Below, piece after piece: positions 1-64,000 of a stretch of DNA of 64,000 bases. Each line of letters begins with the position of its first letter. Within the stretch, counting starts at the first letter, position 1. The DNA is taken from contig NZ_RZHE01000012.1 in NCBI RefSeq assembly GCF_003989825.1, forward strand, positions 124,001 to 188,000. The letters run 5' to 3'. The notes below the pieces were generated by a model. That model saw only the letters and a program-made list of their open reading frames with translations. It ran no database searches and was not told where the DNA came from. Origin of the DNA: Vreelandella populi. GTDB taxonomy: Bacteria > Pseudomonadota > Gammaproteobacteria > Pseudomonadales > Halomonadaceae. Position numbers and translations under genes: made by a program.

Positions 1-539
1 AATAGCTCCGGTTTGGGCGTTTCAAACCACTCATCCGGGTGCAGCTGCCGTTCCTTGTGAACATGAGCAACCGCGCTTTCAAGCGTAGGGTAACGGTTAG
101 GCAATTCCAGGTGTAAAAACAGGGATACCAGCGTGACCGAACGACTACGCCCTCCGCGACAGTGAACCAGCACGTTGCCTTTTTCACGAAGCGGGTAGGA
201 AGGCTTATCAGGCATAATCTGATCCAGCGCCGCCCTTAAAATGAAATAGGCGGCCAGCATCTGTTCGTGTGGGTTGCCCGGGCCGTCGATCATGCCGATC
301 TTGTAGTACCGAAACTTGCCCGGACCCTGAATCAACCCGTTGGGCGTAGGGGGAACACTCGTATCCACCAGATTGATATCCAGGTTGACGGCGCAGTTGA
401 TCACCGTCGTAATACCGTTTTCTTCAAGTAGCGCCGGGCTGCTGGCGGCCTGACTATCGCCAATATAAAGCGCCACGTTACGCCCCGGCAGGCACGGCTC
501 AATGAGGCTCATTGGAGGGCGCGGATAGTGTTTTGTCAT
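1..539 (-). CDS. Dual-specificity/tyrosine phosphatase family protein, 3' end outside window
   Basis: This is a partial gene on the minus strand; at least 179 codons are visible and the C-terminus lies beyond the left edge. The start ATG (539-537) overlaps the stop codon of the upstream inositol-monophosphatase-like gene as ATGA, so the two are translationally coupled. The translation contains HCRGGRSRS, which fits the HCx5R(S/T) phosphatase loop: Cys is the nucleophile and Arg binds phosphate. An acidic stretch (MIDGPGNPHE) lies upstream where the general-acid loop of this family sits. It is the last visible gene of a five-gene cluster with an ABC importer, so a small phosphorylated molecule is a more likely substrate than a protein, but that is inference. 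Confidence 0.8.
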   Translation of the reverse strand, partial: MTKHYPRPPMSLIEPCLPGRNVALYIGDSQAASSPALLEENGITTVINCAVNLDINLVDTSVPPTPNGLIQGPGKFRYYKIGMIDGPGNPHEQMLAAYFILRAALDQIMPDKPSYPLREKGNVLVHCRGGRSRSVTLVSLFLHLELPNRYPTLESAVAHVHKERQLHPDEWFETPKPEL

Positions 540-1345
540 GCGATTTCAAGCTCTTCAAGTTGGCTGTAATGGGTAAGGGCATCCGCGATGTGCGGTGCCG
601 CTGCGAGCACTGCGCCGCCCGTGTTCAGCGTACCGGAAAGTGAAAGATAGGGGCGTGTCACGCCGCCCGCTTCACGCACCAGTAAAAGTCCGGCCAGGCT
701 GTCCCAGGGGTGCATATGATGTTCGAGATACCCGTCGATGCGGCCTTCGGCCACCCAGGCCAGGGCCAGCGCGCCGGATGCCCCGCGGCGAACGTTGGCG
801 CCATGGGATAACAGCGCGGCCTGGGCATTCAGATAGGTCTGAAGCTCGGTTCGAGTGGACCAGCCCATTTCAATGGTAGCGGTGGTGAAGTCGTGGGTGG
901 CGGCTACATGAATGGCCTCGGCGTTTTTATAGGCGCCCTTGCCGCGCTGTGTGAAATAAAGCTCATCAGTGCAAGGGTTGAAAATGGCGCCCAACTGGGT
1001 TTTACCGCGGTCGATAAACGCGATGCAGACACAGAAGTGGGGAATGCCTCTGGCGTAGTTGGCAGTGCCATCGATCGGGTCGACGACCCAGATGGCATTA
1101 CCGTTCACCTGCCCGCCGCTTTCCTCACCCAGGAATGCATCGATGGGGAAGTGCTGCTGGATGGCGTCTTGAATCTCCTGCTCGATAAAGGTATCGGCCT
1201 CGGTCAGGAAGTCCTGGTGGCCCTTGAGCGTGTAAAGCCCCGGCTTGCGCGTTTCGAAAAGGTGGCGTGCTTTCAGGCCAGTGCGTTGAATCATGTCCTT
1301 CAAGAACTCAGCGCGGACTTCCAGCTCATGGGGCAGAATCGGCAT
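536..1345 (-). CDS. Inositol monophosphatase family protein
   Basis: The 269-residue protein has the signatures of Mg2+-dependent sugar or inositol phosphatases: GEESGG at residues 73-78, DPIDGT at 89-94 and PWD at 213-215, which together form the metal and phosphate site. Length matches the family. SuhB, CysQ-like 3'-phosphoadenosine phosphatases and histidinol-phosphatase-type members share this fold, so the substrate cannot be read from sequence. It lies 67 bp after the binding-protein gene of an ABC importer on the same strand and overlaps the downstream phosphatase by 4 nt. That context suggests it dephosphorylates an imported compound rather than acting as the housekeeping SuhB. Confidence 0.88.
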   Translation of the reverse strand: MPILPHELEVRAEFLKDMIQRTGLKARHLFETRKPGLYTLKGHQDFLTEADTFIEQEIQDAIQQHFPIDAFLGEESGGQVNGNAIWVVDPIDGTANYARGIPHFCVCIAFIDRGKTQLGAIFNPCTDELYFTQRGKGAYKNAEAIHVAATHDFTTATIEMGWSTRTELQTYLNAQAALLSHGANVRRGASGALALAWVAEGRIDGYLEHHMHPWDSLAGLLLVREAGGVTRPYLSLSGTLNTGGAVLAAAPHIADALTHYSQLEELEIA

Positions 1346-1412
1346 ATCTATCCTTATATAATGCAGCGTGAACGCAGGTGTTGTTGTTAACGGCTGTTGT
1401 TAGTAGCGATAG

Positions 1413-2516
1413 TTAACGCCGATAGTTCAGCATCCAAAGATCCTGCCAATCCTGGCGGTTTTCCCAGTCATCGATGGCCGTGCTGGGGGAATAGTCAAAT
1501 AACTGGGCCTTGAGGGCGCCAATGCCGGAAGGCTCTGTCTCGGGCAGTGAAATATCTGAGCGGGTGGAAATTTTGCCATCCTGAGCTTGAGGCGCGATGC
1601 CTTCTTCGGTCAGCAGGTAATACAAGAAGAGCTTGGCAGCATTCGGGCTTTGGGTGCCACTGGCAATAAGGCCAATGGAGGGGTAGGTCCAGCCAAGCCA
1701 GGGGTCCAGGTCTTCGCAAATACCCAACTTCATCCCGTCAGCATTATCACGAAATTTGGCGGTGCTGGTTAAGCCGAGAAAACTGTCCTGCTGATCCGGG
1801 GAGGCAACGGCTTCGGCTGCATTGGAATCTGAATCGGTCAGCAGCGGTGCGTTAGCAGCAAGTGCTTTTACCCAGGCGGCGGTGGCACTCTCTTCGGTGT
1901 CGGGTAATGGGTGGCCGTATCGCGCCTCAAAGGCTGCCGCCATTGCTTCATCCCCATGCTGGGCCATCTGATTAAACCAGTCCACGTAGGAGGGTTTGCC
2001 CAGCGGGTCCTGCAGCGCCACCCGGCGCTCCCACTCGGGTTCGGTCAATTCCCAGATATTATCGATAGGGCAGTGATTGTGAAGCGCGGTATTGTAGGTC
2101 CAGACATTGGGTGCCATCACAATGGCTAATGGATCGCGGTAGCGCTCATCAACCATGGCGGCTAAATCGGCAGGGAACCAGTTAACCGCAAAGCCCGTGT
2201 CCAGCAGCTGGGCAACGGCCGCCGGTGCGTCTGCCAGAATAGCCACGTCCGTCTGAATATTATTGGCTTGCGCTTCGCGGATGATTCTTTCCAGGGTATG
2301 GGGCGCTTTTGATTTAACCCCTTCGGCCTGAACGCCATATCTGGCGGAAAAGTTAGCCGCCTGCTCCACAATCTTACCGGTTGAGTCGTACACCGTAATG
2401 GCCGGCTCCTGCCGGGCGGCAGCAATTAAATCATCAAGCGCGGTTGATTCGCTGGCCCATGCCAATGGGGTTGAGGCTAGGCTAATGGCAACGGTGATTT
2501 TTGATAAAAGACGCAT
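1413..2516 (-). CDS. ABC transporter periplasmic substrate-binding protein (AfuA/FbpA-like)
   Basis: The 367-residue protein begins with a signal peptide (cleavage probably after AWA near residue 21) and then reads as a family-1 extracellular solute-binding protein. It is the third gene of a permease-ATPase-binding-protein operon, 11 bp downstream of the ATPase gene. Such systems are commonly labelled Fe(III) importers. However, AfuABC, originally named as an iron transporter, was shown in Actinobacillus and Citrobacter to carry sugar phosphates. I see no obvious paired tyrosines of the ferric-binding type, and two phosphatase genes follow. A phosphorylated organic ligand is therefore favoured here, as inference. 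Confidence 0.82.
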   Translation of the reverse strand: MRLLSKITVAISLASTPLAWASESTALDDLIAAARQEPAITVYDSTGKIVEQAANFSARYGVQAEGVKSKAPHTLERIIREAQANNIQTDVAILADAPAAVAQLLDTGFAVNWFPADLAAMVDERYRDPLAIVMAPNVWTYNTALHNHCPIDNIWELTEPEWERRVALQDPLGKPSYVDWFNQMAQHGDEAMAAAFEARYGHPLPDTEESATAAWVKALAANAPLLTDSDSNAAEAVASPDQQDSFLGLTSTAKFRDNADGMKLGICEDLDPWLGWTYPSIGLIASGTQSPNAAKLFLYYLLTEEGIAPQAQDGKISTRSDISLPETEPSGIGALKAQLFDYSPSTAIDDWENRQDWQDLWMLNYRR

Positions 2517-2527
2517 AACAAACCCTT

Positions 2528-3640
2528 TTAAACGGCGTGCATATAAGTGGTGGTAGAGACGTTGTTACGGATTATTCGCGCCTGGCCATAACGGGTGTTT
2601 TCCAGACGATGGCCATCGGTATTAAATAAGTGCAAATGCTCAGGCTGTATCTGGCAAAAAGTGTGCTCGCCCGCTTGTACCTGCGGTCTGATCTGTGTAG
2701 AAAGCTGCAAACACTGGCCTTCCGTTTCAAGATCCAGGACCCAGCTGCCACCTGTCGGCATGATGCCTTGCACTTTGGCGGGCAAAGCGTAGGGTGTGGC
2801 CGCTTGTGTGAGGTGAATGTCTTCAGGCCGGATGCCCAGCATATGTGTATCAGGCTGGCTATTGAGACGGCTTCCCAGCGTAGAGTCAGCGGCAATCTGG
2901 TTGATCGGCGGGTTGCCAATAAACTCGGCGACAAAGCGGTTAGCGGGGCGGGCATAGATATCGTCCGGGCTGCCTACCTGCTGCAACTGCCCTTCGCTCA
3001 TGACGGCAATTGTGGTGGCCAGTGTCATGGCTTCCCACTGGTCGTGGGTAACGAACAGGATGGTGGTATCGAACGCCTGGTGAAGCCGCTTCAGCTCAGC
3101 GCGCATTTCCAGGCGCAGTGAAGCGTCTAAATTGGATAGCGGCTCATCCAGCAGCAGCACTTTGGGCTTTAAGACCATCATGCGGGCAAGTGCCACACGC
3201 TGCTGCTGCCCGCCTGATAGCTGAGAAGGGTAGCGCTTGGCATAGCTGGCAATGCCCAGTTTATCCATCACTTCGCCGGTCCGGGTGCGCCGTTCACGTT
3301 CAGGTAACTTGCGCAGACGCAATCCAAACTCGATGTTCTGCTCAACCGTCATGTGGGGCCACAGCGCGTAGCTTTGAAACACCAGCCCTAGCCCACGTTT
3401 TTCAGGAGACACAAAACAACCGTCTGCCGGTGAGTCCATTAGCTGATCGCCGATAAACAGGCGCCCCTGGCTAAGATGCTCAAGGCCCGCGATCATGCGC
3501 AGCATAGTGGTTTTGCCGCACCCCGAGGGGCCCAACAAACACATGAAATCACCACTTTTGATGTGCAGGTCAATATTTTGAACAGCGGTGGCCTGACGGC
3601 TGTACTGCTTGGAAATCGCGTCTAATGTGATGGTCGGCAT
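2528..3640 (-). CDS. ABC transporter ATP-binding protein (AfuC/FbpC/PotA-like)
   Basis: The 370-residue cytoplasmic ATPase has Walker A GPSGCGKTT at residues 37-45, a Q-loop (VFQSYALWP), the signature LSGGQQQR, Walker B VLLLDEP and the switch histidine in VTHDQ. All motifs are canonical. A C-terminal regulatory extension of about 120 residues (TOBE-like, with GIRPEDIHL) places it in the CUT/PotA/FbpC group of importer ATPases. It lies 2 bp after the permease gene and 11 bp before the binding-protein gene, so the three form one transport complex. Substrate specificity is not set by this subunit. Confidence 0.9.
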   Translation of the reverse strand: MPTITLDAISKQYSRQATAVQNIDLHIKSGDFMCLLGPSGCGKTTMLRMIAGLEHLSQGRLFIGDQLMDSPADGCFVSPEKRGLGLVFQSYALWPHMTVEQNIEFGLRLRKLPERERRTRTGEVMDKLGIASYAKRYPSQLSGGQQQRVALARMMVLKPKVLLLDEPLSNLDASLRLEMRAELKRLHQAFDTTILFVTHDQWEAMTLATTIAVMSEGQLQQVGSPDDIYARPANRFVAEFIGNPPINQIAADSTLGSRLNSQPDTHMLGIRPEDIHLTQAATPYALPAKVQGIMPTGGSWVLDLETEGQCLQLSTQIRPQVQAGEHTFCQIQPEHLHLFNTDGHRLENTRYGQARIIRNNVSTTTYMHAV

Positions 3641-3642
3641 AA

Positions 3643-5448
3643 TTAGCTCTCCAGGCCTTGGGCAAGGCCCGTTTTGGTTAATTTTTGAGTCAGAATCGTG
3701 CCGCCCCAGGCGAGCATGGCGATCATGAGTACAACGGCGTTGGCGGCTTGTGTGTAGTTGTAATCAACCAGGCGCAGAGAGTAGGTAGTAAGTACTTCGG
3801 TAGCCGGCACCGCCAGAATGATGAACAGGCTTACGCCCTTGATGCCCGAGATAAACGGCAAGACGATACCCACTACCAGCGCGCCTTTCTGAATGGGCAC
3901 AATGATGCTCCACATGCGCCGTAGCCACGAAGCGCCTGAAATCTGCGCCGCCTCTTCGGGCTCTTTACCCAGCTGCGTCATGGCCGAGATGCCTGCCCGT
4001 GACGCAAAGGGCATTTGGTCGGCAATTAGTGCGAGCATCAGAATCATCGACGTGCCATATAGCGCAGGAACAGGGCCACGCTGCACGGCAAAAAGAGAAA
4101 GCGTGGCGGCGGCAAAGGCAATTCCAGGCACCAGGTAGGGCATAAACGTGAGCTGGCGCAGCGAGCTTGCCAGCCACCGCCAGGGCGTACGCGTTACCAC
4201 ATAGCCCACTAGTAGGCCTAGCAAACCGGCGCACACAGACGCGGTACCCACAATACGCAGGCTGTTCCAGGTGGCGGACCAGAATTCAGGGGTCAGTAAG
4301 ATGCCGTTTTTTAAGGCGATCGTATTGAGGTTGGTACCAATCCAGTAATCCAGGGTGAAGTTACTTAAATGAAAACGGCCCGGAATACGCATGATGGTTG
4401 AAAGAAAGAGCGTTAAAAGGGGGAGAACGACGCCAATGATAAACAGGGTCGCGGCTAATAAAGTGGCAGGAAGCCGCCAAATGCCGAGTGGGCGACGACG
4501 TTCCATGGCGCCTTTGCCGCCTAGGGTGACAAAGCGGCGCGCTTCGCGCATCAGGTAAAGATCAATCGTAAGCGTGATACAGCCCAGCACCATTATGGCC
4601 CCCGCCAGTACAGAAGCGACACCCGTCTGGCGCGATGAAATGGCTCTGAAAAGCGAGGTGGAAAGCGTGTCGTACTGCACTGGCAAGCCGAGGATATAGG
4701 GCACGGCAAACTCACCTAGCGCATCGGCCAGAATCAACACCATCGCTGACATCAGCGCAGGCCGCATCAGCGGTAAAATGATACGAAAGGCAACGGTTGA
4801 GCGGCTGGCGCCCAGAATGCGCGCCGAGTCTTCAAGCTGGGAATCCAGCCGGCGCAAGGCGTTACCGAACAGCAGTATGACGAGGGGAATATAGTGCAGC
4901 GCCAGAATAAAGATCATCGGCACTGGGCCATACGCCAGCCAATCGGGCGAGGAGTAGCCCATTGACTCCAGCCAGCCCGGTTGGCCACCCATCGAACGGT
5001 TCTTGAATAACGTGGTCCAGGCTAGCGCGAACGTCCACGTAGGGAGCATAAACGGCACTATCAGGGCGGTGGCAAACCAGCCTCGGCCCCACAGATTGGT
5101 GCGGCTTAAAAGCCACGCCATGATGCCACCCACCACCATGGCGATACACATTGCGCCGATGGCCACGCTAAGGGTGTTGAGTAATGGCTGCCAGAACAGC
5201 CGCTGGGAAATGGGGGAGGTAAACACGCGCTCAAGATAATAGAGCGTAAAGCTGCCCTGTTCTGCGCCAATGCGCGTTGAGTCGCCAAAGTTAACGTTAA
5301 CCGCATCCATTAAAATGGAAATAACGGGCGCCAGAATCAGGTAGCTGAATGTGGTTAATAAGCCTAAGCCAAGTAACGTCGCTGGGTCTTTGAGACTGAG
5401 CTGTAGCCCCCTTTTATTGGGGAGTGCCGTAGTGATCCACCCAACCAT
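3643..5448 (-). CDS. ABC transporter permease, fused two-domain (AfuB/FbpB-like)
   Basis: The 601-residue inner-membrane protein contains two tandem permease halves, each with about six hydrophobic segments and the cytoplasmic EAA loop that contacts the ATPase (first copy near SARILGASRSTVAFRIILP, second near AAQISGASWLRRMWSIIVP). Fusion of both halves is typical of FbpB/AfuB and some phosphonate-type importers. It is the first gene of the minus-strand operon. The ATG at 5448-5446 follows a GAGGA ribosome-binding site. A palindrome in the AT-rich region upstream may control the operon. Confidence 0.88.
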   Translation of the reverse strand: MVGWITTALPNKRGLQLSLKDPATLLGLGLLTTFSYLILAPVISILMDAVNVNFGDSTRIGAEQGSFTLYYLERVFTSPISQRLFWQPLLNTLSVAIGAMCIAMVVGGIMAWLLSRTNLWGRGWFATALIVPFMLPTWTFALAWTTLFKNRSMGGQPGWLESMGYSSPDWLAYGPVPMIFILALHYIPLVILLFGNALRRLDSQLEDSARILGASRSTVAFRIILPLMRPALMSAMVLILADALGEFAVPYILGLPVQYDTLSTSLFRAISSRQTGVASVLAGAIMVLGCITLTIDLYLMREARRFVTLGGKGAMERRRPLGIWRLPATLLAATLFIIGVVLPLLTLFLSTIMRIPGRFHLSNFTLDYWIGTNLNTIALKNGILLTPEFWSATWNSLRIVGTASVCAGLLGLLVGYVVTRTPWRWLASSLRQLTFMPYLVPGIAFAAATLSLFAVQRGPVPALYGTSMILMLALIADQMPFASRAGISAMTQLGKEPEEAAQISGASWLRRMWSIIVPIQKGALVVGIVLPFISGIKGVSLFIILAVPATEVLTTYSLRLVDYNYTQAANAVVLMIAMLAWGGTILTQKLTKTGLAQGLES

Positions 5449-5772
5449 TGTTTTTCCTCGTTAGCACTAGATAGCCGAAAGCTCGACTGGATTTCAGGGG
5501 TATTCTAGAGAGGAAAGATGACAGAACGTTGACATTTGCACATAAGTGCAAAATGAAATAATAATATTTTTATTATTTATATTAGTAACTTAATTTTAAA
5601 ATCCATTTTTTAATGAAACTGTAACTAAGTTTTTTTGCACTTAATTACATTCGTTAATTTTTCCTTGCTTTAGTGCTATCAACATTATTGGCAAGCTAAG
5701 CCACTGTTACGAGCAATGAATAAGCAGGGAATAGGCTACTTTAAAGATCTATTCATTTTAAAAGGCAGCCAT
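5449..5772. other. AT-rich divergent intergenic region
   Basis: This 324-bp stretch separates the minus-strand ABC operon from the plus-strand ABC1 kinase. It is markedly AT-rich from about 5550 to 5700 and contains the GTGCAAA palindrome and one extra half-site. No additional ORF with a ribosome-binding site was seen. An ATG at 5716 is in frame with the kinase but is poorly supported as a start. Confidence 0.5.
5535..5552. promoter_or_regulatory. Palindrome TTTGCAC-ATAA-GTGCAAA, putative operator
   Basis: A perfect inverted repeat with 7-bp arms and a 4-bp spacer lies 87 bp upstream of the ABC permease start. A second copy of the left arm, TTTGCAC, occurs at 5634-5640 after a T-run. The surrounding 5520-5690 region is strongly AT-rich and lies between the divergent permease and kinase genes, so either gene could be the target. 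No regulator gene is adjacent. Confidence 0.45.
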
Positions 5773-7017
5773 ATGCGCGAACGCGGTAGAACTCGGAGGT
5801 TAATGGGCTTGGGCGCGCGTACGGGCGGTGCGATGCTTAAAACACGCCTTGGCGGCCAGGCCGACTGGCGCGCGCTGGGCGAGGCGCTGTTTGAAGGACT
5901 CTCCGAGCTGAAAGGCCCGGCCATGAAAATGGCGCAGATGATGTCCCAATGGGACGACCTGCTGCCGCCGGATTTAGCCGATGAGCTTGCTCGCCTGCAA
6001 CGCCAGGCCGAACCCATGCCCTGGCCACGCATACGCGAAGCGCTGGAGTTGCAGTACGGTGATATTCATACGTACTTTACTAAGGTTGAAGAAACGCCAT
6101 TTGCCAGCGCCTCTATGGGGCAAGTGCATAAAGCGGCGACCCGTGAAGGCGAAACAGTAGTACTGAAAGTTCAGTACCCGGGCCTGGCCGATGTGCTGGA
6201 AAGTGACCTAAAACAGTTACGGCGCATTATGAGCCTGGGCCGCTGGTTCAAAGTGCCTCAGGCGCGCCTGGATGCACTGTTTGAGGAACTGGCAGCGGGG
6301 CTTCGTGATGAATTGGATTATCAGGCCGAGGCAAACGCTCTGGCACGTTATCGAGAGCGCTATCAGAGTGATCCGCGACTCGTAATACCCGAGCCGCTGT
6401 TTGAGCTCTCAGGTAAGCATGTTCTGGCCATGTCTTATGTGCCCGGTACCCCGCTACGTGAGCTGGAAAGTGCTGAAGATGCACTACGCCAGCGGGTAGC
6501 CGCAACGCTTGCCGATTGGATTACCCAAGAGCTCTTCACCTTTGGAGAGCTACACGCCGATCCGCACGCGGGCAACTTTGCCGCTGATGAGCAGGGGCGT
6601 TTGATTATTTACGATTTTGGCGCCGTAATTCCGGTACCGGAAGGTCGGCTGAGCGCCATGATGCAGTTGCTGGATGCCACCTTGGCCCACGACCCAATGG
6701 CCATGGATGAGGCGATGGTCAATATGGGCGGGCGCCAGGGGCAGGGTGCGCCGCTTTCACTGTATCGTGAGGCGGCCGAGTGCATTGCCCCACTATTTGA
6801 GCCCGGCGAGCAGGATTTTAGCGATGTGCGAGTGCACCGCCGCCTTCGCGAACTCTCGCCCAAGGTATGGGCGGCAATGGATCGATTGCAGCCACCGGCC
6901 GATACGCTACTGCTTTCTCGGGCGCTTAACGGGCACTACTGGAACCTGGTGCGCTTGAAAGCGCGGCTGGATATGCATGAACGCGCCCAGCCCCTTTTAA
7001 CCTGGGCACGAACGTAA
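5773..7017 (+). CDS. ABC1/UbiB (AarF) family atypical kinase
   Basis: The 414-residue protein belongs to the ABC1/ADCK/UbiB family of atypical kinases or ATPases linked to ubiquinone metabolism. Visible features are the KGPAMKMAQ helix (the family's KxGQ region), the glycine-rich loop ASMGQVHKA, the lysine in VVLKVQYPG, the catalytic-loop-like GELHADPHAGNF and the metal-binding IYDFGA. The start at 5773 is preferred over an in-frame ATG at 5716 because AAAAGG stands 7 nt before it and the upstream 19 residues look non-conserved. It lacks clear C-terminal membrane helices, so it is probably not the main UbiB but a paralogue. Confidence 0.85.
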   Translation: MRERGRTRRLMGLGARTGGAMLKTRLGGQADWRALGEALFEGLSELKGPAMKMAQMMSQWDDLLPPDLADELARLQRQAEPMPWPRIREALELQYGDIHTYFTKVEETPFASASMGQVHKAATREGETVVLKVQYPGLADVLESDLKQLRRIMSLGRWFKVPQARLDALFEELAAGLRDELDYQAEANALARYRERYQSDPRLVIPEPLFELSGKHVLAMSYVPGTPLRELESAEDALRQRVAATLADWITQELFTFGELHADPHAGNFAADEQGRLIIYDFGAVIPVPEGRLSAMMQLLDATLAHDPMAMDEAMVNMGGRQGQGAPLSLYREAAECIAPLFEPGEQDFSDVRVHRRLRELSPKVWAAMDRLQPPADTLLLSRALNGHYWNLVRLKARLDMHERAQPLLTWART

Positions 7018-7101
7018 CAGATTGCCGCTGTGGGAGCGCCGCGCCGCGTGATAGACTATGGCGCTTTTAAAACGCGCTTTTCAAAGACAGTGGAGACGGC
7101 A

Positions 7102-8919
7102 ATGCTAGCGGTATGGGTCGATCAGCTGCTGGGATTTGCCTCCGGGGCACTCTCGGCAATCAGGCAGCAAGAGCACTATCCAGATTTTATGACCTGGGTG
7201 CGCGCAGAAGGCGCCAAGTCGTTTAACGGTAATGTCGCCACCGCCCAGGCGCTGGCCCCTATTTTATGGTCACAAACACCCTTGGCGCGCCTGGATTTCG
7301 CCAGTGAGCCGCTGGCGACACCGGGGCGTAACGAACCCTGCTGGTGCGATTCTGGCCGCAAGTACAAGCAGTGCTGTTACAAAGTTGATTTCCCGACGGA
7401 TATCCCTGAGCAGATGATGTGGATGCTGTCACTGCGTGAGTGGAAAGGCGCCACGCTAAAAGCTGCGTTGGACAGCCGTCAGGCGCCACCTCAGGCGCTG
7501 CTGGAAGCGGGCCTGATTGCCGCGGAAAGTGGGCAGACCGGGCGTGCCATGCAGATACTGGAATCGCTGTTTGACGGTAGCGACTGGTCGCGCCTGCCTG
7601 AGCAGGCCGAGCCTGCGTTTGAAATCCTGCTGGATATCTACCAGGAGCGCGGCTTTACCCGCAAGCGGGCTGATCTGCTGGATGACGTGATGGAGCGTGG
7701 GCCGCTCTTTTTACGCGGCGTAGCCCTTGAGCGGCTATGTTTGATGCACTTGGATAATGATGACCTGGACAGCGCGCGGGCCGCTTTTGTCAAAGCCCAG
7801 CAGGCGCTGCCTGATTCGCCGACGCTTGCCTATATAGAAGCCATGCTGCTGCTTCATGAAGGCCATGAAGAAGAAGCCAAAGAGCGTGCCAACTTCTGGT
7901 ATCGGCGTCTGGTCCGCCAGGGCGACCTGGATCAAGAGCAGCTTGATTTTCTGGCAGCCCTTGCCGATAACCCCGGTGCGACCCTGGCCGACCAGCTGCT
8001 GAGTGCAGAGGAGGACCTGGCCACGCCGCTGGTGGCCTTGCAGGCATTGCTTGCCGCATTGCCTACTGCGCCAAAGCTCAATATCACCGTTGATTCTGAA
8101 AGTGGCCATCTGCTCTATGCCACCACTGCCCGTGAAGAAACGCTGTTTGCCGACTGGCATGAGCAGTTTCAAGTCATGGTCGACGAAGATGTGGCGTTGG
8201 GGTTTCGCGATGATCCGTGGGGCAATGCGGTTGAATGGATGTCCGCACTATGCGCAAACCCTGAGTGGTTGGATGCACCCCAAGTTGTTCAGGATCTAAC
8301 TCTGGCGCTGACCAGCCGCTTTGGCAGCCTGCCGTGGATGGCGCCCAGCCTGCTGGAGCCCTTGGCGCTGCGACTTTCGCGCTGGTTGGAGCAGGCCCGA
8401 GCTGCAGGCGAGGGTAGCCTGTGCTGGGACGATGCCGATAATGCCATGCTGCTACGTACCGGCCTTGCACTGGTCGTGGGCATGGAGCGTGGTGCTCGCC
8501 AGCACTCCCGCGAGCTTGCCGAAGAGCTACTCGCCATTGACCAGGAAGACAGCCTGGGCCTTAAAGAGCTGGTGCTTGACCAGCTGTTACGTGACGACCG
8601 AAATCAGGAGGCGCTCGCGCTTGCTGATCAGCAAAATGATGATGGCTCGCTGGTATTGGGCCTGTTGATGGGGCGCACGCTGGCGCTTTATCGTCTGGGT
8701 CGGCAGGAAGACGCCGAAAAAGCACTGGCCGAGGTAATGGCCCATAGCCGTCACGCGCTGGAAATGATTTGTGCCGAGAATCCGCGTCCGGCCATGCCGC
8801 ATGCCGATGGCCAGGTAGACCCGGGCTCGCGGGCTGAAGCGTGGCAATACCGTACGCTAATGCGTGATCAGTGGCGCACTACGTCGGGTGCGCTTGAATG
8901 GTTAAGCCAGCACCGCTAA
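7102..8919 (+). CDS. SEC-C metal-binding domain protein with TPR-like repeats
   Basis: The 605-residue protein has a SEC-C zinc motif (CWCDSGRKYKQCC, near residues 82-94), as found at the C-terminus of SecA, preceded by GRNEPC. The rest is helical and leucine/alanine-rich with TPR-like periodicity, suggesting a protein-interaction scaffold. A start at ATG 7102, preceded by GGAG, is preferred over an in-frame GTG at 7030. It follows the ABC1 kinase by 84 bp on the same strand, so co-transcription is plausible. No enzymatic motif was recognised and the function is unknown. Confidence 0.75.
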   Translation: MLAVWVDQLLGFASGALSAIRQQEHYPDFMTWVRAEGAKSFNGNVATAQALAPILWSQTPLARLDFASEPLATPGRNEPCWCDSGRKYKQCCYKVDFPTDIPEQMMWMLSLREWKGATLKAALDSRQAPPQALLEAGLIAAESGQTGRAMQILESLFDGSDWSRLPEQAEPAFEILLDIYQERGFTRKRADLLDDVMERGPLFLRGVALERLCLMHLDNDDLDSARAAFVKAQQALPDSPTLAYIEAMLLLHEGHEEEAKERANFWYRRLVRQGDLDQEQLDFLAALADNPGATLADQLLSAEEDLATPLVALQALLAALPTAPKLNITVDSESGHLLYATTAREETLFADWHEQFQVMVDEDVALGFRDDPWGNAVEWMSALCANPEWLDAPQVVQDLTLALTSRFGSLPWMAPSLLEPLALRLSRWLEQARAAGEGSLCWDDADNAMLLRTGLALVVGMERGARQHSRELAEELLAIDQEDSLGLKELVLDQLLRDDRNQEALALADQQNDDGSLVLGLLMGRTLALYRLGRQEDAEKALAEVMAHSRHALEMICAENPRPAMPHADGQVDPGSRAEAWQYRTLMRDQWRTTSGALEWLSQHR

Positions 8920-8938
8920 CGGTTTACTGCGTACTTCC

Positions 8939-8961
8939 CTCAGCCGCTTAACGCGGCTGAG
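8939..8961. terminator. Hairpin between convergent genes
   Basis: CTCAGCCGC-TTAAC-GCGGCTGAG is a perfect 9-bp stem at the convergent end of the SEC-C and AmpG-type genes. It overlaps the AmpG stop codon. No T-run follows in either direction, so it is a weak terminator candidate. Confidence 0.35.
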
Positions 8962-10309
8962 GAGTAGGCACCAGCTGCTTGTCCTTGCTGATCCAGATGG
9001 CCAGAAGTATGGCCGGGAGGCCCAGCAGCGTCGCAATCACAAAGAACGTGGCATAGCCCTGTGCCGCGACGACCAGCCCTCCGAAGCCGCTCAAGAGTTT
9101 TCCCGGTAACGTCATTAACGAAGAAAACAGCGCATATTGGGTAGCGGTATAGGCCCGCGATGTCAGGCTGGATAAAAAGGCGATAAATACCGCGCTTGCC
9201 AGGCCATTGGCGAGATTATCACCGATGATGGTAATGACCAGCATGGGTACCTGGTTGCCAACCATTGCCAGGACTGCAAACAGCAGATTGGTCAGCATGA
9301 CAAAGCCTGCGCCAAACACCAGCAGTGGCCCTATGCCATAGCGTGCCACTAAAAGCCCGCCTAAAAGCCCGCCCAGAATACTCATGGCGATACCGAAAAT
9401 ATTGGTAACGCTGGCAATGGTGGCCAGAGAAAAGCCCACATCGATATACAGCGGGTTCGCCATGGATGCCATGGTGAGATCGCTGATTCGGAAAACGGCA
9501 ATGAACACCAGGATGCCTAACGCTTTAACGCCGTAGCGGCTAAAGAAATCGGTAAACGGGCAGACAATCGCTCCGATTGCCCAGGCGCCAAACCGGCGAA
9601 GTATTTTGGGTTTGCCTCGGCTTGCCCGAATAAACGCCCGAACTTTAGGCTCATGAATCAATTGAACGCTCAGTGAGGCGCGCTTGGGCTCAGGACGCAG
9701 AAGCACGGTGATAACGCCCACACCGACCAGGGCTGCCATGGTCAGGTAAGCCATATCCCAGGAGGCCGCCGCAGCGATGTATAAAGCGCCTGCGCCGGCA
9801 GCCAAAAGCCCACCGCGATAGCCAATGATATAGGTGGAGGCCATCGCTGCCTGGACATCATCATCTGCCGATTCGATGCGGTAAGCATCAATGGCAATAT
9901 CTTGGGTTGCGGCACCAAACGCCACCAGCAGAGCAAAACCGGCAACTAACCCCAGGTTGCCGAGCGGGTCGGCACCAGCCAGCCCCACCAACCCTGCCGC
10001 GATCATTGCCTGAGCCAGAAGCATCCAGCCTCGGCGTTGGCCGAATGCGCGCGTAAGAACTGGCAGGGCAAGGCGATCCACTACAGGTGCCCAGAAAAAC
10101 TTGATCGAGTACAGGATGCCAATCCAGGAAAAAAAGCCGATGGCGGCCACTTCGACGCCGTCGCTGCGTAGCCAGGCAGAAAGCGTGGAGAACACCAGTA
10201 GAAAGGGCAAGCCAGCAGAAAACCCCAAAAACAGCATGGTAATAACGGGCGCGCGAAAATAAATCGCCAGCGCGCCAAGCCAGCTGCGCTGGGGCAAAGG
10301 GGTGGGCAT
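8948..10309 (-). CDS. ampG: AmpG-family MFS permease
   Basis: The 453-residue inner-membrane protein has about 12-14 hydrophobic segments and AmpG-like sequence near the N-terminus (GFSAGLPFLLVFSTLSAWL, then IKFFWAPVVDRL). AmpG imports anhydro-muropeptides for cell-wall recycling. The start is set at ATG 10309-10307 because GGAG lies 9 nt upstream; an in-frame TTG at 10324 is less likely. It is divergent from the SlyD-type gene. Other MFS importers of this subgroup exist, so the exact substrate is a family-based assignment. Confidence 0.82.
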   Translation of the reverse strand: MPTPLPQRSWLGALAIYFRAPVITMLFLGFSAGLPFLLVFSTLSAWLRSDGVEVAAIGFFSWIGILYSIKFFWAPVVDRLALPVLTRAFGQRRGWMLLAQAMIAAGLVGLAGADPLGNLGLVAGFALLVAFGAATQDIAIDAYRIESADDDVQAAMASTYIIGYRGGLLAAGAGALYIAAAASWDMAYLTMAALVGVGVITVLLRPEPKRASLSVQLIHEPKVRAFIRASRGKPKILRRFGAWAIGAIVCPFTDFFSRYGVKALGILVFIAVFRISDLTMASMANPLYIDVGFSLATIASVTNIFGIAMSILGGLLGGLLVARYGIGPLLVFGAGFVMLTNLLFAVLAMVGNQVPMLVITIIGDNLANGLASAVFIAFLSSLTSRAYTATQYALFSSLMTLPGKLLSGFGGLVVAAQGYATFFVIATLLGLPAILLAIWISKDKQLVPTPQPR

Positions 10310-10403
10310 GTCGTTCAACTCCAAAAGACGTTGGCTTTGGCCAAGTGGTAAACTGCATCAAACGTTTAGGATAAAGCAGATAGCTTACGCAGAGGAGTTT
10401 TCC

Positions 10404-10922
10404 ATGTCGATTACGGCGCACCAGGTCGTCACGCTGCACTATGTGTTGAGCGATATTTTAAGTGACAAAAGCGAGCAGATTCTGGATGACTCGCAGGCGC
10501 GTAACAAGCCACTTGAGTACCTGCACGGCCACGACAATATTGTACCGGGCCTGGAGCAGGCATTAGCCGGTTTGAGCGTGGGCGATGAGCTGACAGTGAC
10601 CCTTGCACCGGAGCAAGCTTATGGCCTGCGCAATGAAGCGCTGGTGCAGGAGGTCGGTCGCGGCTCGTTTGGCAATGCCGAGCTTACCCCCGGTAGCCGC
10701 TTTCAAACCGAAGGCGAAGCCGGCCCGCAGATTGTCACCGTGATCGAGGTGGCGGGTGATCGCGTAACGGTGGATACCAACCACCCGCTTGCCGGACGTA
10801 CGCTAAGTTATCAGGTGCGTATTCTTGACGTGCGCGAAGCGACCCGCGCCGAGCTTGCCAAAGGGCATCCACTGCCGCCGGGTACCGAGCACAGCAAGGT
10901 TGAAGATCGCAAGGTGCTGTAA
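10404..10922 (+). CDS. FKBP-type peptidyl-prolyl cis-trans isomerase, SlyD-like
   Basis: The 172-residue cytoplasmic protein has the SlyD arrangement: an FKBP half (GHDNIVPGLEQALAGLSVGD), an inserted chaperone flap domain, and VDTNHPLAGRTLSYQVRILDVREAT, closely matching the family core. It lacks the long His/Cys-rich metal-binding tail of E. coli SlyD and ends at residue 172. The start at 10404 follows a strong GAGGAG site. It is monocistronic, with a good terminator about 260 bp downstream. Confidence 0.9.
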   Translation: MSITAHQVVTLHYVLSDILSDKSEQILDDSQARNKPLEYLHGHDNIVPGLEQALAGLSVGDELTVTLAPEQAYGLRNEALVQEVGRGSFGNAELTPGSRFQTEGEAGPQIVTVIEVAGDRVTVDTNHPLAGRTLSYQVRILDVREATRAELAKGHPLPPGTEHSKVEDRKVL

Positions 10923-11183
10923 TGGAGGGCAGTCAGCACTTAACAAAGCGAAGGTTTATTGAAGTACTTGATAGATAACATTGATCCAGGTCAGCTCTTG
11001 CCTTTCATGATCGCGTTAGGATGTTTGCATATCGCAAGGGCAGCAAAACACTCGCAATTGGAGGGTTTTGTTAGATGGAGGGCCTTCGTGATGATCGCCT
11101 TATAGTGAGTAGGCTGGTTTATCGCCTGCTGGCTTTGATGTCAGGGGAGGGGGCTTGCGTTAATGCAGTAAGCTTCCTTATTG

Positions 11184-11208
11184 CCGGCCCACTGGGCCGG
11201 TTTTTTTT
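11184..11208 (+). terminator. Rho-independent terminator
   Basis: CCGGCCC-ACT-GGGCCGG is followed by eight T residues on the plus strand. It is the first strong terminator after slyD. Confidence 0.85.
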
Positions 11209-11236
11209 GTCTAAACGCTTTAATGGTCAGTTTCTA

Positions 11237-11407
11237 GGTTCTGTCTGAAAAGCCGCGAGCGAAGGCAAGACAAGGCAAAAATCGGCGAAGAAACGGACCG
11301 GGCTCGCGTGCGAGTTTACTCGTGTAAATGAGCATTTTGATCGGACTCGCGCACGAGCCGATTTTTAACGCCGTATTGCCGAGCGTAGGCACTTTTCAGA
11401 CAGGACC
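11237..11407. mobile_element. MITE-like element, copy 1 (171 bp)
   Basis: The element starts GGTTCTGTCTGAAAAG and ends CTTTTCAGACAGGACC, forming imperfect terminal inverted repeats of about 16 bp flanked by TA (CTA on the left, TAA on the right). A second copy is at 56300-56440 with near-identical outer segments. Inner arms (AAAATCGGC near the left, GCCGATTTT near the right, plus GGCTCGCG and CGCGCACGAGCC) make most of it an imperfect palindrome. It has no ORF, which fits a non-autonomous element mobilised by an IS5-like transposase elsewhere. The family assignment is inference. Confidence 0.72.
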
Positions 11408-11478
11408 TAACGCACTACCTTGAGTATCAGGTAAAGGGGAGTGATGAGTTAAAACCTTTGCTCAAGGCGGGTTTTAAA

Positions 11479-11517
11479 TCCACCACCGTGCCTGTTCAGT
11501 TGAAGCACGGCGGTGGA
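11479..11517 (-). terminator. Hairpin downstream of proS
   Basis: TCCACCACCGTGC pairs with GCACGGCGGTGGA (one mismatch) 9 bp past the proS stop codon. Only a short T-rich tract follows on the minus strand, so termination is probable rather than certain. Confidence 0.5.
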
Positions 11518-11525
11518 CTAACAGC

Positions 11526-13274
11526 TTACTGCGGTGTATGACTCAGGCTGGCTTTCTCAAGCAGAAAATCAACGATCTGCTCGGCGGGCACCATGGTCGC
11601 TTCGCTATCACGGCGGCCTTTGTACTCAAGCTCGCCATTATCCAGGCTGCGGTCACCGATCACCAGACGATGGGGAACGCCCATCAGTTCCAGGTCGGCA
11701 AACTTGACGCCAGGACGCGTATCACGATCATCCAGCAACACGTCCAGGCCAGCGGCGGTCAGGGCCTGATACAACCGCTCGGATTCTTCACGTACGCGCT
11801 GGGACTTGTGCGCATTCATAGGCACAAGCGCTACCTGGAACGGCGCAATCGCGTTAGACCAGATAATACCGGCGTCGTCGTGGTTCTGCTCAATTGCCGC
11901 CGCCACCACACGAGTTATACCGATGCCGTAACAGCCCATCCACGGATGGCTGGTTTTGCCGTTATCGCCCAGAACGCTCGCGTTCATGGCCTCGGAGTAT
12001 TTCTGGCCAAGCTGGAACACATGGCCCACTTCGATACCACGCTTGATGGAGAGCGTGCCTTTACCGTCCGGCGATGGATCACCTTCGACCACCTTGCGCA
12101 AATCGGCTATTTCGGGCAGGGCTACATCACGTTCCCAGTTAATACCGAAGTAGTGCTTACCTTCGATGTTGGCACCGGCGCCAAAATCGCTCATCAGGGC
12201 AACGCTGCGGTCAGCAATGATGGGCATATCAAGGTTCACCGGGCCAAGAGAGCCAAATCCAGCGCCAGCTGCCGCACGAATTTCCTCTTCGCTACCCATG
12301 GTCAGCGGAGCCGCCACCTGAGGTAGGTTTTCCGCTTTAACCTCGTTCAACTCATGATCGCCGCGCACCAGAAGTGCCACAAGGCCGCCTTCGGCGCCTT
12401 GTACAATCAGCGTCTTGACCGTTTTCTCGATAGGCAGGTCAAACTGCTCCACCAGCGCGGCAATAGTCTTGGCGTTAGGCGTATCGACCAGATGCATTTC
12501 TTGCGTGGGCGCTTCACGCTGAACGTTGCTACCCAGCGGCGCGGGCAGGGCTTCCGCTTTTTCCATATTGGCCGCGTAGTCAGAGGCGTTCGAGAACACA
12601 ATGTCGTCTTCGCCTGAGCTTGCCAACACGTGAAACTCATGCGACCCAGTGCCACCGATAGAGCCGTTGTCGGCAATAACCGGGCGGAAGTTGAGACCCA
12701 GGCGCGTGAAGATACGCGTGTAGGCGTCGTACATGCTCTGATAGGTCTCTTTCAGTGACGCTTCATCCAGATGGAAGGAGTAAGCATCCTTCATGATAAA
12801 TTCGCGTGAGCGCATCACGCCAAAGCGCGGGCGGATTTCGTCACGGAACTTGGTCTGGATCTGGTAGAAGTTGACCGGCAGCTGCTTGTAGCTGGCAATC
12901 TCTTTACGCACAAGGTCAGTAATCACTTCCTCGTGGGTCGGGCCTACGCAGTAGTCGCGCTCATGGCGGTCCTTCACACGTAGAAGCTCAGGGCCATACT
13001 GTTCCCAGCGGCCGGACTCCTGCCAAAGCTCGGCGGGTTGAACGGCCGGCATGAGCACTTCCTGGGCGCCCGCGCGGTTCATTTCTTCACGTACAATGGC
13101 TTCCACCTTGCGAAGCGTGCGCAGGCCAAGCGGGAGCCAGGTGTATAGGCCAGACGTCAGGCGCCGGATCATCCCTGCACGCAACATTAACTGGTGGCTG
13201 ATGACTTCGGCATCGGCCGGGGTTTCTTTTAATGTGGCAATTAATAATTGGCTGGCGCGCATGGGCGAAAACAT
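11526..13274 (-). CDS. proS: Prolyl-tRNA synthetase
   Basis: The 582-residue class-II aminoacyl-tRNA synthetase charges tRNA-Pro in the cytoplasm. Length and architecture match the bacterial type: an N-terminal catalytic core (class-II motif region with [13 protein letters not shown] and [21 protein letters not shown]), an inserted editing domain of about 180 residues, the motif 3 region (CYGIGITRV), and a C-terminal anticodon-binding domain ([25 protein letters not shown]). The first ATG is used. It is transcribed alone, divergent from the lipoprotein gene. Confidence 0.97.
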
Positions 13275-13488
13275 TCCTTGATGGTAAAAAAGCCGCTGGT
13301 TTAACGTTGAATGTGGGCATTGTACGACTTAGCGGGTAACGCGGCAAAATCATGCTGTCACCAGAAGGCCTTTGCACGTCGCCATTTGTGCTAGTATGTG
13401 CGGGTTTTTGCGAGCGGTAGCAACGCTGACATTACTAACAGAACACCATTGTCCGCTACCGTTTTCCATGTTTTCCGAGGGAACTTTT

Positions 13489-13923
13489 ATGCAGCAAACT
13501 GTACGCCGTTGGCTAACGGGGGCCGTAGTCGGCGCTTCCATCGTTGCTTTGAGTGGTTGCGGTACTCTATTTCACCCAGAGCGAAAAGGGCAGCTTAGCG
13601 GCCAGATTGACCCGGTAGTTGCCGTAGCCAACGGTGTAGGGCTTCTGTTTTTTATCGTGCCGGGCGTGATTGCCTACGCGGTCGACTTTTCAAATGGCAC
13701 TATCTACTTGCCAAGCAATAACAGCGCTTCCATTGATGTACTTCATCTGGATGGTGCGCTGGATGTGGCGTCACTTGAAAAGTTGCTGTCTGATAAAGCG
13801 GGCCAGCCGGTCAGCCTTGAAAGCGAGCTGGTAAAGATTGAAGAGATGACCAATCTTGAAGAAGCGTTAGCCATGGTGCGCATGTCGGGCGTGCTGGACG
13901 AAGAGCGTCTGGCTACCATGTAG
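13489..13923 (+). CDS. Conserved small lipoprotein
   Basis: The 144-residue protein has a type-II signal peptide ending in the lipobox LSGC, with Cys24 as the lipidation site, so it is a membrane-anchored lipoprotein. A conserved-looking hydrophobic segment (GVGLLFFIVPGVIAYAVDF) follows, and the C-terminal half is acidic and helical. The start at 13489 is set by GAGGGA 7 nt upstream; the reading frame stays open further back but without support. I recall similar proteins of unknown function in pseudomonads; no function is assigned. Confidence 0.75.
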   Translation: MQQTVRRWLTGAVVGASIVALSGCGTLFHPERKGQLSGQIDPVVAVANGVGLLFFIVPGVIAYAVDFSNGTIYLPSNNSASIDVLHLDGALDVASLEKLLSDKAGQPVSLESELVKIEEMTNLEEALAMVRMSGVLDEERLATM

Positions 13924-13947
13924 CTTTAAGGCTAGCCAGATTGAGCA

Positions 13948-13980
13948 TGACCCCAGGCGGTGCGAACTTGCCTGGGGTCA
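13948..13980 (+). terminator. Terminator hairpin after lipoprotein gene
   Basis: TGACCCCAGGC pairs perfectly with GCCTGGGGTCA (11 bp) 24 bp after the lipoprotein stop codon, followed by a modest T tract (TGTCGTTTT). Confidence 0.65.
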
Positions 13981-14027
13981 TGTCGTTTTGGGGCATATCG
14001 TTTTTAGAAAGTAGGTCTTTACGCAAA

Positions 14028-15248
14028 CTAAACGCCCTGTTTGGCGGCCGTCAGCTTAAGGGTCACCAAGCCTGCCACCAGCCCCCAGAAAGGCCCGCCG
14101 ATACCCAGCAGCGTAATTCCCGACCCGGTCAGCAGAAAGGTAACAATGGCTGCATCACGGTGCTGGCTTTCCATAAAAGCACTCGCCAAACCGCCTGCAA
14201 GCGTACTGAACAAGGCGATTCCCGCCAGAGAAATCACCAATACGTTAGGCAGCGCATTAAATACGCCGGTTACCGTGGCGCCAAAAATTCCCATAATGAT
14301 GTAGAAGATACCAGCGGCCATGCCCGCAGTATAGCGGCGGCGCGGGTCGGCGTGGGCGTCTGTTCCCATGCAGACAGCCGCGCTAATCGCGGCCATGTTG
14401 AGAGCAAAACCACCGAACGGCGCAAGCAGTAGCGTGGCACCGCCGGTCCAGCCGATCAGTGGCGAACTGTTGGGCTGATAGCCCGCAGCACGCAGTACCG
14501 CCACGCCGGGCAGGTTTTGAGTGGCCATAGTAATCACAAATAATGGAATACCCACGCCGATTAGCGTGGCCAATGAGAACGAGGGTGTCATGAACACCGG
14601 TGTCGTGGGGGCAAGCGGAATGCCCTGTAAAACGATTTGACCCTGAAGGAGCGCCACGCCCAATCCGGTTAACAGCACGCCGGGTACGGCAAGCGTTGGC
14701 CATAGGCGTCGGCCAGCTACCCAGGCGGCCAGCATCACAAGCGGCAACAGCCACTGACTTTCCATCACTTCAAACAGCTCCAGCCCGAAACGCAGCAGAA
14801 TACCGGCCAGCATGGCGGCGGCAATGGCGCTTGGAATATAGCGCATGAGGCGTTCAAAGAGCCCGGTAAGACCGCACAAGGTGATGAGCAGGGCAGAAAA
14901 AAGGAACGCGCCAATGGCTTCATCAAGGGGAATGCCCGGAAGGCTGGTGGCAAGAAACACAGCGCCAGGCGTTGACCATGCGGTAAGCAGCGGCATACGG
15001 TAGCGCAGCGAAAGCCCAAACGAGGTTACCCCCATGCCGATCCCCAGCGCCCAGAGCCACGAACTGATTTGCGCCGCGGAAGCACCGCTGGCCGCCGCTG
15101 CCTGAAAAATGATCGCCGCGGAGCTTGTATAGCCGATGGTAACGGCTACAAACCCAGCTGTGACGGTAGAAAGGCTGACGTCCTTCCAGAACGCCGCCTG
15201 TCTGGCAGGTGACTGAACTGGGTTTTCAGTAGAATGATTGACGGCCAT
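14028..15248 (-). CDS. BenE-family benzoate/H+ symporter-like transporter
   Basis: The 406-residue inner-membrane protein has about 12 hydrophobic segments and reads as a BenE (YdcO-type) transporter, including VTIGYTSSAAIIFQAA near the N-terminus and the NLPGVAVLRAAGYQP and FGGFALNMAAISAA segments. The start at 15248 is chosen because AAGGAG lies 6 nt upstream. It is divergent from a Xre-cupin regulator, the same arrangement as ydcO with ydcN (sutR) in E. coli. No aromatic-degradation genes are near, so benzoate as substrate is unproven. Confidence 0.85.
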   Translation of the reverse strand: MAVNHSTENPVQSPARQAAFWKDVSLSTVTAGFVAVTIGYTSSAAIIFQAAAASGASAAQISSWLWALGIGMGVTSFGLSLRYRMPLLTAWSTPGAVFLATSLPGIPLDEAIGAFLFSALLITLCGLTGLFERLMRYIPSAIAAAMLAGILLRFGLELFEVMESQWLLPLVMLAAWVAGRRLWPTLAVPGVLLTGLGVALLQGQIVLQGIPLAPTTPVFMTPSFSLATLIGVGIPLFVITMATQNLPGVAVLRAAGYQPNSSPLIGWTGGATLLLAPFGGFALNMAAISAAVCMGTDAHADPRRRYTAGMAAGIFYIIMGIFGATVTGVFNALPNVLVISLAGIALFSTLAGGLASAFMESQHRDAAIVTFLLTGSGITLLGIGGPFWGLVAGLVTLKLTAAKQGV

Positions 15249-15280
15249 ACCGCTCTCCTTGGCAGTGCCTGAGTTATCAT

Positions 15281-15296
15281 GTGCGCTATAGCGCAC
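15281..15296. promoter_or_regulatory. Perfect 16-bp palindrome, operator 1
   Basis: GTGCGCTATAGCGCAC is a perfect palindrome 33 bp upstream of the BenE-type start codon. A 14/16 match lies 34 bp away at 15315. The pair sits in the divergent promoter region and is the likely binding site of the Xre-cupin regulator. Confidence 0.65.
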
Positions 15297-15314
15297 AGAT
15301 GGCACACTACCATC

Positions 15315-15330
15315 GTGCGTAATAGCGCAC
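15315..15330. promoter_or_regulatory. 16-bp near-palindrome, operator 2
   Basis: GTGCGTAATAGCGCAC differs from operator 1 at two central positions and keeps the outer GTGCG and CGCAC arms. The 34-bp start-to-start spacing is close to three helical turns, which would suit cooperative binding. Confidence 0.6.
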
Positions 15331-15480
15331 AATAAGTCGTTGAGCGTAGTTTGCTGTAAAGTAGCGTGTTGTAAATCAGTTACTGTTGATTAGTACGGTT
15401 CATATTCTGCTGGCAGAAAAGACGCGGCCTGCAGACATTGAAGCTGGATAAAACAGCATGCCAGGTTCCAAGGAGACATT

Positions 15481-16068
15481 ATGCCTGCACAACCGCCGGC
15501 CATTGCCGAACACATCGCCAGCACCGTCAGATGCCTGCGCAAAGAAAGGAGCTGGAGCCTTGACCGAGCGGCAGTCGAAACCGGGGTAAGCAAAGCCATG
15601 CTGGGCCAGATCGAACGCGGCGAATCAAGCCCCACGGTGTCCACGCTTTGGAAGATTGCCAGCGGTTTTCGGGTGTCGTTTTCCACCCTGTTCGATAGCC
15701 AGAAGCCCGAGCTTGGTGAATTGCGTCGCGATAGTTGGGAGTCGGTGTGGGGGGATGACGCCGCGGGTATGCAGGCTCGGCTGCTGTTTCCCTATGACCC
15801 GCTGCTGGGTTTTGAAATGTTCATGATTGAGCTGGCGCCTGGCGCGATCAGTGAATCGTCACCCCATGCCGAGGGAGTAGTGGAGCACATTGTGGTGGTT
15901 GAGGGCGAGATGGAGCTGCGCATTGATGAGCGTTGGCAGACGCTTAAAGCGGGCGAGGGGCTGCGCTTTTTTGCTGATCGGCCCCACGCCATGCGTAATA
16001 ACACGACGACACGCTTACGCTTTCACGATGTGATTCACTATTTACCCGGTGCCGCCTCTGACGCCTGA
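15481..16068 (+). CDS. Xre-family regulator with C-terminal cupin domain
   Basis: The 195-residue protein combines an N-terminal helix-turn-helix (about residues 12-66, with [35 protein letters not shown]) and a C-terminal cupin barrel (about 105-180, with [14 protein letters not shown] and [10 protein letters not shown]), a layout used for ligand-responsive repression. AAGGAG precedes the start ATG. It is divergent from the BenE-type transporter and resembles the E. coli YdcN/SutR with YdcO pair. Its 3' end overlaps the convergent nfo gene by 31 bp. Confidence 0.88.
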
Positions 16069-16898
16069 GCGCGCAGCCAACTGATTTCGTCACGCCAGAT
16101 GTCAGGCTCAACGGTCTCCAGAATCAACGGAATGCCGCTGATCCGCGCATCCTGCATGATGGCGGTAAACGCGGGTAGACCAATATTGCCCTGACCCAAG
16201 CTGTGATGGCGATCCACCCGGCTGGCGAAGGCGCTTTTGGCATCGTTTAAATGCATGCCGCGAAGGTACTCAAACCCTACCACGCTACCCAGTTCATCCA
16301 GGGTTGCCTGAGTAGCCTCAGTGGTGCGCAAATCATAGCCTGCGGCGAAGGCGTGGCAGGTATCAATGCACACACCTATGCGTGACTTTTCATCAACATG
16401 GCGAATGATTTCCGCCAGATGTTCAAAACGCCAGCCAAGGTTAGTGCCCTGGCCTGCAGTATTTTCAATCACTGCGGTAACGCCACGTGTTTGGCTAAGC
16501 GCTTCATTAACCGATTCCGCGATACGCTTTAAGCAGTCGCCTTCACTTATTTTGTTGAGATGGCTGCCAGGGTGAAAGTTGAGCAGGGTCAGGCCAAGCT
16601 GCTCGCAGCGCTGCATTTCGTCTAAAAAGGCGGCGCGGGATTTCGTAAGCCCTTCCGTTTCAGGGTGACCCAAGTTAATCAGGTAGCTGTCGTGAGGAAG
16701 AATCTGTTCTGGCTTGAAGCCATGTTGTCGACAGGCCGCTTTAAAATTTTTAATCGATTTGTCAGTCAGGGGCTTACCCTGCCACTGACGCTGATTCTTG
16801 GTAAATAGCGCAAATGCATCCGCGCCAATATCAACCGCTCGCTGCACAGCCTGATCCGCACCGCCAGCGGCACTGACGTGTGCTCCTACATACTTCAT
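16038..16898 (-). CDS. nfo: Deoxyribonuclease IV (AP endonuclease)
   Basis: The 286-residue enzyme is an endonuclease IV of the Zn-dependent TIM-barrel family that cleaves abasic sites in base-excision repair. Characteristic segments are [12 protein letters not shown] at the N-terminus, [52 protein letters not shown] and ILETVEP, which hold the metal-ligand His, Glu and Asp residues. Length matches E. coli Nfo. It precedes the phosphodiesterase homologue's position by 8 bp (that gene lies upstream in transcription), so the two are probably co-transcribed. Confidence 0.95.
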
Positions 16899-16906
16899 TG
16901 CAATCC

Positions 16907-17677
16907 TTAATGGGTGGCCAAACGCTGATTATCCAGGAAGCGTTGAAAAATAGCAGGCTCGTCGGTAATGGCGCTAGCGATACCCCATGCCCAGCGGCTG
17001 TTAAAAGCGCCCGGGTCGTTGGCGGTGTAGCAGAGCAGTTGATACCCCGCTTCATGCATGGCATCGGCCTGTGGGCGCTTCAGGCGCGGCCAGTGGGGGT
17101 GAATACTGAAGGCATCTACAGCCTCGCACTGAGCGCGCCAGTCTTTTGGCGTACTGCCAAACAGTACGCCAAGCGCCAGCTCTTCTTTGGGGGCAAACGT
17201 CCGGCAGCGATGGAGGGCGGCTGGGTCGAAGGAGGAGATAATCAACCGCTCAGCCGGTAGGGCATCCAGTACCTCAGGCATCACGCGGTTAACCAGTGTG
17301 ATTGAGTCGCGCCCTTTATTGACCTTGATTTCCAGATTGACGCCCATTTCCAGCTCGTTAAGCAGGGCGAGCATGGCTTCCAGGCTAGCCATTTTTTCGC
17401 CTGCAAAAACATCGCTAAACCAACTGCCAGCATCCAGTGATTGCACTTGCGCCCAGGTGAGCTTGTCGAGCCCACCGCGGCCGTCTGAGCAGCGTGCTAC
17501 ATCCGCATCATGCCAAATCACCGGCGTACCGTCGCCGAGTAGCTGAACATCCAGTTCAACCCACTGGGCCCCGGCTTCGTGGGCTGCACGAACAGCGGCC
17601 AGGGTATTTTCAGGGGCAGCAGCTGAGTAGCCGCGGTGGGCAATCAGGGAAGGCAACGCGATAGCAGGGTGGGTCAT
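16907..17677 (-). CDS. ugpQ: Glycerophosphodiester phosphodiesterase
   Basis: The 256-residue protein is a cytosolic-type GDPD: it lacks a signal peptide and shows [17 protein letters not shown] (catalytic His and Arg), [28 protein letters not shown] (metal ligands and second His) and LEIKVNKG. It hydrolyses glycerophosphodiesters to sn-glycerol-3-phosphate and an alcohol. The product could feed the glpD pathway further along the window, although the genes are separate. Transcribed upstream of nfo with an 8-bp gap. Confidence 0.9.
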
Positions 17678-17845
17678 GGACAGTCCAGAAAGCTTTCACC
17701 AATGAAATTTTCCTGAGTTTAGCATGGGTGTATGACACCGGTGTGGCATAGTGTTCTCCATGTAAAACGAGTAGCTTGATTTCTTTGCCATGAAGCGGTT
17801 GGATAGCACGCGTGAAACTCAACTAATAAAGTACAAGGAGTGTGT

Positions 17846-18823
17846 ATGTCTCAGCGTATCCAGTTTGCCCAGACCGGCGGTTCAGAGGTGCTTGAGCTGG
17901 TCACCACTACCGCCGATGAACCGGCAGCCGGGGAAGTACGTATTGCCAATAAGGCCGTTGGGCTTAATTTTATTGATATCTATTTCCGCACCGGCCTTTA
18001 TCCGGCGCCTGCCTTGCCCTCTGGCCTAGGTACGGAAGGTGCGGGCGTGGTCGACGCTGTGGGCGAAAATGTCACCCACCTGAGCGTGGGCGACCGGGTA
18101 GCTTACGCCCAGGGCCCCTTGGGTGCTTACGCAGAGCACCACGTCCTGCCTGCTGCCAAAGTGGTCAAGCTGCCCGACTTTATTGATTTTGAAACGGCCG
18201 CTGCCAGCATGCTCAAAGGCTTGACCGTGCAGTACCTGCTGCGCCAGACCTATGAGCTCAAAGGCGGCGAAACCATTTTGTTTCATGCCGCGGCGGGTGG
18301 GGTTGGATCTATCGCCTGCCAGTGGGCAAAAGCGCTAGGCGTGAAGCTGATTGGCACGGTCAGTTCACAGGAGAAAGCGGACCTTGCAATGCAAAACGGT
18401 GCTTGGGCGACGATCAACTATACCGAAGAAGATGTGGCTGAGCGGGTACGCGAACTGACCAACGGCGAAATGTGCGATGTGGTGTACGACTCCGTGGGCA
18501 AGGATACCTGGGAGGTATCGTTGAACTGCCTGAAACCGCGCGCGCTCATGGTAAGCTTTGGTAACGCCTCGGGCCCGGTGGACGGCGTGAACATCGGTAT
18601 TCTTAACCAGAAGGGTTCGCTGTTTGTTACCCGCCCAAGCCTCAACGGCTACGCCGACACGCGAGAGCGGTTGGAAATGATGTGCGAAGAATTTTTTGGC
18701 ATGATCGAAAGCGGCAAGATCAAGATTGATGTTGCCAACCGCTATCCGCTGGCTGATGCCGGCAAGGCGCAGGACGCTCTACAGAGCCGTAAAACAACGG
18801 GGTCGACCGTATTGCTTCCCTGA
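17846..18823 (+). CDS. qorA: NADPH:quinone reductase, zeta-crystallin-like
   Basis: The 325-residue protein is a zinc-free medium-chain dehydrogenase/reductase of the QOR group. Evidence: VGLNFIDIYFRTGLYP near the N-terminus, AAGGVGSIACQWAKALG as the NADPH-binding AxxGxxG motif, and a C-terminal ANRYPLADAGKAQDALQSRKTTGS typical of QorA. The start at 17846 follows AAGGAG with 5-nt spacing. Monocistronic, with a terminator 15 bp after the stop. Confidence 0.93.
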   Translation: MSQRIQFAQTGGSEVLELVTTTADEPAAGEVRIANKAVGLNFIDIYFRTGLYPAPALPSGLGTEGAGVVDAVGENVTHLSVGDRVAYAQGPLGAYAEHHVLPAAKVVKLPDFIDFETAAASMLKGLTVQYLLRQTYELKGGETILFHAAAGGVGSIACQWAKALGVKLIGTVSSQEKADLAMQNGAWATINYTEEDVAERVRELTNGEMCDVVYDSVGKDTWEVSLNCLKPRALMVSFGNASGPVDGVNIGILNQKGSLFVTRPSLNGYADTRERLEMMCEEFFGMIESGKIKIDVANRYPLADAGKAQDALQSRKTTGSTVLLP

Positions 18824-18837
18824 TCCTTAGCGCTTTC

Positions 18838-18873
18838 AGCCCAAGCCGCCCTGATGTGGCTTGGGCTGTTTTT
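18838..18873 (+). terminator. Rho-independent terminator of qorA
   Basis: AGCCCAAGCC and GGCTTGGGCT form a perfect 10-bp stem followed by GTTTTTG on the plus strand. Confidence 0.85.
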
Positions 18874-19129
18874 GTCTAGGGTCTTGTAGTTATCAGCGCT
18901 GCGTCTATAACAGGTAACGCTGAGCCTACCTGAACCGAAGCCCGCTCTAAAAAACGTCCAGCGTCTCTGCCTGGATAAATTCAACGTTGGCATCTGCATA
19001 CCCTATACGTTTGTATAGATATCGTCTAATGTGTGGAGGTTTAATGCACGGTTAATCTGTGGGATTGACCAAGTCGATAGAGCTGCAAGAACATCTGATA
19101 TGTCAGGTGGCTCAGGGAGTTTATTAAGC

Positions 19130-20992
19130 ATGGAGATGGATACTGTCGGCTTGGCGCCCAGTACATTGATATTTATTGTGCTCGGCCTGACACTACTGGC
19201 GTTTATCTGGGGGCGCTTTCGTTATGATCTGGTAGCGTTGACGGCGCTTTTAGCGTCGGTAATGCTTGGCCTGGTACCGGCGGAAGCTGCATTTGCCGGG
19301 TTTGGCCACCCGGCCGTCATTACCGTTGCTGCCGTGCTTGTGCTAAGCCGTGGGTTTGAGCGTTCCGGCGTGGTAGATGTCATTGCTAATCAAGTACTCA
19401 AGGTGGGGGAGCGTCTGGTCTTACAGCTTCTCGTCCTGGTTGGCACGGTAGTGGTGCTCTCGGGCGTCATGAACAACGTCGGGGCGCTCGCGCTGCTACT
19501 ACCGGTGGCTATGCGCCTGGCTCGAGAACACAATACTTCACCTTCCTTGCTGTTGATGCCTCTGGCATTTGGGTCATTACTGGGTGGCTTGACTACGCTG
19601 ATCGGCACGCCACCCAACATCATTATTTCCAGTTACCGGGGTAGCATCACCGGTGAAAATTTTGGCATGTTCAGCTTCTCGCCGGTAGGGGTTGCCGTTG
19701 CAGCTGCAGGTCTTGTTTTTATCATATTAATTGGCTGGCGCTTGACGCCCAGGCGTAACAGTCAAGCGTCTACCGAGGGCATGTTTGATACTGCCAATTA
19801 TCTGGTTGAGTTAAAGGTAACCGAAGACTCTAAAGCCAATGGTCTGACGCTGCCTCAACTGCGCGATGAGCTTGAAGAAGCCATTCCTGTGCTGGCGGTG
19901 GTTCGCGATGATAACCGCCGGGCGGGCTACTCGTTTCACGGTATCCTGCAGGAGGGCGATATTCTACTGCTTGAAGCCGGGCCGGATGAGTTGAAACTAC
20001 TGGAAGACAAGGTGGGGTTGAGCGCTATCGCTGAACCCGAAGCTGACAGAATAGAGAACGAAAACGCTACCTCCGAAAATAACACGGAGGAGAAGCCGGA
20101 AGAAGACACGGAAACGCGTCAGCCTATTGATACCGAAGGATTGCAGTTGATTGAAGCTGTCGTGCGTAATGATTCGATGATGAACAATCGCAGCGTCAAG
20201 CAACTGCGTCTAAACCAGCAGTTTGGCTTGCATCTGGTAGCGGTGGCCCGGGACGGCAGCCGTCTTAAACAGCGTTTGCGTGATATCCGCTTTCAAACCG
20301 GTGATGTTCTGCTTCTGCAGGGGAGTGAGAAAGAGATAAGTGACAGCCTCTCAACATTAGGCTGTCTGCCTCTGGCCAATCGCGAACTGCATCTAGGGAA
20401 GCCTCGCAAACTTGTCATGTCCGTCGGGATTTTTGCCTTGGCCATTTTGGCAATGATGTTCGATTTACTGCCAGCGGCGGTCGCAATGAGCACGGCGGCG
20501 CTGGTGTCACTGCTGATAGGCGTACTCCCGCTGCGCGACGGTTATCAGGCCATTGATGGTCCTGTCATTGTCCTGCTGGCGGCCATGCTTCCCGTTGGCG
20601 AGGCACTGGAAACCAGTGGTGGTGCGGAAATCGTTGCCGATGCACTGCTCACCTTCGGCGCCGAATGGCCTATTTTTATCTCGTTGATCGGCTTGTTCAT
20701 TCTTACCATGCTGCTATCCAACGTCGTGAATAACGCTGCCGCCGCCTTGTTAATGGCACCCATTGCCGCAAGTCTTGCCCAAGGGTTTAAAGTGTCCTTG
20801 GATCCTTTTTTGATGATTGTGGCGGTCAGCGCATCGTGTGCTTTTTTAACCCCTATTGGCCACCAGTCGAATACGCTGGTGCTGGGTCCTGGCGGATACC
20901 GTTTTGGTGACTACTGGAAACTGGGCTTGCCGCTTTCCATTGTTGTTTTGGTAGTCGCCTTGCCGGTTATTCTTTTGGTATGGCCGCTATAA
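19130..20992 (+). CDS. SLC13-family permease with two RCK_C (TrkA-C) domains
   Basis: The 620-residue inner-membrane protein has two hydrophobic halves (about residues 5-205 and 425-620) around a soluble middle with two TrkA-C-like domains. The transporter halves carry SLC13/ArsB-like motifs (GHPAVITVAAVLVLSRG, TLIGTPPNIIIS, VVNNAAAALLMAPIA). An acidic, Glu/Asn-rich linker (about 304-336) separates the two RCK_C domains. Start 19130 is chosen from GGGAG 10 nt upstream; two earlier in-frame starts are weaker. Substrates in this group include sulfate and dicarboxylates; none can be assigned. Confidence 0.85.
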   Translation: MEMDTVGLAPSTLIFIVLGLTLLAFIWGRFRYDLVALTALLASVMLGLVPAEAAFAGFGHPAVITVAAVLVLSRGFERSGVVDVIANQVLKVGERLVLQLLVLVGTVVVLSGVMNNVGALALLLPVAMRLAREHNTSPSLLLMPLAFGSLLGGLTTLIGTPPNIIISSYRGSITGENFGMFSFSPVGVAVAAAGLVFIILIGWRLTPRRNSQASTEGMFDTANYLVELKVTEDSKANGLTLPQLRDELEEAIPVLAVVRDDNRRAGYSFHGILQEGDILLLEAGPDELKLLEDKVGLSAIAEPEADRIENENATSENNTEEKPEEDTETRQPIDTEGLQLIEAVVRNDSMMNNRSVKQLRLNQQFGLHLVAVARDGSRLKQRLRDIRFQTGDVLLLQGSEKEISDSLSTLGCLPLANRELHLGKPRKLVMSVGIFALAILAMMFDLLPAAVAMSTAALVSLLIGVLPLRDGYQAIDGPVIVLLAAMLPVGEALETSGGAEIVADALLTFGAEWPIFISLIGLFILTMLLSNVVNNAAAALLMAPIAASLAQGFKVSLDPFLMIVAVSASCAFLTPIGHQSNTLVLGPGGYRFGDYWKLGLPLSIVVLVVALPVILLVWPL

Positions 20993-21030
20993 GCAAGTGG
21001 GTACTGATCAGGTGAAGGCTCGAAACTATC

Positions 21031-21045
21031 AGATTTCGAAAATCT
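21031..21045. promoter_or_regulatory. Inverted repeat upstream of glpR
   Basis: AGATTT-CGA-AAATCT is a perfect 15-bp inverted repeat 49 bp before glpR, extended imperfectly by TATC and GATA outside. It contains TTTCGAAA, resembling the GlpR-like sites near glpS, but not in the same register. Autoregulation is possible. Confidence 0.3.
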
Positions 21046-21094
21046 TGATACCCTGTTACGCTTAGCGACAAACAAAAGTGAACAGGCCGGGCCT

Positions 21095-21853
21095 ATGAAT
21101 CAACAATACCGTCAGGACGCGATTGTCGAGCTGGTACGCCAGCACGGTTACATGAGTATCGAGCAGCTGACTGAACATTTTGCGGTAACGCCGCAAACCA
21201 TTCGGCGCGATTTGAATACTCTGGCAGACGAGGGCCGTGTACGGCGAGTGCATGGCGGTGTGGGTATTGAGTCGAGTACGGTCAATACTGCCTATAGCAC
21301 GCGTAAAACGTTGCACCTGGAAGAAAAGGAGCGCATTGCGCATTGCCTGGCGCAGCACATTCCCAACCACTCCTCGCTGTTTATTAATATTGGTACCAGC
21401 AACGAAGTCATCGCCCAGGCGCTACTCGAGCATCAGGGGTTGGAAATCATTACCAATAATCTAAACGTCGCGGCCATTTTGCAGCACAAAGAAGACTTTA
21501 ACGTGATTATTGCCGGCGGCCAGGTGCGCTCCCGGGACGGTGGTATCATTGGTGAGGCGACCATTGATTTCATTAACCAGTTCAAGGTTGACTACGGCAT
21601 TATTGGTATTAGCGGGATCGATGAAGACGGTTCGCTGCTGGAGTTTGACTATCAGGAAGTGCGCGTGGCGCAAGCCATTATTGCCAACTCCCGGCGGGTC
21701 TATCTAGCTGCGGATTACTCCAAATTTCATCGCAACCCGGTGGTGCGCCAGGGCAACCTTGCCCAGCTTGACGCGCTGTTTACTGACCGTAAGCCCCCTG
21801 AGCCTATCCAACAGTTACTCTTGCAGCACGGGGTAGCGCTGCATGTCGCTTGA
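21095..21853 (+). CDS. glpR: DeoR-family glycerol-3-phosphate regulon repressor
   Basis: The 252-residue protein has an N-terminal winged HTH (residues 6-57, with MSIEQLTEHFAVTPQTIRRDLNTLADEGRVRRVHGG) and a C-terminal sugar-phosphate sensor domain (SLFINIGTSNEVIAQAL, VIIAGGQVRSRDGGIIG, GISGIDEDGSLLEFDYQE), matching GlpR in length and motifs. GlpR represses glycerol genes and is released by glycerol-3-phosphate. It is convergent with the glycerol operon that ends at glpD, and the palindromes near glpS and glpD are its probable targets. Confidence 0.92.
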   Translation: MNQQYRQDAIVELVRQHGYMSIEQLTEHFAVTPQTIRRDLNTLADEGRVRRVHGGVGIESSTVNTAYSTRKTLHLEEKERIAHCLAQHIPNHSSLFINIGTSNEVIAQALLEHQGLEIITNNLNVAAILQHKEDFNVIIAGGQVRSRDGGIIGEATIDFINQFKVDYGIIGISGIDEDGSLLEFDYQEVRVAQAIIANSRRVYLAADYSKFHRNPVVRQGNLAQLDALFTDRKPPEPIQQLLLQHGVALHVA

Positions 21854-22343
21854 TTATCAGCTAAATCCTAATATTATTTAAGGGATCGAGGGTGGCCAAG
21901 GCTTTGCGCGGCCTTTTAATGATTCAAACAGCTCATATTCAGCTATTTAGTCGCCGGCACACCCGCTTATGCGCCTTTCACTATTCCTAGTCAGCTGTAG
22001 GCCTTTAACACGTTAAGCCGCCAAGGGCAGGTGATGTAGTCATGCTACAACCTGCCATGCGGCCAATGATGCATTGTGGGTTTTGCTGCGGTGAAGCATA
22101 GTCAATTCATGGATCAGCGAGTGGCTTGCTACCCCAGGTTACTTATCTGCTCCCTGCTACACAGCATAGCGCTTCAGTATTACCCATGCGCTAGAGGCGA
22201 AGGTCTTGTAACGCTTGTGACCGTTTCGCAGTTACCGAACTGGGCACTTATCCGGCTCAGCATGCGTAGCAACGTCACCATAAGACGCCTGCCGGCAAGC
22301 GGGTCATGTCGGTAGCGGATGACCATACCATGAGGTACTGACC
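21854..22343. other. 490-bp intergenic region with hairpins
   Basis: No convincing coding ORF was seen between glpR and the small gene at 22344. There is a weak terminator-like hairpin at 21898-21917 (AAGGC and GCCTT followed by TT) and a strong stem-loop at 22026-22056. The remainder shows no recognisable element. Confidence 0.5.
22026..22056. other. Bulged stem-loop of unknown function
   Basis: GGCAGGT pairs with ACCTGCC, and inside it TGTAG pairs with CTACA around a TCATG loop, leaving a 2-nt GA bulge on one side. It has no T-run, so it is not a typical terminator. Confidence 0.45.
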
Positions 22344-22568
22344 ATGAACTGCATTGAACTCAGCCAACAGGCCGACCAGATTGCCAGTACGTTCAGCAAG
22401 CAAGACCTGGCCAAGCTGGTGTTAGCCCTAAAAAATAACCGGGAGTCGCTTCAACACGCTGTAGAGGTTATCGATACGCTCGACAGCCGCTCAGGCTGTA
22501 CACTGGAAGAAGCCTGGGATGAAGTCTTGACCGGCGATTCGCAGCTGCAAATCATCAGCGAAGAGTAA
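22344..22568 (+). CDS. Small hypothetical protein (74 aa)
   Basis: A 74-residue ORF starts with ATG 7 nt after GAGGT and ends 8 bp before a terminator hairpin, so its gene-like signals are good. The product is helical and acidic (EEAWDEVLTGDSQLQIISEE at the C-terminus) with no signal peptide or membrane segment and one Cys in each half. I do not recognise the family. It lies between glpR and the convergent glpD. Confidence 0.6.
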   Translation: MNCIELSQQADQIASTFSKQDLAKLVLALKNNRESLQHAVEVIDTLDSRSGCTLEEAWDEVLTGDSQLQIISEE

Positions 22569-22576
22569 AACAATGA

Positions 22577-22600
22577 GCCCCCTCATTTACCTGAGGGGGC
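22577..22600 (+). terminator. Terminator hairpin between small ORF and glpD
   Basis: GCCCCCTCA and TGAGGGGGC form a perfect 9-bp stem with loop TTTACC, followed by TTCTTT. It lies between convergent genes and could serve both, including glpD on the minus strand. Confidence 0.65.
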
Positions 22601-22619
22601 TTCTTTATCAGAGGGCAAA

Positions 22620-24260
22620 TCAAACTTCGGCGGCAGTTTCAGAAAGTCGCGTATTCGTGTGTCGATCAAAATAAGCCGCAAACCGCGCATCAGCCTGGTC
22701 ACCAAAAAGAACGCGGCATGCCTCCTTCAAACCCTCTGAATGGCGCAGCTGCTCATGGTGCACGACCAGCGATATCTTCGCCCGACGCCGCAAAAAATCC
22801 TCAAGCTCGGTGATCATTTCATGATCGCGGGCGTGTTCAAGCTCCACGCGGATATACTCGGTTTCTTCAATCAACAGCTCGGCCTGACGCGAGTCGGCTT
22901 CGATCTTCTCCAGCATGGCAAACGCCTTGTCTGCATAGCGTCGCCAGAGGCGAGTGGAAAGCAGCTCGGAAGACGTTTCAGGCGTTAGTGCATCCAGCTT
23001 GATGCGCTTTGCCTGGGCCATGAACTGTTGCTTGACGCTCTCTGCGGGTTCGCCGTACCAGTGAAAGTCCACTTTGGGCAGCGTTACGCCCAGCTCAGTC
23101 AGCGCATCGGCAATTTCATTGCCCACGTTGACGCAGTCAGTCAGCTTGCCACCAAAGATGCTGATATGCGCAGTGTCACGGTTGGTGTCCACCACGTGCT
23201 TACGAGACATCTGAAAAAAGTCGCGGTCGCTGCCCTGGTCTGCTTCTACGGCGAGCGGGCGAACGCCGCAGCGCGTGGAAATGATATCGGCAGGAGTCAG
23301 CGGCTTTTCAAGCGTCAGGCGCGCGTTGATGTTGTCCAGCACAAAGCGAATATCCTCATCAGTCACCACGGCGTCCGGGTTATCCATGTGGGTGTCTGTG
23401 GTACCAATGCAGGTACGATTGCCCATGGGGATGACGAAAAACAGTCGGCCATCATCGGCAAAAAATGCCAGCACCCGCTTGGATGCCGTCAACTGCGGCA
23501 CGATCAGGTGAATACCCTTGGAGTAGAGATGCTGATGCGACGTCTGCTCGCCGGTCAAGCTGTTATGTTGATCGACCCACGGTCCTGCTGCATTGATGAG
23601 TACCTTGGCGCGTATCTCAAACGTATTGCCATTAGTTGTGTCTCGCGCGTTGGTCACCCATACGCCGTCTTGACGTTCAGCACCCAGGGATTCGACATAG
23701 TTGGCGGCAGTGGCGCCGTAATCGAGCGCGTGACGGATAAAATTGAATACGAATCGCGCATCGTTATCGTGCAGGTAGGCGTCCGAATACTCGAACCCGC
23801 CCACCGCTTTACTGACATCGATGATCGATTCTTCCTGCTTGATGTTCGTTGGCGAAAGCAGGCGCGGGCGTTTGGTAAATCCGTTGCCCATTAACCAGTA
23901 GAGCCATGTACCTGCCCACAGGTAGTGGGGTGAATGCCTAAACCCCTTGGTAATGGTAGTGAGAAAGCGAATTTCCTGAACGGTAGAAGGGTAGCTCTTG
24001 ATCAGGTGATTTCGACTCTTGCATAGCTTACGCACCAGGCCAAAATCATTGCTCTCCATGTATTTGATGCCACCCCACACCAGGTTGGAGGAGTGCATGC
24101 TGGTGCTGCCGGCAAAGTCGCCACGGTCAATCAGGGCGACCTTGGCTCCCTTGCCAGCCAGGGCAGCGGCGCTTGCTGCACCATTGATACCGCCTCCAAT
24201 CACCAGCGCGTCAAAGGTGGTGCTCGTTAATTGACTCACGTTTTGTTCGCGCAGCGTCAT
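22620..24260 (-). CDS. glpD: Glycerol-3-phosphate dehydrogenase (FAD, aerobic)
   Basis: The 546-residue FAD enzyme oxidises sn-glycerol-3-phosphate to dihydroxyacetone phosphate at the inner membrane and passes electrons to quinone. The dinucleotide motif is VIGGGINGAASAAALAGKGAKVALIDRGDFAGSTS near residue 20, followed by SSNLVWGGIKYME; a second signature lies around IGTTDT. The gene is 235 bp downstream of the binding-protein gene glpV and has its own upstream region with three GlpR-like sites, so it can be expressed both from the operon and from its own promoter. Confidence 0.94.
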   Translation of the reverse strand: MTLREQNVSQLTSTTFDALVIGGGINGAASAAALAGKGAKVALIDRGDFAGSTSMHSSNLVWGGIKYMESNDFGLVRKLCKSRNHLIKSYPSTVQEIRFLTTITKGFRHSPHYLWAGTWLYWLMGNGFTKRPRLLSPTNIKQEESIIDVSKAVGGFEYSDAYLHDNDARFVFNFIRHALDYGATAANYVESLGAERQDGVWVTNARDTTNGNTFEIRAKVLINAAGPWVDQHNSLTGEQTSHQHLYSKGIHLIVPQLTASKRVLAFFADDGRLFFVIPMGNRTCIGTTDTHMDNPDAVVTDEDIRFVLDNINARLTLEKPLTPADIISTRCGVRPLAVEADQGSDRDFFQMSRKHVVDTNRDTAHISIFGGKLTDCVNVGNEIADALTELGVTLPKVDFHWYGEPAESVKQQFMAQAKRIKLDALTPETSSELLSTRLWRRYADKAFAMLEKIEADSRQAELLIEETEYIRVELEHARDHEMITELEDFLRRRAKISLVVHHEQLRHSEGLKEACRVLFGDQADARFAAYFDRHTNTRLSETAAEV

Positions 24261-24310
24261 GGTGGCCTCTTCAGATGATCAGGTAAGCGTAACAAGCCGG
24301 GCAACATTGA

Positions 24311-24362
24311 TTTTCATTTATGAAAGAATATGTGATCGTTTATGAACTTTCAAGTTTGAAAG
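24311..24362 (-). promoter_or_regulatory. Cluster of three GlpR-like operators before glpD
   Basis: Three 16-bp sites of the form NNNTCR-N4-YGAANN occur: TTTTCATTTATGAAAG (24311-24326), TGATCGTTTATGAACT (24333-24348) and CTTTCAAGTTTGAAAG (24347-24362). The first and second are 22 bp apart start to start. The same pair type and 22-bp spacing recurs before glpS. Confidence 0.62.
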
Positions 24363-24456
24363 TGAACATTTGAGGATCATAAAAGCCAGCTTCATGATGG
24401 AACCTGTCAATGAATGTTGTTTTACACTCGACGCTTACTTGTCGATTTGTGGCGGG

Positions 24457-24481
24457 TGCAGGGCGGTTTGCCCGCCCTGCA
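24457..24481 (-). other. Intercistronic stem-loop between glpV and glpD
   Basis: TGCAGGGCGG pairs perfectly with CCGCCCTGCA around a TTTGC loop, 14 bp after the glpV stop codon. There is no T-run on the minus strand, so it may stabilise the upstream mRNA 3' end or weaken read-through rather than terminate fully. Confidence 0.5.
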
Positions 24482-24495
24482 AGCGTTGCGTGTGG

Positions 24496-26247
24496 TTACT
24501 CTTGACGTGAGCCGGCTTCCATCCAGGCTTCCATCATTTCTTCGTAAGGAACAGTAGTGCCCTGGGGCATTTCATTGTCCAGCTTGGGTTTCGGGGCGCC
24601 TTCACGGTCTAGCCAGACTTGGGGATCTTCCTCCTCGTTGAGTACAGGTGCGTAGCTATCGAAAACATTGGCACGCGCCAGGCGGTTCATGGTGTTGTCC
24701 AGTTCCGCTGCCAGCTTGTCCAGGCCTTCCTGGGGTGAGACTTCACCGCTCATTACCGGTGCCAGGTTTTGCCACCAGAGCGGTGCCATGCGCGGATAGT
24801 CAGGTACGTTGGTTCCGGTGGGTGTCCAGTTGGACTCGTTGGGGCTGCGGTAGAATTCCACCAGGCCACCCAGCTTGGGTGCCATTTCGCTCATCTGTTC
24901 GGAGAAGATGTCAGACTCGCGAATGGGCGTTAAACCGTGCATGAGCTTTTCAAGCGATACTGTTTTTGCCACGGTAAACTGGGCAAAAAGCCAGGCAGCT
25001 GTGCGGCGGTCTTCAGGCGTTGAGTCGAAGAAAGTCCATGCCCCGACGTCCTGGTAGCCTACTTTCATGCCCTCTTCCCAGTATGGGCCAGTGGGAGAAG
25101 GTGCCATACGCCATAGTGGATTGCCTTCGTCATCGGTCACCGCCACTGCCGGGTCGACCATGTCGGCCGTAAAGGTGGTGTACCAGAATATCTGCTGAGC
25201 AATATGCCCCTGCGCGGGTACCGGCCCTGCTTCACCAAAGGTCATGCCCTGAGCTTCGGGTGGGGCGAAATCGCGTAGCCAATCGACCGCTTTTTGCATC
25301 GCAAATACCGATGCTGGCGAGTTGGTAGCGCCGCCGCGACTGACGCTGGCGCCTACCGGCTGACTATCTTCATTGACGCGAATACCCCAATCGTCCACCG
25401 GGTTGCCTGAAGGTATGCCAGGGCTGCCCATACCTGCCATGGAGAGCCAGGAATCGTGGAAGCGCCAGCCCAGTGACGGGTCGCGGCGGCCGTAGTCCAT
25501 ATGGCCGTATACCTTGACGCCATCGATTTCACCCACGTGTTCTGAGAAAAACTCGGCAATGTCTTCGTAGGCGGTCCAGTTGGTGGGCACTCCCAGGTCG
25601 TAGTCGTAAATTTCCCGGAACTGCTCCTGCAGATCCTCGCGCTGGAACCAGTCATGGCGGAACCAGTAGAGGTTGGCGAACTGCTGGGTGGGCAGTTGGA
25701 ACAAACTGCCGTCCGGCCCGGTGCCATACTGCAAACCAATGAAATCGTCTAAATCCAGCGTGGGCAGAGTGTAATCAGCCCACTCATTCTCCATCGCTTC
25801 AGTCAGATTGACCGTAGTGCCATAACGAATGTGCGTACCGATGGAGTCGGTATCGTTCACAAAGCCATCGTAGATGCTGTTACCTGACTGCATCTGGTTT
25901 TGCATGGTGTCCACCACATCGCCCTCACCAATGATGTTGTGGGTCACGTTGATACCGGTCAGTTCTTGAAAGACTTCTGCCAGAACCTCACTTTCATATA
26001 CGTGGGTCGTGAGGCCTTCGGCTACGGTCTGAATATCCATACCCCGGAAAGGCTCTGAGGCGTTGGCAAACCACATCAGCTCCTCGATCTGCTCTTCACG
26101 ACTTAGCGTTGAGTTTTGAAAGTGCTCATCGACCAGTCGCTCGGCGAGGGCGCGGGCGTCGTTTTCCTGAGCTGACAGCGTGCCCGATGCTAGCAGCAGG
26201 CTGGCGGCGAGAGTGGTCAGTCTGAATTTATTGTAATGCTTTTGCAT
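24496..26247 (-). CDS. glpV: Glycerol ABC transporter substrate-binding protein
   Basis: The 583-residue protein starts with a signal peptide (cleaved near LSAQE, about residue 26) and is a large periplasmic binding protein of the carbohydrate family. Its length and the gene order glpS-T-P-Q-U-V match the glycerol importer described in Rhizobium leguminosarum. It has many aromatic and acidic residues, as expected for a polyol-binding protein. It is the last transporter gene, 69 bp after glpU, and precedes glpD. Confidence 0.88.
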   Translation of the reverse strand: MQKHYNKFRLTTLAASLLLASGTLSAQENDARALAERLVDEHFQNSTLSREEQIEELMWFANASEPFRGMDIQTVAEGLTTHVYESEVLAEVFQELTGINVTHNIIGEGDVVDTMQNQMQSGNSIYDGFVNDTDSIGTHIRYGTTVNLTEAMENEWADYTLPTLDLDDFIGLQYGTGPDGSLFQLPTQQFANLYWFRHDWFQREDLQEQFREIYDYDLGVPTNWTAYEDIAEFFSEHVGEIDGVKVYGHMDYGRRDPSLGWRFHDSWLSMAGMGSPGIPSGNPVDDWGIRVNEDSQPVGASVSRGGATNSPASVFAMQKAVDWLRDFAPPEAQGMTFGEAGPVPAQGHIAQQIFWYTTFTADMVDPAVAVTDDEGNPLWRMAPSPTGPYWEEGMKVGYQDVGAWTFFDSTPEDRRTAAWLFAQFTVAKTVSLEKLMHGLTPIRESDIFSEQMSEMAPKLGGLVEFYRSPNESNWTPTGTNVPDYPRMAPLWWQNLAPVMSGEVSPQEGLDKLAAELDNTMNRLARANVFDSYAPVLNEEEDPQVWLDREGAPKPKLDNEMPQGTTVPYEEMMEAWMEAGSRQE

Positions 26248-26316
26248 GGTGACCTCGTTTTGTTGTGTTCTTCCCTGATGGCTTGGCCGTCCCTGATACC
26301 GATTAAACGCTGGCGG

Positions 26317-26589
26317 CTAGCCCCAGCGCATTAATATCAACAGCCATATGGCTGATACCGCTAGTGCAATCCAGATGGATAATGAGGTGAAGCCAATCAC
26401 ACCCAGGTGGATAAACGCAGCCGAGAGCAGACCGATGAACAGCCTGTCCCCGCGCGTGGTGGAAATGGGTAAAAACCCTTTGCGCTCAATGGTGGGCGAC
26501 AGGATTTCCCATATCGTCATCCCTGCCAGCATGGCCGCAATGGATGAAAAGAATATGGCGGTGGGCATGGTCCATACCATCCAGGACAT
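26317..26589 (-). CDS. glpU: Small membrane protein GlpU (DUF2160 type)
   Basis: This 90-residue protein has about three hydrophobic segments and an ERKGFLPISTTRGDRLFIGL stretch typical of the DUF2160 proteins always found between glpQ and glpV. Its role in glycerol uptake is not defined. It lies 11 bp after glpQ. Confidence 0.85.
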   Translation of the reverse strand: MSWMVWTMPTAIFFSSIAAMLAGMTIWEILSPTIERKGFLPISTTRGDRLFIGLLSAAFIHLGVIGFTSLSIWIALAVSAIWLLILMRWG

Positions 26590-26600
26590 GGCGAGTCTCC

Positions 26601-27506
26601 TCAGGTACGGCCCAGGGCAAAGCCCTTGGCGATATGGTTACGAACGAAGTAGACGACCAATATGCCGGGGATAATGGTGAGAACCCCGGCGGCGGCCAGG
26701 GTGCCCCAGTCAATTCCGGAGGCGGTAGAGGTGCGCGTCATGATCATGCCGATAGGCTGGGCGTTAGTGGCAGTCAGCGTACGGGCCAGCAGAAGCTCCA
26801 CCCAGGAGAACATGAATAGAAAGAACAGCGTGACGCCGATACCTGAACGAATCATGGGGATGAAAATCTTAATGAAAAAGCGCGGAAAGCTGTAGCCATC
26901 AATATATGCCGTTTCATCAATCTCCTTGGGCACGCTACTCATGAAACCCTCAAGAATCCAGATCGCCAGCGGGATATTGAACAGACAGTGGGCCAGTGCC
27001 ACGGCGATATGGGTATCGAACAGGCCTACCGAGTAGTAAAGCTGGAAGTAGGGCAGCAAAAATACCGCAGGCGGGGCCATCAGGTTGGTCAGCAGCCAGA
27101 AAAACAGATGCTTGTCGCCAATAAAGGTGAAGCGGCTGAAGGCGTAAGCAGCCGGCAGGGCCACACAGATGGTGATGAGCATGTTCATCACCACGTAAAG
27201 CATCGAGTTGATGTAGCCCATGTACCAACTTGAATTGGTAAAGATGCCGATATAGTTATCGAAGGTCAGGTTTTGTGGCCACAGCGTCATTGAGCCGAGA
27301 ATTTCGCTATTGGTCTGTAGCGACATATTGATCAGCCAGTAGATGGGCAAAATCATCAATATCAAGTAGAGGCCGAGCAGGAAATTCGCACGCCAGCGCG
27401 AGCGAGCAGTTCGGTTACGCCGCTGAGCGGGGGACACCTTGCTGAAAACCGTCTTGTACTTTTCTCCGCGCTGGGTGTTTTCGAGTCGATAGCTCATGCT
27501 AGGCAC
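26601..27506 (-). CDS. glpQ: Glycerol ABC transporter permease
   Basis: The 301-residue inner-membrane protein has six hydrophobic segments and a MalG-type EAA loop (EIDETAYIDGYSFPRFFIKIFIPMI), so it is the second permease subunit of a CUT1-like importer. It overlaps the end of glpP by 8 bp. This GlpQ is a permease and is unrelated to the glycerophosphodiesterase of the same name in E. coli. Confidence 0.9.
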   Translation of the reverse strand: MPSMSYRLENTQRGEKYKTVFSKVSPAQRRNRTARSRWRANFLLGLYLILMILPIYWLINMSLQTNSEILGSMTLWPQNLTFDNYIGIFTNSSWYMGYINSMLYVVMNMLITICVALPAAYAFSRFTFIGDKHLFFWLLTNLMAPPAVFLLPYFQLYYSVGLFDTHIAVALAHCLFNIPLAIWILEGFMSSVPKEIDETAYIDGYSFPRFFIKIFIPMIRSGIGVTLFFLFMFSWVELLLARTLTATNAQPIGMIMTRTSTASGIDWGTLAAAGVLTIIPGILVVYFVRNHIAKGFALGRT

Positions 27507-28386
27507 CTCCGTGCGGGGGCTTATCTTTCTGCATATGCATGATGGTGGTATAGAACACCCAGCTCACCAGCAGAATGACTAGAAAATAGATCAGCGAGAA
27601 CGCCGCCGAAGGGCCTAGGTCCTGCTGCCCGACCGCCATGGTCGTCAGTGATTGGCTCAGAAAGGTAGTAGCGCTGCCCGGCCCGCCGCCGGTCAATACG
27701 AAGGGCTCGGCATAGATCATGAACGAGTGCATGAAGCGCAGCAGGACGGCAATCACCAGCACGTTGGTCAGCTTGGGCAGCTGGATATAGCGGAACACGG
27801 CCCATTTGGATGCGCGGTCAATGCGCGCAGCCTGGTAGTAGGCTTCAGGAATCGAGCGCAGGCCACTGTAGCAGAGCATCGCGACCAGCGGCGTCCAGTG
27901 CCAGACGTCCATCAGAACGATCGTCACCCAGGCATCGCCTGCATTGCGGGTGATGTTGTAGTCAACGCCCAGCTCGCGCAGGCCCCAGCCCATCAGGCCG
28001 ATATCTCCCCGGGTAAAGATTTGCCAGATACTGCCTACTACGTTCCAGGGGATGAGCAGTGGTAGGGTAATCAAAATCAGTACCGCTGAGGCCTGCCAGC
28101 CGCGTTTGGGCATGATCAGCGCAATGCCGATTCCCAATGGAATTTGAATGGCGAGAATAATCAGCGAGAAGGAAATCTGGCGAAGAAATGCTGCCTGCAG
28201 AGCATTGTCATTGAGCATGCTTTCAAACCACTCGGTGCCGGTAAAAAATCTCGCGTTGGGGCCAAGTACGTCCTGCACCGAGTAGTTGACCACGGTCATC
28301 AGCGGGATGATGGCGGAAAACGCTACCAGTACCAGCATGGGAAGCACCAGAAGCCAAGCTCGGTTATTGGGTACCTTGTTATTCAT
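27499..28386 (-). CDS. glpP: Glycerol ABC transporter permease
   Basis: The 295-residue inner-membrane protein has six hydrophobic segments and the EAA loop PEAYYQAARIDRASKWAVFRYIQLP. The start is set at ATG 28386-28384, which overlaps the glpT stop as ATGAATAA; the open frame runs further upstream inside glpT but those residues are not permease-like. It pairs with GlpQ to form the transmembrane channel. Confidence 0.9.
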   Translation of the reverse strand: MNNKVPNNRAWLLVLPMLVLVAFSAIIPLMTVVNYSVQDVLGPNARFFTGTEWFESMLNDNALQAAFLRQISFSLIILAIQIPLGIGIALIMPKRGWQASAVLILITLPLLIPWNVVGSIWQIFTRGDIGLMGWGLRELGVDYNITRNAGDAWVTIVLMDVWHWTPLVAMLCYSGLRSIPEAYYQAARIDRASKWAVFRYIQLPKLTNVLVIAVLLRFMHSFMIYAEPFVLTGGGPGSATTFLSQSLTTMAVGQQDLGPSAAFSLIYFLVILLVSWVFYTTIMHMQKDKPPHGGA

Positions 28387-29479
28387 GGTCCGCCTCCACC
28401 AGATATTCATCGATATACAGCGCAACATGGGCATTATCGAAGTGCGCAAACGCCGTTTCACCGACCGGCGGATGGCCTTCAGGCAGGCGTGCCTTGAAAG
28501 GCTGTCCGTTGAGCATAAAGGTCAGCAGCGAATGAGTGCCAAGATCCTGCAAGTTGGCCACTTCGATGGGTATGCTTTCGGTCGTCTGGTGAGAGCTGAT
28601 AGTGATAAATTCGGGGCGGATACCCAACTTGATATTGCTGGCGTTCGCGCTTGCTATAGCGCGCTTGAGCGGCGTGCTAACCGGTAGGGGCTGTGAGCCG
28701 AACATTACCTGATCGCCTTGATATTCTACCGCCATGAAGTTCATGCCAGGACTGCCAATAAAGTAGCCTACAAAGGTATGCGTGGGACGTTCAAACAGCT
28801 CTCGTGGGGTGCCAAATTGAACCACTTGCCCCTCGTACATCACGGCAATTTTATCCGCGAAAGTAGAGGCTTCGAGCTGGTCGTGGGTCACGTAGATCAT
28901 GGTGATGTTGAAGCGCTCGTGAATTTCCTTGAGCTTGCGGCGCAGCTTCCACTTCAACTGCGGGTCGATCACGGTCAGCGGCTCATCAAACAGGATGGCT
29001 GTAACATCATCGCGTACCAGCCCGCGCCCCATGGAGACCTTCTGCTTCTCATCGGCCGTCAGGTTCTTGGCTTTACGTTTTAACAGCAGGGTAAGATCAA
29101 GAATCTCGGCGACTTCGAGCACTTTGGGTGTCACACGGTACTCGGGAGTGTTCATGTTGCGCAGCGGAAAGGCGAGGTTATCGAACACCGTCATGGTGTC
29201 GTAGATCACTGGGAACTGGAACACCTGGGCAATATTGCGCTCTTCTGGGGGGAGCTCATTTACCCGCTGGCCATCAAACAGCACCTCACCTTCAGAGGGT
29301 TCAAGCAACCCTGAAATGATATTAAGCAGCGTCGACTTGCCACATCCCGATGGCCCCAACAGCGCGTAGGCGCCACCCTGGTGCCATATATGATCCATCT
29401 GCCGAATGGCGTAGTCCGCTGCATGGGTAGGCGTTTTTTCATAGGAATGTGCAAGGCCTTTAAGGGTAATTTCAGCCAT
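28379..29479 (-). CDS. glpT: Glycerol ABC transporter ATPase with degenerate signature
   Basis: The 366-residue ATPase has Walker A GPSGCGKST (42-50), Q-loop VFQ, Walker B ILFDEP and a normal switch histidine (VTHDQ, His199). The ABC signature is degenerate: LTADE at 140-144 replaces LSGGQ. The partner GlpS shows the opposite pattern. Start ATG 29479 overlaps glpS by 8 bp and follows GAGGGG; the in-frame TTG at 29485 is less likely. It is an importer ATPase and is not the antiporter GlpT of E. coli. Confidence 0.9.
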   Translation of the reverse strand: MAEITLKGLAHSYEKTPTHAADYAIRQMDHIWHQGGAYALLGPSGCGKSTLLNIISGLLEPSEGEVLFDGQRVNELPPEERNIAQVFQFPVIYDTMTVFDNLAFPLRNMNTPEYRVTPKVLEVAEILDLTLLLKRKAKNLTADEKQKVSMGRGLVRDDVTAILFDEPLTVIDPQLKWKLRRKLKEIHERFNITMIYVTHDQLEASTFADKIAVMYEGQVVQFGTPRELFERPTHTFVGYFIGSPGMNFMAVEYQGDQVMFGSQPLPVSTPLKRAIASANASNIKLGIRPEFITISSHQTTESIPIEVANLQDLGTHSLLTFMLNGQPFKARLPEGHPPVGETAFAHFDNAHVALYIDEYLVEADHE

Positions 29480-30569
29480 GGGCAACCCCTCTCTGACGCG
29501 CAGGGATATGAACCGTATGACCCTGTTTGTTGAAGGCGTAAAGTTGATGGGTAGGGAAGTAAACTTTCAGTGGCTCATTGACGCTGAACGGGTGGATACC
29601 TGCCAGATGCAGTACCAGTGGGAAGCGCTCGTGGTGAACATGCAGAAAGGTTTCGGAACCGCTTATTTCAGCAACGTCCACATGTACATCTAACGTCAGA
29701 TCATCAGCCCGTTGTGGCACCAAGGTGAGGTGTGACGCGCGCACGCCAAAATCGTAGTCGCCCGGCTCAAGGCGTTTGAGATTATCGTCGCAGGGAAAAT
29801 GCAGCGTTTGATCAAAGGTAATTTCGGTATCGGTAAGCTGACCGGGCACAATATTGATGGGGGGCTCAGAAAACATCTCGGCACTGAAGCGAGTGTTGGG
29901 TTCTCGATAGACCTGCTCGGTAGGGCCGTACTGGAGCAGCCTGCCCTCGTGCAGCACCGCCGTGTTGCCACCCAGCGCCAGCGCCTCGTTGGGTTCGGTT
30001 GTGGCGTATACCGCAATGCAGTTGCGCGCCTTGAACAGTTCGCGCAGCTCGTCACGTAGCTCTTCACGAAGCTTGTAGTCGAGATTGACCAGCGGCTCAT
30101 CGAAAAGGATTAGATCGGCATCCTTGACTAGCGCGCGTCCCATGGCGGTGCGCTGTTGCTGGCCGCCGGAAAGCTCCTGAGGATAGCGGTTAAGCAGGTG
30201 CTCGATGTGCAGCATTTCGGCTATTTCGCCCACTCGTTTATCAATTTCGCTTTTAGGATGTTTAGCAAGCCTGAGCGGAGAAGCAATATTGTCGTAAACG
30301 GTAAGGCTGGGGTAGTTGATAAACTGCTGATACACCATAGAGACATTGCGCTTGCGCACGGAGACGTGGGTCACGTCTTTGCCATCCAGAATGATTTTGC
30401 CTTGAGAAGGGGGCTCGAGCCCCGCCATCAGGCGCATCAGGGTAGTTTTACCTGCGAGCGTACGGCCCAAGAGCACATTGAAGGAGCCCGGCTCAAGAAC
30501 CAGGTCTATTCCACTGATATGCGCCACATCGTTAACGATGTGATCAATCTTTTGTAAATGTAAGGACAT
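29472..30569 (-). CDS. glpS: Glycerol ABC transporter ATPase lacking switch histidine
   Basis: The 365-residue ATPase has Walker A GRTLAGKT (35-42), Q-loop VYQQ, an intact signature LSGGQ (133-137) and Walker B ILFDEP, but the switch-loop histidine is replaced: ATTEP where VTHDQ is usual, so Thr191 takes the His place. It is the first gene of the glycerol operon (glpSTPQUV). With GlpT it would form an asymmetric dimer. A C-terminal TOBE-like domain follows. Confidence 0.9.
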
Positions 30570-30663
30570 GCCGATCTCGCAAGCGTCATTGTTATTGGAA
30601 TGATCATTCGATCGTGCGTGCTGTTGAAAATCGATTAAACGACGTTTGTTATAAGGTTTTTAA

Positions 30664-30701
30664 CTTTCGTTTTCGAAAGGCTAGTTGACCGTTTACGAAC
30701 T
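30664..30701 (-). promoter_or_regulatory. Pair of GlpR-like operators before glpS
   Basis: CTTTCGTTTTCGAAAG (30664-30679) is a perfect inverted repeat with a TTTT spacer. TGACCGTTTACGAACT (30686-30701) follows with a 22-bp start-to-start distance. Both resemble the sites before glpD. They lie 95-132 bp upstream of the glpS start codon. Confidence 0.65.
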
Positions 30702-30756
30702 CGCAACGCGTTTTTGGTTAATGGAGATACGCTTTTAGGCGTAGATAAAGATTAAA

Positions 30757-30783
30757 AAAAACCGGCTCCATGATGGAGCCGGT
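30757..30783 (-). terminator. Rho-independent terminator of fadE
   Basis: Read on the minus strand, ACCGGCTCCAT and ATGGAGCCGGT form an 11-bp stem followed by a run of T residues (complement of the A-run at 30754-30760). Confidence 0.85.
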
Positions 30784-30811
30784 TGATGGCCGTTACTTTA
30801 ACACTCAATGT

Positions 30812-33301
30812 TTATTTGGCGCTTTCCGTCAGCTCTTGGTGAACGGGTGAGGCTTGTTTAGCATTATGGTCAATAAGGGTGTCCTTATTGCTGGCAAACG
30901 CGTCGTAGGCAAAATCATCCACCGTTAACATCTCAAGCACCCGGGTTTCGAATTCACGCATGAAAACGGTTTCTTCTTCGCTGATCAACCCTTTTTCAAA
31001 GGCGGCTTCTACCCGCGCTTCAGGATGAAGGGCGGTTTGTGGCAGCTCACCCTTCGCATAGGCTTTGTTAACCGTGCGATAGATGACCTCTGCGCGGTCG
31101 TAATCCACTAAAAGCGCGTTATAGCGGGCAAGCGGATTGGGTTGCTCGCCGTCGTCGGTATCCCAGGTGTTGTAAAGCAGCTTGGTGCGCAGCGCGCTGT
31201 GGGTAGACACTCGCTTGGCGATATCCCGCGCCAGGTCATCGTGAGGTTTGTCCCAGCGGCGGCCCGTGGGCATCACTACCGCGTTTAGCACTTTGCCTAG
31301 TGCCCGGTTCGGCAGGTTGTCAAAAATTTCCACAAACGCCTGTTCAGCACGGTGCAGCAGGAAGCGACAGCTGTAGTGAAGCAAGGCGTCTTCGCCTTCC
31401 ACCTTTTCACTCGTCTGCCACTGTTTGAGTACCATGGAGGCCAGGTAAAGGTTGGAAAGCACGTCACCTAGACGGGCGGACAGCATTTCGCGCTTTTTCA
31501 GTGCAGAGCCAAGGCTTGCCATGGCGGCATCCGCACACAGGCCAAACCCCGCAGAAAGCCGTGCAATATCCTGCGCGTAGGCGGCAGCCGGGGCGTCAAA
31601 CGGAACGCTTTCCTTGCCAAAACCCAGGCCCATGGTGAAAGCACGCGCCGCGTTGCCGAAAATAAGCCCGGCATGACTGAAAAATGCCTTATCAAACGCC
31701 TTGATATCATTGGCATCTTTCGCGGCCAATTCATCAAGCACATAAGGGTGGCAGCGAATGGCACCCTGACCAAAGATCATCAGGTTGCGGGTCATGATAT
31801 TGGCACCTTCCACGGTAATTGCCACCGGGTTAGCGCTATAGCCAATGCCCAGATAATTACGTGGGCCAAGCGTCACGGCCTTGCCGCCATGTACATCCAT
31901 GGCATCGCTTAGCAATACGCGCTGGAACTCAGTCAGCTGGCTTTTCAGGATGGCAGAGGGCACGGCAGGCCTTTCGCCATGATCAATCAGGTTGGCTGTT
32001 TGATAGACCGTCGCCTGGGAGATATACGCCAAGGAGGCCATGCGCGCCAGCGGTTCTTGAACACCTTCCATTTCCGCGACCGGCACATTGAACTGGCGAC
32101 GTACGCGAGTGAAACCACCGCTCCAGCCCAGTGCATAGCGTGCGGTGCCGGTAGCGCCTGACGGTAGGGTAATGCAGCGCCCGATGGAGAGGCACTCCAC
32201 CAGCATGCGCCAGCCCTGACCAATCATGTCCTGCCCGCCAATAATCGTATCCAGTGGAACAAAGACATCGACCCCTTTAACCGGGCCATTCATGAAGGGG
32301 CTGCCGATCGGATGGTGGCGACGGCCAATTTCCATGCCGTCGGTATCGCGGGGAATCAGCGCCAGGGTAATGCCGCGGTCTTCTTCTTCACCAAGGAGCT
32401 TGTCCGGGTCGAACAGGCGGAAGGCAAGGCCTACCACTGTGGCAATCGGTGCCAGAGTGATCCAGCGCTTCTCAAAGGTCAGGCGAACGCCAAGTGTTTC
32501 CTTGCCACCCATTACCTGCTTGCATACCACGCCGGTATCAGGGAGGGAGGTAGCATCTGAACCAGCGCGGGGGCCCGTCAGACCAAAACAGGGAATTTCA
32601 CGGCCATCGGCCAAGCGTGGCAGATAGTGATCCTTTTGCTCTTGAGTGCCGTATTTAAGCAGCAGCTCGCCTGGACCCAGCGAGTTGGGTACACCAACGG
32701 TTACCATCAGCGTTTCATTGGCCGAAAGTTTTTGCAGTACCATGGATTGCGCTTTTGCTGAGAACCCAAGACCGCCATACTCCTTGGGAATAATCATCCC
32801 AAAGAACCCTTCTTTTTTCAGGTAATCCCACAGCTGCTGGGGCAGGTCGGCACGCTCGTAAGTGATATCCCAAGCATTGCACATGCCGGCGGCCTTGGCG
32901 CACTGGTTGTCCAGAAAGGCTTGCTCGTCTTCCGTTAGCCCTTCATCTTTATAGTTGAGAAGTTTGTTCCACTGAGGTTTGCCGGAAAACAGCTCGCCAT
33001 CCCAGGAGACGCTACCGGCTTCAAGTGCGGTGCGCTCTGTTGCAGATACCTTAGGCGCTACTTTCTTGAAGATGTTGAAAATGCGTGGCGTAAGCCACTG
33101 GCGACGAAAAGCTGGCAGGCCGGTCACTGCAACGGCAATAGCGGCCAGCAACAATACAAAGCCGATAAACGGGGCATCAAACAGCAGGCCGACCAAGCCT
33201 AATACGCCTAGTAAGGTTAAAGCGGATACCGCACCGGCTTCGCGGCGCATGATAATCAGCAGTCCGACCACGGTAAGAACAATCAGTAGTAGGGTGAGCA
33301 T
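30812..33301 (-). CDS. fadE: Acyl-CoA dehydrogenase, FadE type
   Basis: The 829-residue protein performs the first step of fatty-acid beta-oxidation. Its length matches E. coli FadE. Two N-terminal hydrophobic segments (residues 1-60) precede the dehydrogenase region, which has KEYGGLGFSAKAQS, FGLTGPRAGSDATSLPD and VEGANIMTRNLMIFGQGA. The start at 33301 has GGAG 8 nt upstream; the frame is open 75 codons further but reads as non-coding. Monocistronic with its own terminator. Confidence 0.92.
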   Translation of the reverse strand: MLTLLLIVLTVVGLLIIMRREAGAVSALTLLGVLGLVGLLFDAPFIGFVLLLAAIAVAVTGLPAFRRQWLTPRIFNIFKKVAPKVSATERTALEAGSVSWDGELFSGKPQWNKLLNYKDEGLTEDEQAFLDNQCAKAAGMCNAWDITYERADLPQQLWDYLKKEGFFGMIIPKEYGGLGFSAKAQSMVLQKLSANETLMVTVGVPNSLGPGELLLKYGTQEQKDHYLPRLADGREIPCFGLTGPRAGSDATSLPDTGVVCKQVMGGKETLGVRLTFEKRWITLAPIATVVGLAFRLFDPDKLLGEEEDRGITLALIPRDTDGMEIGRRHHPIGSPFMNGPVKGVDVFVPLDTIIGGQDMIGQGWRMLVECLSIGRCITLPSGATGTARYALGWSGGFTRVRRQFNVPVAEMEGVQEPLARMASLAYISQATVYQTANLIDHGERPAVPSAILKSQLTEFQRVLLSDAMDVHGGKAVTLGPRNYLGIGYSANPVAITVEGANIMTRNLMIFGQGAIRCHPYVLDELAAKDANDIKAFDKAFFSHAGLIFGNAARAFTMGLGFGKESVPFDAPAAAYAQDIARLSAGFGLCADAAMASLGSALKKREMLSARLGDVLSNLYLASMVLKQWQTSEKVEGEDALLHYSCRFLLHRAEQAFVEIFDNLPNRALGKVLNAVVMPTGRRWDKPHDDLARDIAKRVSTHSALRTKLLYNTWDTDDGEQPNPLARYNALLVDYDRAEVIYRTVNKAYAKGELPQTALHPEARVEAAFEKGLISEEETVFMREFETRVLEMLTVDDFAYDAFASNKDTLIDHNAKQASPVHQELTESAK

Positions 33302-33619
33302 AGAACGTCTCCATGTATTATTAGGCGCTGTCCGATAACTTTCTGTGTTCAGTCTAGCGTAAAAAACGGTGGCTCTGATGCGTAACGCATTCACCGAGTT
33401 AACAACTGGGGGCCCGGTAACGGCAATTGCCGGTTGACCATTCTGCCAGTGAAGCGCCACATTATCAGGGTATTCGAACAGATGTTTGAATAGTGGCAGA
33501 CCAGCGCTATTCAGCGCAAGCGCCATAACATTTTATATAGGCTGTCAGGTACAAAACGCCACGGCGCTAGGCCGTGGCATTGAGGAAGGGAAAAGCGCTG
33601 CCGTTTGGCGCGTTACTGC
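33302..33619. other. 318-bp region between fadE and betA
   Basis: The region carries the fadE upstream sequence and, near 33558-33578, the betA terminator. An open frame continues upstream of fadE but has no supported start. No FadR- or PsrA-type operator was recognised by eye. Confidence 0.4.
33552..33578 (-). terminator. Terminator of betA
   Basis: On the minus strand GCCACGGC and GCCGTGGC form an 8-bp stem around CTAGC, followed by GTTTTGT, 42 bp after the betA stop. Confidence 0.65.
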
Positions 33620-35308
33620 CTAGGCGGCTCGAATGGCGGCGCGTTTGGCAGGAGTGCCATCCGCCACGTAATAGTCGACCTGGGTGCGAGCTAGTGGCTC
33701 AAGGCCACGAATGCGGTCGGCAATCTTTTCGGCCAGCATAATGGTGGGTGCATTAAGGTTGCCGGTAGGAATCAAGGGAAACAATGACGCGTCCACCACG
33801 CGCAATCCTTCAAGACCGTGTACGCGGCCCTGGCCATCTGTTACGGCCATTTCATCACTGCCCATGCGGCAGCTGCCGCAGGGGTGGTAGGCGGTTTCAG
33901 CATGCTGTTTAACGAAAGCATCCAGTTCGGCATCGGATTGCACGTCAGGCCCTGGGGCTATTTCGCGGCCGCGGTATTTATCAAACGCCGGCTGGGCAAT
34001 GATCTCGCGGGTCAGCCGGATAGCGTCACGAAACTCCTGCCAGTCCTTATCCTTGGACATATAGTTGAACAAAATGCTGGGAGCTGCGTGCGGGTCTTTG
34101 GAGGACAGTTGAATGCGACCTCGGCTTTCTGAGCGCATGGAACCAACGTGGGCCTGAAAACCGTGGGCCTGCACCGCGCTTTTGCCGTTATAACTGATGG
34201 CAATGGGCAAGAAGTGATACTGCAGATTGGGCCACGCTTCTTCATCGCGGCTGCGAACAAAGGCGCAAGATTCAAATTGGTTGCTGGCGCCTACTCCGGT
34301 GCCCTTGAGCAACCACTCGGCACCGATCTTGGGTTGGTTGTACCACTTGAGCGCAGGGTAGAGCGATATGGGCTCCTTGCACTCATATTGAATGTACATC
34401 TCCAGGTGGTCTTGTAGGTTTTCACCGACGCCTGGCAGTGCATGAACAGTCTTGATACCTAGCGGTTCGAGTAGTTCGGGATTGCCTACGCCTGAGCGCT
34501 GCAGGATTTGTGGAGAAGCAATGGCACCCCCGCAAAGTAGAACTTCCCGCCGGGCACGGACTCTCTGCGTTTGCCCTTTACGCTCGTAACGCACGCCCAC
34601 CGCACGTTTATCTTCAAACTCGATGATGTCGGTCACTGCGTGGGTTTCAATGGTCAGATTGTCGCGCTGCCTGGCAGCACCCAGGTAACCGCGTGCGGTT
34701 GACGCGCGACGCCCCTTGGGCGTGACGAACCGGTCCATGGGGCCAAAGCCTTCTTGCTGGTAGCCGTTAACATCCTGAGTTTCCGGGTAGCCCGCCTGTT
34801 TGCCCGCTTCAATAAAAATGCGGTATAGCGGATTGTTGCTTTCTTTTGGGGTGGTGACGCTGACCGGGCCTCCGCCACCGTGGTAGTCGTTAGGACCAAT
34901 ATCGCGGGTTTCCGACTTTTTAAAGTAGGGCAGGCAGCTTAAATAATCCCAATCTTCCAGGCCGAGCTGCTTGGCCCAGTTGTCGTAATCCAGCGCATTG
35001 CCGCGGATGTAGCACATGCCGTTGATCAGAGAGGAACCGCCCAATCCTTTGCCGCGACCACACTCCATACGACGGCCATCCATATAGGGCTCAGGGTCGG
35101 TTTCAAACGCCCAATTGTAGCGCTTGCCTTGGAGTGGAAAGGCAAGTGCTGCGGGCATCTGGGTACGAAAATCGAATCGATAGTCCGGGCCACCGGCTTC
35201 TAATAACAGGACGCTGACATCGCGGTCCTCGGTCAGGCGAGTAGCCAGCACATTGCCCGCCGAGCCTGCGCCGACAATGATGTAGTCAAATTCGCGTGGT
35301 TGAGACAT
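33620..35308 (-). CDS. betA: Choline dehydrogenase
   Basis: The 562-residue GMC-family flavoprotein oxidises choline to betaine aldehyde (and can go on to glycine betaine). Features: FAD-binding [21 protein letters not shown] at the N-terminus, [22 protein letters not shown] (GMC signature 1), [15 protein letters not shown] (signature 2) and the C-terminal [11 protein letters not shown] and [16 protein letters not shown] with active-site His and Asn. It is the last gene of betI-betB-betA, 95 bp after betB. Confidence 0.96.
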
Positions 35309-35403
35309 GATTTCACCTTGGCAGAGTCGAATAATGAGCCTGAAGGCATATAAAGAGGCGCGTCACTTCTTTATGCCTACCGGCGAAGTTCCATTACTTC
35401 GGC

Positions 35404-36873
35404 TTAAAACACCGACTCAAAGGGGCCCATCTCGATCTGTACGGACTTGGTCTGGGTATAGTGGTTAAGCGTCTCGATGCCGTTCTCCCGCCCGATGCCT
35501 GAGGCTTTATAGCCGCCTACCGGCATTTGCGAAGGTGACTCTCCCCAGGTATTGATCCAGCAAATGCCTGCTTCCAGCTGATGAATCACTCGGTGGGCAC
35601 GGCTCAGGCTTTCACTGAATACCCCGGCGGCTAGCCCGTAGCTTGTGTCATTGGCGCGACGAATGACCTCCGCTTCATTCTCAAAGGCGAGTACTGACAT
35701 GACAGGGCCAAAAATTTCGTCCTTCACAATACGCATATCGTCCGTGCAATCGGTAAAGACGGTAGGGGCCGCCCAGGCGCCGTTGGCTCTGTCGCCACGC
35801 TTCCAGTCCTCACCGCCAATCAGCACTCGTGCACCTTGCTGTTTACCCAGCGCAATGTAGGAAAGCACTTTCTCCTGGTGCTCGAAGCTTACCAGCGGGC
35901 CAAAATTGACGCTGGGATCCATAGGGTCGCCCGCCTTGATACGCTTGACGCGCTCGACCAGCTTGGCTTCAAAGTCGTCTTGAGCGCTGCGTTCAATAAA
36001 CACGCGGGTGCCGTTGGTGCAAACCTGGCCGCTTGAATAGAAATTGGCCATCATGGCGGCATCAGCGGCGCGATCCAGGTCAGCGTCTGCAAAAATAATC
36101 AATGGGGATTTTCCGCCTAGCTCCATCGTGACATCTTTAAGCGTGGAGCTTGCCGCGGTGGCCATCACCTTTTTGCCGGTACCCGCTTCACCCGTAAAGG
36201 AGACCTTGGCAATGCCTTCATGCTCAGTCAGCATGGCACCTACCCGGCCATCGCCCTGCACCACGTTAAAAACGCCATTGGGTAGACCCGCTTCGGTAAA
36301 TATCTCGGCGAGCTTGATTGCGCTCAGCGGCGTGACTTCGCTGGGTTTAAATACAACGGCATTGCCTGCCGCCAAGGCAGGCGCAGCTTTCCAGCAGGCG
36401 ATTTGAATCGGGTAGTTCCACGCACCAATAGCGCCAATAACGCCTAGCGGCTCGCGTCGGGTATACACAAACGAGCTTTCACGCAGGGGAATCTGACTGC
36501 CTTCAATGGCGGGCGCTAAGCCCGCAAAGTACTCCAGGGCATCCGCGCCGGTGACGATATCGACGCTTGCGGTTTCGCTAATCGGTTTGCCGGTATTGCG
36601 GGTCTCAAGCTCAGCCAGCTCATCGTTACGTTCGCGAAGCAGGGCAACCGCACGCAGCATGATGCGTGAGCGCTCCATGGCCGTCATGGCAGCCCACTGG
36701 CGCTGGCCGTGTTTCGCCGCCTCCACGGCGGCATCGACATCTGACTGGCTTGCCTGACCGACGGTGGCCAGCAGACTGCCATCATACGGGTTGGTGACAG
36801 TAAAGGTTTCGCCTGAAGTGGCCTCTACCAGGCGGCCGTTAATATAAAGAGGCTGAATATCTTGAGCGGCCAT
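35404..36873 (-). CDS. betB: Betaine aldehyde dehydrogenase
   Basis: The 489-residue NAD(P)-dependent aldehyde dehydrogenase converts betaine aldehyde to glycine betaine. Motifs: [37 protein letters not shown] (catalytic Glu) and [14 protein letters not shown] (catalytic Cys). The start ATG 36873-36871 has AGGAG 7 nt upstream; earlier in-frame starts overlap betI and are rejected. It sits between betI and betA. Confidence 0.96.
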
Positions 36874-36886
36874 GCTGGTCTCCTGA

Positions 36887-37501
36887 TCAATGATGGGTAA
36901 CGGGAAGGGCATGTTCATGATGGGCAAGCAGCTGGTCAAGGTAATGGTGCGCCAGTTGGCGCGCTTCATTGGCATCCAGCGCCTCGGGTGCCAACGCACC
37001 ACGAAGCCATAATCCATCAATCATGGCGGCCAGCCCACGCGCGGCGTTGCGCGCTTCAGGGCGGGGTAAAATGCGCCGAAACTGATAGCATAAATTGGCA
37101 TAAAGGCGCCGGTCATTGACGTACTGCAAGCGCTGCAGCGATGGTTTGTGCATGCTGCTGGCCCAAAAAGCGAGCCAGGTCTTGGCGGCAGGGCCTGTTA
37201 CCTGGCTGCGATCAAAGTTGCCTCCGATGATGGCGCCAATATGGGCGCGTGGTGAATTGTCCTTTAACGCCGAACGGCGCGCTGCGACCGCCTCAGAAAG
37301 ATCCGACAGGATCTGACGCATAGTGGCCTCCAGCAAGCCATCCTTGCCGCCAAAGTAGTGGCTGATAATGCCTGCCGATACACCTGCATGGCGCGCAATT
37401 CGCATTATCGTGGCATCGGCAAGGCCCACTTCATCAATGGCCGCCATCGTGGCATCAATCAATTGCTGGCGGCGCACTGGTTCCATTCCCACCTTCGGCA
37501 C
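36887..37501 (-). CDS. betI: TetR-family repressor of choline oxidation
   Basis: The 204-residue protein has an N-terminal TetR HTH (residues 9-55, with [32 protein letters not shown]) typical of BetI and a C-terminal choline-sensing domain. [18 protein letters not shown] at the start matches the family. It heads the betIBA operon and is divergent from choX; a TTGAACGTTCAA-type box lies 81 bp upstream of its start. Confidence 0.95.
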
Positions 37502-37581
37502 AGCTTATCTCCCGTGACGTTGAATGCCTGTCTTGAAACGTAGGGTTAGGCGTGATTACCTGTATATGCTGTCATTTTTTT

Positions 37582-37595
37582 ATTGAACGTTCAAT
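37582..37595. promoter_or_regulatory. BetI-type operator
   Basis: ATTGAACGTTCAAT is a perfect 14-bp palindrome in the divergent region between betI and choX, of the type bound by BetI. It can control both the betIBA operon and the binding-protein gene. Confidence 0.75.
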
Positions 37596-37691
37596 TAATA
37601 AAGATGCGTCTCTATTGGATCTGATGCTTCAGATTAGGGCGTGGCTATAAATAAGCAGTTCTTTTCAAAATTCAGAAGAAGGGGAGTAGCA

Positions 37692-38624
37692 ATGAAGCGT
37701 ATCTACGTTGGCAGTTTCACTGTATTGATGGCGAGTGCTCTATTACCGGCAGTCGTATACGCAGATGAGTGCTCAAGCATCCGCTTTGCAGAAGTTGGCT
37801 GGACCGATATTACCGCGACCACCGCCCTGGCCAGCGAGGTGCTGGAAGCGCTGGGCTATGAGCCACGGGTGGATACCGTATCGGTACCGATTGCGTACGC
37901 GGGCATGCGCAATAACGACTTTGACGTCTTCTTGGGTAACTGGATGCCGTCCATGGCATCCATAAGCGACCCTTACATTGAGCGCGGTGATGTTGAACGG
38001 CTGACCGCTAATCTTGAAGGTGCGAAATACACGCTGGCAGTGCCTCGCTATGTGTATGAGGCAGGTGTTACGTCCGTCAATGATTTAGCTGACTATGCTG
38101 ACCAATTCGAACACCGCGTCCACGGTATCGAAGCGGGCAACGACGGTAATGAGCTTATTCAGCAAATGATTGACGATAATGCCTACGGCCTAGGCGACTG
38201 GCAGGTAGTGGATTCCAGTGAGGCGGGTATGCTCTCGGAGCTTACAACGCGTATTCCACATCAGGAATGGATGGTTTTCCTGGGCTGGGAGCCGCATCCT
38301 ATGAACACTAATTTTGATATGGCCTACTTATCCGGTGCGGATGACTACTTTGGACCTGATTTGGGCGGTGCCACTGTGCACACCAATACGCGTTCAGGCT
38401 TTGTTGAAGAGTGCCCTAATGTGGGGGCTTTACTGCGTAACATGACCTTTACGCTGGAAATGGAAAATCAGCTGATGAGTGCAATCATGGATGATGGCCT
38501 AGACCCGCGTGATGCAGCCAATGCCTATTTAAAAGCCCATGATGATGTGTTGGCCTCATGGCTTGAAGGCGTTACCACAAAAGAGGGCGAACCGGGGCTG
38601 CCTGCCGTTCAGGCTGCGCTTTAA
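37692..38624 (+). CDS. choX: Choline ABC transporter substrate-binding protein
   Basis: The 310-residue periplasmic protein has a signal peptide (cleaved near VYADE, about residue 22) and reads as ChoX of the OpuAC family: EVGWTDITATTALASEVLEALGYEP near the N-terminus, FDVFLGNWMPSM, GIEAGNDGNELIQQMI and FLGWEPHPMN, whose aromatic residues would box the trimethylammonium group. Start 37692 follows GGGGAG; the frame is open 17 codons earlier. No choV/choW genes follow, so its permease and ATPase must be elsewhere. Confidence 0.92.
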   Translation: MKRIYVGSFTVLMASALLPAVVYADECSSIRFAEVGWTDITATTALASEVLEALGYEPRVDTVSVPIAYAGMRNNDFDVFLGNWMPSMASISDPYIERGDVERLTANLEGAKYTLAVPRYVYEAGVTSVNDLADYADQFEHRVHGIEAGNDGNELIQQMIDDNAYGLGDWQVVDSSEAGMLSELTTRIPHQEWMVFLGWEPHPMNTNFDMAYLSGADDYFGPDLGGATVHTNTRSGFVEECPNVGALLRNMTFTLEMENQLMSAIMDDGLDPRDAANAYLKAHDDVLASWLEGVTTKEGEPGLPAVQAAL

Positions 38625-38646
38625 GCAATTGGCTATCAGTTTGAAG

Positions 38647-38673
38647 GGCAAGCCCGTTTGCGGCTTGCCTTTT
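38647..38673 (+). terminator. Rho-independent terminator of choX
   Basis: GGCAAGCC and GGCTTGCC form an 8-bp stem with loop CGTTTGC, followed by TTTT. Confidence 0.8.
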
Positions 38674-38715
38674 GTTTCCGAAATAGGCATACTCTGCACC
38701 CGCTGATGACGGAAA

Positions 38716-38792
38716 GGCTACGTAGCTCAGCTGGTTAGAGCACATCACTCATAATGATGGGGTCCCCTGTTCAAATCAGGGCGTAGCCACCA
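38716..38792 (+). tRNA. tRNA-Met (CAU), elongator
   Basis: A full cloverleaf can be drawn: acceptor GGCTACG/CGTAGCC, D-loop with AGCTCAGCTGGTTAGAGC, anticodon stem CATCA/TGATG with loop CTCATAA (anticodon CAT at 38750-38752), T-arm around TTCAAAT, and an encoded CCA. The sequence is nearly identical to the E. coli elongator tRNA-Met. Its acceptor begins with a paired G, unlike initiator tRNA. Confidence 0.96.
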
Positions 38793-38841
38793 CATCACGC
38801 TCAAACACATTCGGGAGACACATTTCCTAGAATGTTGTAAT

Positions 38842-38951
38842 GGTGGCCCCTTAGGTCCTCTCGCAACGCGAAACTGCAAACCCCGCCAGGCCCGGAAGGG
38901 AGCAACGGTAGTGGTGGATGCGTGTGCCGGGATGTGGCTTTTGGGGCCGCC
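38842..38951 (+). ncRNA. ffs: 4.5S signal recognition particle RNA
   Basis: The conserved SRP core is present: CCAGGCCCGGAAGGGAGCA with the GGAA tetraloop and its partner AGCAACGGTAG region, followed by CGTGTGCCGGGATGT as in E. coli 4.5S RNA. The ends GGTGGCCCC and GGGGCCGCC pair to close the hairpin. The RNA binds Ffh for co-translational membrane targeting. It lies 49 bp after tRNA-Met. Boundaries are set from pairing and may be off by a few bases. Confidence 0.92.
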
Positions 38952-39161
38952 TCCATTTCTGTCGTTCCCATCTCAAATTGCCATAAATTGCGCTTTTATA
39001 TCGCATAACCTGCTTTTGTAGTCATTCTACGAAGAGGTGCGCCGCATATGGCTCTGCAAGCCTAGTCACTCACGTCTCAAAGAAAATCTACACATTTAAA
39101 TATGTTTCCTAAAGGCTAAACCTAGCTGTCTTAGCACACGTCGTACCACAAACCAAACCGT

Positions 39162-39950
39162 TTAGAACGTGCCAGGATAGGCTCCGCCGTCGAGCAGAAT
39201 GTTCTGCCCGGTCAGGTAGCCTGCATGCTCACTACACATGAAGGCGCAAAAGGCGCCGAACTCCTCGGCAGTGCCGAATCGCCGGGCAGGCACCCCTTGT
39301 GCACGTTGCTCGCGTACCTGCTCAATATCTTGCTGGGTTTTCTCGGCAACATTTTTGAAGTTACCTCGCAGGCGGTCGGTATCGAAGGAACCGGGTAATA
39401 GGTTGTTGATTGTGACGTTGTGCGATGCGAGTTGCGGCTGGCGTGCAATACCCGCGACGAAACCGGTCAGCCCGCTGCGTGCGCCGTTGGACAGCCCAAG
39501 AATGTCGATAGGAGCTTTCACCGCGGCCGATGTGATGTTGACCACACGCCCGAAGCCATTAGCGGCCATGCGGTCTACCGTGGCTTTGATCAGCTCTATG
39601 GGAGTGATCATGTTGGCGTCCACGGCCTGTATCCACTCCTCACGATGCCAGTCGCGAAAATCGCCGGGCGGCGGGCCGCCGTTGTTGTTGACCAAAATAT
39701 CGACCTGCGGGCAGGCGGCAATCAACGCCTCGCGAACCTCTTCACGCCCGACGTCTCCGGGCACGGAGCGGACCTCAATGGCCGGGTTCAGTGCCCGTAG
39801 CGCCTCGGCCGTCTTCTCGAGCACCTCGGCGTTGCGCGAATTGATGGCCAGGTTGACGCCTTCTTTGGCGAGCGCTTCGGCGCAACCTCTCCCTAACCCC
39901 TTGCTCGCTGCGCATACCACCGCCCAGCGGCCCGCAATTCCAAGATCCAT
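39162..39950 (-). CDS. SDR-family protein with atypical active site
   Basis: The 262-residue protein has a Rossmann N-terminus of SDR type (CAASKGLGRG, residues 13-22, a variant of TGxxxGxG), NNNGG at 88-92 and a C-terminal AGYLTGQNILLDGGAYPGT. The catalytic Ser is present (ITS, Ser141), but the usual YxxxK is replaced by S154-NGA-R158 (GLSNGARSG). It may still bind a cofactor, but standard SDR chemistry is unlikely. AAGGAG in front of the start lies inside the end of an SDR remnant. Confidence 0.85.
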   Translation of the reverse strand: MDLGIAGRWAVVCAASKGLGRGCAEALAKEGVNLAINSRNAEVLEKTAEALRALNPAIEVRSVPGDVGREEVREALIAACPQVDILVNNNGGPPPGDFRDWHREEWIQAVDANMITPIELIKATVDRMAANGFGRVVNITSAAVKAPIDILGLSNGARSGLTGFVAGIARQPQLASHNVTINNLLPGSFDTDRLRGNFKNVAEKTQQDIEQVREQRAQGVPARRFGTAEEFGAFCAFMCSEHAGYLTGQNILLDGGAYPGTF

Positions 39951-39955
39951 AATGT

Positions 39956-40135
39956 CTACTCCTTCTTATTTGATATCCCGTCTTGGCGTGATGAATAGCC
40001 ACCATCTACCGGTAATAGTATGCCAGTTATAAAGTTGGCGCTCGGTGAAGCGAGGAACAAAGCCAGGCTGGCGAGTTCTGCTGAGCGTTCGCTGTTCTGG
40101 GTGAGTGCTGAGGTAAGCTCGGTGGCGATCCATAG
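39956..40135 (-). pseudogene. C-terminal remnant of an SDR gene
   Basis: On the minus strand this stretch reads about 59 residues matching the C-terminus of a classical SDR (IATELTS, then ERSAELASLALFLASPSANFITG and LLPVDGGYSS). A stop codon closes the frame on the upstream side, so the N-terminal three quarters are missing. It ends 6 bp before the next SDR start and carries that gene's ribosome-binding site, suggesting a former tandem SDR operon. Confidence 0.75.
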
Positions 40136-40386
40136 CTAAGCTGTAGGTAGCGTTTTTCGTTGGCTGCTACATGCAGTTAAGATGCATTAAGCATTTTTAA
40201 GGGCGTAACTAGTGCCGTCAATTTTATTTTAAGCACTACGTTTTCTTCAATAATCCTCCCATAGCGTGTCTACTTAAATTCGGCCCTTATTTTTATTTTG
40301 AGTATTCGGGGCAAGTAAAAGCCTCGGTGTCGGGCCTGGATGCTAAAGTAATCAGCCTGATGACTCTTGTGAAAACGATCCGATTT

Positions 40387-40863
40387 ATGCAAAAAGTAGC
40401 AATATTTGTTGATGTGCAAAACGTGTATTACACGGCGCGGCAAGCGTATGGCAAAAATTTTGATTACAACAGGTTCTGGTCACAGGCGACCGCCAATAGG
40501 CAAATTGTAAAAGCGTTTGCCTATGCAATAGACCGTGGGGATCAAAAGCAAAAGGAGTTTCAACATATACTCCGGGCGATCGGCTTTGAGGTGAAGTTGA
40601 AGCCCTTTATCCAGCGATCAGATGGGTCGGCGAAGGGAGACTGGGATGTAGGCATTACGCTTGATGCCATAGAGTATGCGGAACAGGCCGATGTTATCGT
40701 ATTGGTGTCCGGCGATGGAGACTTTGACATTCTGGTCAGTAAAATGCGTGCTGTGCATGGTTGCAAGGTTGAAGTTTATGGCGTGCCTCAGTTTACGGCC
40801 GCTTCACTGATGAATGAGGCCAGCGAGTTTGTGGCAATCGATCATACGCTGCTATTGCGTTAA
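40387..40863 (+). CDS. NYN-domain (LabA/DUF88-like) putative nuclease
   Basis: The 158-residue protein is a NYN domain of the PIN-like nuclease superfamily: FVDVQNVYYTA at the N-terminus, KGDWDVGITLDA in the middle and LVSGDGDFDILVSKMR near residue 110, supplying the acidic metal ligands. These domains act as RNases or RNA-binding factors. The start is uncertain: ATG 40387 fits the domain edge, but no good ribosome-binding site is seen, and ATG 40360 is also in frame. It stands alone. Confidence 0.8.
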   Translation: MQKVAIFVDVQNVYYTARQAYGKNFDYNRFWSQATANRQIVKAFAYAIDRGDQKQKEFQHILRAIGFEVKLKPFIQRSDGSAKGDWDVGITLDAIEYAEQADVIVLVSGDGDFDILVSKMRAVHGCKVEVYGVPQFTAASLMNEASEFVAIDHTLLLR

Positions 40864-41030
40864 CCCGATGTGGAAGTGAATAGATATTGGAACGGACATC
40901 AGTGCCGTGCGCTGGATTTTGGGCGTGAAAGGCTGGGCAGAAATGCCTATTTTGCAACACTCAATGAAGTGCAAAATAGTCGTCTACTGCCAAACAATTC
41001 CCAATGCTACCCAAGCAAGAAAGTAAAATA

Positions 41031-41774
41031 TTAAGACGTCGCTTGTTTCTTGATATGCAGGTAAAGGGGGTCAAACTCGCCTGCCTGCTGTATTTTATTC
41101 CAGTCAGGCAAGGTCATTTGGCTTTTCTCCGTGCTTATCAACCCGTCTGCGCGCAGCGCTTGATAGACTCGGTTCACGTGGACCGGCGTCATTCCTGTCG
41201 CGTCTGCCATTTCCGCCTGGGTCATTGGCATATGGAATGTTTTTTCCTCTGTTAATCCTACCGCTTTCAGACGCAACAAGATTTCACAAAGAAGGTGCGC
41301 AATTCGAGCATAGGCCTCGCGCCGCCCGATATTTAAAAGCCACTCGCGAAAGATGGATGCGTGCACTAGCGTTTCACGCCAGAAAGCAGCGGTTAAACGG
41401 GGATACTGCTCACATAGCTGGTGCATATCTGAATGTTTTATAAAACCGAGCTTACAGCGAGTTATCGAGGTAATATTTATATCCAGCACATGCAAGTGCA
41501 GGCTCTGCAGATCAGGAATATCGCCGGGAACGTGAAGGGCTATTATTTGACGTTTACCCTCGGCGGAGATCTTGTGTACACATGTAAAACCCTCGACGAT
41601 TAAACAGCACTGGTTTGGCTGATCGCCGACTCTCGCGATATCTTGATTAGCCTCAAGATCTTTTGTTTGGATGGGCAGGCTTAAAAGTGCCTGCTCCTCT
41701 TCACTTGTCAGTGTGAAAATGCTCTGCAACTTGCGAATCATTATTTGATGGGGAGAAAGTGGCGCTTGAGCCAT
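41031..41774 (-). CDS. Crp/Fnr-family transcriptional regulator
   Basis: The 247-residue protein has an N-terminal cyclic-nucleotide-binding-like domain and a C-terminal winged HTH (PMTQAEMADATGMTPVHVNRVYQALRADGLI). It lacks the N-terminal cysteine cluster of oxygen-sensing FNR, so it is probably not an Fe-S sensor. Start ATG 41774 has GGAG 6 nt upstream; earlier in-frame starts are weaker. It is followed upstream (in the map) by nsrR on the same strand, 229 bp away. Target genes unknown. Confidence 0.85.
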   Translation of the reverse strand: MAQAPLSPHQIMIRKLQSIFTLTSEEEQALLSLPIQTKDLEANQDIARVGDQPNQCCLIVEGFTCVHKISAEGKRQIIALHVPGDIPDLQSLHLHVLDINITSITRCKLGFIKHSDMHQLCEQYPRLTAAFWRETLVHASIFREWLLNIGRREAYARIAHLLCEILLRLKAVGLTEEKTFHMPMTQAEMADATGMTPVHVNRVYQALRADGLISTEKSQMTLPDWNKIQQAGEFDPLYLHIKKQATS

Positions 41775-42003
41775 ATGGAGCTCCATAGATAGCAGCAATG
41801 AAGTCCAATGCAACATCGTCCGCTCATATGCCGGTGATCCTAGTATAGCTTTCAGCAAGCGCTGCATACAGGAAGGCAGGCAGACTTCATTAAGAAGGGT
41901 AGTTTATTGTAAAAGCTGGGGGGAGGATATACTACCGTTTATCAATGATTTTTGATGAGCAAATACGCAGCATTCAGAGTACGTGAATACTTATGGGTAA
42001 GCG

Positions 42004-42450
42004 CTAAAGGTTAGCGGCAGGAATTTTCATCAATGAGGCAAGGCGGCTGTGCTGGCCGTCTAATAAATCTGCCAGCGTGTAATTATCCAGAGCGTTTAGG
42101 AAAGCGTTTAAGGCGTCGTTAAGGATGGGCTTTAAACGGCACGAAGGGGTGATGATGCAGGCGTTGTCTTCACGAAAGCACTCTACCAGCGCCATTTCCT
42201 GTTCGGTGTCTCGAACCAAGGCACCTAGCCGGATATGTTCAGGTGCTCTGTTGAGCCAAAGCCCGCCGTGCTTGCCTCGAATTGCTTTAAGATACTCTTT
42301 TTGATGTAATTCCTGGACGATTTTCATCAGGTGATTGCGCGAGATTGAAAATGTCTCGGCAATTTCCGTGATGGTGGCACGCTCTCCACCTTTGGTCGCC
42401 AGGTAAAGCAAAACGCGGATAGAGTAATCGGTAAAGCGGGTTAAGTGCAT
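42004..42450 (-). CDS. nsrR: Nitric-oxide-sensing repressor NsrR (Rrf2 family)
   Basis: The 148-residue protein begins MHLTRFTDYSIRVLLYLA and has the HTH ITEIAETFSISRNHLMKIVQEL, matching NsrR. Three cysteines at 91, 98 and 104 (VECFREDNACIITPSCRLK) are placed as the Fe-S ligands of NsrR, and DNYTLADLL follows as in E. coli. The start at 42450 fits the family; the earlier in-frame ATG at 42471 would lie in an NsrR-like half-site. Confidence 0.9.
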   Translation of the reverse strand: MHLTRFTDYSIRVLLYLATKGGERATITEIAETFSISRNHLMKIVQELHQKEYLKAIRGKHGGLWLNRAPEHIRLGALVRDTEQEMALVECFREDNACIITPSCRLKPILNDALNAFLNALDNYTLADLLDGQHSRLASLMKIPAANL

Positions 42451-42469
42451 GAGATGCCAAGTGTGGGCC

Positions 42470-42480
42470 AAAAATGCATT
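42470..42480. promoter_or_regulatory. NsrR-like half-site
   Basis: AAAAATGCATT matches the AARATGCATTT half-site recognised by NsrR and lies 20 bp upstream of the nsrR start, consistent with autoregulation. Only one half was seen. Confidence 0.45.
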
Positions 42481-42684
42481 GTACGGCGTTTAAAAGGCCT
42501 GGGGAATCATCCGCCCCTACCTATCTAAGTAGTACCATGTGATGGTCCGGAACAACTCTTTGGGCTTTTACGTTTTATTAACCCATGACAGATAAATTGC
42601 CTGTCAGAGGGGTTAGGATGCGCTAATGGTGATAGATTTTTTGCGTATATCCAATGTATGGAAAAGCTGTCTCAGGGAGGTCGT

Positions 42685-43113
42685 ATGAGCTATGAAATAG
42701 CCCTCAAGCGGGTCTATGCCGCGTTTGAAGAAGACGATGGTTCGCGTATTTTAGTCGACCGCTTATGGCCACGTGGAAAAGAGCGCGCATCGCTTTCATT
42801 AACAGAGTGGTATCGGGATGCTGCGCCCTCATCGTCACTGCGGCGCGACTACCATGAACAGAAGATCAGCGAAGCTTCCTTTCAAACTCGCTACCGGTTG
42901 GAGCTAAAAGAGTCTAACGAAGTACTGTTGCCGCTGATGCGCTATATTAGGCAAGGCAAGCTCACACTGTTGACGGCCTCGCGCCAGCTTGAACAGTCGC
43001 ATTTGCCGATTCTACGTGAAGCGCTTTTATGCGCTTTGGAAGAAGAAGACCGCGGTGACCGGGAACTGGCATCTTCTCCTTGCTTGTTAAATAGACACCA
43101 CTCTGATGTCTGA
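42685..43113 (+). CDS. DUF488 (YeaO-family) protein
   Basis: The 142-residue protein matches the YeaO subgroup of DUF488: KRVYAAFEEDDGSRILVDRLWPRGKERA at the N-terminus, DAAPSSSLRRDYHE in the middle and LTLLTASR near residue 98. Function is unknown. It starts at ATG 42685 after GGGAGG. It is divergent from nsrR and 15 bp upstream of the DUF3750 gene, so the two plus-strand genes are probably co-transcribed. Confidence 0.85.
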   Translation: MSYEIALKRVYAAFEEDDGSRILVDRLWPRGKERASLSLTEWYRDAAPSSSLRRDYHEQKISEASFQTRYRLELKESNEVLLPLMRYIRQGKLTLLTASRQLEQSHLPILREALLCALEEEDRGDRELASSPCLLNRHHSDV

Positions 43114-43128
43114 CTATTTGAGCTATTC

Positions 43129-43914
43129 ATGACGCTAAAACGTGGGCTTCTCCGCGTGTTTTTACTGGTGCTGATGACGCTTGCCTTGTTGCTGGTAGGG
43201 CCTGTGTGGATGCTTGCCAGCGGCGTGATCGTTACTGATGCACACTGGTCAACGCTCGACCGCTCCTCATCCGGGCTGGCGCCGCCGCCTGAACATTCAG
43301 CCGACGCGGTAATACAGGTTTATGCTGCCCATACTTATAACTGGCGCGGCGCCTTTGGTGTGCATCCATGGATTGCTATAAAAGAGGAGGGGGCGTCGCA
43401 CTACCATATTTATCAAGTGATGAGTTGGCGACGTCCGACCGTTGTGGCGGCTGAGGATATGCCTGATCGTGCCTGGTATGGCAATACGCCCTCACTGTTG
43501 GCTGATTATCGTGGTGAGGATGCCGCAGCGCTGATTCCGGTTATTGAAGAGGCGATCACACGCTACCCCAGTGCTGAGCGGTATCAGATATGGCCAGGCC
43601 CTAATAGCAATACGTTTGTTGCGTGGGTCGCTCGCGAAGTCGAAGGATTTGATGTCACGTTGCCAGTGACGGCAGTCGGCAAGGATTATTTGTTTGATTC
43701 ATTGTTTGCCCCGGTACCCAGCGGTACCGGCTATCAGCTTTCATTAGGCGGCATGGTGGGGCTATTGGTCGCGCTTGAAGAAGGCATTGAAATTAATTTG
43801 CTAGGGCTAGCAATCGGAATTGACATTAAGCACCCTGCGCTTAAGTTACCCGGAGTGGGGCGTTTAGGCATGCCTGCCAATGTTTTAGGTAATGGCCCTT
43901 TCGAAAAACAGTGA
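43129..43914 (+). CDS. DUF3750 family protein
   Basis: The 261-residue protein has one N-terminal membrane segment (residues 7-31) and a periplasmic or cytoplasmic domain of the DUF3750 type (ADAVIQVYAAHTYNWRGAFGVHPWIAIKEEGA, YHIYQVMSWR, WPGPNSNTFVAWVAREV, SLGGMVGLLVALEEGIEINLLGL). The GPNSNTF stretch is conserved in this family. No function is known. A strong terminator follows. Confidence 0.82.
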   Translation: MTLKRGLLRVFLLVLMTLALLLVGPVWMLASGVIVTDAHWSTLDRSSSGLAPPPEHSADAVIQVYAAHTYNWRGAFGVHPWIAIKEEGASHYHIYQVMSWRRPTVVAAEDMPDRAWYGNTPSLLADYRGEDAAALIPVIEEAITRYPSAERYQIWPGPNSNTFVAWVAREVEGFDVTLPVTAVGKDYLFDSLFAPVPSGTGYQLSLGGMVGLLVALEEGIEINLLGLAIGIDIKHPALKLPGVGRLGMPANVLGNGPFEKQ

Positions 43915-43980
43915 ATCACTAATAAGGACGACATAACTTTATTTTGAGATAAGCCTTTTGGTTATTAATTTATTATTTAT

Positions 43981-44010
43981 GTGCAGCCTTGATAAGGCTG
44001 CACTTTTTTT
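43981..44010 (+). terminator. Rho-independent terminator
   Basis: GTGCAGCCTT-GAT-AAGGCTGCAC is a perfect 10-bp stem followed by seven T residues. It ends the DUF488-DUF3750 unit and separates it from the Lrp operon. Confidence 0.9.
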
Positions 44011-44127
44011 GTGCGCTTAGAAAGCTTAGTAATGAAAAAGCCATACAGAAAAAATCTTTCTCCTGGCTGGTGTATTTTAGAGCGTTATAGAAATATATTC
44101 CTATTTAAGCCTTTTAGGAGAAATAAA

Positions 44128-44595
44128 TTGCTTATTGACCGCTTCGATTTGAAAATTATTGAACAGCTTCAGCGTAATGATAACCTTTCTATTGCCCAGC
44201 TTGCAGAAGGCGTAGGGCTTTCGGTAACCCCTTGCTGGCGTCGAATTCAGCGCCTGGAAAAAGAGGGCGTAATCGAAAAAAGAATCGCCGTCCTAAACCC
44301 TGAAAAGCTTAATCTTGGCTTGACTGTGTTTGTCATGATTAAAACCGATAAACACAATCAAACCTGGCTGGATGCTTTTAAAGAAGCCGTTCAGTCCTTC
44401 CCCGAGGTGATGGAAGTTAATCGGCTAGCGGGAGAGTACGATTATTTGCTTAAGGTCATTACGCGCGATAACCAATCGTTTGATGCCTTTTATAAAAGGC
44501 TTATCGCTAAAATAGAGCTCAGTAATGTCACATCATGCTTCTCAATGGAACAGGTCAAAAAAACTACCGAGCTGCCACTCGGCGACATCATCTGA
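44128..44595 (+). CDS. Lrp/AsnC-family regulator (TTG start)
   Basis: The 155-residue protein has an N-terminal HTH (residues 2-50, FDLKIIEQLQRNDNLSIAQLAEGVGLSVTPCWRRIQRLEKEGVI) and a C-terminal RAM ligand domain (LTVFVMIKTDKHNQTWLDAF, LAGEYDYLLKVITRD). The start is taken as TTG 44128, since AGGAG stands 7 nt before it and this gives the normal family length; upstream ATGs would add 39 residues next to a terminator. It overlaps the next gene by 71 bp and is the likely operon regulator. Confidence 0.85.
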   Translation: MLIDRFDLKIIEQLQRNDNLSIAQLAEGVGLSVTPCWRRIQRLEKEGVIEKRIAVLNPEKLNLGLTVFVMIKTDKHNQTWLDAFKEAVQSFPEVMEVNRLAGEYDYLLKVITRDNQSFDAFYKRLIAKIELSNVTSCFSMEQVKKTTELPLGDII

Positions 44596-46234
44596 GTGGA
44601 TTGACTATATTCGTGATGACGTGATTGGCGAGGGCGAGGTTATCCCTGGGCCATTTGGACCTCGGCCTCTTCTATACGCTGACTACACGGCATCGGGCCG
44701 GGCGCTGGGTATGGTTGAAGAAGCCATGCGACATCAGGTGTTACCGTTTTACGCCAATACCCACACCGAAACCTCCTATACCGGTAAAACCACCACTCAG
44801 CTTCGTGAAGCGGCCCGCCAAGCAATAAAGGATTCGGTAGGCGCTGATGCCGACTACGCCGTTATTTTTGCCGGGGCAGGGGCAACTGCTGCGATTAATC
44901 GCTGTAGCCATATTCTTGGTCTTCAAACCCCGTCTGAATCCTCATCGAATTCCAGGCCCGTGGTCTTTATTGGGCCTTTTGAACACCACTCCAATGACCT
45001 TGTATGGCGCGAGTGTGATGTAGACCTGGTACGTATCCCGCTAACCGAAAGCGGCACGCCCTGCCTTGAGACATTAGCGCTACGTCTTGACGAGTACGCT
45101 GACCGCGAGACAAAGGTGGCTGCGTTTTCAGCCGCTTCCAATGTCACTGGTATTAAAACAGACGTTGTCGCATTGGCACGCCTGGTTCACCAGCATGAAG
45201 GCATTGTGCTGCTCGATTATGCCGCAAGTGGCCCCTATGTGAGCATCAACGTGGCGGGCACGAGCGAGGGCGATCATATCGATGGAATTTTCTTGTCGCC
45301 GCATAAATTCGTTGGTGGGCCTGGGAGTTCCGGCATTCTGGTGATCCGCAAAGCGCTATGCCGTAATCCCATACCTTCCGTGGCGGGTGGTGGGACGGTG
45401 TCTTACGTAACGGCTCAGCATCACCGCTATGTGACCAACGTTCAGCGGCGGGAAGAGGCCGGTACACCCGGCATCTTGGGCGATATTCGAGCGGGCTTTG
45501 CGTTTCGTATTAAAGACTTGGTTGGCGCTGAAAATATCGAAGCGCGTGAAAGTGAGCTGGTTGAGATGGCAATGGCGCGCTGGCAAACCGTCAGCAATAT
45601 CCACCTTTTAGGCTCTTTAACCGCCTCTCGCCTGGCCATCTTTTCATTCAACATTAGTGCGGGCGGTCGTGATATTCACCATAACCTGATTGTTGCCATG
45701 TTAAATGACCTGTTTGGTATCCAGGCGCGGGGCGGCTGCTCCTGTGCTGGCCCTTATGGTCATGAGCTGCTTTCAATAGACGAAAAAACCGCAGCTGAGC
45801 ATGAGGATTTAGTCCAAAAAGGTAGAAGCTTATATCGTCCAGGTTGGGTAAGACTAGGTTTTAATTTCTTTTTTAGCAATGAGACCGCTAACTATGTAAT
45901 ATCGGCAGTCGAATTTATTGCCCGCTATGCACCTGTACTGATGAAGCTGTATTCCGTGGATGAAACCAATGGCGTTTGGCTTGCTCGCCATCAAAGCGTC
46001 ACTCAAGCGCCGACGAATCTCTTGAATACACTTCTGTCGCAAGATACTAGTCAAGAGCCAGCCATAATGGCAGGAAAAGACGATTGCTTTGCACAAGCTC
46101 AGCAGCTCGTTGAGCAGGCCAAAGCGCTGCCGTTAGAGGAGAATGCTCAGTTTACAGATGTACCTGTTCGTTGGTTCTGGTGGCCTCATGAAGCGGAGCA
46201 GGCTATTCAGGCACAAATCGAGATGACGCAATGA
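44525..46234 (+). CDS. Class-V aminotransferase-fold PLP enzyme
   Basis: The 569-residue protein is a fold-type-I PLP enzyme related to cysteine desulfurases and selenocysteine lyases. Motifs: DYTASGRAL near residue 53, GPFEHHSN at 150-157, DYAASGP at 231 and the PLP-lysine region LSPHKFVGGPGSSG (Lys261). A loop RGGCSCAGPYGH has cysteines at 405 and 407, near where SufS/Csd enzymes carry the catalytic Cys. It is longer than typical desulfurases (about 400). It starts within the lrp gene and overlaps the next gene by 4 bp. Substrate unknown. Confidence 0.8.
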   Translation: MSHHASQWNRSKKLPSCHSATSSEWIDYIRDDVIGEGEVIPGPFGPRPLLYADYTASGRALGMVEEAMRHQVLPFYANTHTETSYTGKTTTQLREAARQAIKDSVGADADYAVIFAGAGATAAINRCSHILGLQTPSESSSNSRPVVFIGPFEHHSNDLVWRECDVDLVRIPLTESGTPCLETLALRLDEYADRETKVAAFSAASNVTGIKTDVVALARLVHQHEGIVLLDYAASGPYVSINVAGTSEGDHIDGIFLSPHKFVGGPGSSGILVIRKALCRNPIPSVAGGGTVSYVTAQHHRYVTNVQRREEAGTPGILGDIRAGFAFRIKDLVGAENIEARESELVEMAMARWQTVSNIHLLGSLTASRLAIFSFNISAGGRDIHHNLIVAMLNDLFGIQARGGCSCAGPYGHELLSIDEKTAAEHEDLVQKGRSLYRPGWVRLGFNFFFSNETANYVISAVEFIARYAPVLMKLYSVDETNGVWLARHQSVTQAPTNLLNTLLSQDTSQEPAIMAGKDDCFAQAQQLVEQAKALPLEENAQFTDVPVRWFWWPHEAEQAIQAQIEMTQ

Positions 46235-47700
46235 CCATGACTCCCTCACTGGCGGGCGCTGGCTTAGAAGCGCTTAATGCCCGCGTTCAATACGACTTGG
46301 CATGTCTGAATATTCCACCCGCTAACTGGGTACCTCCCCAGGCGATGGAAGACGGGCAGCCTGTGCATGATGTGGTGATTATTGGCGGCGGGCAGTGCGG
46401 CATGGTGGCAGCCTTTGCGCTGCTATCCGGTGGCATCAGCAATATCCGTATTTTCGATCGTAATCCGGCTGGGCTGGAAGGCCCTTGGCTGAACTACGCT
46501 CGTATGGAAACCTTGCGTTCTCCCAAAACCTTGCCTGGCCCCAGTTATGGATTTGCATCACTCACCTTCAGGGCCTGGTATGAAGCGCAGTTCGGTAACC
46601 CGGCATGGGAAGCGCTGGATAAAATCCCGCGCCCCACCTGGATGGCCTATTTAAGCTGGTACCGCGACGTATTAAAGCTCCCCGTTGAGAATGACGTTAA
46701 GGTCGAGCACGTTACGCCCGAAGGTGATTTGTTAAGACTTGAGCTTTCAGGCGCCGGGGCTCCCAGTAAAACCGTGCTTACCCGCAAACTTGTAATGGCG
46801 ACCGGCCGTGAAGGCACTGGCGCACCTAAAATTCCGGCGTTCGTTAATAACCTGCCCGGCAACGCCTGGTCGCATTCGGCGGATGAGATCGACTTTGCGC
46901 GTTTAAAAGACAAGCGTGTGGTGGTGATTGGGGTCGGGGCTTCTGCAGTCGATAATGCAGCAGAGGCGTTAGAGCATGGTGCTCAGGAAGTACGCTTTTT
47001 AATTCGTCGCCCTCAGATGCCCACTATCAATAAAATGATGGGCATCGGATCCTTTGGCTTTACCCATGGCTACGCCACGTTACCCGATGAGTGGCGCTGG
47101 CAAATTATGCACTATTCGTTTGCCACCCAAACTCCGCCACCCCGCGGCTCCACCTTGCGCGTCAGCCGTCATGACAATGCTCATTTCCACTTTGGCTGTG
47201 GTGTAAAAGCCATGCAGATGGAGGGCGATGAGATTGTTATTGAAACCCAGCAGGGCACCGTGCGCTGTGATTATCTGATCCTGGGCACTGGTTTTGAAAT
47301 CGACCCCCTGGCGCGCACAGAGCTTGCCGGTTACGCCGACCGTATTCTGCTATGGCGCGATTGCTACCAGCCACCCGTCGAGCTTAAGAACGACGAGTTA
47401 GGTAACTTCCCTTACGTACAGCGTGACTTTGCGTTCCAGGAGCGTGAGCCGGGAACAGCGCCCTGGTTGCGCAATATTCACTGCTTTAACTATGGCGCGA
47501 CCGTGAGTTTAGGCAAGGTCAGTGGCGATATTCCGGGGATCAGTGAGGGAGCAAGTTGGTTGGCTGGTGCGATTGCTGCCAATCTTTACCGGGAAGACGT
47601 AGAGCGCCACTGGCAACGGCTTGAGCAGTACGACTCGCCTGAATTATTAGGCGATGAGTGGCAAGCAACGCCTTTACCTAATGCGACTGCTAACGCTTAA
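46231..47700 (+). CDS. FMO-like FAD/NAD(P)-dependent oxidoreductase
   Basis: The 489-residue protein has an FAD-binding motif (VVIIGGGQCGMVAA, GGGQCG at 52-57) and an NAD(P)-binding motif (VVVIGVGASAVDNAAEA, 234-239). Between them, LPGNAWSHSADE (His215) resembles the flavin-monooxygenase fingerprint FxGxxxHxxxW. Such enzymes oxygenate S or N atoms or do Baeyer-Villiger reactions. It overlaps the PLP enzyme as ATGA, and the CMD gene follows 28 bp later, so it should act in the same pathway. Confidence 0.8.
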   Translation: MTMTPSLAGAGLEALNARVQYDLACLNIPPANWVPPQAMEDGQPVHDVVIIGGGQCGMVAAFALLSGGISNIRIFDRNPAGLEGPWLNYARMETLRSPKTLPGPSYGFASLTFRAWYEAQFGNPAWEALDKIPRPTWMAYLSWYRDVLKLPVENDVKVEHVTPEGDLLRLELSGAGAPSKTVLTRKLVMATGREGTGAPKIPAFVNNLPGNAWSHSADEIDFARLKDKRVVVIGVGASAVDNAAEALEHGAQEVRFLIRRPQMPTINKMMGIGSFGFTHGYATLPDEWRWQIMHYSFATQTPPPRGSTLRVSRHDNAHFHFGCGVKAMQMEGDEIVIETQQGTVRCDYLILGTGFEIDPLARTELAGYADRILLWRDCYQPPVELKNDELGNFPYVQRDFAFQEREPGTAPWLRNIHCFNYGATVSLGKVSGDIPGISEGASWLAGAIAANLYREDVERHWQRLEQYDSPELLGDEWQATPLPNATANA

Positions 47701-47728
47701 GTGGCGTATTGAAAAGCAAGGAATAACC

Positions 47729-48223
47729 ATGACTCATGTATTAGAACAAGCGGCTAATGTGCCCACTACTGGTCCGTTGGCAGATGCGCTGGCTGTGCGC
47801 CACAAGTTGATGGATTTGACCCAGGCTTCCTACGAAGCGGCTTTATTGCCAGGTGATGCTGGCCAAGTGCCTATCGCTATCAGAGCGGCACTGGCATGCC
47901 GTATGGCGCGTATTTGCCAACAGGCGGGCTTGGCCCAGCACTATGCTGATTTATTAGCGGGCTATGGCAGCGATGCGGACCCTTACCAGCTTGCCGAGCC
48001 TGGCAACCAGCCACCCGCATCCGAAAAGTGCCTGTCTGCCATGGTGACTTATGTCGACTTAGTCACTCAACGCCCCCGCGATGCCACGAAGGAAGATATC
48101 CAAGCACTTAGTGAGGCGGGTATAGAAGAGAGCGATATCGTCCGGCTGGCGGGCCTGGTGGCATTTGTTAACTACCAGCTGCGCGTTGCGGCGGTACTAA
48201 GTGTGATGGGAGAAGCTAAATGA
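47729..48223 (+). CDS. CMD/AhpD-fold protein without catalytic CxxC
   Basis: The 164-residue protein reads as a carboxymuconolactone-decarboxylase-fold member (PIAIRAALACRMARICQQAGL, then EAGIEESDIVRLAGLVAFVNYQLRVAAVL) similar to the small CMD proteins that pair with AhpD-like proteins in other gene clusters. The CxxC of active AhpD is absent. Start ATG 47729 follows AAGGA with 7-nt spacing. It overlaps the next AhpD-like gene by 4 bp (ATGA), so the two probably work as a pair. Confidence 0.75.
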   Translation: MTHVLEQAANVPTTGPLADALAVRHKLMDLTQASYEAALLPGDAGQVPIAIRAALACRMARICQQAGLAQHYADLLAGYGSDADPYQLAEPGNQPPASEKCLSAMVTYVDLVTQRPRDATKEDIQALSEAGIEESDIVRLAGLVAFVNYQLRVAAVLSVMGEAK

Positions 48224-48798
48224 GCCGTGTTATTCATAAGTTTACGTCGCGAATCCCCACCTGGCGCCCCTATATCACGCCTATCGATTTTGATAACGCC
48301 ACGCCTGCCCAGCGTGAAGCGCTTAAAGAAACGCCCTCCAATACTAAAATCTCTGATTATGTGCTGGTGCTGGCGCACGATCCTGAGTCGCTGCGTATTC
48401 GTACCTCGCTGTTTAACGGCATTATGTACGATAAAGGCGGACTATCGCGGGATGAGCGGGAGTTAGGCGCGGTGGCTGCCTCCGTCGTCAATCGCTGCAT
48501 TTACTGCGCGGCCGTTCATGCCCATCGTTATAACAATATCGTGGGCGATGAAAAGGTAATGCAAGATATCTTCTTGCGCGGCAAAGAGGCGGATCTGGAA
48601 CCCCGCATCAGAGCTATTTTGAAGTTCGCGATGCGCCTGTCCGAGTGTCCACCTAACGTGACCGATAATGACATTCAAAGCCTGCGCGATGTGGGTCTTG
48701 AAGATCAGGAAATTGTTGATTTAACGCTATCGACCACGCTGTTTGGCTGGGCAAACCGGTTAATGCATACCCTTGGCGAACCTGTTTCTAACCTCTGA
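48220..48798 (+). CDS. AhpD-like peroxidase-related protein
   Basis: The 192-residue protein has the AhpD active-site pattern E-x11-C-xx-C-xxx-H: Glu81, Cys93, Cys96 and His100 in ELGAVAASVVNRCIYCAAVH. This suggests disulfide or peroxide chemistry. A second repeat-like half follows (ILKFAMRLSECPPNVTDNDIQSLRDVGLEDQEIVD). It is translationally coupled to the CMD gene and 57 bp upstream of the TRAP binding-protein gene. Confidence 0.82.
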   Translation: MSRVIHKFTSRIPTWRPYITPIDFDNATPAQREALKETPSNTKISDYVLVLAHDPESLRIRTSLFNGIMYDKGGLSRDERELGAVAASVVNRCIYCAAVHAHRYNNIVGDEKVMQDIFLRGKEADLEPRIRAILKFAMRLSECPPNVTDNDIQSLRDVGLEDQEIVDLTLSTTLFGWANRLMHTLGEPVSNL

Positions 48799-48855
48799 TT
48801 TTTAAGCCCCGACACTGAAAATTAAAAAAACGTTGGCACACTCTAAGGACTTCCC

Positions 48856-49842
48856 ATGATTAAACATACGCTCCCCCGTCTGGCATTGGTAAGCGCTGTA
48901 TCCTTGTTGATGGCATCCCCGGCACTGGCGGAAACTCTGCGCCTGGGTACCGTGGTGAGTGCGCCACACCCCTGGATTGACGCTGCAGAAGCCTTCAAGG
49001 CAGAAGTCGAAGAAGCCACGGATAACCGGATTACGGTTCAAATCTTCCCGGGCGGTCAGTTAGGCAACGACCAGACCATGGTGGATGAAATCCGCATTGG
49101 CACCACGGATATGATCATTGGTGGAGTGATGAATGTGGCTCCCTATGTGCCGGATTTCGAAATTTTCAGCCTTAACTATCTGTTCCAGGACATGGATGAG
49201 TTCCGTGCAGCAACCGCTCCTGAGTCAGCGGTTTATAGCTATTTTGATCAGGCCATGACCGATGCCGGCGTTGGGCTGAAGCTTTTGAGTTTGACCGGCG
49301 GCGGAACGCGTAACCTGAGTACCAATACCGGCCCGGTCGAAGAGCCGTCTGATTTGGAAGGCGTTAAAATGCGCGTTACTGGTTCGCGCCTTGATGCTGA
49401 AACGTGGCAAATTGCGGGTGCATTAACCACGTCGCTTCCCTGGACAGAAATTTATACCGGCCTGCAGACCGGTGTTGTCGGTGCGTTTGAGAGTACTATC
49501 AGCGGCTATCTTTCAAGCCGCTTATACGAAGTAGCACCGTTTCATGCCAAAACTGAACACCAGATCATGATGAGCCACATCTCGATCAGCGAAAACCGTT
49601 TCAATCGGTTCTCTGAAGAAGATCAGGCCATTATTCAGCAAGCGGCTCAGCGCGCCGGTGAATATGGCACTGAGAAAGGGATCGAGTACGACGCTGAGTT
49701 TATCCAGGAGTTTGAAGATCTTGGGGTTACGGTAACCGAGGTCGATAAACAGGCGTTTATCGATCAAGTGGTGCCTCTGCACGATGAATTTGCTGAAGAG
49801 CGCGGTTTAACCGACCTGCTCGAGACTATCCGCAGCCTATAA
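48856..49842 (+). CDS. dctP: TRAP transporter substrate-binding protein (DctP type)
   Basis: The 328-residue periplasmic protein has a signal peptide cleaved after ALA (about residue 24) and a DctP domain: GRITVQIFPGGQLGNDQTMVDEIRIG-like stretch near 55-80 (reads NRITVQIFPGGQLGND), GVKMRVTGSRLDAETW with the conserved Arg that binds a carboxylate, and WTEIYTGLQTGVVGAFEST. The ligand is therefore probably an organic acid. It precedes the membrane subunits and follows the enzyme genes. Confidence 0.9.
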   Translation: MIKHTLPRLALVSAVSLLMASPALAETLRLGTVVSAPHPWIDAAEAFKAEVEEATDNRITVQIFPGGQLGNDQTMVDEIRIGTTDMIIGGVMNVAPYVPDFEIFSLNYLFQDMDEFRAATAPESAVYSYFDQAMTDAGVGLKLLSLTGGGTRNLSTNTGPVEEPSDLEGVKMRVTGSRLDAETWQIAGALTTSLPWTEIYTGLQTGVVGAFESTISGYLSSRLYEVAPFHAKTEHQIMMSHISISENRFNRFSEEDQAIIQQAAQRAGEYGTEKGIEYDAEFIQEFEDLGVTVTEVDKQAFIDQVVPLHDEFAEERGLTDLLETIRSL

Positions 49843-49925
49843 CGACTTTGGCCAGCATGCCGCTTTCCTTGAACCGCTGAAAAGTGGGGTGGGGAAGCGG
49901 CACGTGCCAATAAAAGGACAGACTA

Positions 49926-50432
49926 ATGCGGAAAATCAATGATGTAGTGGAAAAAATTTTGCTGTGTCTAGCGGGTTCTCTGTTTGCCGCTTTTATCCTG
50001 ACCGTTCTCTATCAAGTGGTTGCGCGCAATTACTTAAAAATCTCTGTTTCCTGGACAGATGAAGTAGCAATGGCTTGTTTCATTTGGGCGGTATTTATTG
50101 GCGCGGCGGTTGCCGTGCGTAAGCGCAAGCACTATGTGATCGATATTTTCCCCCCACAGTTTGTCATTACCCAGCGCGTGCTACGGCTATTCGGCAGCCT
50201 GGCCTGCCTGCCGCTGATTTATGTGCTGGTGGTGCATGGCAATATTTTGGTGGATATGGGGTGGAATCGTCGATCGGTGGCGCTGGGAACGCCGATGGCC
50301 TATGTATTTGCTGCCTTGCCTGTTGCCGGTATCGCTATGTTTTTATTTTCCATTGAAGTCATTTACGACGATATAGTGGCGCTCCGCAATGGCGGCAAGG
50401 TCAAGCGAATGAACGAGGTGGAAGGCTCATGA
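49926..50432 (+). CDS. dctQ: TRAP transporter small permease (DctQ type)
   Basis: The 168-residue inner-membrane protein has four hydrophobic segments and the DctQ core SVSWTDEVAMACFIWAVFIGAAVAVRKRKHYVIDIF. It partners DctM, whose gene overlaps it by 4 bp (ATGA). Confidence 0.9.
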   Translation: MRKINDVVEKILLCLAGSLFAAFILTVLYQVVARNYLKISVSWTDEVAMACFIWAVFIGAAVAVRKRKHYVIDIFPPQFVITQRVLRLFGSLACLPLIYVLVVHGNILVDMGWNRRSVALGTPMAYVFAALPVAGIAMFLFSIEVIYDDIVALRNGGKVKRMNEVEGS

Positions 50433-51718
50433 GCCCGCTAATTATATTAATCGGCAGCTTTTTACTGCTGATCGCGCTAAGCGTGCCGATTGCATTTGCT
50501 ATTGGCTTGGCGTCTATTTTTACTATTTTGGAAATGGGGCTGTCGCTGACGTCGGTTGCCAACCAGATGTTTGCCAGCATTAACTCGTTTCCGCTTTTAG
50601 CCGTCCCGTTTTTTCTGTTGCTGGGCCGCCTGATGAATGATGGTGGGATCACGGATCGCCTGCTCAAATTTGCTGATAGTTCAGTCGGACATGTGCGCGG
50701 TGGGCTTGGGCATATTAATGTCATGGTCTCCATGATGTTTGCCAGCCTTTCCGGCTCGGCCGCAGCCGATACGGCAAGCGTTGGCGCCGTGCTGATTCCG
50801 GCGATGAAAAAATCGGGCTATCCCGCTCCTTTTGCCGTTGCTTTAACTGCTGCCTCATCGGTATTAGGCGGCATTATTCCGCCCTCGATACTGATGGTTA
50901 TTTACGGTGCATTTGGCAATGTGTCCGTCGGAGCACTTTTTCTAGGCGGCGTCCTTCCGGGAGTTCTGGTGGGGCTTATGCAAATGGGCTACGTCTACTA
51001 CATCGCCAAGCGAGAAAATATTAAAGCGACAGGCAAGTTTTCGTTTAAGCAAATGGGGCGCACTGCGGTTGTCGCGGCTCCGCCGATGGCCTTGCCTCTA
51101 GTGGTGCTTGGCGGTATTACCACCGGTGTCTTTACCGCGACAGAAGCCGCATCGGTGGCGGTATTGGTTGGCGTGATTCTAGCAGTTGTGTTTTATCGCG
51201 CGATTCGTTTTAAGCAATTGCCGTCTATTCTGGCAGAGTCAGCAATCTCTTTTTCGCTGCCTATGTTTGCGGTTGCCTCGGCGGGCATTATGGGTTGGTT
51301 AATTTCTTATCTGGGCATTGCCCAGGATGTCGCCAACTTCATTTTATCGGTGACTGACCACCGTATTGGCATCATGCTGATGGTGATGCTTTTTATGCTG
51401 GTGATCGGGACGGTATTAAGCCCCGTAACGGCCGTTATTATTTTCCTGCCGATTATTCAGAGTATTTGTATCGCCGCGGATATTAATCAAATCCACATGG
51501 CATTAGTGGTTATCTTGTCGTTAACCTTGGGCTTGATAACGCCGCCCTATGGCATCTGCTTATTAATCGCCACCCAAATTGGTGAAGTTTCCATGCCGCG
51601 TGCTTTTATGGCGGTACTACCTTTAGTTGGATTAATCATGGCGGTCATATTGGCAGTTATTCTGCTGCCCAGCGTATTCTTGTTCCTGCCTCAAACGATG
51701 TTCCCTAAAGCGTTTTAA
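50429..51718 (+). CDS. dctM: TRAP transporter large permease (DctM type)
   Basis: The 429-residue inner-membrane protein has about 12 hydrophobic segments, with PFFLLLGRLMNDGGITDRLLKFADSSVGHVRGGLGHINVMVSMMFASLSGSAAADTASVGAVLIP and PPSILMVIYG, signatures of the DctM/SiaM family. It drives Na+-coupled uptake of the ligand delivered by DctP. It is the last gene of the Lrp-PLP-FMO operon, with a terminator 14 bp after the stop. Confidence 0.93.
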   Translation: MSPLIILIGSFLLLIALSVPIAFAIGLASIFTILEMGLSLTSVANQMFASINSFPLLAVPFFLLLGRLMNDGGITDRLLKFADSSVGHVRGGLGHINVMVSMMFASLSGSAAADTASVGAVLIPAMKKSGYPAPFAVALTAASSVLGGIIPPSILMVIYGAFGNVSVGALFLGGVLPGVLVGLMQMGYVYYIAKRENIKATGKFSFKQMGRTAVVAAPPMALPLVVLGGITTGVFTATEAASVAVLVGVILAVVFYRAIRFKQLPSILAESAISFSLPMFAVASAGIMGWLISYLGIAQDVANFILSVTDHRIGIMLMVMLFMLVIGTVLSPVTAVIIFLPIIQSICIAADINQIHMALVVILSLTLGLITPPYGICLLIATQIGEVSMPRAFMAVLPLVGLIMAVILAVILLPSVFLFLPQTMFPKAF

Positions 51719-51732
51719 GCTTATTAGTTAGG

Positions 51733-51766
51733 CCCCATGTCGGAAAAAACGGCATGGGGTTTTTTT
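51733..51766 (+). terminator. Rho-independent terminator of the TRAP operon
   Basis: CCCCATG and CATGGGG form the stem around CCGTTTTTTCCGA-like loop sequence, followed by a run of seven T residues on the plus strand. Confidence 0.82.
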
Positions 51767-51806
51767 ATGTCTAGAAAAACTGTTTTTAGTAACAAAAACC
51801 TCTCTA

Positions 51807-51847
51807 TATTTGCAGATACTTTTTTTATACTCTAGTATTTGCAGATA
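51807..51847. promoter_or_regulatory. Twin TATTTGCAGATA operators of the RES/Xre pair
   Basis: TATTTGCAGATA occurs twice, at 51807-51818 and 51836-51847, 29 bp apart. Each is an imperfect palindrome (TATnTGCAnATA). A -10-like TATACT lies between them, so the pair brackets the probable promoter and would suit repression by the Xre-type antitoxin. Confidence 0.62.
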
Positions 51848-51864
51848 GATTAAAGGGAGCTGTT

Positions 51865-52263
51865 ATGCAAACAGCCAATAATATTGCTCAGAATAAAGTT
51901 GCCGCTGCCTCGGGTTTAAAAGCCGCCGTACGCATTTTGGATAAATGGCGGGCAAATGGAGAGCAGGGCGAAGCCATACTGCGGGTATCCCATAGCACTT
52001 ATGCACGGGCACGTCGTGGCGATATTGGCGAAATAAAGCTGGATAGCGACCAGCTGACGCGCATTAGTTACCTACTGAATATTCACGCGGCGCTGCGCAT
52101 GCTGTTTGAAAATCCGGACAACCTGTATGGGTTTGTCTCGATGGAAAACCATAACCCCTACTTTAATGGCCGCACTCCACTTGAAGTCATGAGTAGCGGT
52201 GACTTCGCCGCGCTTTATGAAACGTTCAAACGCATTGATAGTTTGCGGGGCGCCCAATGGTAG
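51865..52263 (+). CDS. Xre/MbcA/ParS-type antitoxin
   Basis: The 132-residue protein has an N-terminal Xre-like HTH region (about residues 15-75) and a C-terminal antitoxin domain (LLNIHAALRMLFENPDNLYGFVSMENHNPYFNGRTPLEVMSSGDFAALYETFKRIDSLRG), as in the RES-Xre family. It should neutralise the downstream toxin and repress the operon through the TATTTGCAGATA repeats. Its stop overlaps the toxin start by 7 bp. Confidence 0.88.
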   Translation: MQTANNIAQNKVAAASGLKAAVRILDKWRANGEQGEAILRVSHSTYARARRGDIGEIKLDSDQLTRISYLLNIHAALRMLFENPDNLYGFVSMENHNPYFNGRTPLEVMSSGDFAALYETFKRIDSLRGAQW

Positions 52264-52952
52264 AACTAAAAACGCTACCAAAGCTTTCGGCGCGCTCAGT
52301 TACAGGCTACCGGCTGATTAACAGCAAGTTTCCACCGATTGATCTGTTTGATGATGTGGCCGATGAAGACGAATTTGCCGCATTACATGCGCTGCAAGCG
52401 TTAACCAACCCACGTCTGCAAAATGAGATAGGCAACCTAGCGCTATTGCCAGCCGGGGAAATTCCCTTTGGCATTCGTGGTTGTTCATACGCGGTAGCGC
52501 CATTTACCCATGTCAATCCGGATGGGTCGCGTTTCAGTGATGGTAGCTTTGGCGTGTTGTACGTAGCGGATGCCATGACCACGGCTATTGCCGAAGTAAA
52601 GTACCATCAGCAGGCGTATTGGCAGAACGTGCCGGGGCTACATTTTGAGCGCTTTGTTTTCCGAGGTCTAAAGTGCTTGTTTGACGAGCGTAGCTGCCGG
52701 GATGCCACGGTACTAAAGCGTTCACATCCTATTTATGCGCCGGATGATTACCGCCACGGCAGGGCGCTTGGCTGGTCGGTCAGGAAAGCACATTCACCCG
52801 GGCTGCGCTATCATTCTGTGCGCGAACCCCAGGCTACGTGCTGGGCGCTAATGACTCCCATGCAAGTGCGGGATGTGGTTCAGACGACTCATCTGGAAAT
52901 GATCTGGAACGGTAGCGTGACCCAAGTCAACCGGCTTAGCGCATGTGGTTAA
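52257..52952 (+). CDS. RES-domain toxin
   Basis: The 231-residue protein has the RES triad: Arg19 in GYRLINSKFPP, Glu113 in TTAIAEVKYH and Ser187 in LRYHSVREP. Characterised RES toxins degrade NAD+ and halt growth. It overlaps the antitoxin gene by 7 bp, an arrangement typical for this system. No inactivating mutation is visible. Confidence 0.88.
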   Translation: MVELKTLPKLSARSVTGYRLINSKFPPIDLFDDVADEDEFAALHALQALTNPRLQNEIGNLALLPAGEIPFGIRGCSYAVAPFTHVNPDGSRFSDGSFGVLYVADAMTTAIAEVKYHQQAYWQNVPGLHFERFVFRGLKCLFDERSCRDATVLKRSHPIYAPDDYRHGRALGWSVRKAHSPGLRYHSVREPQATCWALMTPMQVRDVVQTTHLEMIWNGSVTQVNRLSACG

Positions 52953-52967
52953 AGACAAGCCTGGCCG

Positions 52968-53453
52968 TTAACGCTGGGTTTGCTGGTCGATAAAGCGCTG
53001 CATGATGGAGAGGGTTTCATTGCTGACATGGTGCTCCATACCTTCGGCATCAATTCGTGCTGTATGATCATTTACACCCAGCGCGCGTAAAAAGTGCAGC
53101 ACGATATCATGGCGAGTCCGTGAAACTTCCGCCATTTTCTGCCCATCTTCGGTTAAAAACAGGGAGCGGTAGGGCTTGCTGGTAACTAGCCCCAGTTCGT
53201 TTAAACGGCGAATCATCTTGGAAACCGTTGCCTGGCTTACCCCCATGCGGCTAGCGATATCAGCCGCTCGCGCTTCACCTCGGTGCTGGATCAAGTCACC
53301 AATCAGCTCAACATAGTCTTCGATCAGCTCGGTTTCATGAGCATTTCGCACGGTTTCGTATTGGCGGGCATGCTCGCCAATCGGCGGCAACGCATCGCCG
53401 CTGTTGCTAGCGCCACTAACGGTATGAGGTAAGGACTGGTCGCGATCACTCAT
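52968..53453 (-). CDS. mntR: Manganese transport regulator (DtxR family)
   Basis: The 161-residue protein matches MntR: an N-terminal winged HTH (AADIASRMGVSQATVSKMIRRLNELGLV) and a dimerisation domain with the metal-site residues in MEHHVSNETLSIM and nearby Glu/His. In Mn excess it represses Mn import. It is divergent from the mnt operon, with a TTAGCC-type palindrome between. Start at ATG 53453; the first in-frame TTG at 53459 is less likely. Confidence 0.9.
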   Translation of the reverse strand: MSDRDQSLPHTVSGASNSGDALPPIGEHARQYETVRNAHETELIEDYVELIGDLIQHRGEARAADIASRMGVSQATVSKMIRRLNELGLVTSKPYRSLFLTEDGQKMAEVSRTRHDIVLHFLRALGVNDHTARIDAEGMEHHVSNETLSIMQRFIDQQTQR

Positions 53454-53519
53454 TAGCAAACTATATCAAGGTGAATGGAAACCCTAATTGGGATGGTAGC
53501 GCATTTATCCGCATAATTG

Positions 53520-53533
53520 TTAGCCAAGGCTAA
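53520..53533. promoter_or_regulatory. MntR-box-like palindrome
   Basis: TTAGCC-AA-GGCTAA is a perfect 14-bp palindrome in the divergent region between mntR and the Mn transporter operon. Its TAGC/GCTA core resembles the E. coli MntR box. Confidence 0.6.
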
Positions 53534-53601
53534 ACTATTTGCACAATGCTTTTTTGTTGAGCTAGAGTTATGTCTAAAGCGACCCTTTATGGAGTACGGT
53601 C

Positions 53602-54519
53602 ATGAGCCATCGAAAGGCATGGTTGAAGAGAGGCTTACTGATTGCTGCCATGGGCAGTGTTTCTGCCGCACATGCTGAACCTTTGTCGCCGCCGATTAAT
53701 GTGGTGGTTACCTTTTCTGTATTAGGCGATCTGGTGGCGCGTGTGGCGGGTGATGATGCCTATGTTTCTGTTTTAACGCCGGTAAATGCAGAGGTTCATG
53801 AGTGGGAGCTGACGCCTGAGAATTTTGCTGATCTCGAAAATGCCAACATCGTGTTTTATAACGGCTACCAACTAGAGCAGTGGATGCGCCAAGTGGATGC
53901 GACTACCCAGGACAACGTAGCTCTGGTGCCCGTTGCGGAAGCTTCTGAATATCCAACTCAGCATATTGCCATTGGTGAGCTGCAGGGTGACGTGGACCCA
54001 CATCTATGGACAGACCCACGAGCGGCCATTGCCTACGTACAGGTAATCGCCAGTGAGCTTGTAACACTGTTGCCGGAACAGACAGACGGCATCCAAGCCA
54101 GAGCTGCCAGTGTTGAGGCGGAGCTTGAAGCGCTTCACGCAGAGCTACAGGAAATCCTGGGCGATATTCCCAAGGAGCGCCGTTTGCTGCTTTCCAGCGA
54201 GGCGGCATTTCTCTATTTTTCTGATGCCTATGATTTTGAGCATGACGGTATCTGGGGAAACAACGCTGAAACCGAGGGCTCACCGCGCCAGTTGATGCGT
54301 ATCATTGATATGATCAATGAGCGCCAGCCGGCAGCTCTTTTCTGGGAAAGCACAATCTCAGACCGCTCTGTGGCAAGCCTTGCCAAAGATACCGGTATCC
54401 CGGTGGCGGGGCCGTTATATGTCGATTCACTAAGCGAACCTGACGGCGAAGCGGGCGACTATTTTGCGATGCAAAGACATAACGCGGAGCTGTTGCGCCG
54501 CGCCCTGATAGCCGAGTAG
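53602..54519 (+). CDS. mntA: Manganese/zinc ABC transporter substrate-binding protein
   Basis: The 305-residue protein is a cluster A-I metal-binding protein with a signal peptide (cleaved near AHAE, about residue 26). Candidate ligands are the His in EVHEWELTPENF, the His in DPHLWTDPRAAIAY, the Glu in SSEAAFLYFSDAY and the Asp in ESTISDRSV. This four-residue site and the neighbouring mntR favour Mn over Zn, although sequence alone cannot fix the metal. First gene of a three-gene operon. Confidence 0.87.
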   Translation: MSHRKAWLKRGLLIAAMGSVSAAHAEPLSPPINVVVTFSVLGDLVARVAGDDAYVSVLTPVNAEVHEWELTPENFADLENANIVFYNGYQLEQWMRQVDATTQDNVALVPVAEASEYPTQHIAIGELQGDVDPHLWTDPRAAIAYVQVIASELVTLLPEQTDGIQARAASVEAELEALHAELQEILGDIPKERRLLLSSEAAFLYFSDAYDFEHDGIWGNNAETEGSPRQLMRIIDMINERQPAALFWESTISDRSVASLAKDTGIPVAGPLYVDSLSEPDGEAGDYFAMQRHNAELLRRALIAE

Positions 54520-54524
54520 TCACC

Positions 54525-55352
54525 ATGAACACAGACATGTCCCATCCAGTAGCGGCTATTGAAGTGCAAGGGCTTTACGCCGCCTACCAGCGTCAAATCG
54601 TGTTGGAAAACATTCACCTGACATTTCCCGCAGGAAAATGGACGGCTATCGTGGGTCCGAACGGTGCCGGAAAATCGACACTGTTTCATGTGCTAACCGG
54701 TAGCATGAAGGCGCTCCAAGGCAGCGTAAACGCGTTTGGCGAGCCCATCGTCAAGCACCGGCGGGCAGGGCAGATTGCCTATATGGCCCAGCGCGAAGCT
54801 ATCGAATGGGATTTTCCCGTATCGGTGTGGGACACCGTCATGGGGGGGCGCTACGGGCATATGCGTGACGATGTGTTGTGGCGTCGATTGTTGCCTGCTC
54901 GCTGGCACCATGCCCGTCATACTGAAGCAGTAGAGAAGGCGTTGATCGCAGTAGATATGCTCGTCCATGCAGAGCGGCCTATCGGTGCTCTTTCCGGCGG
55001 GCAGAAAAAGCGTGTATTGCTTGCGCGGGCGCTCGCTCAACAAGCCAGTATCCTATTACTTGATGAGCCGTTAGCAGGCGTGGATCCGCCAAGTGAAAAG
55101 CTGATTCTGGCGGTACTTCGCCGCGAGCGTGAGGCGGGTAAAACCGTGATTATGGTTACTCATGACATGCCGGGGGCGCGCCGCTACGTTGATCATGTGG
55201 TATTGATCAACCGCTTTGTCCGTGGTACAGGCACACCGGAAGACATGTTAAGTGAAACAAAACTGGCCGAGCTTGCCGTCAGTTCGATTGAACAGACGAC
55301 AACGGATCGCCAAACAGTGCCGGCGGCTTCTTTTAGCCCTGAGCAGGGGTAA
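54525..55352 (+). CDS. mntB: Manganese/zinc ABC transporter ATPase
   Basis: The 275-residue ATPase has Walker A GPNGAGKST, a Q-loop (MAQREAIEWDFPVS, typical of metal importers), the signature LSGGQKKR, Walker B ILLLDEPLAGVD and VTHDM. All motifs are complete. It starts 5 bp after the binding-protein gene and ends 5 bp before the permease gene. Confidence 0.92.
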   Translation: MNTDMSHPVAAIEVQGLYAAYQRQIVLENIHLTFPAGKWTAIVGPNGAGKSTLFHVLTGSMKALQGSVNAFGEPIVKHRRAGQIAYMAQREAIEWDFPVSVWDTVMGGRYGHMRDDVLWRRLLPARWHHARHTEAVEKALIAVDMLVHAERPIGALSGGQKKRVLLARALAQQASILLLDEPLAGVDPPSEKLILAVLRREREAGKTVIMVTHDMPGARRYVDHVVLINRFVRGTGTPEDMLSETKLAELAVSSIEQTTTDRQTVPAASFSPEQG

Positions 55353-55357
55353 CCAAC

Positions 55358-56293
55358 GTGGTTGATAGTATGTTGATAATAGAATCATTCAGCGACGCAT
55401 TGATAAGCGGATTGATTGCAGCGTTGATGACCGTGGTTAACCTGCTGCCGAGCAGCGTTTCAGAAGCCTTTCAGTACGCTTTCATGCAGCGTGCACTGCT
55501 TACCTCGGTGTTGGTCGGCGCTATCTGTGGCATGCTTTCCTGCTATGTCGTATTGAAGCGCTGGTCGCTGTTAGGGGATGCCATTTCTCACGCTGTATTG
55601 CCCGGCGTGGCGATTGCTTATCTGCTGGGCTGGCCGTTTTTTGTGGGCGCATTTATTACCGGGGCGCTGACATCGGTAGGTATCGGGGCGATCGAAAGAA
55701 ACACGCGTATTAAATCTGACGCCGCTATGGGGCTGATGTTTACCGCCTCCTTTGCCCTTGGCGTGGTGATTATCAGCAAGCTGGCTTCAAGCACGCACTT
55801 GATGCATATTCTGTTTGGTAACGTGTTGGGCGTTAGACACTCTGCGTTAATGCTTACTTTCGTTGCCAGCATTATTGCCATTTTAGCGGTGTGGCTCGCC
55901 TATCGACCGTTACTGTTATACGCCTTTGACCCGCAGCAGGCGCAGGCACTGGGTTTTAATACCCAGGTGATTCATTACGGCCTTATTCTTTTACTTACCC
56001 TGACCATTGTGGCTAGCCTGGAAACCGTCGGTATTATTCTGGTGGTAGCCATGCTGATCACGCCAGGGGCAACGGCTCATCTGCTTACGGATCGCTTTAA
56101 GACAATGCTTTTAATTTCGGTCTCGATTGGCATATGTTCGGCGGTCATCGGGTTGTGGCTATCGGTAGTGTTTAACGTGGCCTCGGGTGGCGCTATTGTG
56201 CTGGTCGCGTTTGGTTTCTTTATCATGGCGCTGCTTTTTTCGCCCAAGCAGGGGCTTGTACTGCAGCAGTGGCGTCGCAGAAAAATGGGATGA
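55358..56293 (+). CDS. mntC: Manganese/zinc ABC transporter permease
   Basis: The 311-residue inner-membrane protein has about eight or nine hydrophobic segments and the metal-importer core CYVVLKRWSLLGDAISHAVLPGVAIAYLLG. A GTG start at 55358 is supported by AGGGG 8 nt upstream. It is the last gene of the Mn operon; a MITE-like repeat begins 6 bp after its stop codon. Confidence 0.9.
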   Translation: MVDSMLIIESFSDALISGLIAALMTVVNLLPSSVSEAFQYAFMQRALLTSVLVGAICGMLSCYVVLKRWSLLGDAISHAVLPGVAIAYLLGWPFFVGAFITGALTSVGIGAIERNTRIKSDAAMGLMFTASFALGVVIISKLASSTHLMHILFGNVLGVRHSALMLTFVASIIAILAVWLAYRPLLLYAFDPQQAQALGFNTQVIHYGLILLLTLTIVASLETVGIILVVAMLITPGATAHLLTDRFKTMLLISVSIGICSAVIGLWLSVVFNVASGGAIVLVAFGFFIMALLFSPKQGLVLQQWRRRKMG

Positions 56294-56299
56294 CGACTA

Positions 56300-56440
56300 G
56301 GTTCTGTCTGAAAAGTCGGCGAGCGAAGGCAAGACAAGGCAAAAATCGGCGAAGAAACGGAGTTTACATGTCGTAAATGAGTATTCTGAGTCGATTTTTA
56401 ACGCCGTATTGCCGAGCGTAGACACTTTTCAGACAGGACC
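56300..56440. mobile_element. MITE-like element, copy 2 (141 bp)
   Basis: Starts GGTTCTGTCTGAAAAG and ends CTTTTCAGACAGGACC, flanked by TA on both sides (CTA and TAG). The outer parts match copy 1 at 11237; the middle is 30 bp shorter and diverged. Sitting 6 bp after the metal permease stop, its hairpin could also act as a transcript end. Confidence 0.72.
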
Positions 56441-56708
56441 TAGTCAGGCCGGGAGCTGCTTGTCAGCGATTCGATCTGGTGCTTGACGCCCACGGCGTCC
56501 TCGACATCAAGCTGAAAGGCGATTCCCGTGCATGGCGTTTCATCAAATTAGCCTACACGGGCGAGTGCCTCCAGGATATGGCGACTGATATGTTAGGCTA
56601 TTTCCATGCGTTGTTCGCCCAAGGTAGCGCCCTTTTAGGGGCGGGGGCTAAGCGTACTCATTAAGTCCCATATAAAACTTGATCTAGCGCAGGATTTTCT
56701 AATTGGCT
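56441..56708. other. Possible gene remnant after the MITE
   Basis: A 61-residue open frame (56479-56664, GTG start) reads LDAHGVLDIKLKGDSRAWRF and continues to a stop. It has no ribosome-binding site and begins inside a frame that continues back to the MITE, so it is probably a fragment. I do not recognise it. No other feature is seen before the GntP-type gene. Confidence 0.4.
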
Positions 56709-58103
56709 TCAGAAACTACCAAACAGGGTGCCTAAGGTAATTACGCTGATCAGTGCACCAATGGGCAGTACAATTGTCACCATGGCCACGTTTGCATAGG
56801 ACTGGCGGTGGGTAAGACCGCAAATGGCCAATAGGGTGATAACCGCGCCGGAATGGGGAAGGGTATCCATCCCGCCTGCAGCGAGTGACGCTACCCGGTG
56901 CATAAGCTCAGGATCGATGCCCGCTTCCTGAGCCATGGCCAGATACTCGCTGCCCAAGGTTTGCAGCGCGATGGAAAGCCCGCCTGAGGAGGAGCCGGTA
57001 ATGCCCGATAAGACGCTCATGGCGAGCGCCTCGGAAATTAAGGGGTTGTTGGGTGAAACGTTGAGTACCGCATCACGGATAATGACAAACCCGGCAAGGC
57101 TTGCGATCACGGCGCCATAGCCTACCTCTGATGCGGTATTAAAAATCGGCAATAGCGAGCCCATTACACCTTTGTTGACAGTGTCTTTTAAATCTAGCCA
57201 ATATTTCCAGCGAGTGATGATCAGCCAAGCCGATGCGCTTAAAAGCGCAATAAGAATCGCCCAGAGCCCGGTTTGAGCGTCTGGAGATACATTTTCGAAG
57301 GCCTCATTAATAAAACTTAAATCCAGCGACGGAAAGACACCGTAGGTAAACAAGGCATTAAGGCCAATAACCATTATCAGAGGAATCAGCGCGAGTGCAA
57401 GAGGCATCGTGGTGGGCGTGGCGTCGGCGGTGTCTGGGCTGGCCTCACGCTCTTTATGAGTGCCTTATCCTTCATTGTTGGCAGCCGCTTTCGTGACACG
57501 AGATTGTAAGTAGGTAGTACCCAATCCCAGCATAATCAGACCTGCGATAATCCCCAGGCCCGGGGCGGCAAAACTATTGGTTTCAAAAAACGGGATGGGG
57601 ATCGCATTTTGAATGGCAGGCGTGCCGGGTAAGGCTGTCATGGTAAAGGTAAATGAACCCAAGGCAATGCTGGCCGGTATAAGACGCTTGGGTACGTCTG
57701 CCCGGTGAAATAGCTCGCGGCTTATGGGATAGATCGCAAATGCCACCACGAACAGGGATACGCCACCATAGGTCAGTACGCCACAGGCGAGCACCACAGT
57801 TAATACCACATGGTGGGTGCCTAGTTTGTCGACGATACCATTGGCAATGGACTGCGCCGCACCGGAGTCAGCCATAAGCTGGCCAAACAAAGCGCCGAGT
57901 AAGAATAGCGGAAAAAATTGGATAACGTAGTTTCCCAACGCCTGCATAAAGGAGTCGGTATAAATGGGCAGTAAAAATGCGCCATCGCCAGATAACAGTA
58001 CGGCAAGTGAAGCCATGAGAGGGGCGAGTAAAAGTACCGAGATGCCTCGGTAAGCCAGAAACATCAGTAATAGCAGGGAAATAATAATCGCTAATGTGCC
58101 CAT
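56709..58103 (-). pseudogene. GntP-family permease interrupted by an in-frame stop codon
   Basis: Two minus-strand frames, 58103-57465 (212 aa) and 57407-56709 (232 aa), are in the same reading frame. They are separated only by a TAA (57467-57465) and 19 sense codons that read as a continuous linker (THKEREASPDTADAT). Joined, they give about 464 residues, the usual GntP length, with about 12 hydrophobic segments; the second half has GGMDTLPHSGAVITLLAICGLTHRQSY, a GntP signature. The gluconate-type transporter is therefore probably inactive unless the stop is read through or is a sequencing error. Confidence 0.82.
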
Positions 58104-58392
58104 GCCAGCTCCCGGGTAGTGAATAAATTGGCATTATTAGAAATAGACCGCTTTTGATACTAGGCAGTATGCTGCATGGCAGCTATAGCGGCGTGACTAA
58201 AGTAGCAGCATGGCATTCAAAGTTGATACGTAGAAATGACTCTACAGGCGCTTTTTATAAGCAGTATCTGCTAAAATTTGCCCCCTTCGATATTAGGTAT
58301 GTATGAAAAAAGCGGGCGTTTTTACGCGCCGCAGGGAATTCGGCTGCTTTTTCTACACATGCTAATCACCTTTAACCGCTCTGGAATTGTTC
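58104..58392. other. Divergent intergenic region
   Basis: This 289-bp stretch lies between the GntP-type pseudogene and the antiporter-family gene. No ORF with a ribosome-binding site, palindrome or repeat was recognised. Confidence 0.4.
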
Positions 58393-59739
58393 ATGAATGC
58401 AGTCATTCTTGCAGTGCTCGTCATGGTAGTGCTGTCACTTTTACGCGTTTCGGTTGTATTTGCGCTGGTCGCGGGTGCGCTGGTAGGTGGCTTGGTCGGT
58501 GGGCTGTCCCTGGATCAAACGTTGGAGGCCTTCAATAACGGGGTAGGCGGGGGCGCTCAGGTAGCGCTAGCGTATGCCACACTGGGGGCTTTCGCCGTAG
58601 CAATTTCCCGCTCTGGATTGCCGGACATGTTGGCAAATCGTCTAATCACCATGCTGGGAAAAGAGGCAACCCAGACACATCAAACGCGGGTTAAAATGCT
58701 GTTACTTGGCGCTGTATTGCTGGTGGCCATTTCCTCGCAAAACGCCATTCCCGTGCATATTGCGTTTATACCCGTGTTGATTCCCCCGCTATTGATTGTG
58801 ATGAATCGGCTACAGCTGGACCGTCGGGCAGTAGCTTGCGCGCTGACCTTCGGTTTGACAGCCCCCTATATGCTATTGCCTGTAGGCTTTGGAGCAATTT
58901 TTCTTAACGATATCCTGCTGGCTAATTTGAATAGCGCAGGCCAGCCGCTGGGCCTGGAAATTACGCGTAACATGGTGCCCATGGCCATGGGCATTCCGGT
59001 AGGCGGTATGGCAATCGGCCTTGTCGTGGCCCTGCTGTTCAGCTATCGCGGGCGGCGCGAGTATGCCAGTAAGGATCTGGTTACAAGCCACGCCCAGCAT
59101 ACGCATACACCTGCCCAGCCGCATATGCTCGGGCTTGTCATGTCGGGCGTGGCGATTGTGGCAGCACTGGGATTGCAGCTCTACAGCGGTTCGATGATCC
59201 TGGGTGGTCTGGTCGGGATCGGTTTGCTCTCGATGGGCGGTATCTTTAAATGGCGTGAAGCCGATGACCTGTTTACCAGCGGCATGCGGATGATGGCGTT
59301 GATCGGCTTTATCATGATTTCAGCCGCGGGGTTTGCTGAAGTCATGAAAGCGACGGGTGATATTGACGCGCTGGTAACGGGTGCCTTTGAGGTGTTCGGC
59401 GATAACCGCGGTGTTGCTGCGCTGGTCATGCTGTTGGTGGGGCTGTTTATTACCTTGGGTATCGGCTCTTCGTTTTCGACTATTCCGATTATTGCTGCCA
59501 TCTTCGTACCGCTGGCGGTACAGTTTGGCTTTTCGCCCATGGCGACGGTAGTTCTGGTAGGTACGGCGGCTGCTCTGGGAGATGCAGGCTCGCCGGCGTC
59601 TGACTCGACGCTTGGGCCAACCGCTGGCCTTAACGTGGATGGGCAGCACGACCATATCTGGGACAGCGTAGTGCCTACTTTCCTGCACTATAACCTTCCG
59701 CTGATCGCCTTTGGCTGGTTAGCCGCAATGATGCTTTAA
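58393..59739 (+). CDS. Na+/H+ antiporter family protein (YuiF-like)
   Basis: The 448-residue inner-membrane protein has about 12 hydrophobic segments and family features such as [52 protein letters not shown] and [25 protein letters not shown]. Start ATG 58393 is preferred over an in-frame TTG 6 nt upstream. Proteins of this type are annotated as Na+/H+ antiporters or amino-acid transporters; the true substrate is unknown. Confidence 0.82.
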
Positions 59740-59760
59740 CTTAAACGCTTCTAGTACTAA

Positions 59761-59786
59761 AAGGGCAGCCATTGGCTGCCCTTTTT
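59761..59786. terminator. Bidirectional Rho-independent terminator
   Basis: AAGGGCAGCC-ATT-GGCTGCCCTT is a perfect 10-bp stem with T-runs on the plus strand and, read in reverse, on the minus strand. It separates the antiporter-family gene from the convergent trmJ. Confidence 0.85.
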
Positions 59787-59795
59787 ATGTTTGTA

Positions 59796-60530
59796 TCATT
59801 GGGGAGGCAAGTGAGCCTCAAAAGCACTTAGTAACCCACGCAGTAGGGAAAGCTCTTTACGGCTTGGCTGGGCGCGGGCAAAAAGGGCTTGGAGCTGCTC
59901 TTCGGTGCGGGCATGAGGCTGGGTCAGAAAGCCACTTTGTTGCATCAGACGGCTTAAATGATCCTGAAAGTGTATGAACTGCTCGCGAGTGGGTGGGGCA
60001 GCTTCCTGAGGGCGTTGGTAGGTAAAGTCGTTTTCATCGCGCTGGCGCCAGGCTCTATGGGTTTCATAAGCCAGGATCTGAACCGCTTGGGAAAGATTCA
60101 GAATACCGTATTCAGGATTGGCCGGAATGCTTACCTGATGCGTGCAGCAGCGAATTTCATCGTTGGTCAAGCCTGAGCGCTCGCGGCCAAAGACAAGCGC
60201 AACCGGTGCATCTGTCGCATTTAAAATGACCTGCTGGGCCATTTCATCCGGCTCATCGAAATGGGGCAACGGCAGGCTACGCAATCTGGCACTTGCACCG
60301 ACTACCTGCACGCAGTCCTGAACGGCGTCTTCAAGTGAGCTAACCACGCGTGCGTTTTCCAGAACATCGGTGGCTCCGGCTGCCAATCGAGTGGCCTCTT
60401 CATCGGGAAAGCAGCGAGGGTTAACTAGTACTAGGTTGGTTAACCCCATGGTTTTCATGGCACGTGCGGCCGCACCAATGTTGCCAGGATGAAAGGTTTG
60501 CACGAGCACGATACGAATATTGGAAAGCAC
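59796..60530 (-). CDS. trmJ: tRNA (cytidine/uridine-32-2'-O)-methyltransferase
   Basis: The 244-residue SPOUT-family enzyme methylates the 2'-OH at position 32 of tRNA. Features: RIVLVQTFHPGNIGAAARAMKTMGLTNLVLVNP at the N-terminus, GRERSGLTNDEI and NPEYGILNLSQAVQILAYETHRA, which form the trefoil-knot SAM site. Length matches TrmJ. Confidence 0.93.
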   Translation of the reverse strand: MLSNIRIVLVQTFHPGNIGAAARAMKTMGLTNLVLVNPRCFPDEEATRLAAGATDVLENARVVSSLEDAVQDCVQVVGASARLRSLPLPHFDEPDEMAQQVILNATDAPVALVFGRERSGLTNDEIRCCTHQVSIPANPEYGILNLSQAVQILAYETHRAWRQRDENDFTYQRPQEAAPPTREQFIHFQDHLSRLMQQSGFLTQPHARTEEQLQALFARAQPSRKELSLLRGLLSAFEAHLPPQ

Positions 60531-60633
60531 GGTAATGATGACCTAAAAGCGGCTTATTCAGGGCGTGAATGGTAGCACGCTTCACGGCTGAAGGCGTGAA
60601 TGACACGCTATTCGAAAGCAGGCCTTAAACGAC

Positions 60634-60660
60634 AAAGACCCCGCACAAGGCGGGGTCTTT
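60634..60660. terminator. Terminator of groEL
   Basis: AAAGACCCCGC and GCGGGGTCTTT form a perfect 11-bp stem with loop ACAAG, 40 bp after the groEL stop, working in either direction. Confidence 0.85.
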
Positions 60661-60700
60661 GAAGACGTTAAACATCAGAGCGATAGGCTCAAGGGGCTTA

Positions 60701-62356
<1,656 letters not shown>

Positions 62357-62402
62357 CTAAAATCGAATTGTAAAAGGTGAAAGTAAGTAGTCGAGGCGAT
62401 GA

Positions 62403-62696
62403 TTAGCCTTCAACGACCGCCAGGATGTCGGCTTCGCTCATGATCAAGACTTCTTCGCCGTCGATTTTTTGCTTCTCAACGCCAAAGCCATCTTTGAAAA
62501 TGACGTTATCGCCAACTTTAACGTCTAGCGGACGTACTTCGCCGTTATCGAGAATGCGACCGTTGCCTACTGCAAGAACTTCGCCACGTGTGGGCTTTTC
62601 TTGTGCATTGCCTGGAAGCACGATGCCACCAGCAGTTTTCTGTTCTTCTTCCACGCGACGAATTACGACGCGATCGTGCAAAGGACGGATTTTCAT
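62403..62696 (-). CDS. groES: Co-chaperonin GroES (Hsp10)
   Basis: The 97-residue protein starts [20 protein letters not shown], with the mobile loop [20 protein letters not shown] that contacts GroEL. The start at 62696 has AGGAG upstream; the frame is open 11 codons earlier without support. It caps the GroEL cavity. Confidence 0.98.
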
Positions 62697-62850
62697 GCTC
62701 ACGTTCTCCTGAGTATCGTCAAGGCCCATAAAAGGGCTGATAGCTAAAACAAGGTTCTCGAGGGCATTGCCGCGAGAAATGAAGGCTCATTACCTTCGTT
62801 GTTAATGGTGGCAACCTAACGGCTGCCACCGAGCCTGTATGCTGGTTCAA

Positions 62851-62879
62851 AAAGTGGGGGCTTTATAAACCCTTTCAAG
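62851..62879 (-). promoter_or_regulatory. Sigma-32-type heat-shock promoter of groESL
   Basis: On the minus strand CTTGAAA (-35, complement of 62873-62879) and CCCCCACTTT (-10, complement of 62851-62860) are separated by 12-13 bp, matching the heat-shock sigma-factor consensus. No CIRCE-type 9-9-9 inverted repeat was found upstream. Confidence 0.7.
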
Positions 62880-62931
62880 GGGGTGGACGTGAAAAAATGT
62901 TTTTTTGTTCGGTTTTTCAGGCTGGCCAGCA

Positions 62932-63438
62932 TCAGTGACGCCTCGGGGTCTCATCCCGACTGATAAAATCACCTTCAATGGCTCCATCATCGGTATGAGA
63001 GCCTGGTTTGGCCTTATTGCTTTGTTGGTAGCGAGTACCTTGCTGATAACGGGTATTTTCATGCATGCCTGGCTGCGCATTGGCACCGGTTTTCAAGCCA
63101 AGCCAAATCAACGCTTTGTAGAGAAGCTGGCGTGCACTTGGCAACAAGCAGGCAATGCCTAACAGGTCGGAGAGAAACCCTGGTGCCATGAGTAGGGCGC
63201 CACCAAAGATAAGTGCCGCCCCGGTTAGCAGTTCCTGAGAGGGGATTTCACCTTCTTTCATGCGTTGACGGGCACGGGCGAAAGTGGAGACACCTTCCTT
63301 ACGGATAAGGTGTAGCCCAATCACACCGGTAGCTAGTACGAGTAGCAGCGTAGTGAGTAAGCCTATTTGACTTCCTATTGAAAAAAGCAGTATGAAGTCG
63401 AGTAAGGTAAATAAAGAAATGAATATCAGAATAGGCAT
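62932..63438 (-). CDS. fxsA: FxsA family membrane protein
   Basis: The 168-residue inner-membrane protein has FxsA features: PILIFISLFTLLDFILLFSIGSQIGLLTTLLLVLATGVIGLHLIRKEG and GGALLMAPGFLSDLLGIACLLPSARQLL, with a hydrophilic tail. Its gene lies next to groESL in many gammaproteobacteria. Start ATG 63438 follows GGAG. Confidence 0.9.
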   Translation of the reverse strand: MPILIFISLFTLLDFILLFSIGSQIGLLTTLLLVLATGVIGLHLIRKEGVSTFARARQRMKEGEIPSQELLTGAALIFGGALLMAPGFLSDLLGIACLLPSARQLLYKALIWLGLKTGANAQPGMHENTRYQQGTRYQQSNKAKPGSHTDDGAIEGDFISRDETPRRH

Positions 63439-63645
63439 GACAGGCTCCATAACAGGCGTAATGGCTCATTATTGTGTCAAACGGGCAAAAAACAAGCGGC
63501 TGTCATTGTTGACTCATGAGTTTGGCGGCATATCAGAGGCTTGAGTTCGCATGATTACATAAAAGGCGATGTTCGATATGACCGTTGTGGAAAACGCAGG
63601 CGCATACAAAAAAGTGGCCGAGACCTAGCACAAAAGGAAATGGGG

Positions 63646-64000
63646 ATGCAGTTAGCTGAGAAGGTTATTGCGATAACGGGCGCCGCCCGGGGTTTGGGCT
63701 ACGCTGTGGCCCAGCAGCTGGGCCATCAGGGTGCGTCGCTTGCGCTGTTGGACATGAGTGCAGAGGCGTTGGATCAGGCGGTGTCATCGCTTGCAGCAGA
63801 AGGTGTTCGTGCGCAGGCCTTTGTGGTGGATGTGGCTGATGAGGTATCAGTGATAACGGCGTTTAACGATATTGCTACGCGGATGGGCCCTGTCAGCGGC
63901 TGCGTTAACAATGCAGGTATTACAGACGACGCCTTGTTGGTAAAGGTCAATGATGGAAAAGTAGAAAAACGCATGTCGTTTGAGGCGTGGCAGAAGGTCA
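63646..64000 (+). CDS. SDR-family 3-oxoacyl-ACP reductase-like protein, 3' end outside window
   Basis: The first 118 codons of an SDR oxidoreductase are visible: TGAARGLGYAVAQQLG (NAD(P)-binding), VDVADEV and CVNNAGITDD. The sequence is FabG-like, but the active-site YxxxK lies beyond the right edge, so substrate and activity are open. Start ATG 63646 follows AAGGA; ATG 63640 is also in frame. Confidence 0.82.
   Translation, partial: MQLAEKVIAITGAARGLGYAVAQQLGHQGASLALLDMSAEALDQAVSSLAAEGVRAQAFVVDVADEVSVITAFNDIATRMGPVSGCVNNAGITDDALLVKVNDGKVEKRMSFEAWQKV

Follow-up and report, generated by a model that had tools for sequence, protein, structure and literature searches.

Closest described systems

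CuyA is a PLP-dependent enzyme, of a PLP fold type other than that of the enzyme described here, and its regulator CuyR is Lrp-like. According to the accessible part of PMC4334477, the L-cysteate unit cuyARZ of Ruegeria pomeroyi combines a sulfo-lyase for a cysteine derivative with a sulfite exporter and a regulator of its own. It resembles the locus analysed here, where an enzyme predicted to act on a cysteine derivative is likewise paired with a dedicated regulator, but it is without the FMO, CMD and PER genes. These three genes do occur in the same order, together with an importer, in SMb20278–SMb20285 of Sinorhizobium meliloti, where, however, a polyamine-like ABC transporter and a LysR regulator replace the TRAP and Lrp components and the unit has no PLP enzyme. 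As far as the available text of PMC3596328, a study of nitrogen stress, goes, these FMO/CMD/PER/ABC genes were treated as a single group, which was altered in glnD and glnB-glnK nitrogen-regulation mutants and not by sulfur, the matching of tags to SMb20278–SMb20285 being inferred from the wording of that paper.

The N- and C-terminal halves of Escherichia coli YciW, annotated as a putative peroxidase, resemble CMD and PER, which are two separate genes in our locus; YciW is without the CxxC and His of PER, and the 6-kb region surrounding yciW in the K-12 strain of E. coli contains no FMO. The accessible part of one review (PMC10821248) mentions a CysB-binding motif upstream of yciW and an effect on, or conferral of, cysteine tolerance, and calls the function of the protein unknown. 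Genes for the conversion of 2-amino-thiazoline-4-carboxylate (ATC) to cysteine are linked to our locus by ATC-hydrolase family genes beside close PLP relatives and in a Stappia copy of the whole unit (assigned by Pfam only, with 128 bits in Sagittula and 51 bits in Stappia), but the operon itself contains no ATC hydrolase.

Organization of the locus

The window, that is, the whole 64,000-nt stretch of DNA analysed, comes from Vreelandella populi, a marine, salt-loving bacterium. It contains eight genes in the order lrp-plp-fmo-cmd-per-dctPQM, flanked by two terminator-like hairpins:

43981–44003, + strand: terminator-like hairpin upstream of lrp (10 pairs, T-run)
44089–44102, + strand: candidate Lrp-family operator, AGAAATATATTCCT palindrome, 25 bp before the lrp start (putative function)
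44128–44595, + strand: lrp, Lrp/AsnC-family regulator, 155 aa (TTG start with AGGAGA)
44525–46234, + strand: plp, class-V PLP enzyme, 569 aa, SufS fold (K261, C405, C407)
46231–47700, + strand: fmo, class B flavin monooxygenase-like protein, 489 aa
47726–48223, + strand: cmd, TIGR04029-like AhpD-type partner without conserved CxxC (alternative start 47654)
48220–48798, + strand: per, TIGR01926/TIGR04030 AhpD-type peroxidase-related protein (C93-x2-C96-x3-H100, E79)
48856–49842, + strand: dctP, TRAP solute-binding protein
49926–50432, + strand: dctQ, TRAP small permease
50429–51718, + strand: dctM, TRAP large permease
51730–51762, + strand: terminator-like hairpin 3′ of dctM (13 pairs, T-run)

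An earlier note on this DNA had described eight genes on one strand at 44128–51718, with overlaps of 71, 4 and 4 bp and a terminator after dctM. This layout was borne out, as were the gene identities: lrp and plp overlap by 71 bp (44525–44595), plp/fmo and cmd/per by 4 bp each, dctQ/dctM by a further 4 bp, and a terminator-like hairpin of 13 pairs follows dctM. The TTG start of lrp at 44128 is preceded by AGGAGA at 44116–44121, and the longest lrp frame in the ORF list opens at 44011. The two flanking hairpins have the most pairs among the 14 terminator-like sites listed, a class that shows no excess over shuffled sequences (14 found, 13.4 expected). A promoter scan gave no excess either (9 found, 11.2 expected in shuffles) and was not used.

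The long lrp/plp overlap is kept in relatives. In the 18 named loci with co-directional lrp and plp it measures 71 bp in 12 and 68 bp in 4; Stappia L074 has 80 or 83 bp, and in the remaining locus (L063) a transposase gene interrupts lrp. Nine of these 18 loci carry a AGAAATATATTCCT-type palindrome before lrp (seven at 39–46 bp, two at 80 bp), which was not found in the other nine; the pattern, defined only after inspecting the sequences themselves, occurred in 23 of 3600 random stretches. The palindrome at 44089–44102 is a candidate operator of the Lrp-family regulator.

Conservation of the unit

Conservation across genomes, which the earlier note had proposed to check, was found: of the 151 family genomes sampled, 8 carry the complete set of eight genes in one place, and so do 19 of 80 named FMO loci, two of these alphaproteobacterial, so its concern that the genes might never be found together elsewhere does not apply. 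The two counts are not additive, as some genomes are probably shared (L058/G117 and L059/G102 have contigs of equal length). The 80 loci, in which genes were counted by tblastn, are the best 80 of 380 by FMO similarity and are therefore biased to close relatives; some of them are cut by contig ends. FMO, CMD and PER co-occur in 78 of the 80. A PLP neighbour is present in 49 of the 80, kbl in 13 and both in 4. PLP relatives were present in only 22 of 398 phylum-wide genomes; given this rarity and the recurrence of the unit across genomes, a chance grouping was rejected. Full-text literature searches (literal terms, few subscription journals covered) returned no characterised or named operon with this gene combination, in agreement with the earlier statement that no named pathway has exactly this set.

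The PLP enzyme is related to SufS

SufS proteins are the nearest solved folds of the PLP enzyme (TM 0.84–0.90 by target length), and all 50 fold matches listed are SufS-type desulfurases or selenocysteine lyases. Nearly all of the sequence matches listed are named cysteine desulfurase, a few only 'aminotransferase'. With desulfurases as the best profiles and folds, an aminotransferase is not our first choice, and the transamination raised in the earlier note is not favoured. By profile alignment, RGGCSCAGP of the PLP enzyme sits on RAGHHCAQP of SufS, which places C407 at the SufS persulfide cysteine, in the R-x-G-x-x-C position of such cysteines; K261 aligns as the Schiff-base Lys. Cys405 and Cys407, to which attention had been drawn from the sequence, are invariant in 37 of 37 aligned PLP sequences. 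The guess of a sulfur-containing substrate thus gains support from the SufS fold, the conserved persulfide-type Cys and the sulfur-type neighbours of some relatives.

The enzyme shares its fold, PLP-lysine region and persulfide-Cys position with the SufS group II desulfurases, but differs from them in several respects: the identity in fold alignments is 21–26%, an extra Cys lies two residues ahead (CSC versus HHC), the long form has a C-terminal extension with a WFW-x-PH motif, the neighbours are an Lrp gene and catabolic genes, and the score against the SufS family model (148.5 bits) is far below the curated cut-off of 475. A separate true SufS is encoded elsewhere in the genome (586 bits, above the family cut-off), for which reason an identity as housekeeping SufS was rejected; no suf iron-sulfur genes are among the eight genes of the unit. 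In the PLP tree, a 22-row group (support 100/99) is made up of two sister groups, one of Halomonadaceae (19 rows, 97/97) and one of Stappia, Sagittula and Pseudosulfitobacter (3 rows, 100/96). The tree flags long branches, with L186 and L187 on a very long one.

Sulfur-type neighbours are found in a minority of the PLP loci examined. Among nine plasmid loci picked by hand from 223 records (the Agrobacterium one since its match row already named an MBL-fold gene), a persulfide-dioxygenase homologue lies at most 40 bp downstream of plp on the same strand in three, one of which also has a TauE-type exporter, and an ATC-hydrolase/M20/oxidase cluster lies downstream of plp in two. In the 20 phylum-wide PLP loci, an EgtC-like hydrolase is downstream on the same strand in two and TauE in one; FMO is a neighbour in one, and no persulfide-dioxygenase homologue is next to plp in any. 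None of seven sulfur- or cysteine-type genes sought was present in the 19 family PLP loci besides the window. Of 24 PLP genomes, 20 stretches were used first, leaving out G003, G095, G112 and G131, and G003 was added later. Rhizobium TAL182 has lrp, plp, the dioxygenase homologue, TauE, per, cmd and fmo in ∼8 kb plus an amino-acid ABC importer. In Stappia L074, all eight genes are present, and behind them come an ATC-hydrolase family protein and an oxidase that shares 57% identity with the one in the Sagittula ATC cluster. In the window's genome, a dioxygenase homologue (66%) is on another contig, and a search run without a positive control found no TauE homologue.

The AhpD-type pair

The AhpD active-site set is present in PER, where E79, C93, C96 and H100 are invariant in 63 homologues and the window, and CMD has no conserved cysteine pair in 56 homologues and the window (sequences outside 120–260 aa were excluded from both alignments). 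PER scores 193.4 bits against TIGR01926, above the curated cut-off of 81.8, and 152 bits against TIGR04030, under the cut-off of 233. CMD reaches 93.8 bits against TIGR04029 (cut-off 100.75), and YciW likewise falls under both the TIGR04029 and TIGR04030 cut-offs.

A predicted operon for a cysteine-derived amino acid

We infer the substrate class, the order of steps, the oxygenation site, every reaction and the regulation as follows. The unit may be a catabolic operon, inducible by its substrate, for an organosulfur amino acid derived from cysteine, a tentative reading that we put at somewhat below an even chance. The TRAP system would import the cysteine-derived compound, which the flavin monooxygenase would oxygenate at S or N. 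The resulting sulfenate, peroxide or disulfide would be reduced by the AhpD-type pair, with PER as the catalytic and CMD as the degenerate member of a pair like a split YciW. The PLP enzyme, a putative catabolic offshoot of SufS, would then take the sulfur off the cysteine moiety, Cys407 serving as the persulfide carrier, so that the carbon-nitrogen skeleton (alanine, as in SufS chemistry) is left for growth. The Lrp-family protein would sense the amino acid and control the operon.

The unit joins three annotated, unexplained groups, namely SufS-like class-V PLP enzymes with their own Lrp, the FMO relatives and the YciW-related CMD/PER pair, each of which gains a testable partner and chemistry. 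If the cysteine-sulfur reading is right, the cysteine desulfurases would gain a catabolic branch linked to an importer, and YciW-like proteins could be suggested to take part in turning over dissolved organic sulfur and nitrogen. The FMO relatives are annotated 'NAD(P)/FAD-dependent oxidoreductase'. Several observations run against the cysteine-sulfur reading, among them the small share of PLP loci with sulfur-type neighbours, the FMO loci without a PLP neighbour, the top 31 Foldseek matches of the FMO, all N-hydroxylases, the tie of the S. meliloti group to nitrogen regulation, and the lack of CxxC in YciW.

The monooxygenase, the importer and alternative readings

In 31 of the 80 FMO loci (a few of them truncated where the contig ends) no PLP gene neighbours the FMO, whose own substrate may therefore be free of sulfur. 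DctP, DctQ and DctM all score above the TRAP family cut-offs. DctP matches 95 distinct sequences of solved structures, and as the 60 listed are mostly dicarboxylate-type TRAP or sialic-acid binding proteins, no ligand was inferred; uptake of an organic acid by the TRAP system is possible. An importer is present in 75 of the 80 FMO loci, as TRAP in 23 and in 52 as an ABC system with a polyamine-like binding protein in place of TRAP. Octopine/nopaline-dehydrogenase family genes accompany all 52 ABC-type loci, which lies outside what the cysteine-sulfur reading explains. No homologue of this dehydrogenase was found in the window's genome (a search without positive control), and it was rejected as part of the window's pathway.

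These genes, with the polyamine-like ABC system, would suit scavenging of nitrogen from a sulfur-free N-substituted, opine-like or other amine, in which the FMO would N-hydroxylate, PER/CMD would handle peroxide and the PLP enzyme would be a lyase or deaminating enzyme acting on the freed amino acid. The first 31 Foldseek matches of the FMO are all N-hydroxylating monooxygenases, Lys_Orn_oxgnase is among its Pfam matches, and PvdA heads the structural re-alignment (Z 21.4), but YpdA (20.6) and a small FMO (20.4) are tied with it within 1. The change of the S. meliloti group in nitrogen-regulation mutants (PMC3596328, accessible part) points the same way, yet the invariant SufS-type cysteine and the dioxygenase, TauE, EgtC and ATC contexts are left unexplained, and we consider this reading rather unlikely.

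A C–S beta-lyase route would account for FMO, dithiol peroxidase and PLP enzyme in one line: the FMO would form the S-oxide of a cysteine thioether, the PLP enzyme would cleave it in the manner of EgtE or alliinase, giving pyruvate, ammonia and a sulfenic acid, which PER/CMD would reduce to the thiol. EgtC-like genes directly follow two PLP relatives (160 and 166 bits, under the cut-off of 219), and the Rhizobium PLP enzyme matches the EgtE model weakly, with 36.8 bits. This value is, however, far under the EgtE cut-off (400). The fit to SufS models and folds is much better, and the invariant SufS-type cysteine would be dispensable for a beta-lyase, all of which makes such a route unlikely.

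The neighbours of FMO, CMD and PER change from locus to locus (PLP, kbl or both, as counted above), and this, together with the ATC-hydrolase/oxidase links, led us to consider the trio as an oxidative tool of general use, which would release an amino acid from a conjugate substituted at N or at N and S. The neighbouring module would vary with the amino acid released (the SufS-like PLP enzyme in the case of cysteine, Tdh and Kbl in that of threonine). The conjugates meant are opine-like or thiazolidine/oxazolidine-type aldehyde adducts. We regard this as quite improbable; if true, marine and soil bacteria would have a new, modular way of breaking down modified amino acids.

Very improbable is a detoxification or redox-defence operon that clears a reactive sulfur or electrophile adduct of cysteine and contributes little to nutrition, as the AhpD-type site of PER, the dioxygenase homologue and TauE beside some PLP relatives and the cysteine tolerance reported for YciW (PMC10821248, accessible part) might suggest, because the dedicated importer in the operon and in 75 of 80 related loci points to nutrient uptake. 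In one genome (G037), ABC-transporter genes separate a fused 397-aa YciW-type homologue from an FMO relative ∼8 kb away.

The eight genes form a conserved operon-like unit

The compact eight-gene grouping described in the earlier note was confirmed: its genes, span and overlaps are all present, and the unit is conserved. The genes run from lrp (TTG start codon at 44128) to dctM (51718) with overlaps of 71, 4, 4 and 4 bp, and a terminator-like hairpin lies on either side of the unit.

Features in and around the unit (Pfam/NCBIfam matches unless stated otherwise)
44089-44102: GGAATANAATTCC-like site upstream of lrp (pattern match)
44128-51718, + strand: the eight genes, as follows
lrp: Lrp/AsnC family regulator
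plp: Aminotran_5 protein (PLP enzyme)
fmo: Pyr_redox_3/Lys_Orn_oxgnase-like flavoprotein (FMO)
cmd: TIGR04029, 93.8 bits, no Pfam match (CMD)
per: TIGR01926/TIGR04030, CMD domain (PER)
dctP, dctQ, dctM: DctP, DctQ and DctM of a TRAP transporter
51865-52952: Xre/MbcA/ParS-type antitoxin gene overlapping a RES-domain gene (Pfam), directly 3′ of the operon

Across 151 genomes of the family Halomonadaceae, the PLP enzyme was found in 24 and FMO in 10. The complete grouping was present in eight, the window's genome included, and the remaining two FMO-bearing genomes had no PLP gene within the stretch read. Two genomes of the same genus (loci L035 and L037) carried lrp-plp without the other unit genes. 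The window FMO shares 98% identity with those of V. zhanjiangensis and H. colorata loci. Using tblastn on the best 80 of 380 named FMO loci, we detected CMD and PER in 78 each, PLP in 49 and Lrp in 48. An octopine/nopaline-dehydrogenase family protein was present in 55 of these loci and the binding protein of a polyamine-like ABC system in 52; an MFS protein occurred in 28, kbl in 13 and tdh in 12, and the TRAP trio was complete in 23. Within these best 80, the TRAP and polyamine-like ABC types never co-occurred (0/80), and the octopine/nopaline-dehydrogenase family accompanied all 52 ABC loci compared with 1 of the 23 TRAP loci. The full set was found in 19 of the same 80, comprising 17 from Halomonadaceae and the alphaproteobacterial L071 and L074. 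The grouping is a genuine, conserved operon-like unit, of which no description was found in the literature searched. As for related systems, a passage of PMC3596328 treats SMb20278-SMb20285 as a single group that is altered in mutants of nitrogen regulation, a section of PMC3484140 lists SMb20284 among possible polyamine-uptake proteins, and cuyARZ is treated in part of PMC4334477.

In one of the 17 Halomonadaceae loci, L063 (Vreelandella stevensii, 6193-8155), lrp is split by a DDE_Tnp_1_4 transposase gene, while plp and the remaining unit genes keep their order; an expression comparison with this natural lrp disruption would be worthwhile. Clustering gave 14 FMO loci with Kbl (2-amino-3-ketobutyrate CoA ligase) genes (L079, L081, L082, L084, L087, L088, L090, L092, L099, L112, L118, L127, L131 and L132) against the 13 by tblastn; Tdh (threonine dehydrogenase) accompanies most of them, and an XRE-cupin regulator is often present. 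Judged from their domains, the two genes behind the operon are likely a RES-Xre toxin-antitoxin pair; several closely related loci have the pair in the same place (clusters c26, c20).

The PLP enzyme resembles SufS-group cysteine desulfurases

SufS-group cysteine desulfurases ranked first in both the profile and the fold search with the PLP enzyme. Its model (pLDDT 82) matched their folds with TM scores of 0.84-0.90 by target length and 0.59-0.65 by query length, the latter being lower because the query is longer. In the profile alignment, C407 falls on the SufS persulfide cysteine, and C405, C407 and K261 were invariant in all 37 aligned sequences. The SufS model score was far under the family cut-off, and the genome holds a separate SufS. 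In a tree of 64 PLP proteins, in which long branches were flagged and deep placements are tentative, a long form comprised the TRAP units of Halomonadaceae, Stappia L074 and the ATC (2-amino-thiazoline-4-carboxylate) clusters of Sagittula and Pseudosulfitobacter; one Rhodococcus and another genus of Halomonadaceae branched tentatively near its base. The short form covered the ABC-type units, the contexts with persulfide-dioxygenase, EgtC-like or TauE genes, and a second Halomonadaceae genus; it also took in L071, which has TRAP genes. L186 and L187 fell far outside both. FMO was associated with either form.

PER is the likely catalytic chain of the CMD/PER pair, since it retains E79 and C93-x2-C96-x3-H100 while the alignment of CMD homologues contained no conserved cysteine pair. 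Both profiles matched E. coli YciW (CMD, 5e-8; PER, 1.9e-10) in a set including 200 shuffled decoys, and NCBIfam placed the same two halves in YciW with scores below the cut-offs. A passage of PMC11429811 describes YciW as two AhpD-like domains, and one in PMC10821248 ties it to cysteine. The family genome G037 encodes a fused 397-aa CMD-PER form about 8 kb from FMO, with ABC-transporter genes between.

For FMO, the first 31 Foldseek matches were all N-hydroxylating monooxygenases; re-alignment of the model (pLDDT 80, weak loops) gave a tie between PvdA (Z 21.4), YpdA (20.6) and small FMO (20.4). A distant relative (34%) lies on the Ti plasmid pTiC58 (L143, 7938-9425). The genes around it encode an NtaA/DmoA-family and an LLM-class flavin monooxygenase, an ABC importer and a member of the acyl-CoA dehydrogenase family.

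Gene neighbourhoods of PLP relatives

Same-strand genes within 8 kb downstream of plp were tallied. Among 19 family loci, FMO followed in seven; seven sulfur- or cysteine-type genes were also sought there, and none turned up (0/19). The 49 named FMO loci with PLP included one with ATC hydrolase and oxidase, L074. In 20 phylum-wide loci, we observed an EgtC-like gene in two (3 and 12 bp away), TauE in one (48 bp), a DAO-type oxidase in two, FMO in one and the dioxygenase homologue in none. The EgtC-like amidohydrolase genes lie directly 3′ of plp at L177 (7209-8015) and in the segment 9559-13082 of L171, where the genes for 5-oxoprolinase subunits B, C and A come next; this suggests gamma-glutamyl-type substrates at those loci.

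Nine hand-picked plasmid loci included two with ATC hydrolase, M20 and oxidase genes, and three with a dioxygenase homologue within 40 bp, a count that is not unbiased, as one of these three was selected on a hit whose annotation listed an MBL-fold gene from the outset. In Rhodococcus DK17, also among the nine, an MBL-rhodanese protein is encoded 1.2 kb downstream of plp. The dioxygenase assignment is based on two observations: the dioxygenase part scores 526-554 bits against NCBIfam Blh (whose cut-off, 625, is set for a bifunctional protein), and ETHE1 is among the solved relatives. Rhizobium TAL182 combines lrp, plp, the dioxygenase homologue, TauE, per, cmd, fmo and an amino-acid ABC importer in one cluster. 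Downstream of the eight genes, Stappia L074 encodes an oxidase (57% identity to that of Sagittula) and a member of the ATC-hydrolase family (Pfam, 51 bits; 26% identity to the Sagittula protein).

These dioxygenase, TauE, EgtC-like and ATC contexts are a minority and differ in kind, and each of them fits cysteine or a derivative of it. The most economical reading is cysteine-type sulfur removal by the SufS-like enzyme, to which we would give slightly less than an even chance, every reaction being one that we infer. Less probable readings are a lyase that forms a sulfenate and a sulfur-free route for nitrogen scavenging.

Candidate Lrp operators

With both patterns set after viewing the sequences, and with trials that are not independent since the loci are related, TCATATGA occurred in the intergenic region of 18 of 30 divergent lrp/plp loci versus 19 of 6000 stretches drawn at random from those loci (0.3%), and a GGAATANAATTCC-like site upstream of lrp in 9 of 18 co-directional loci versus 23 of 3600 random stretches. 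We infer that the TCATATGA palindrome is a candidate operator of this Lrp subfamily and the GGAATANAATTCC-like site a candidate Lrp operator. TCATATGA was also present in 6 of 16 further hand-picked regions, and a Halomonas-type site was seen by eye in two of the other ten. The palindrome around TCATATGA is conserved close to the lrp start; its loci are the 18 divergent ones, among L071-L132, plus L140, L172, L174, L188, L189 and L190.
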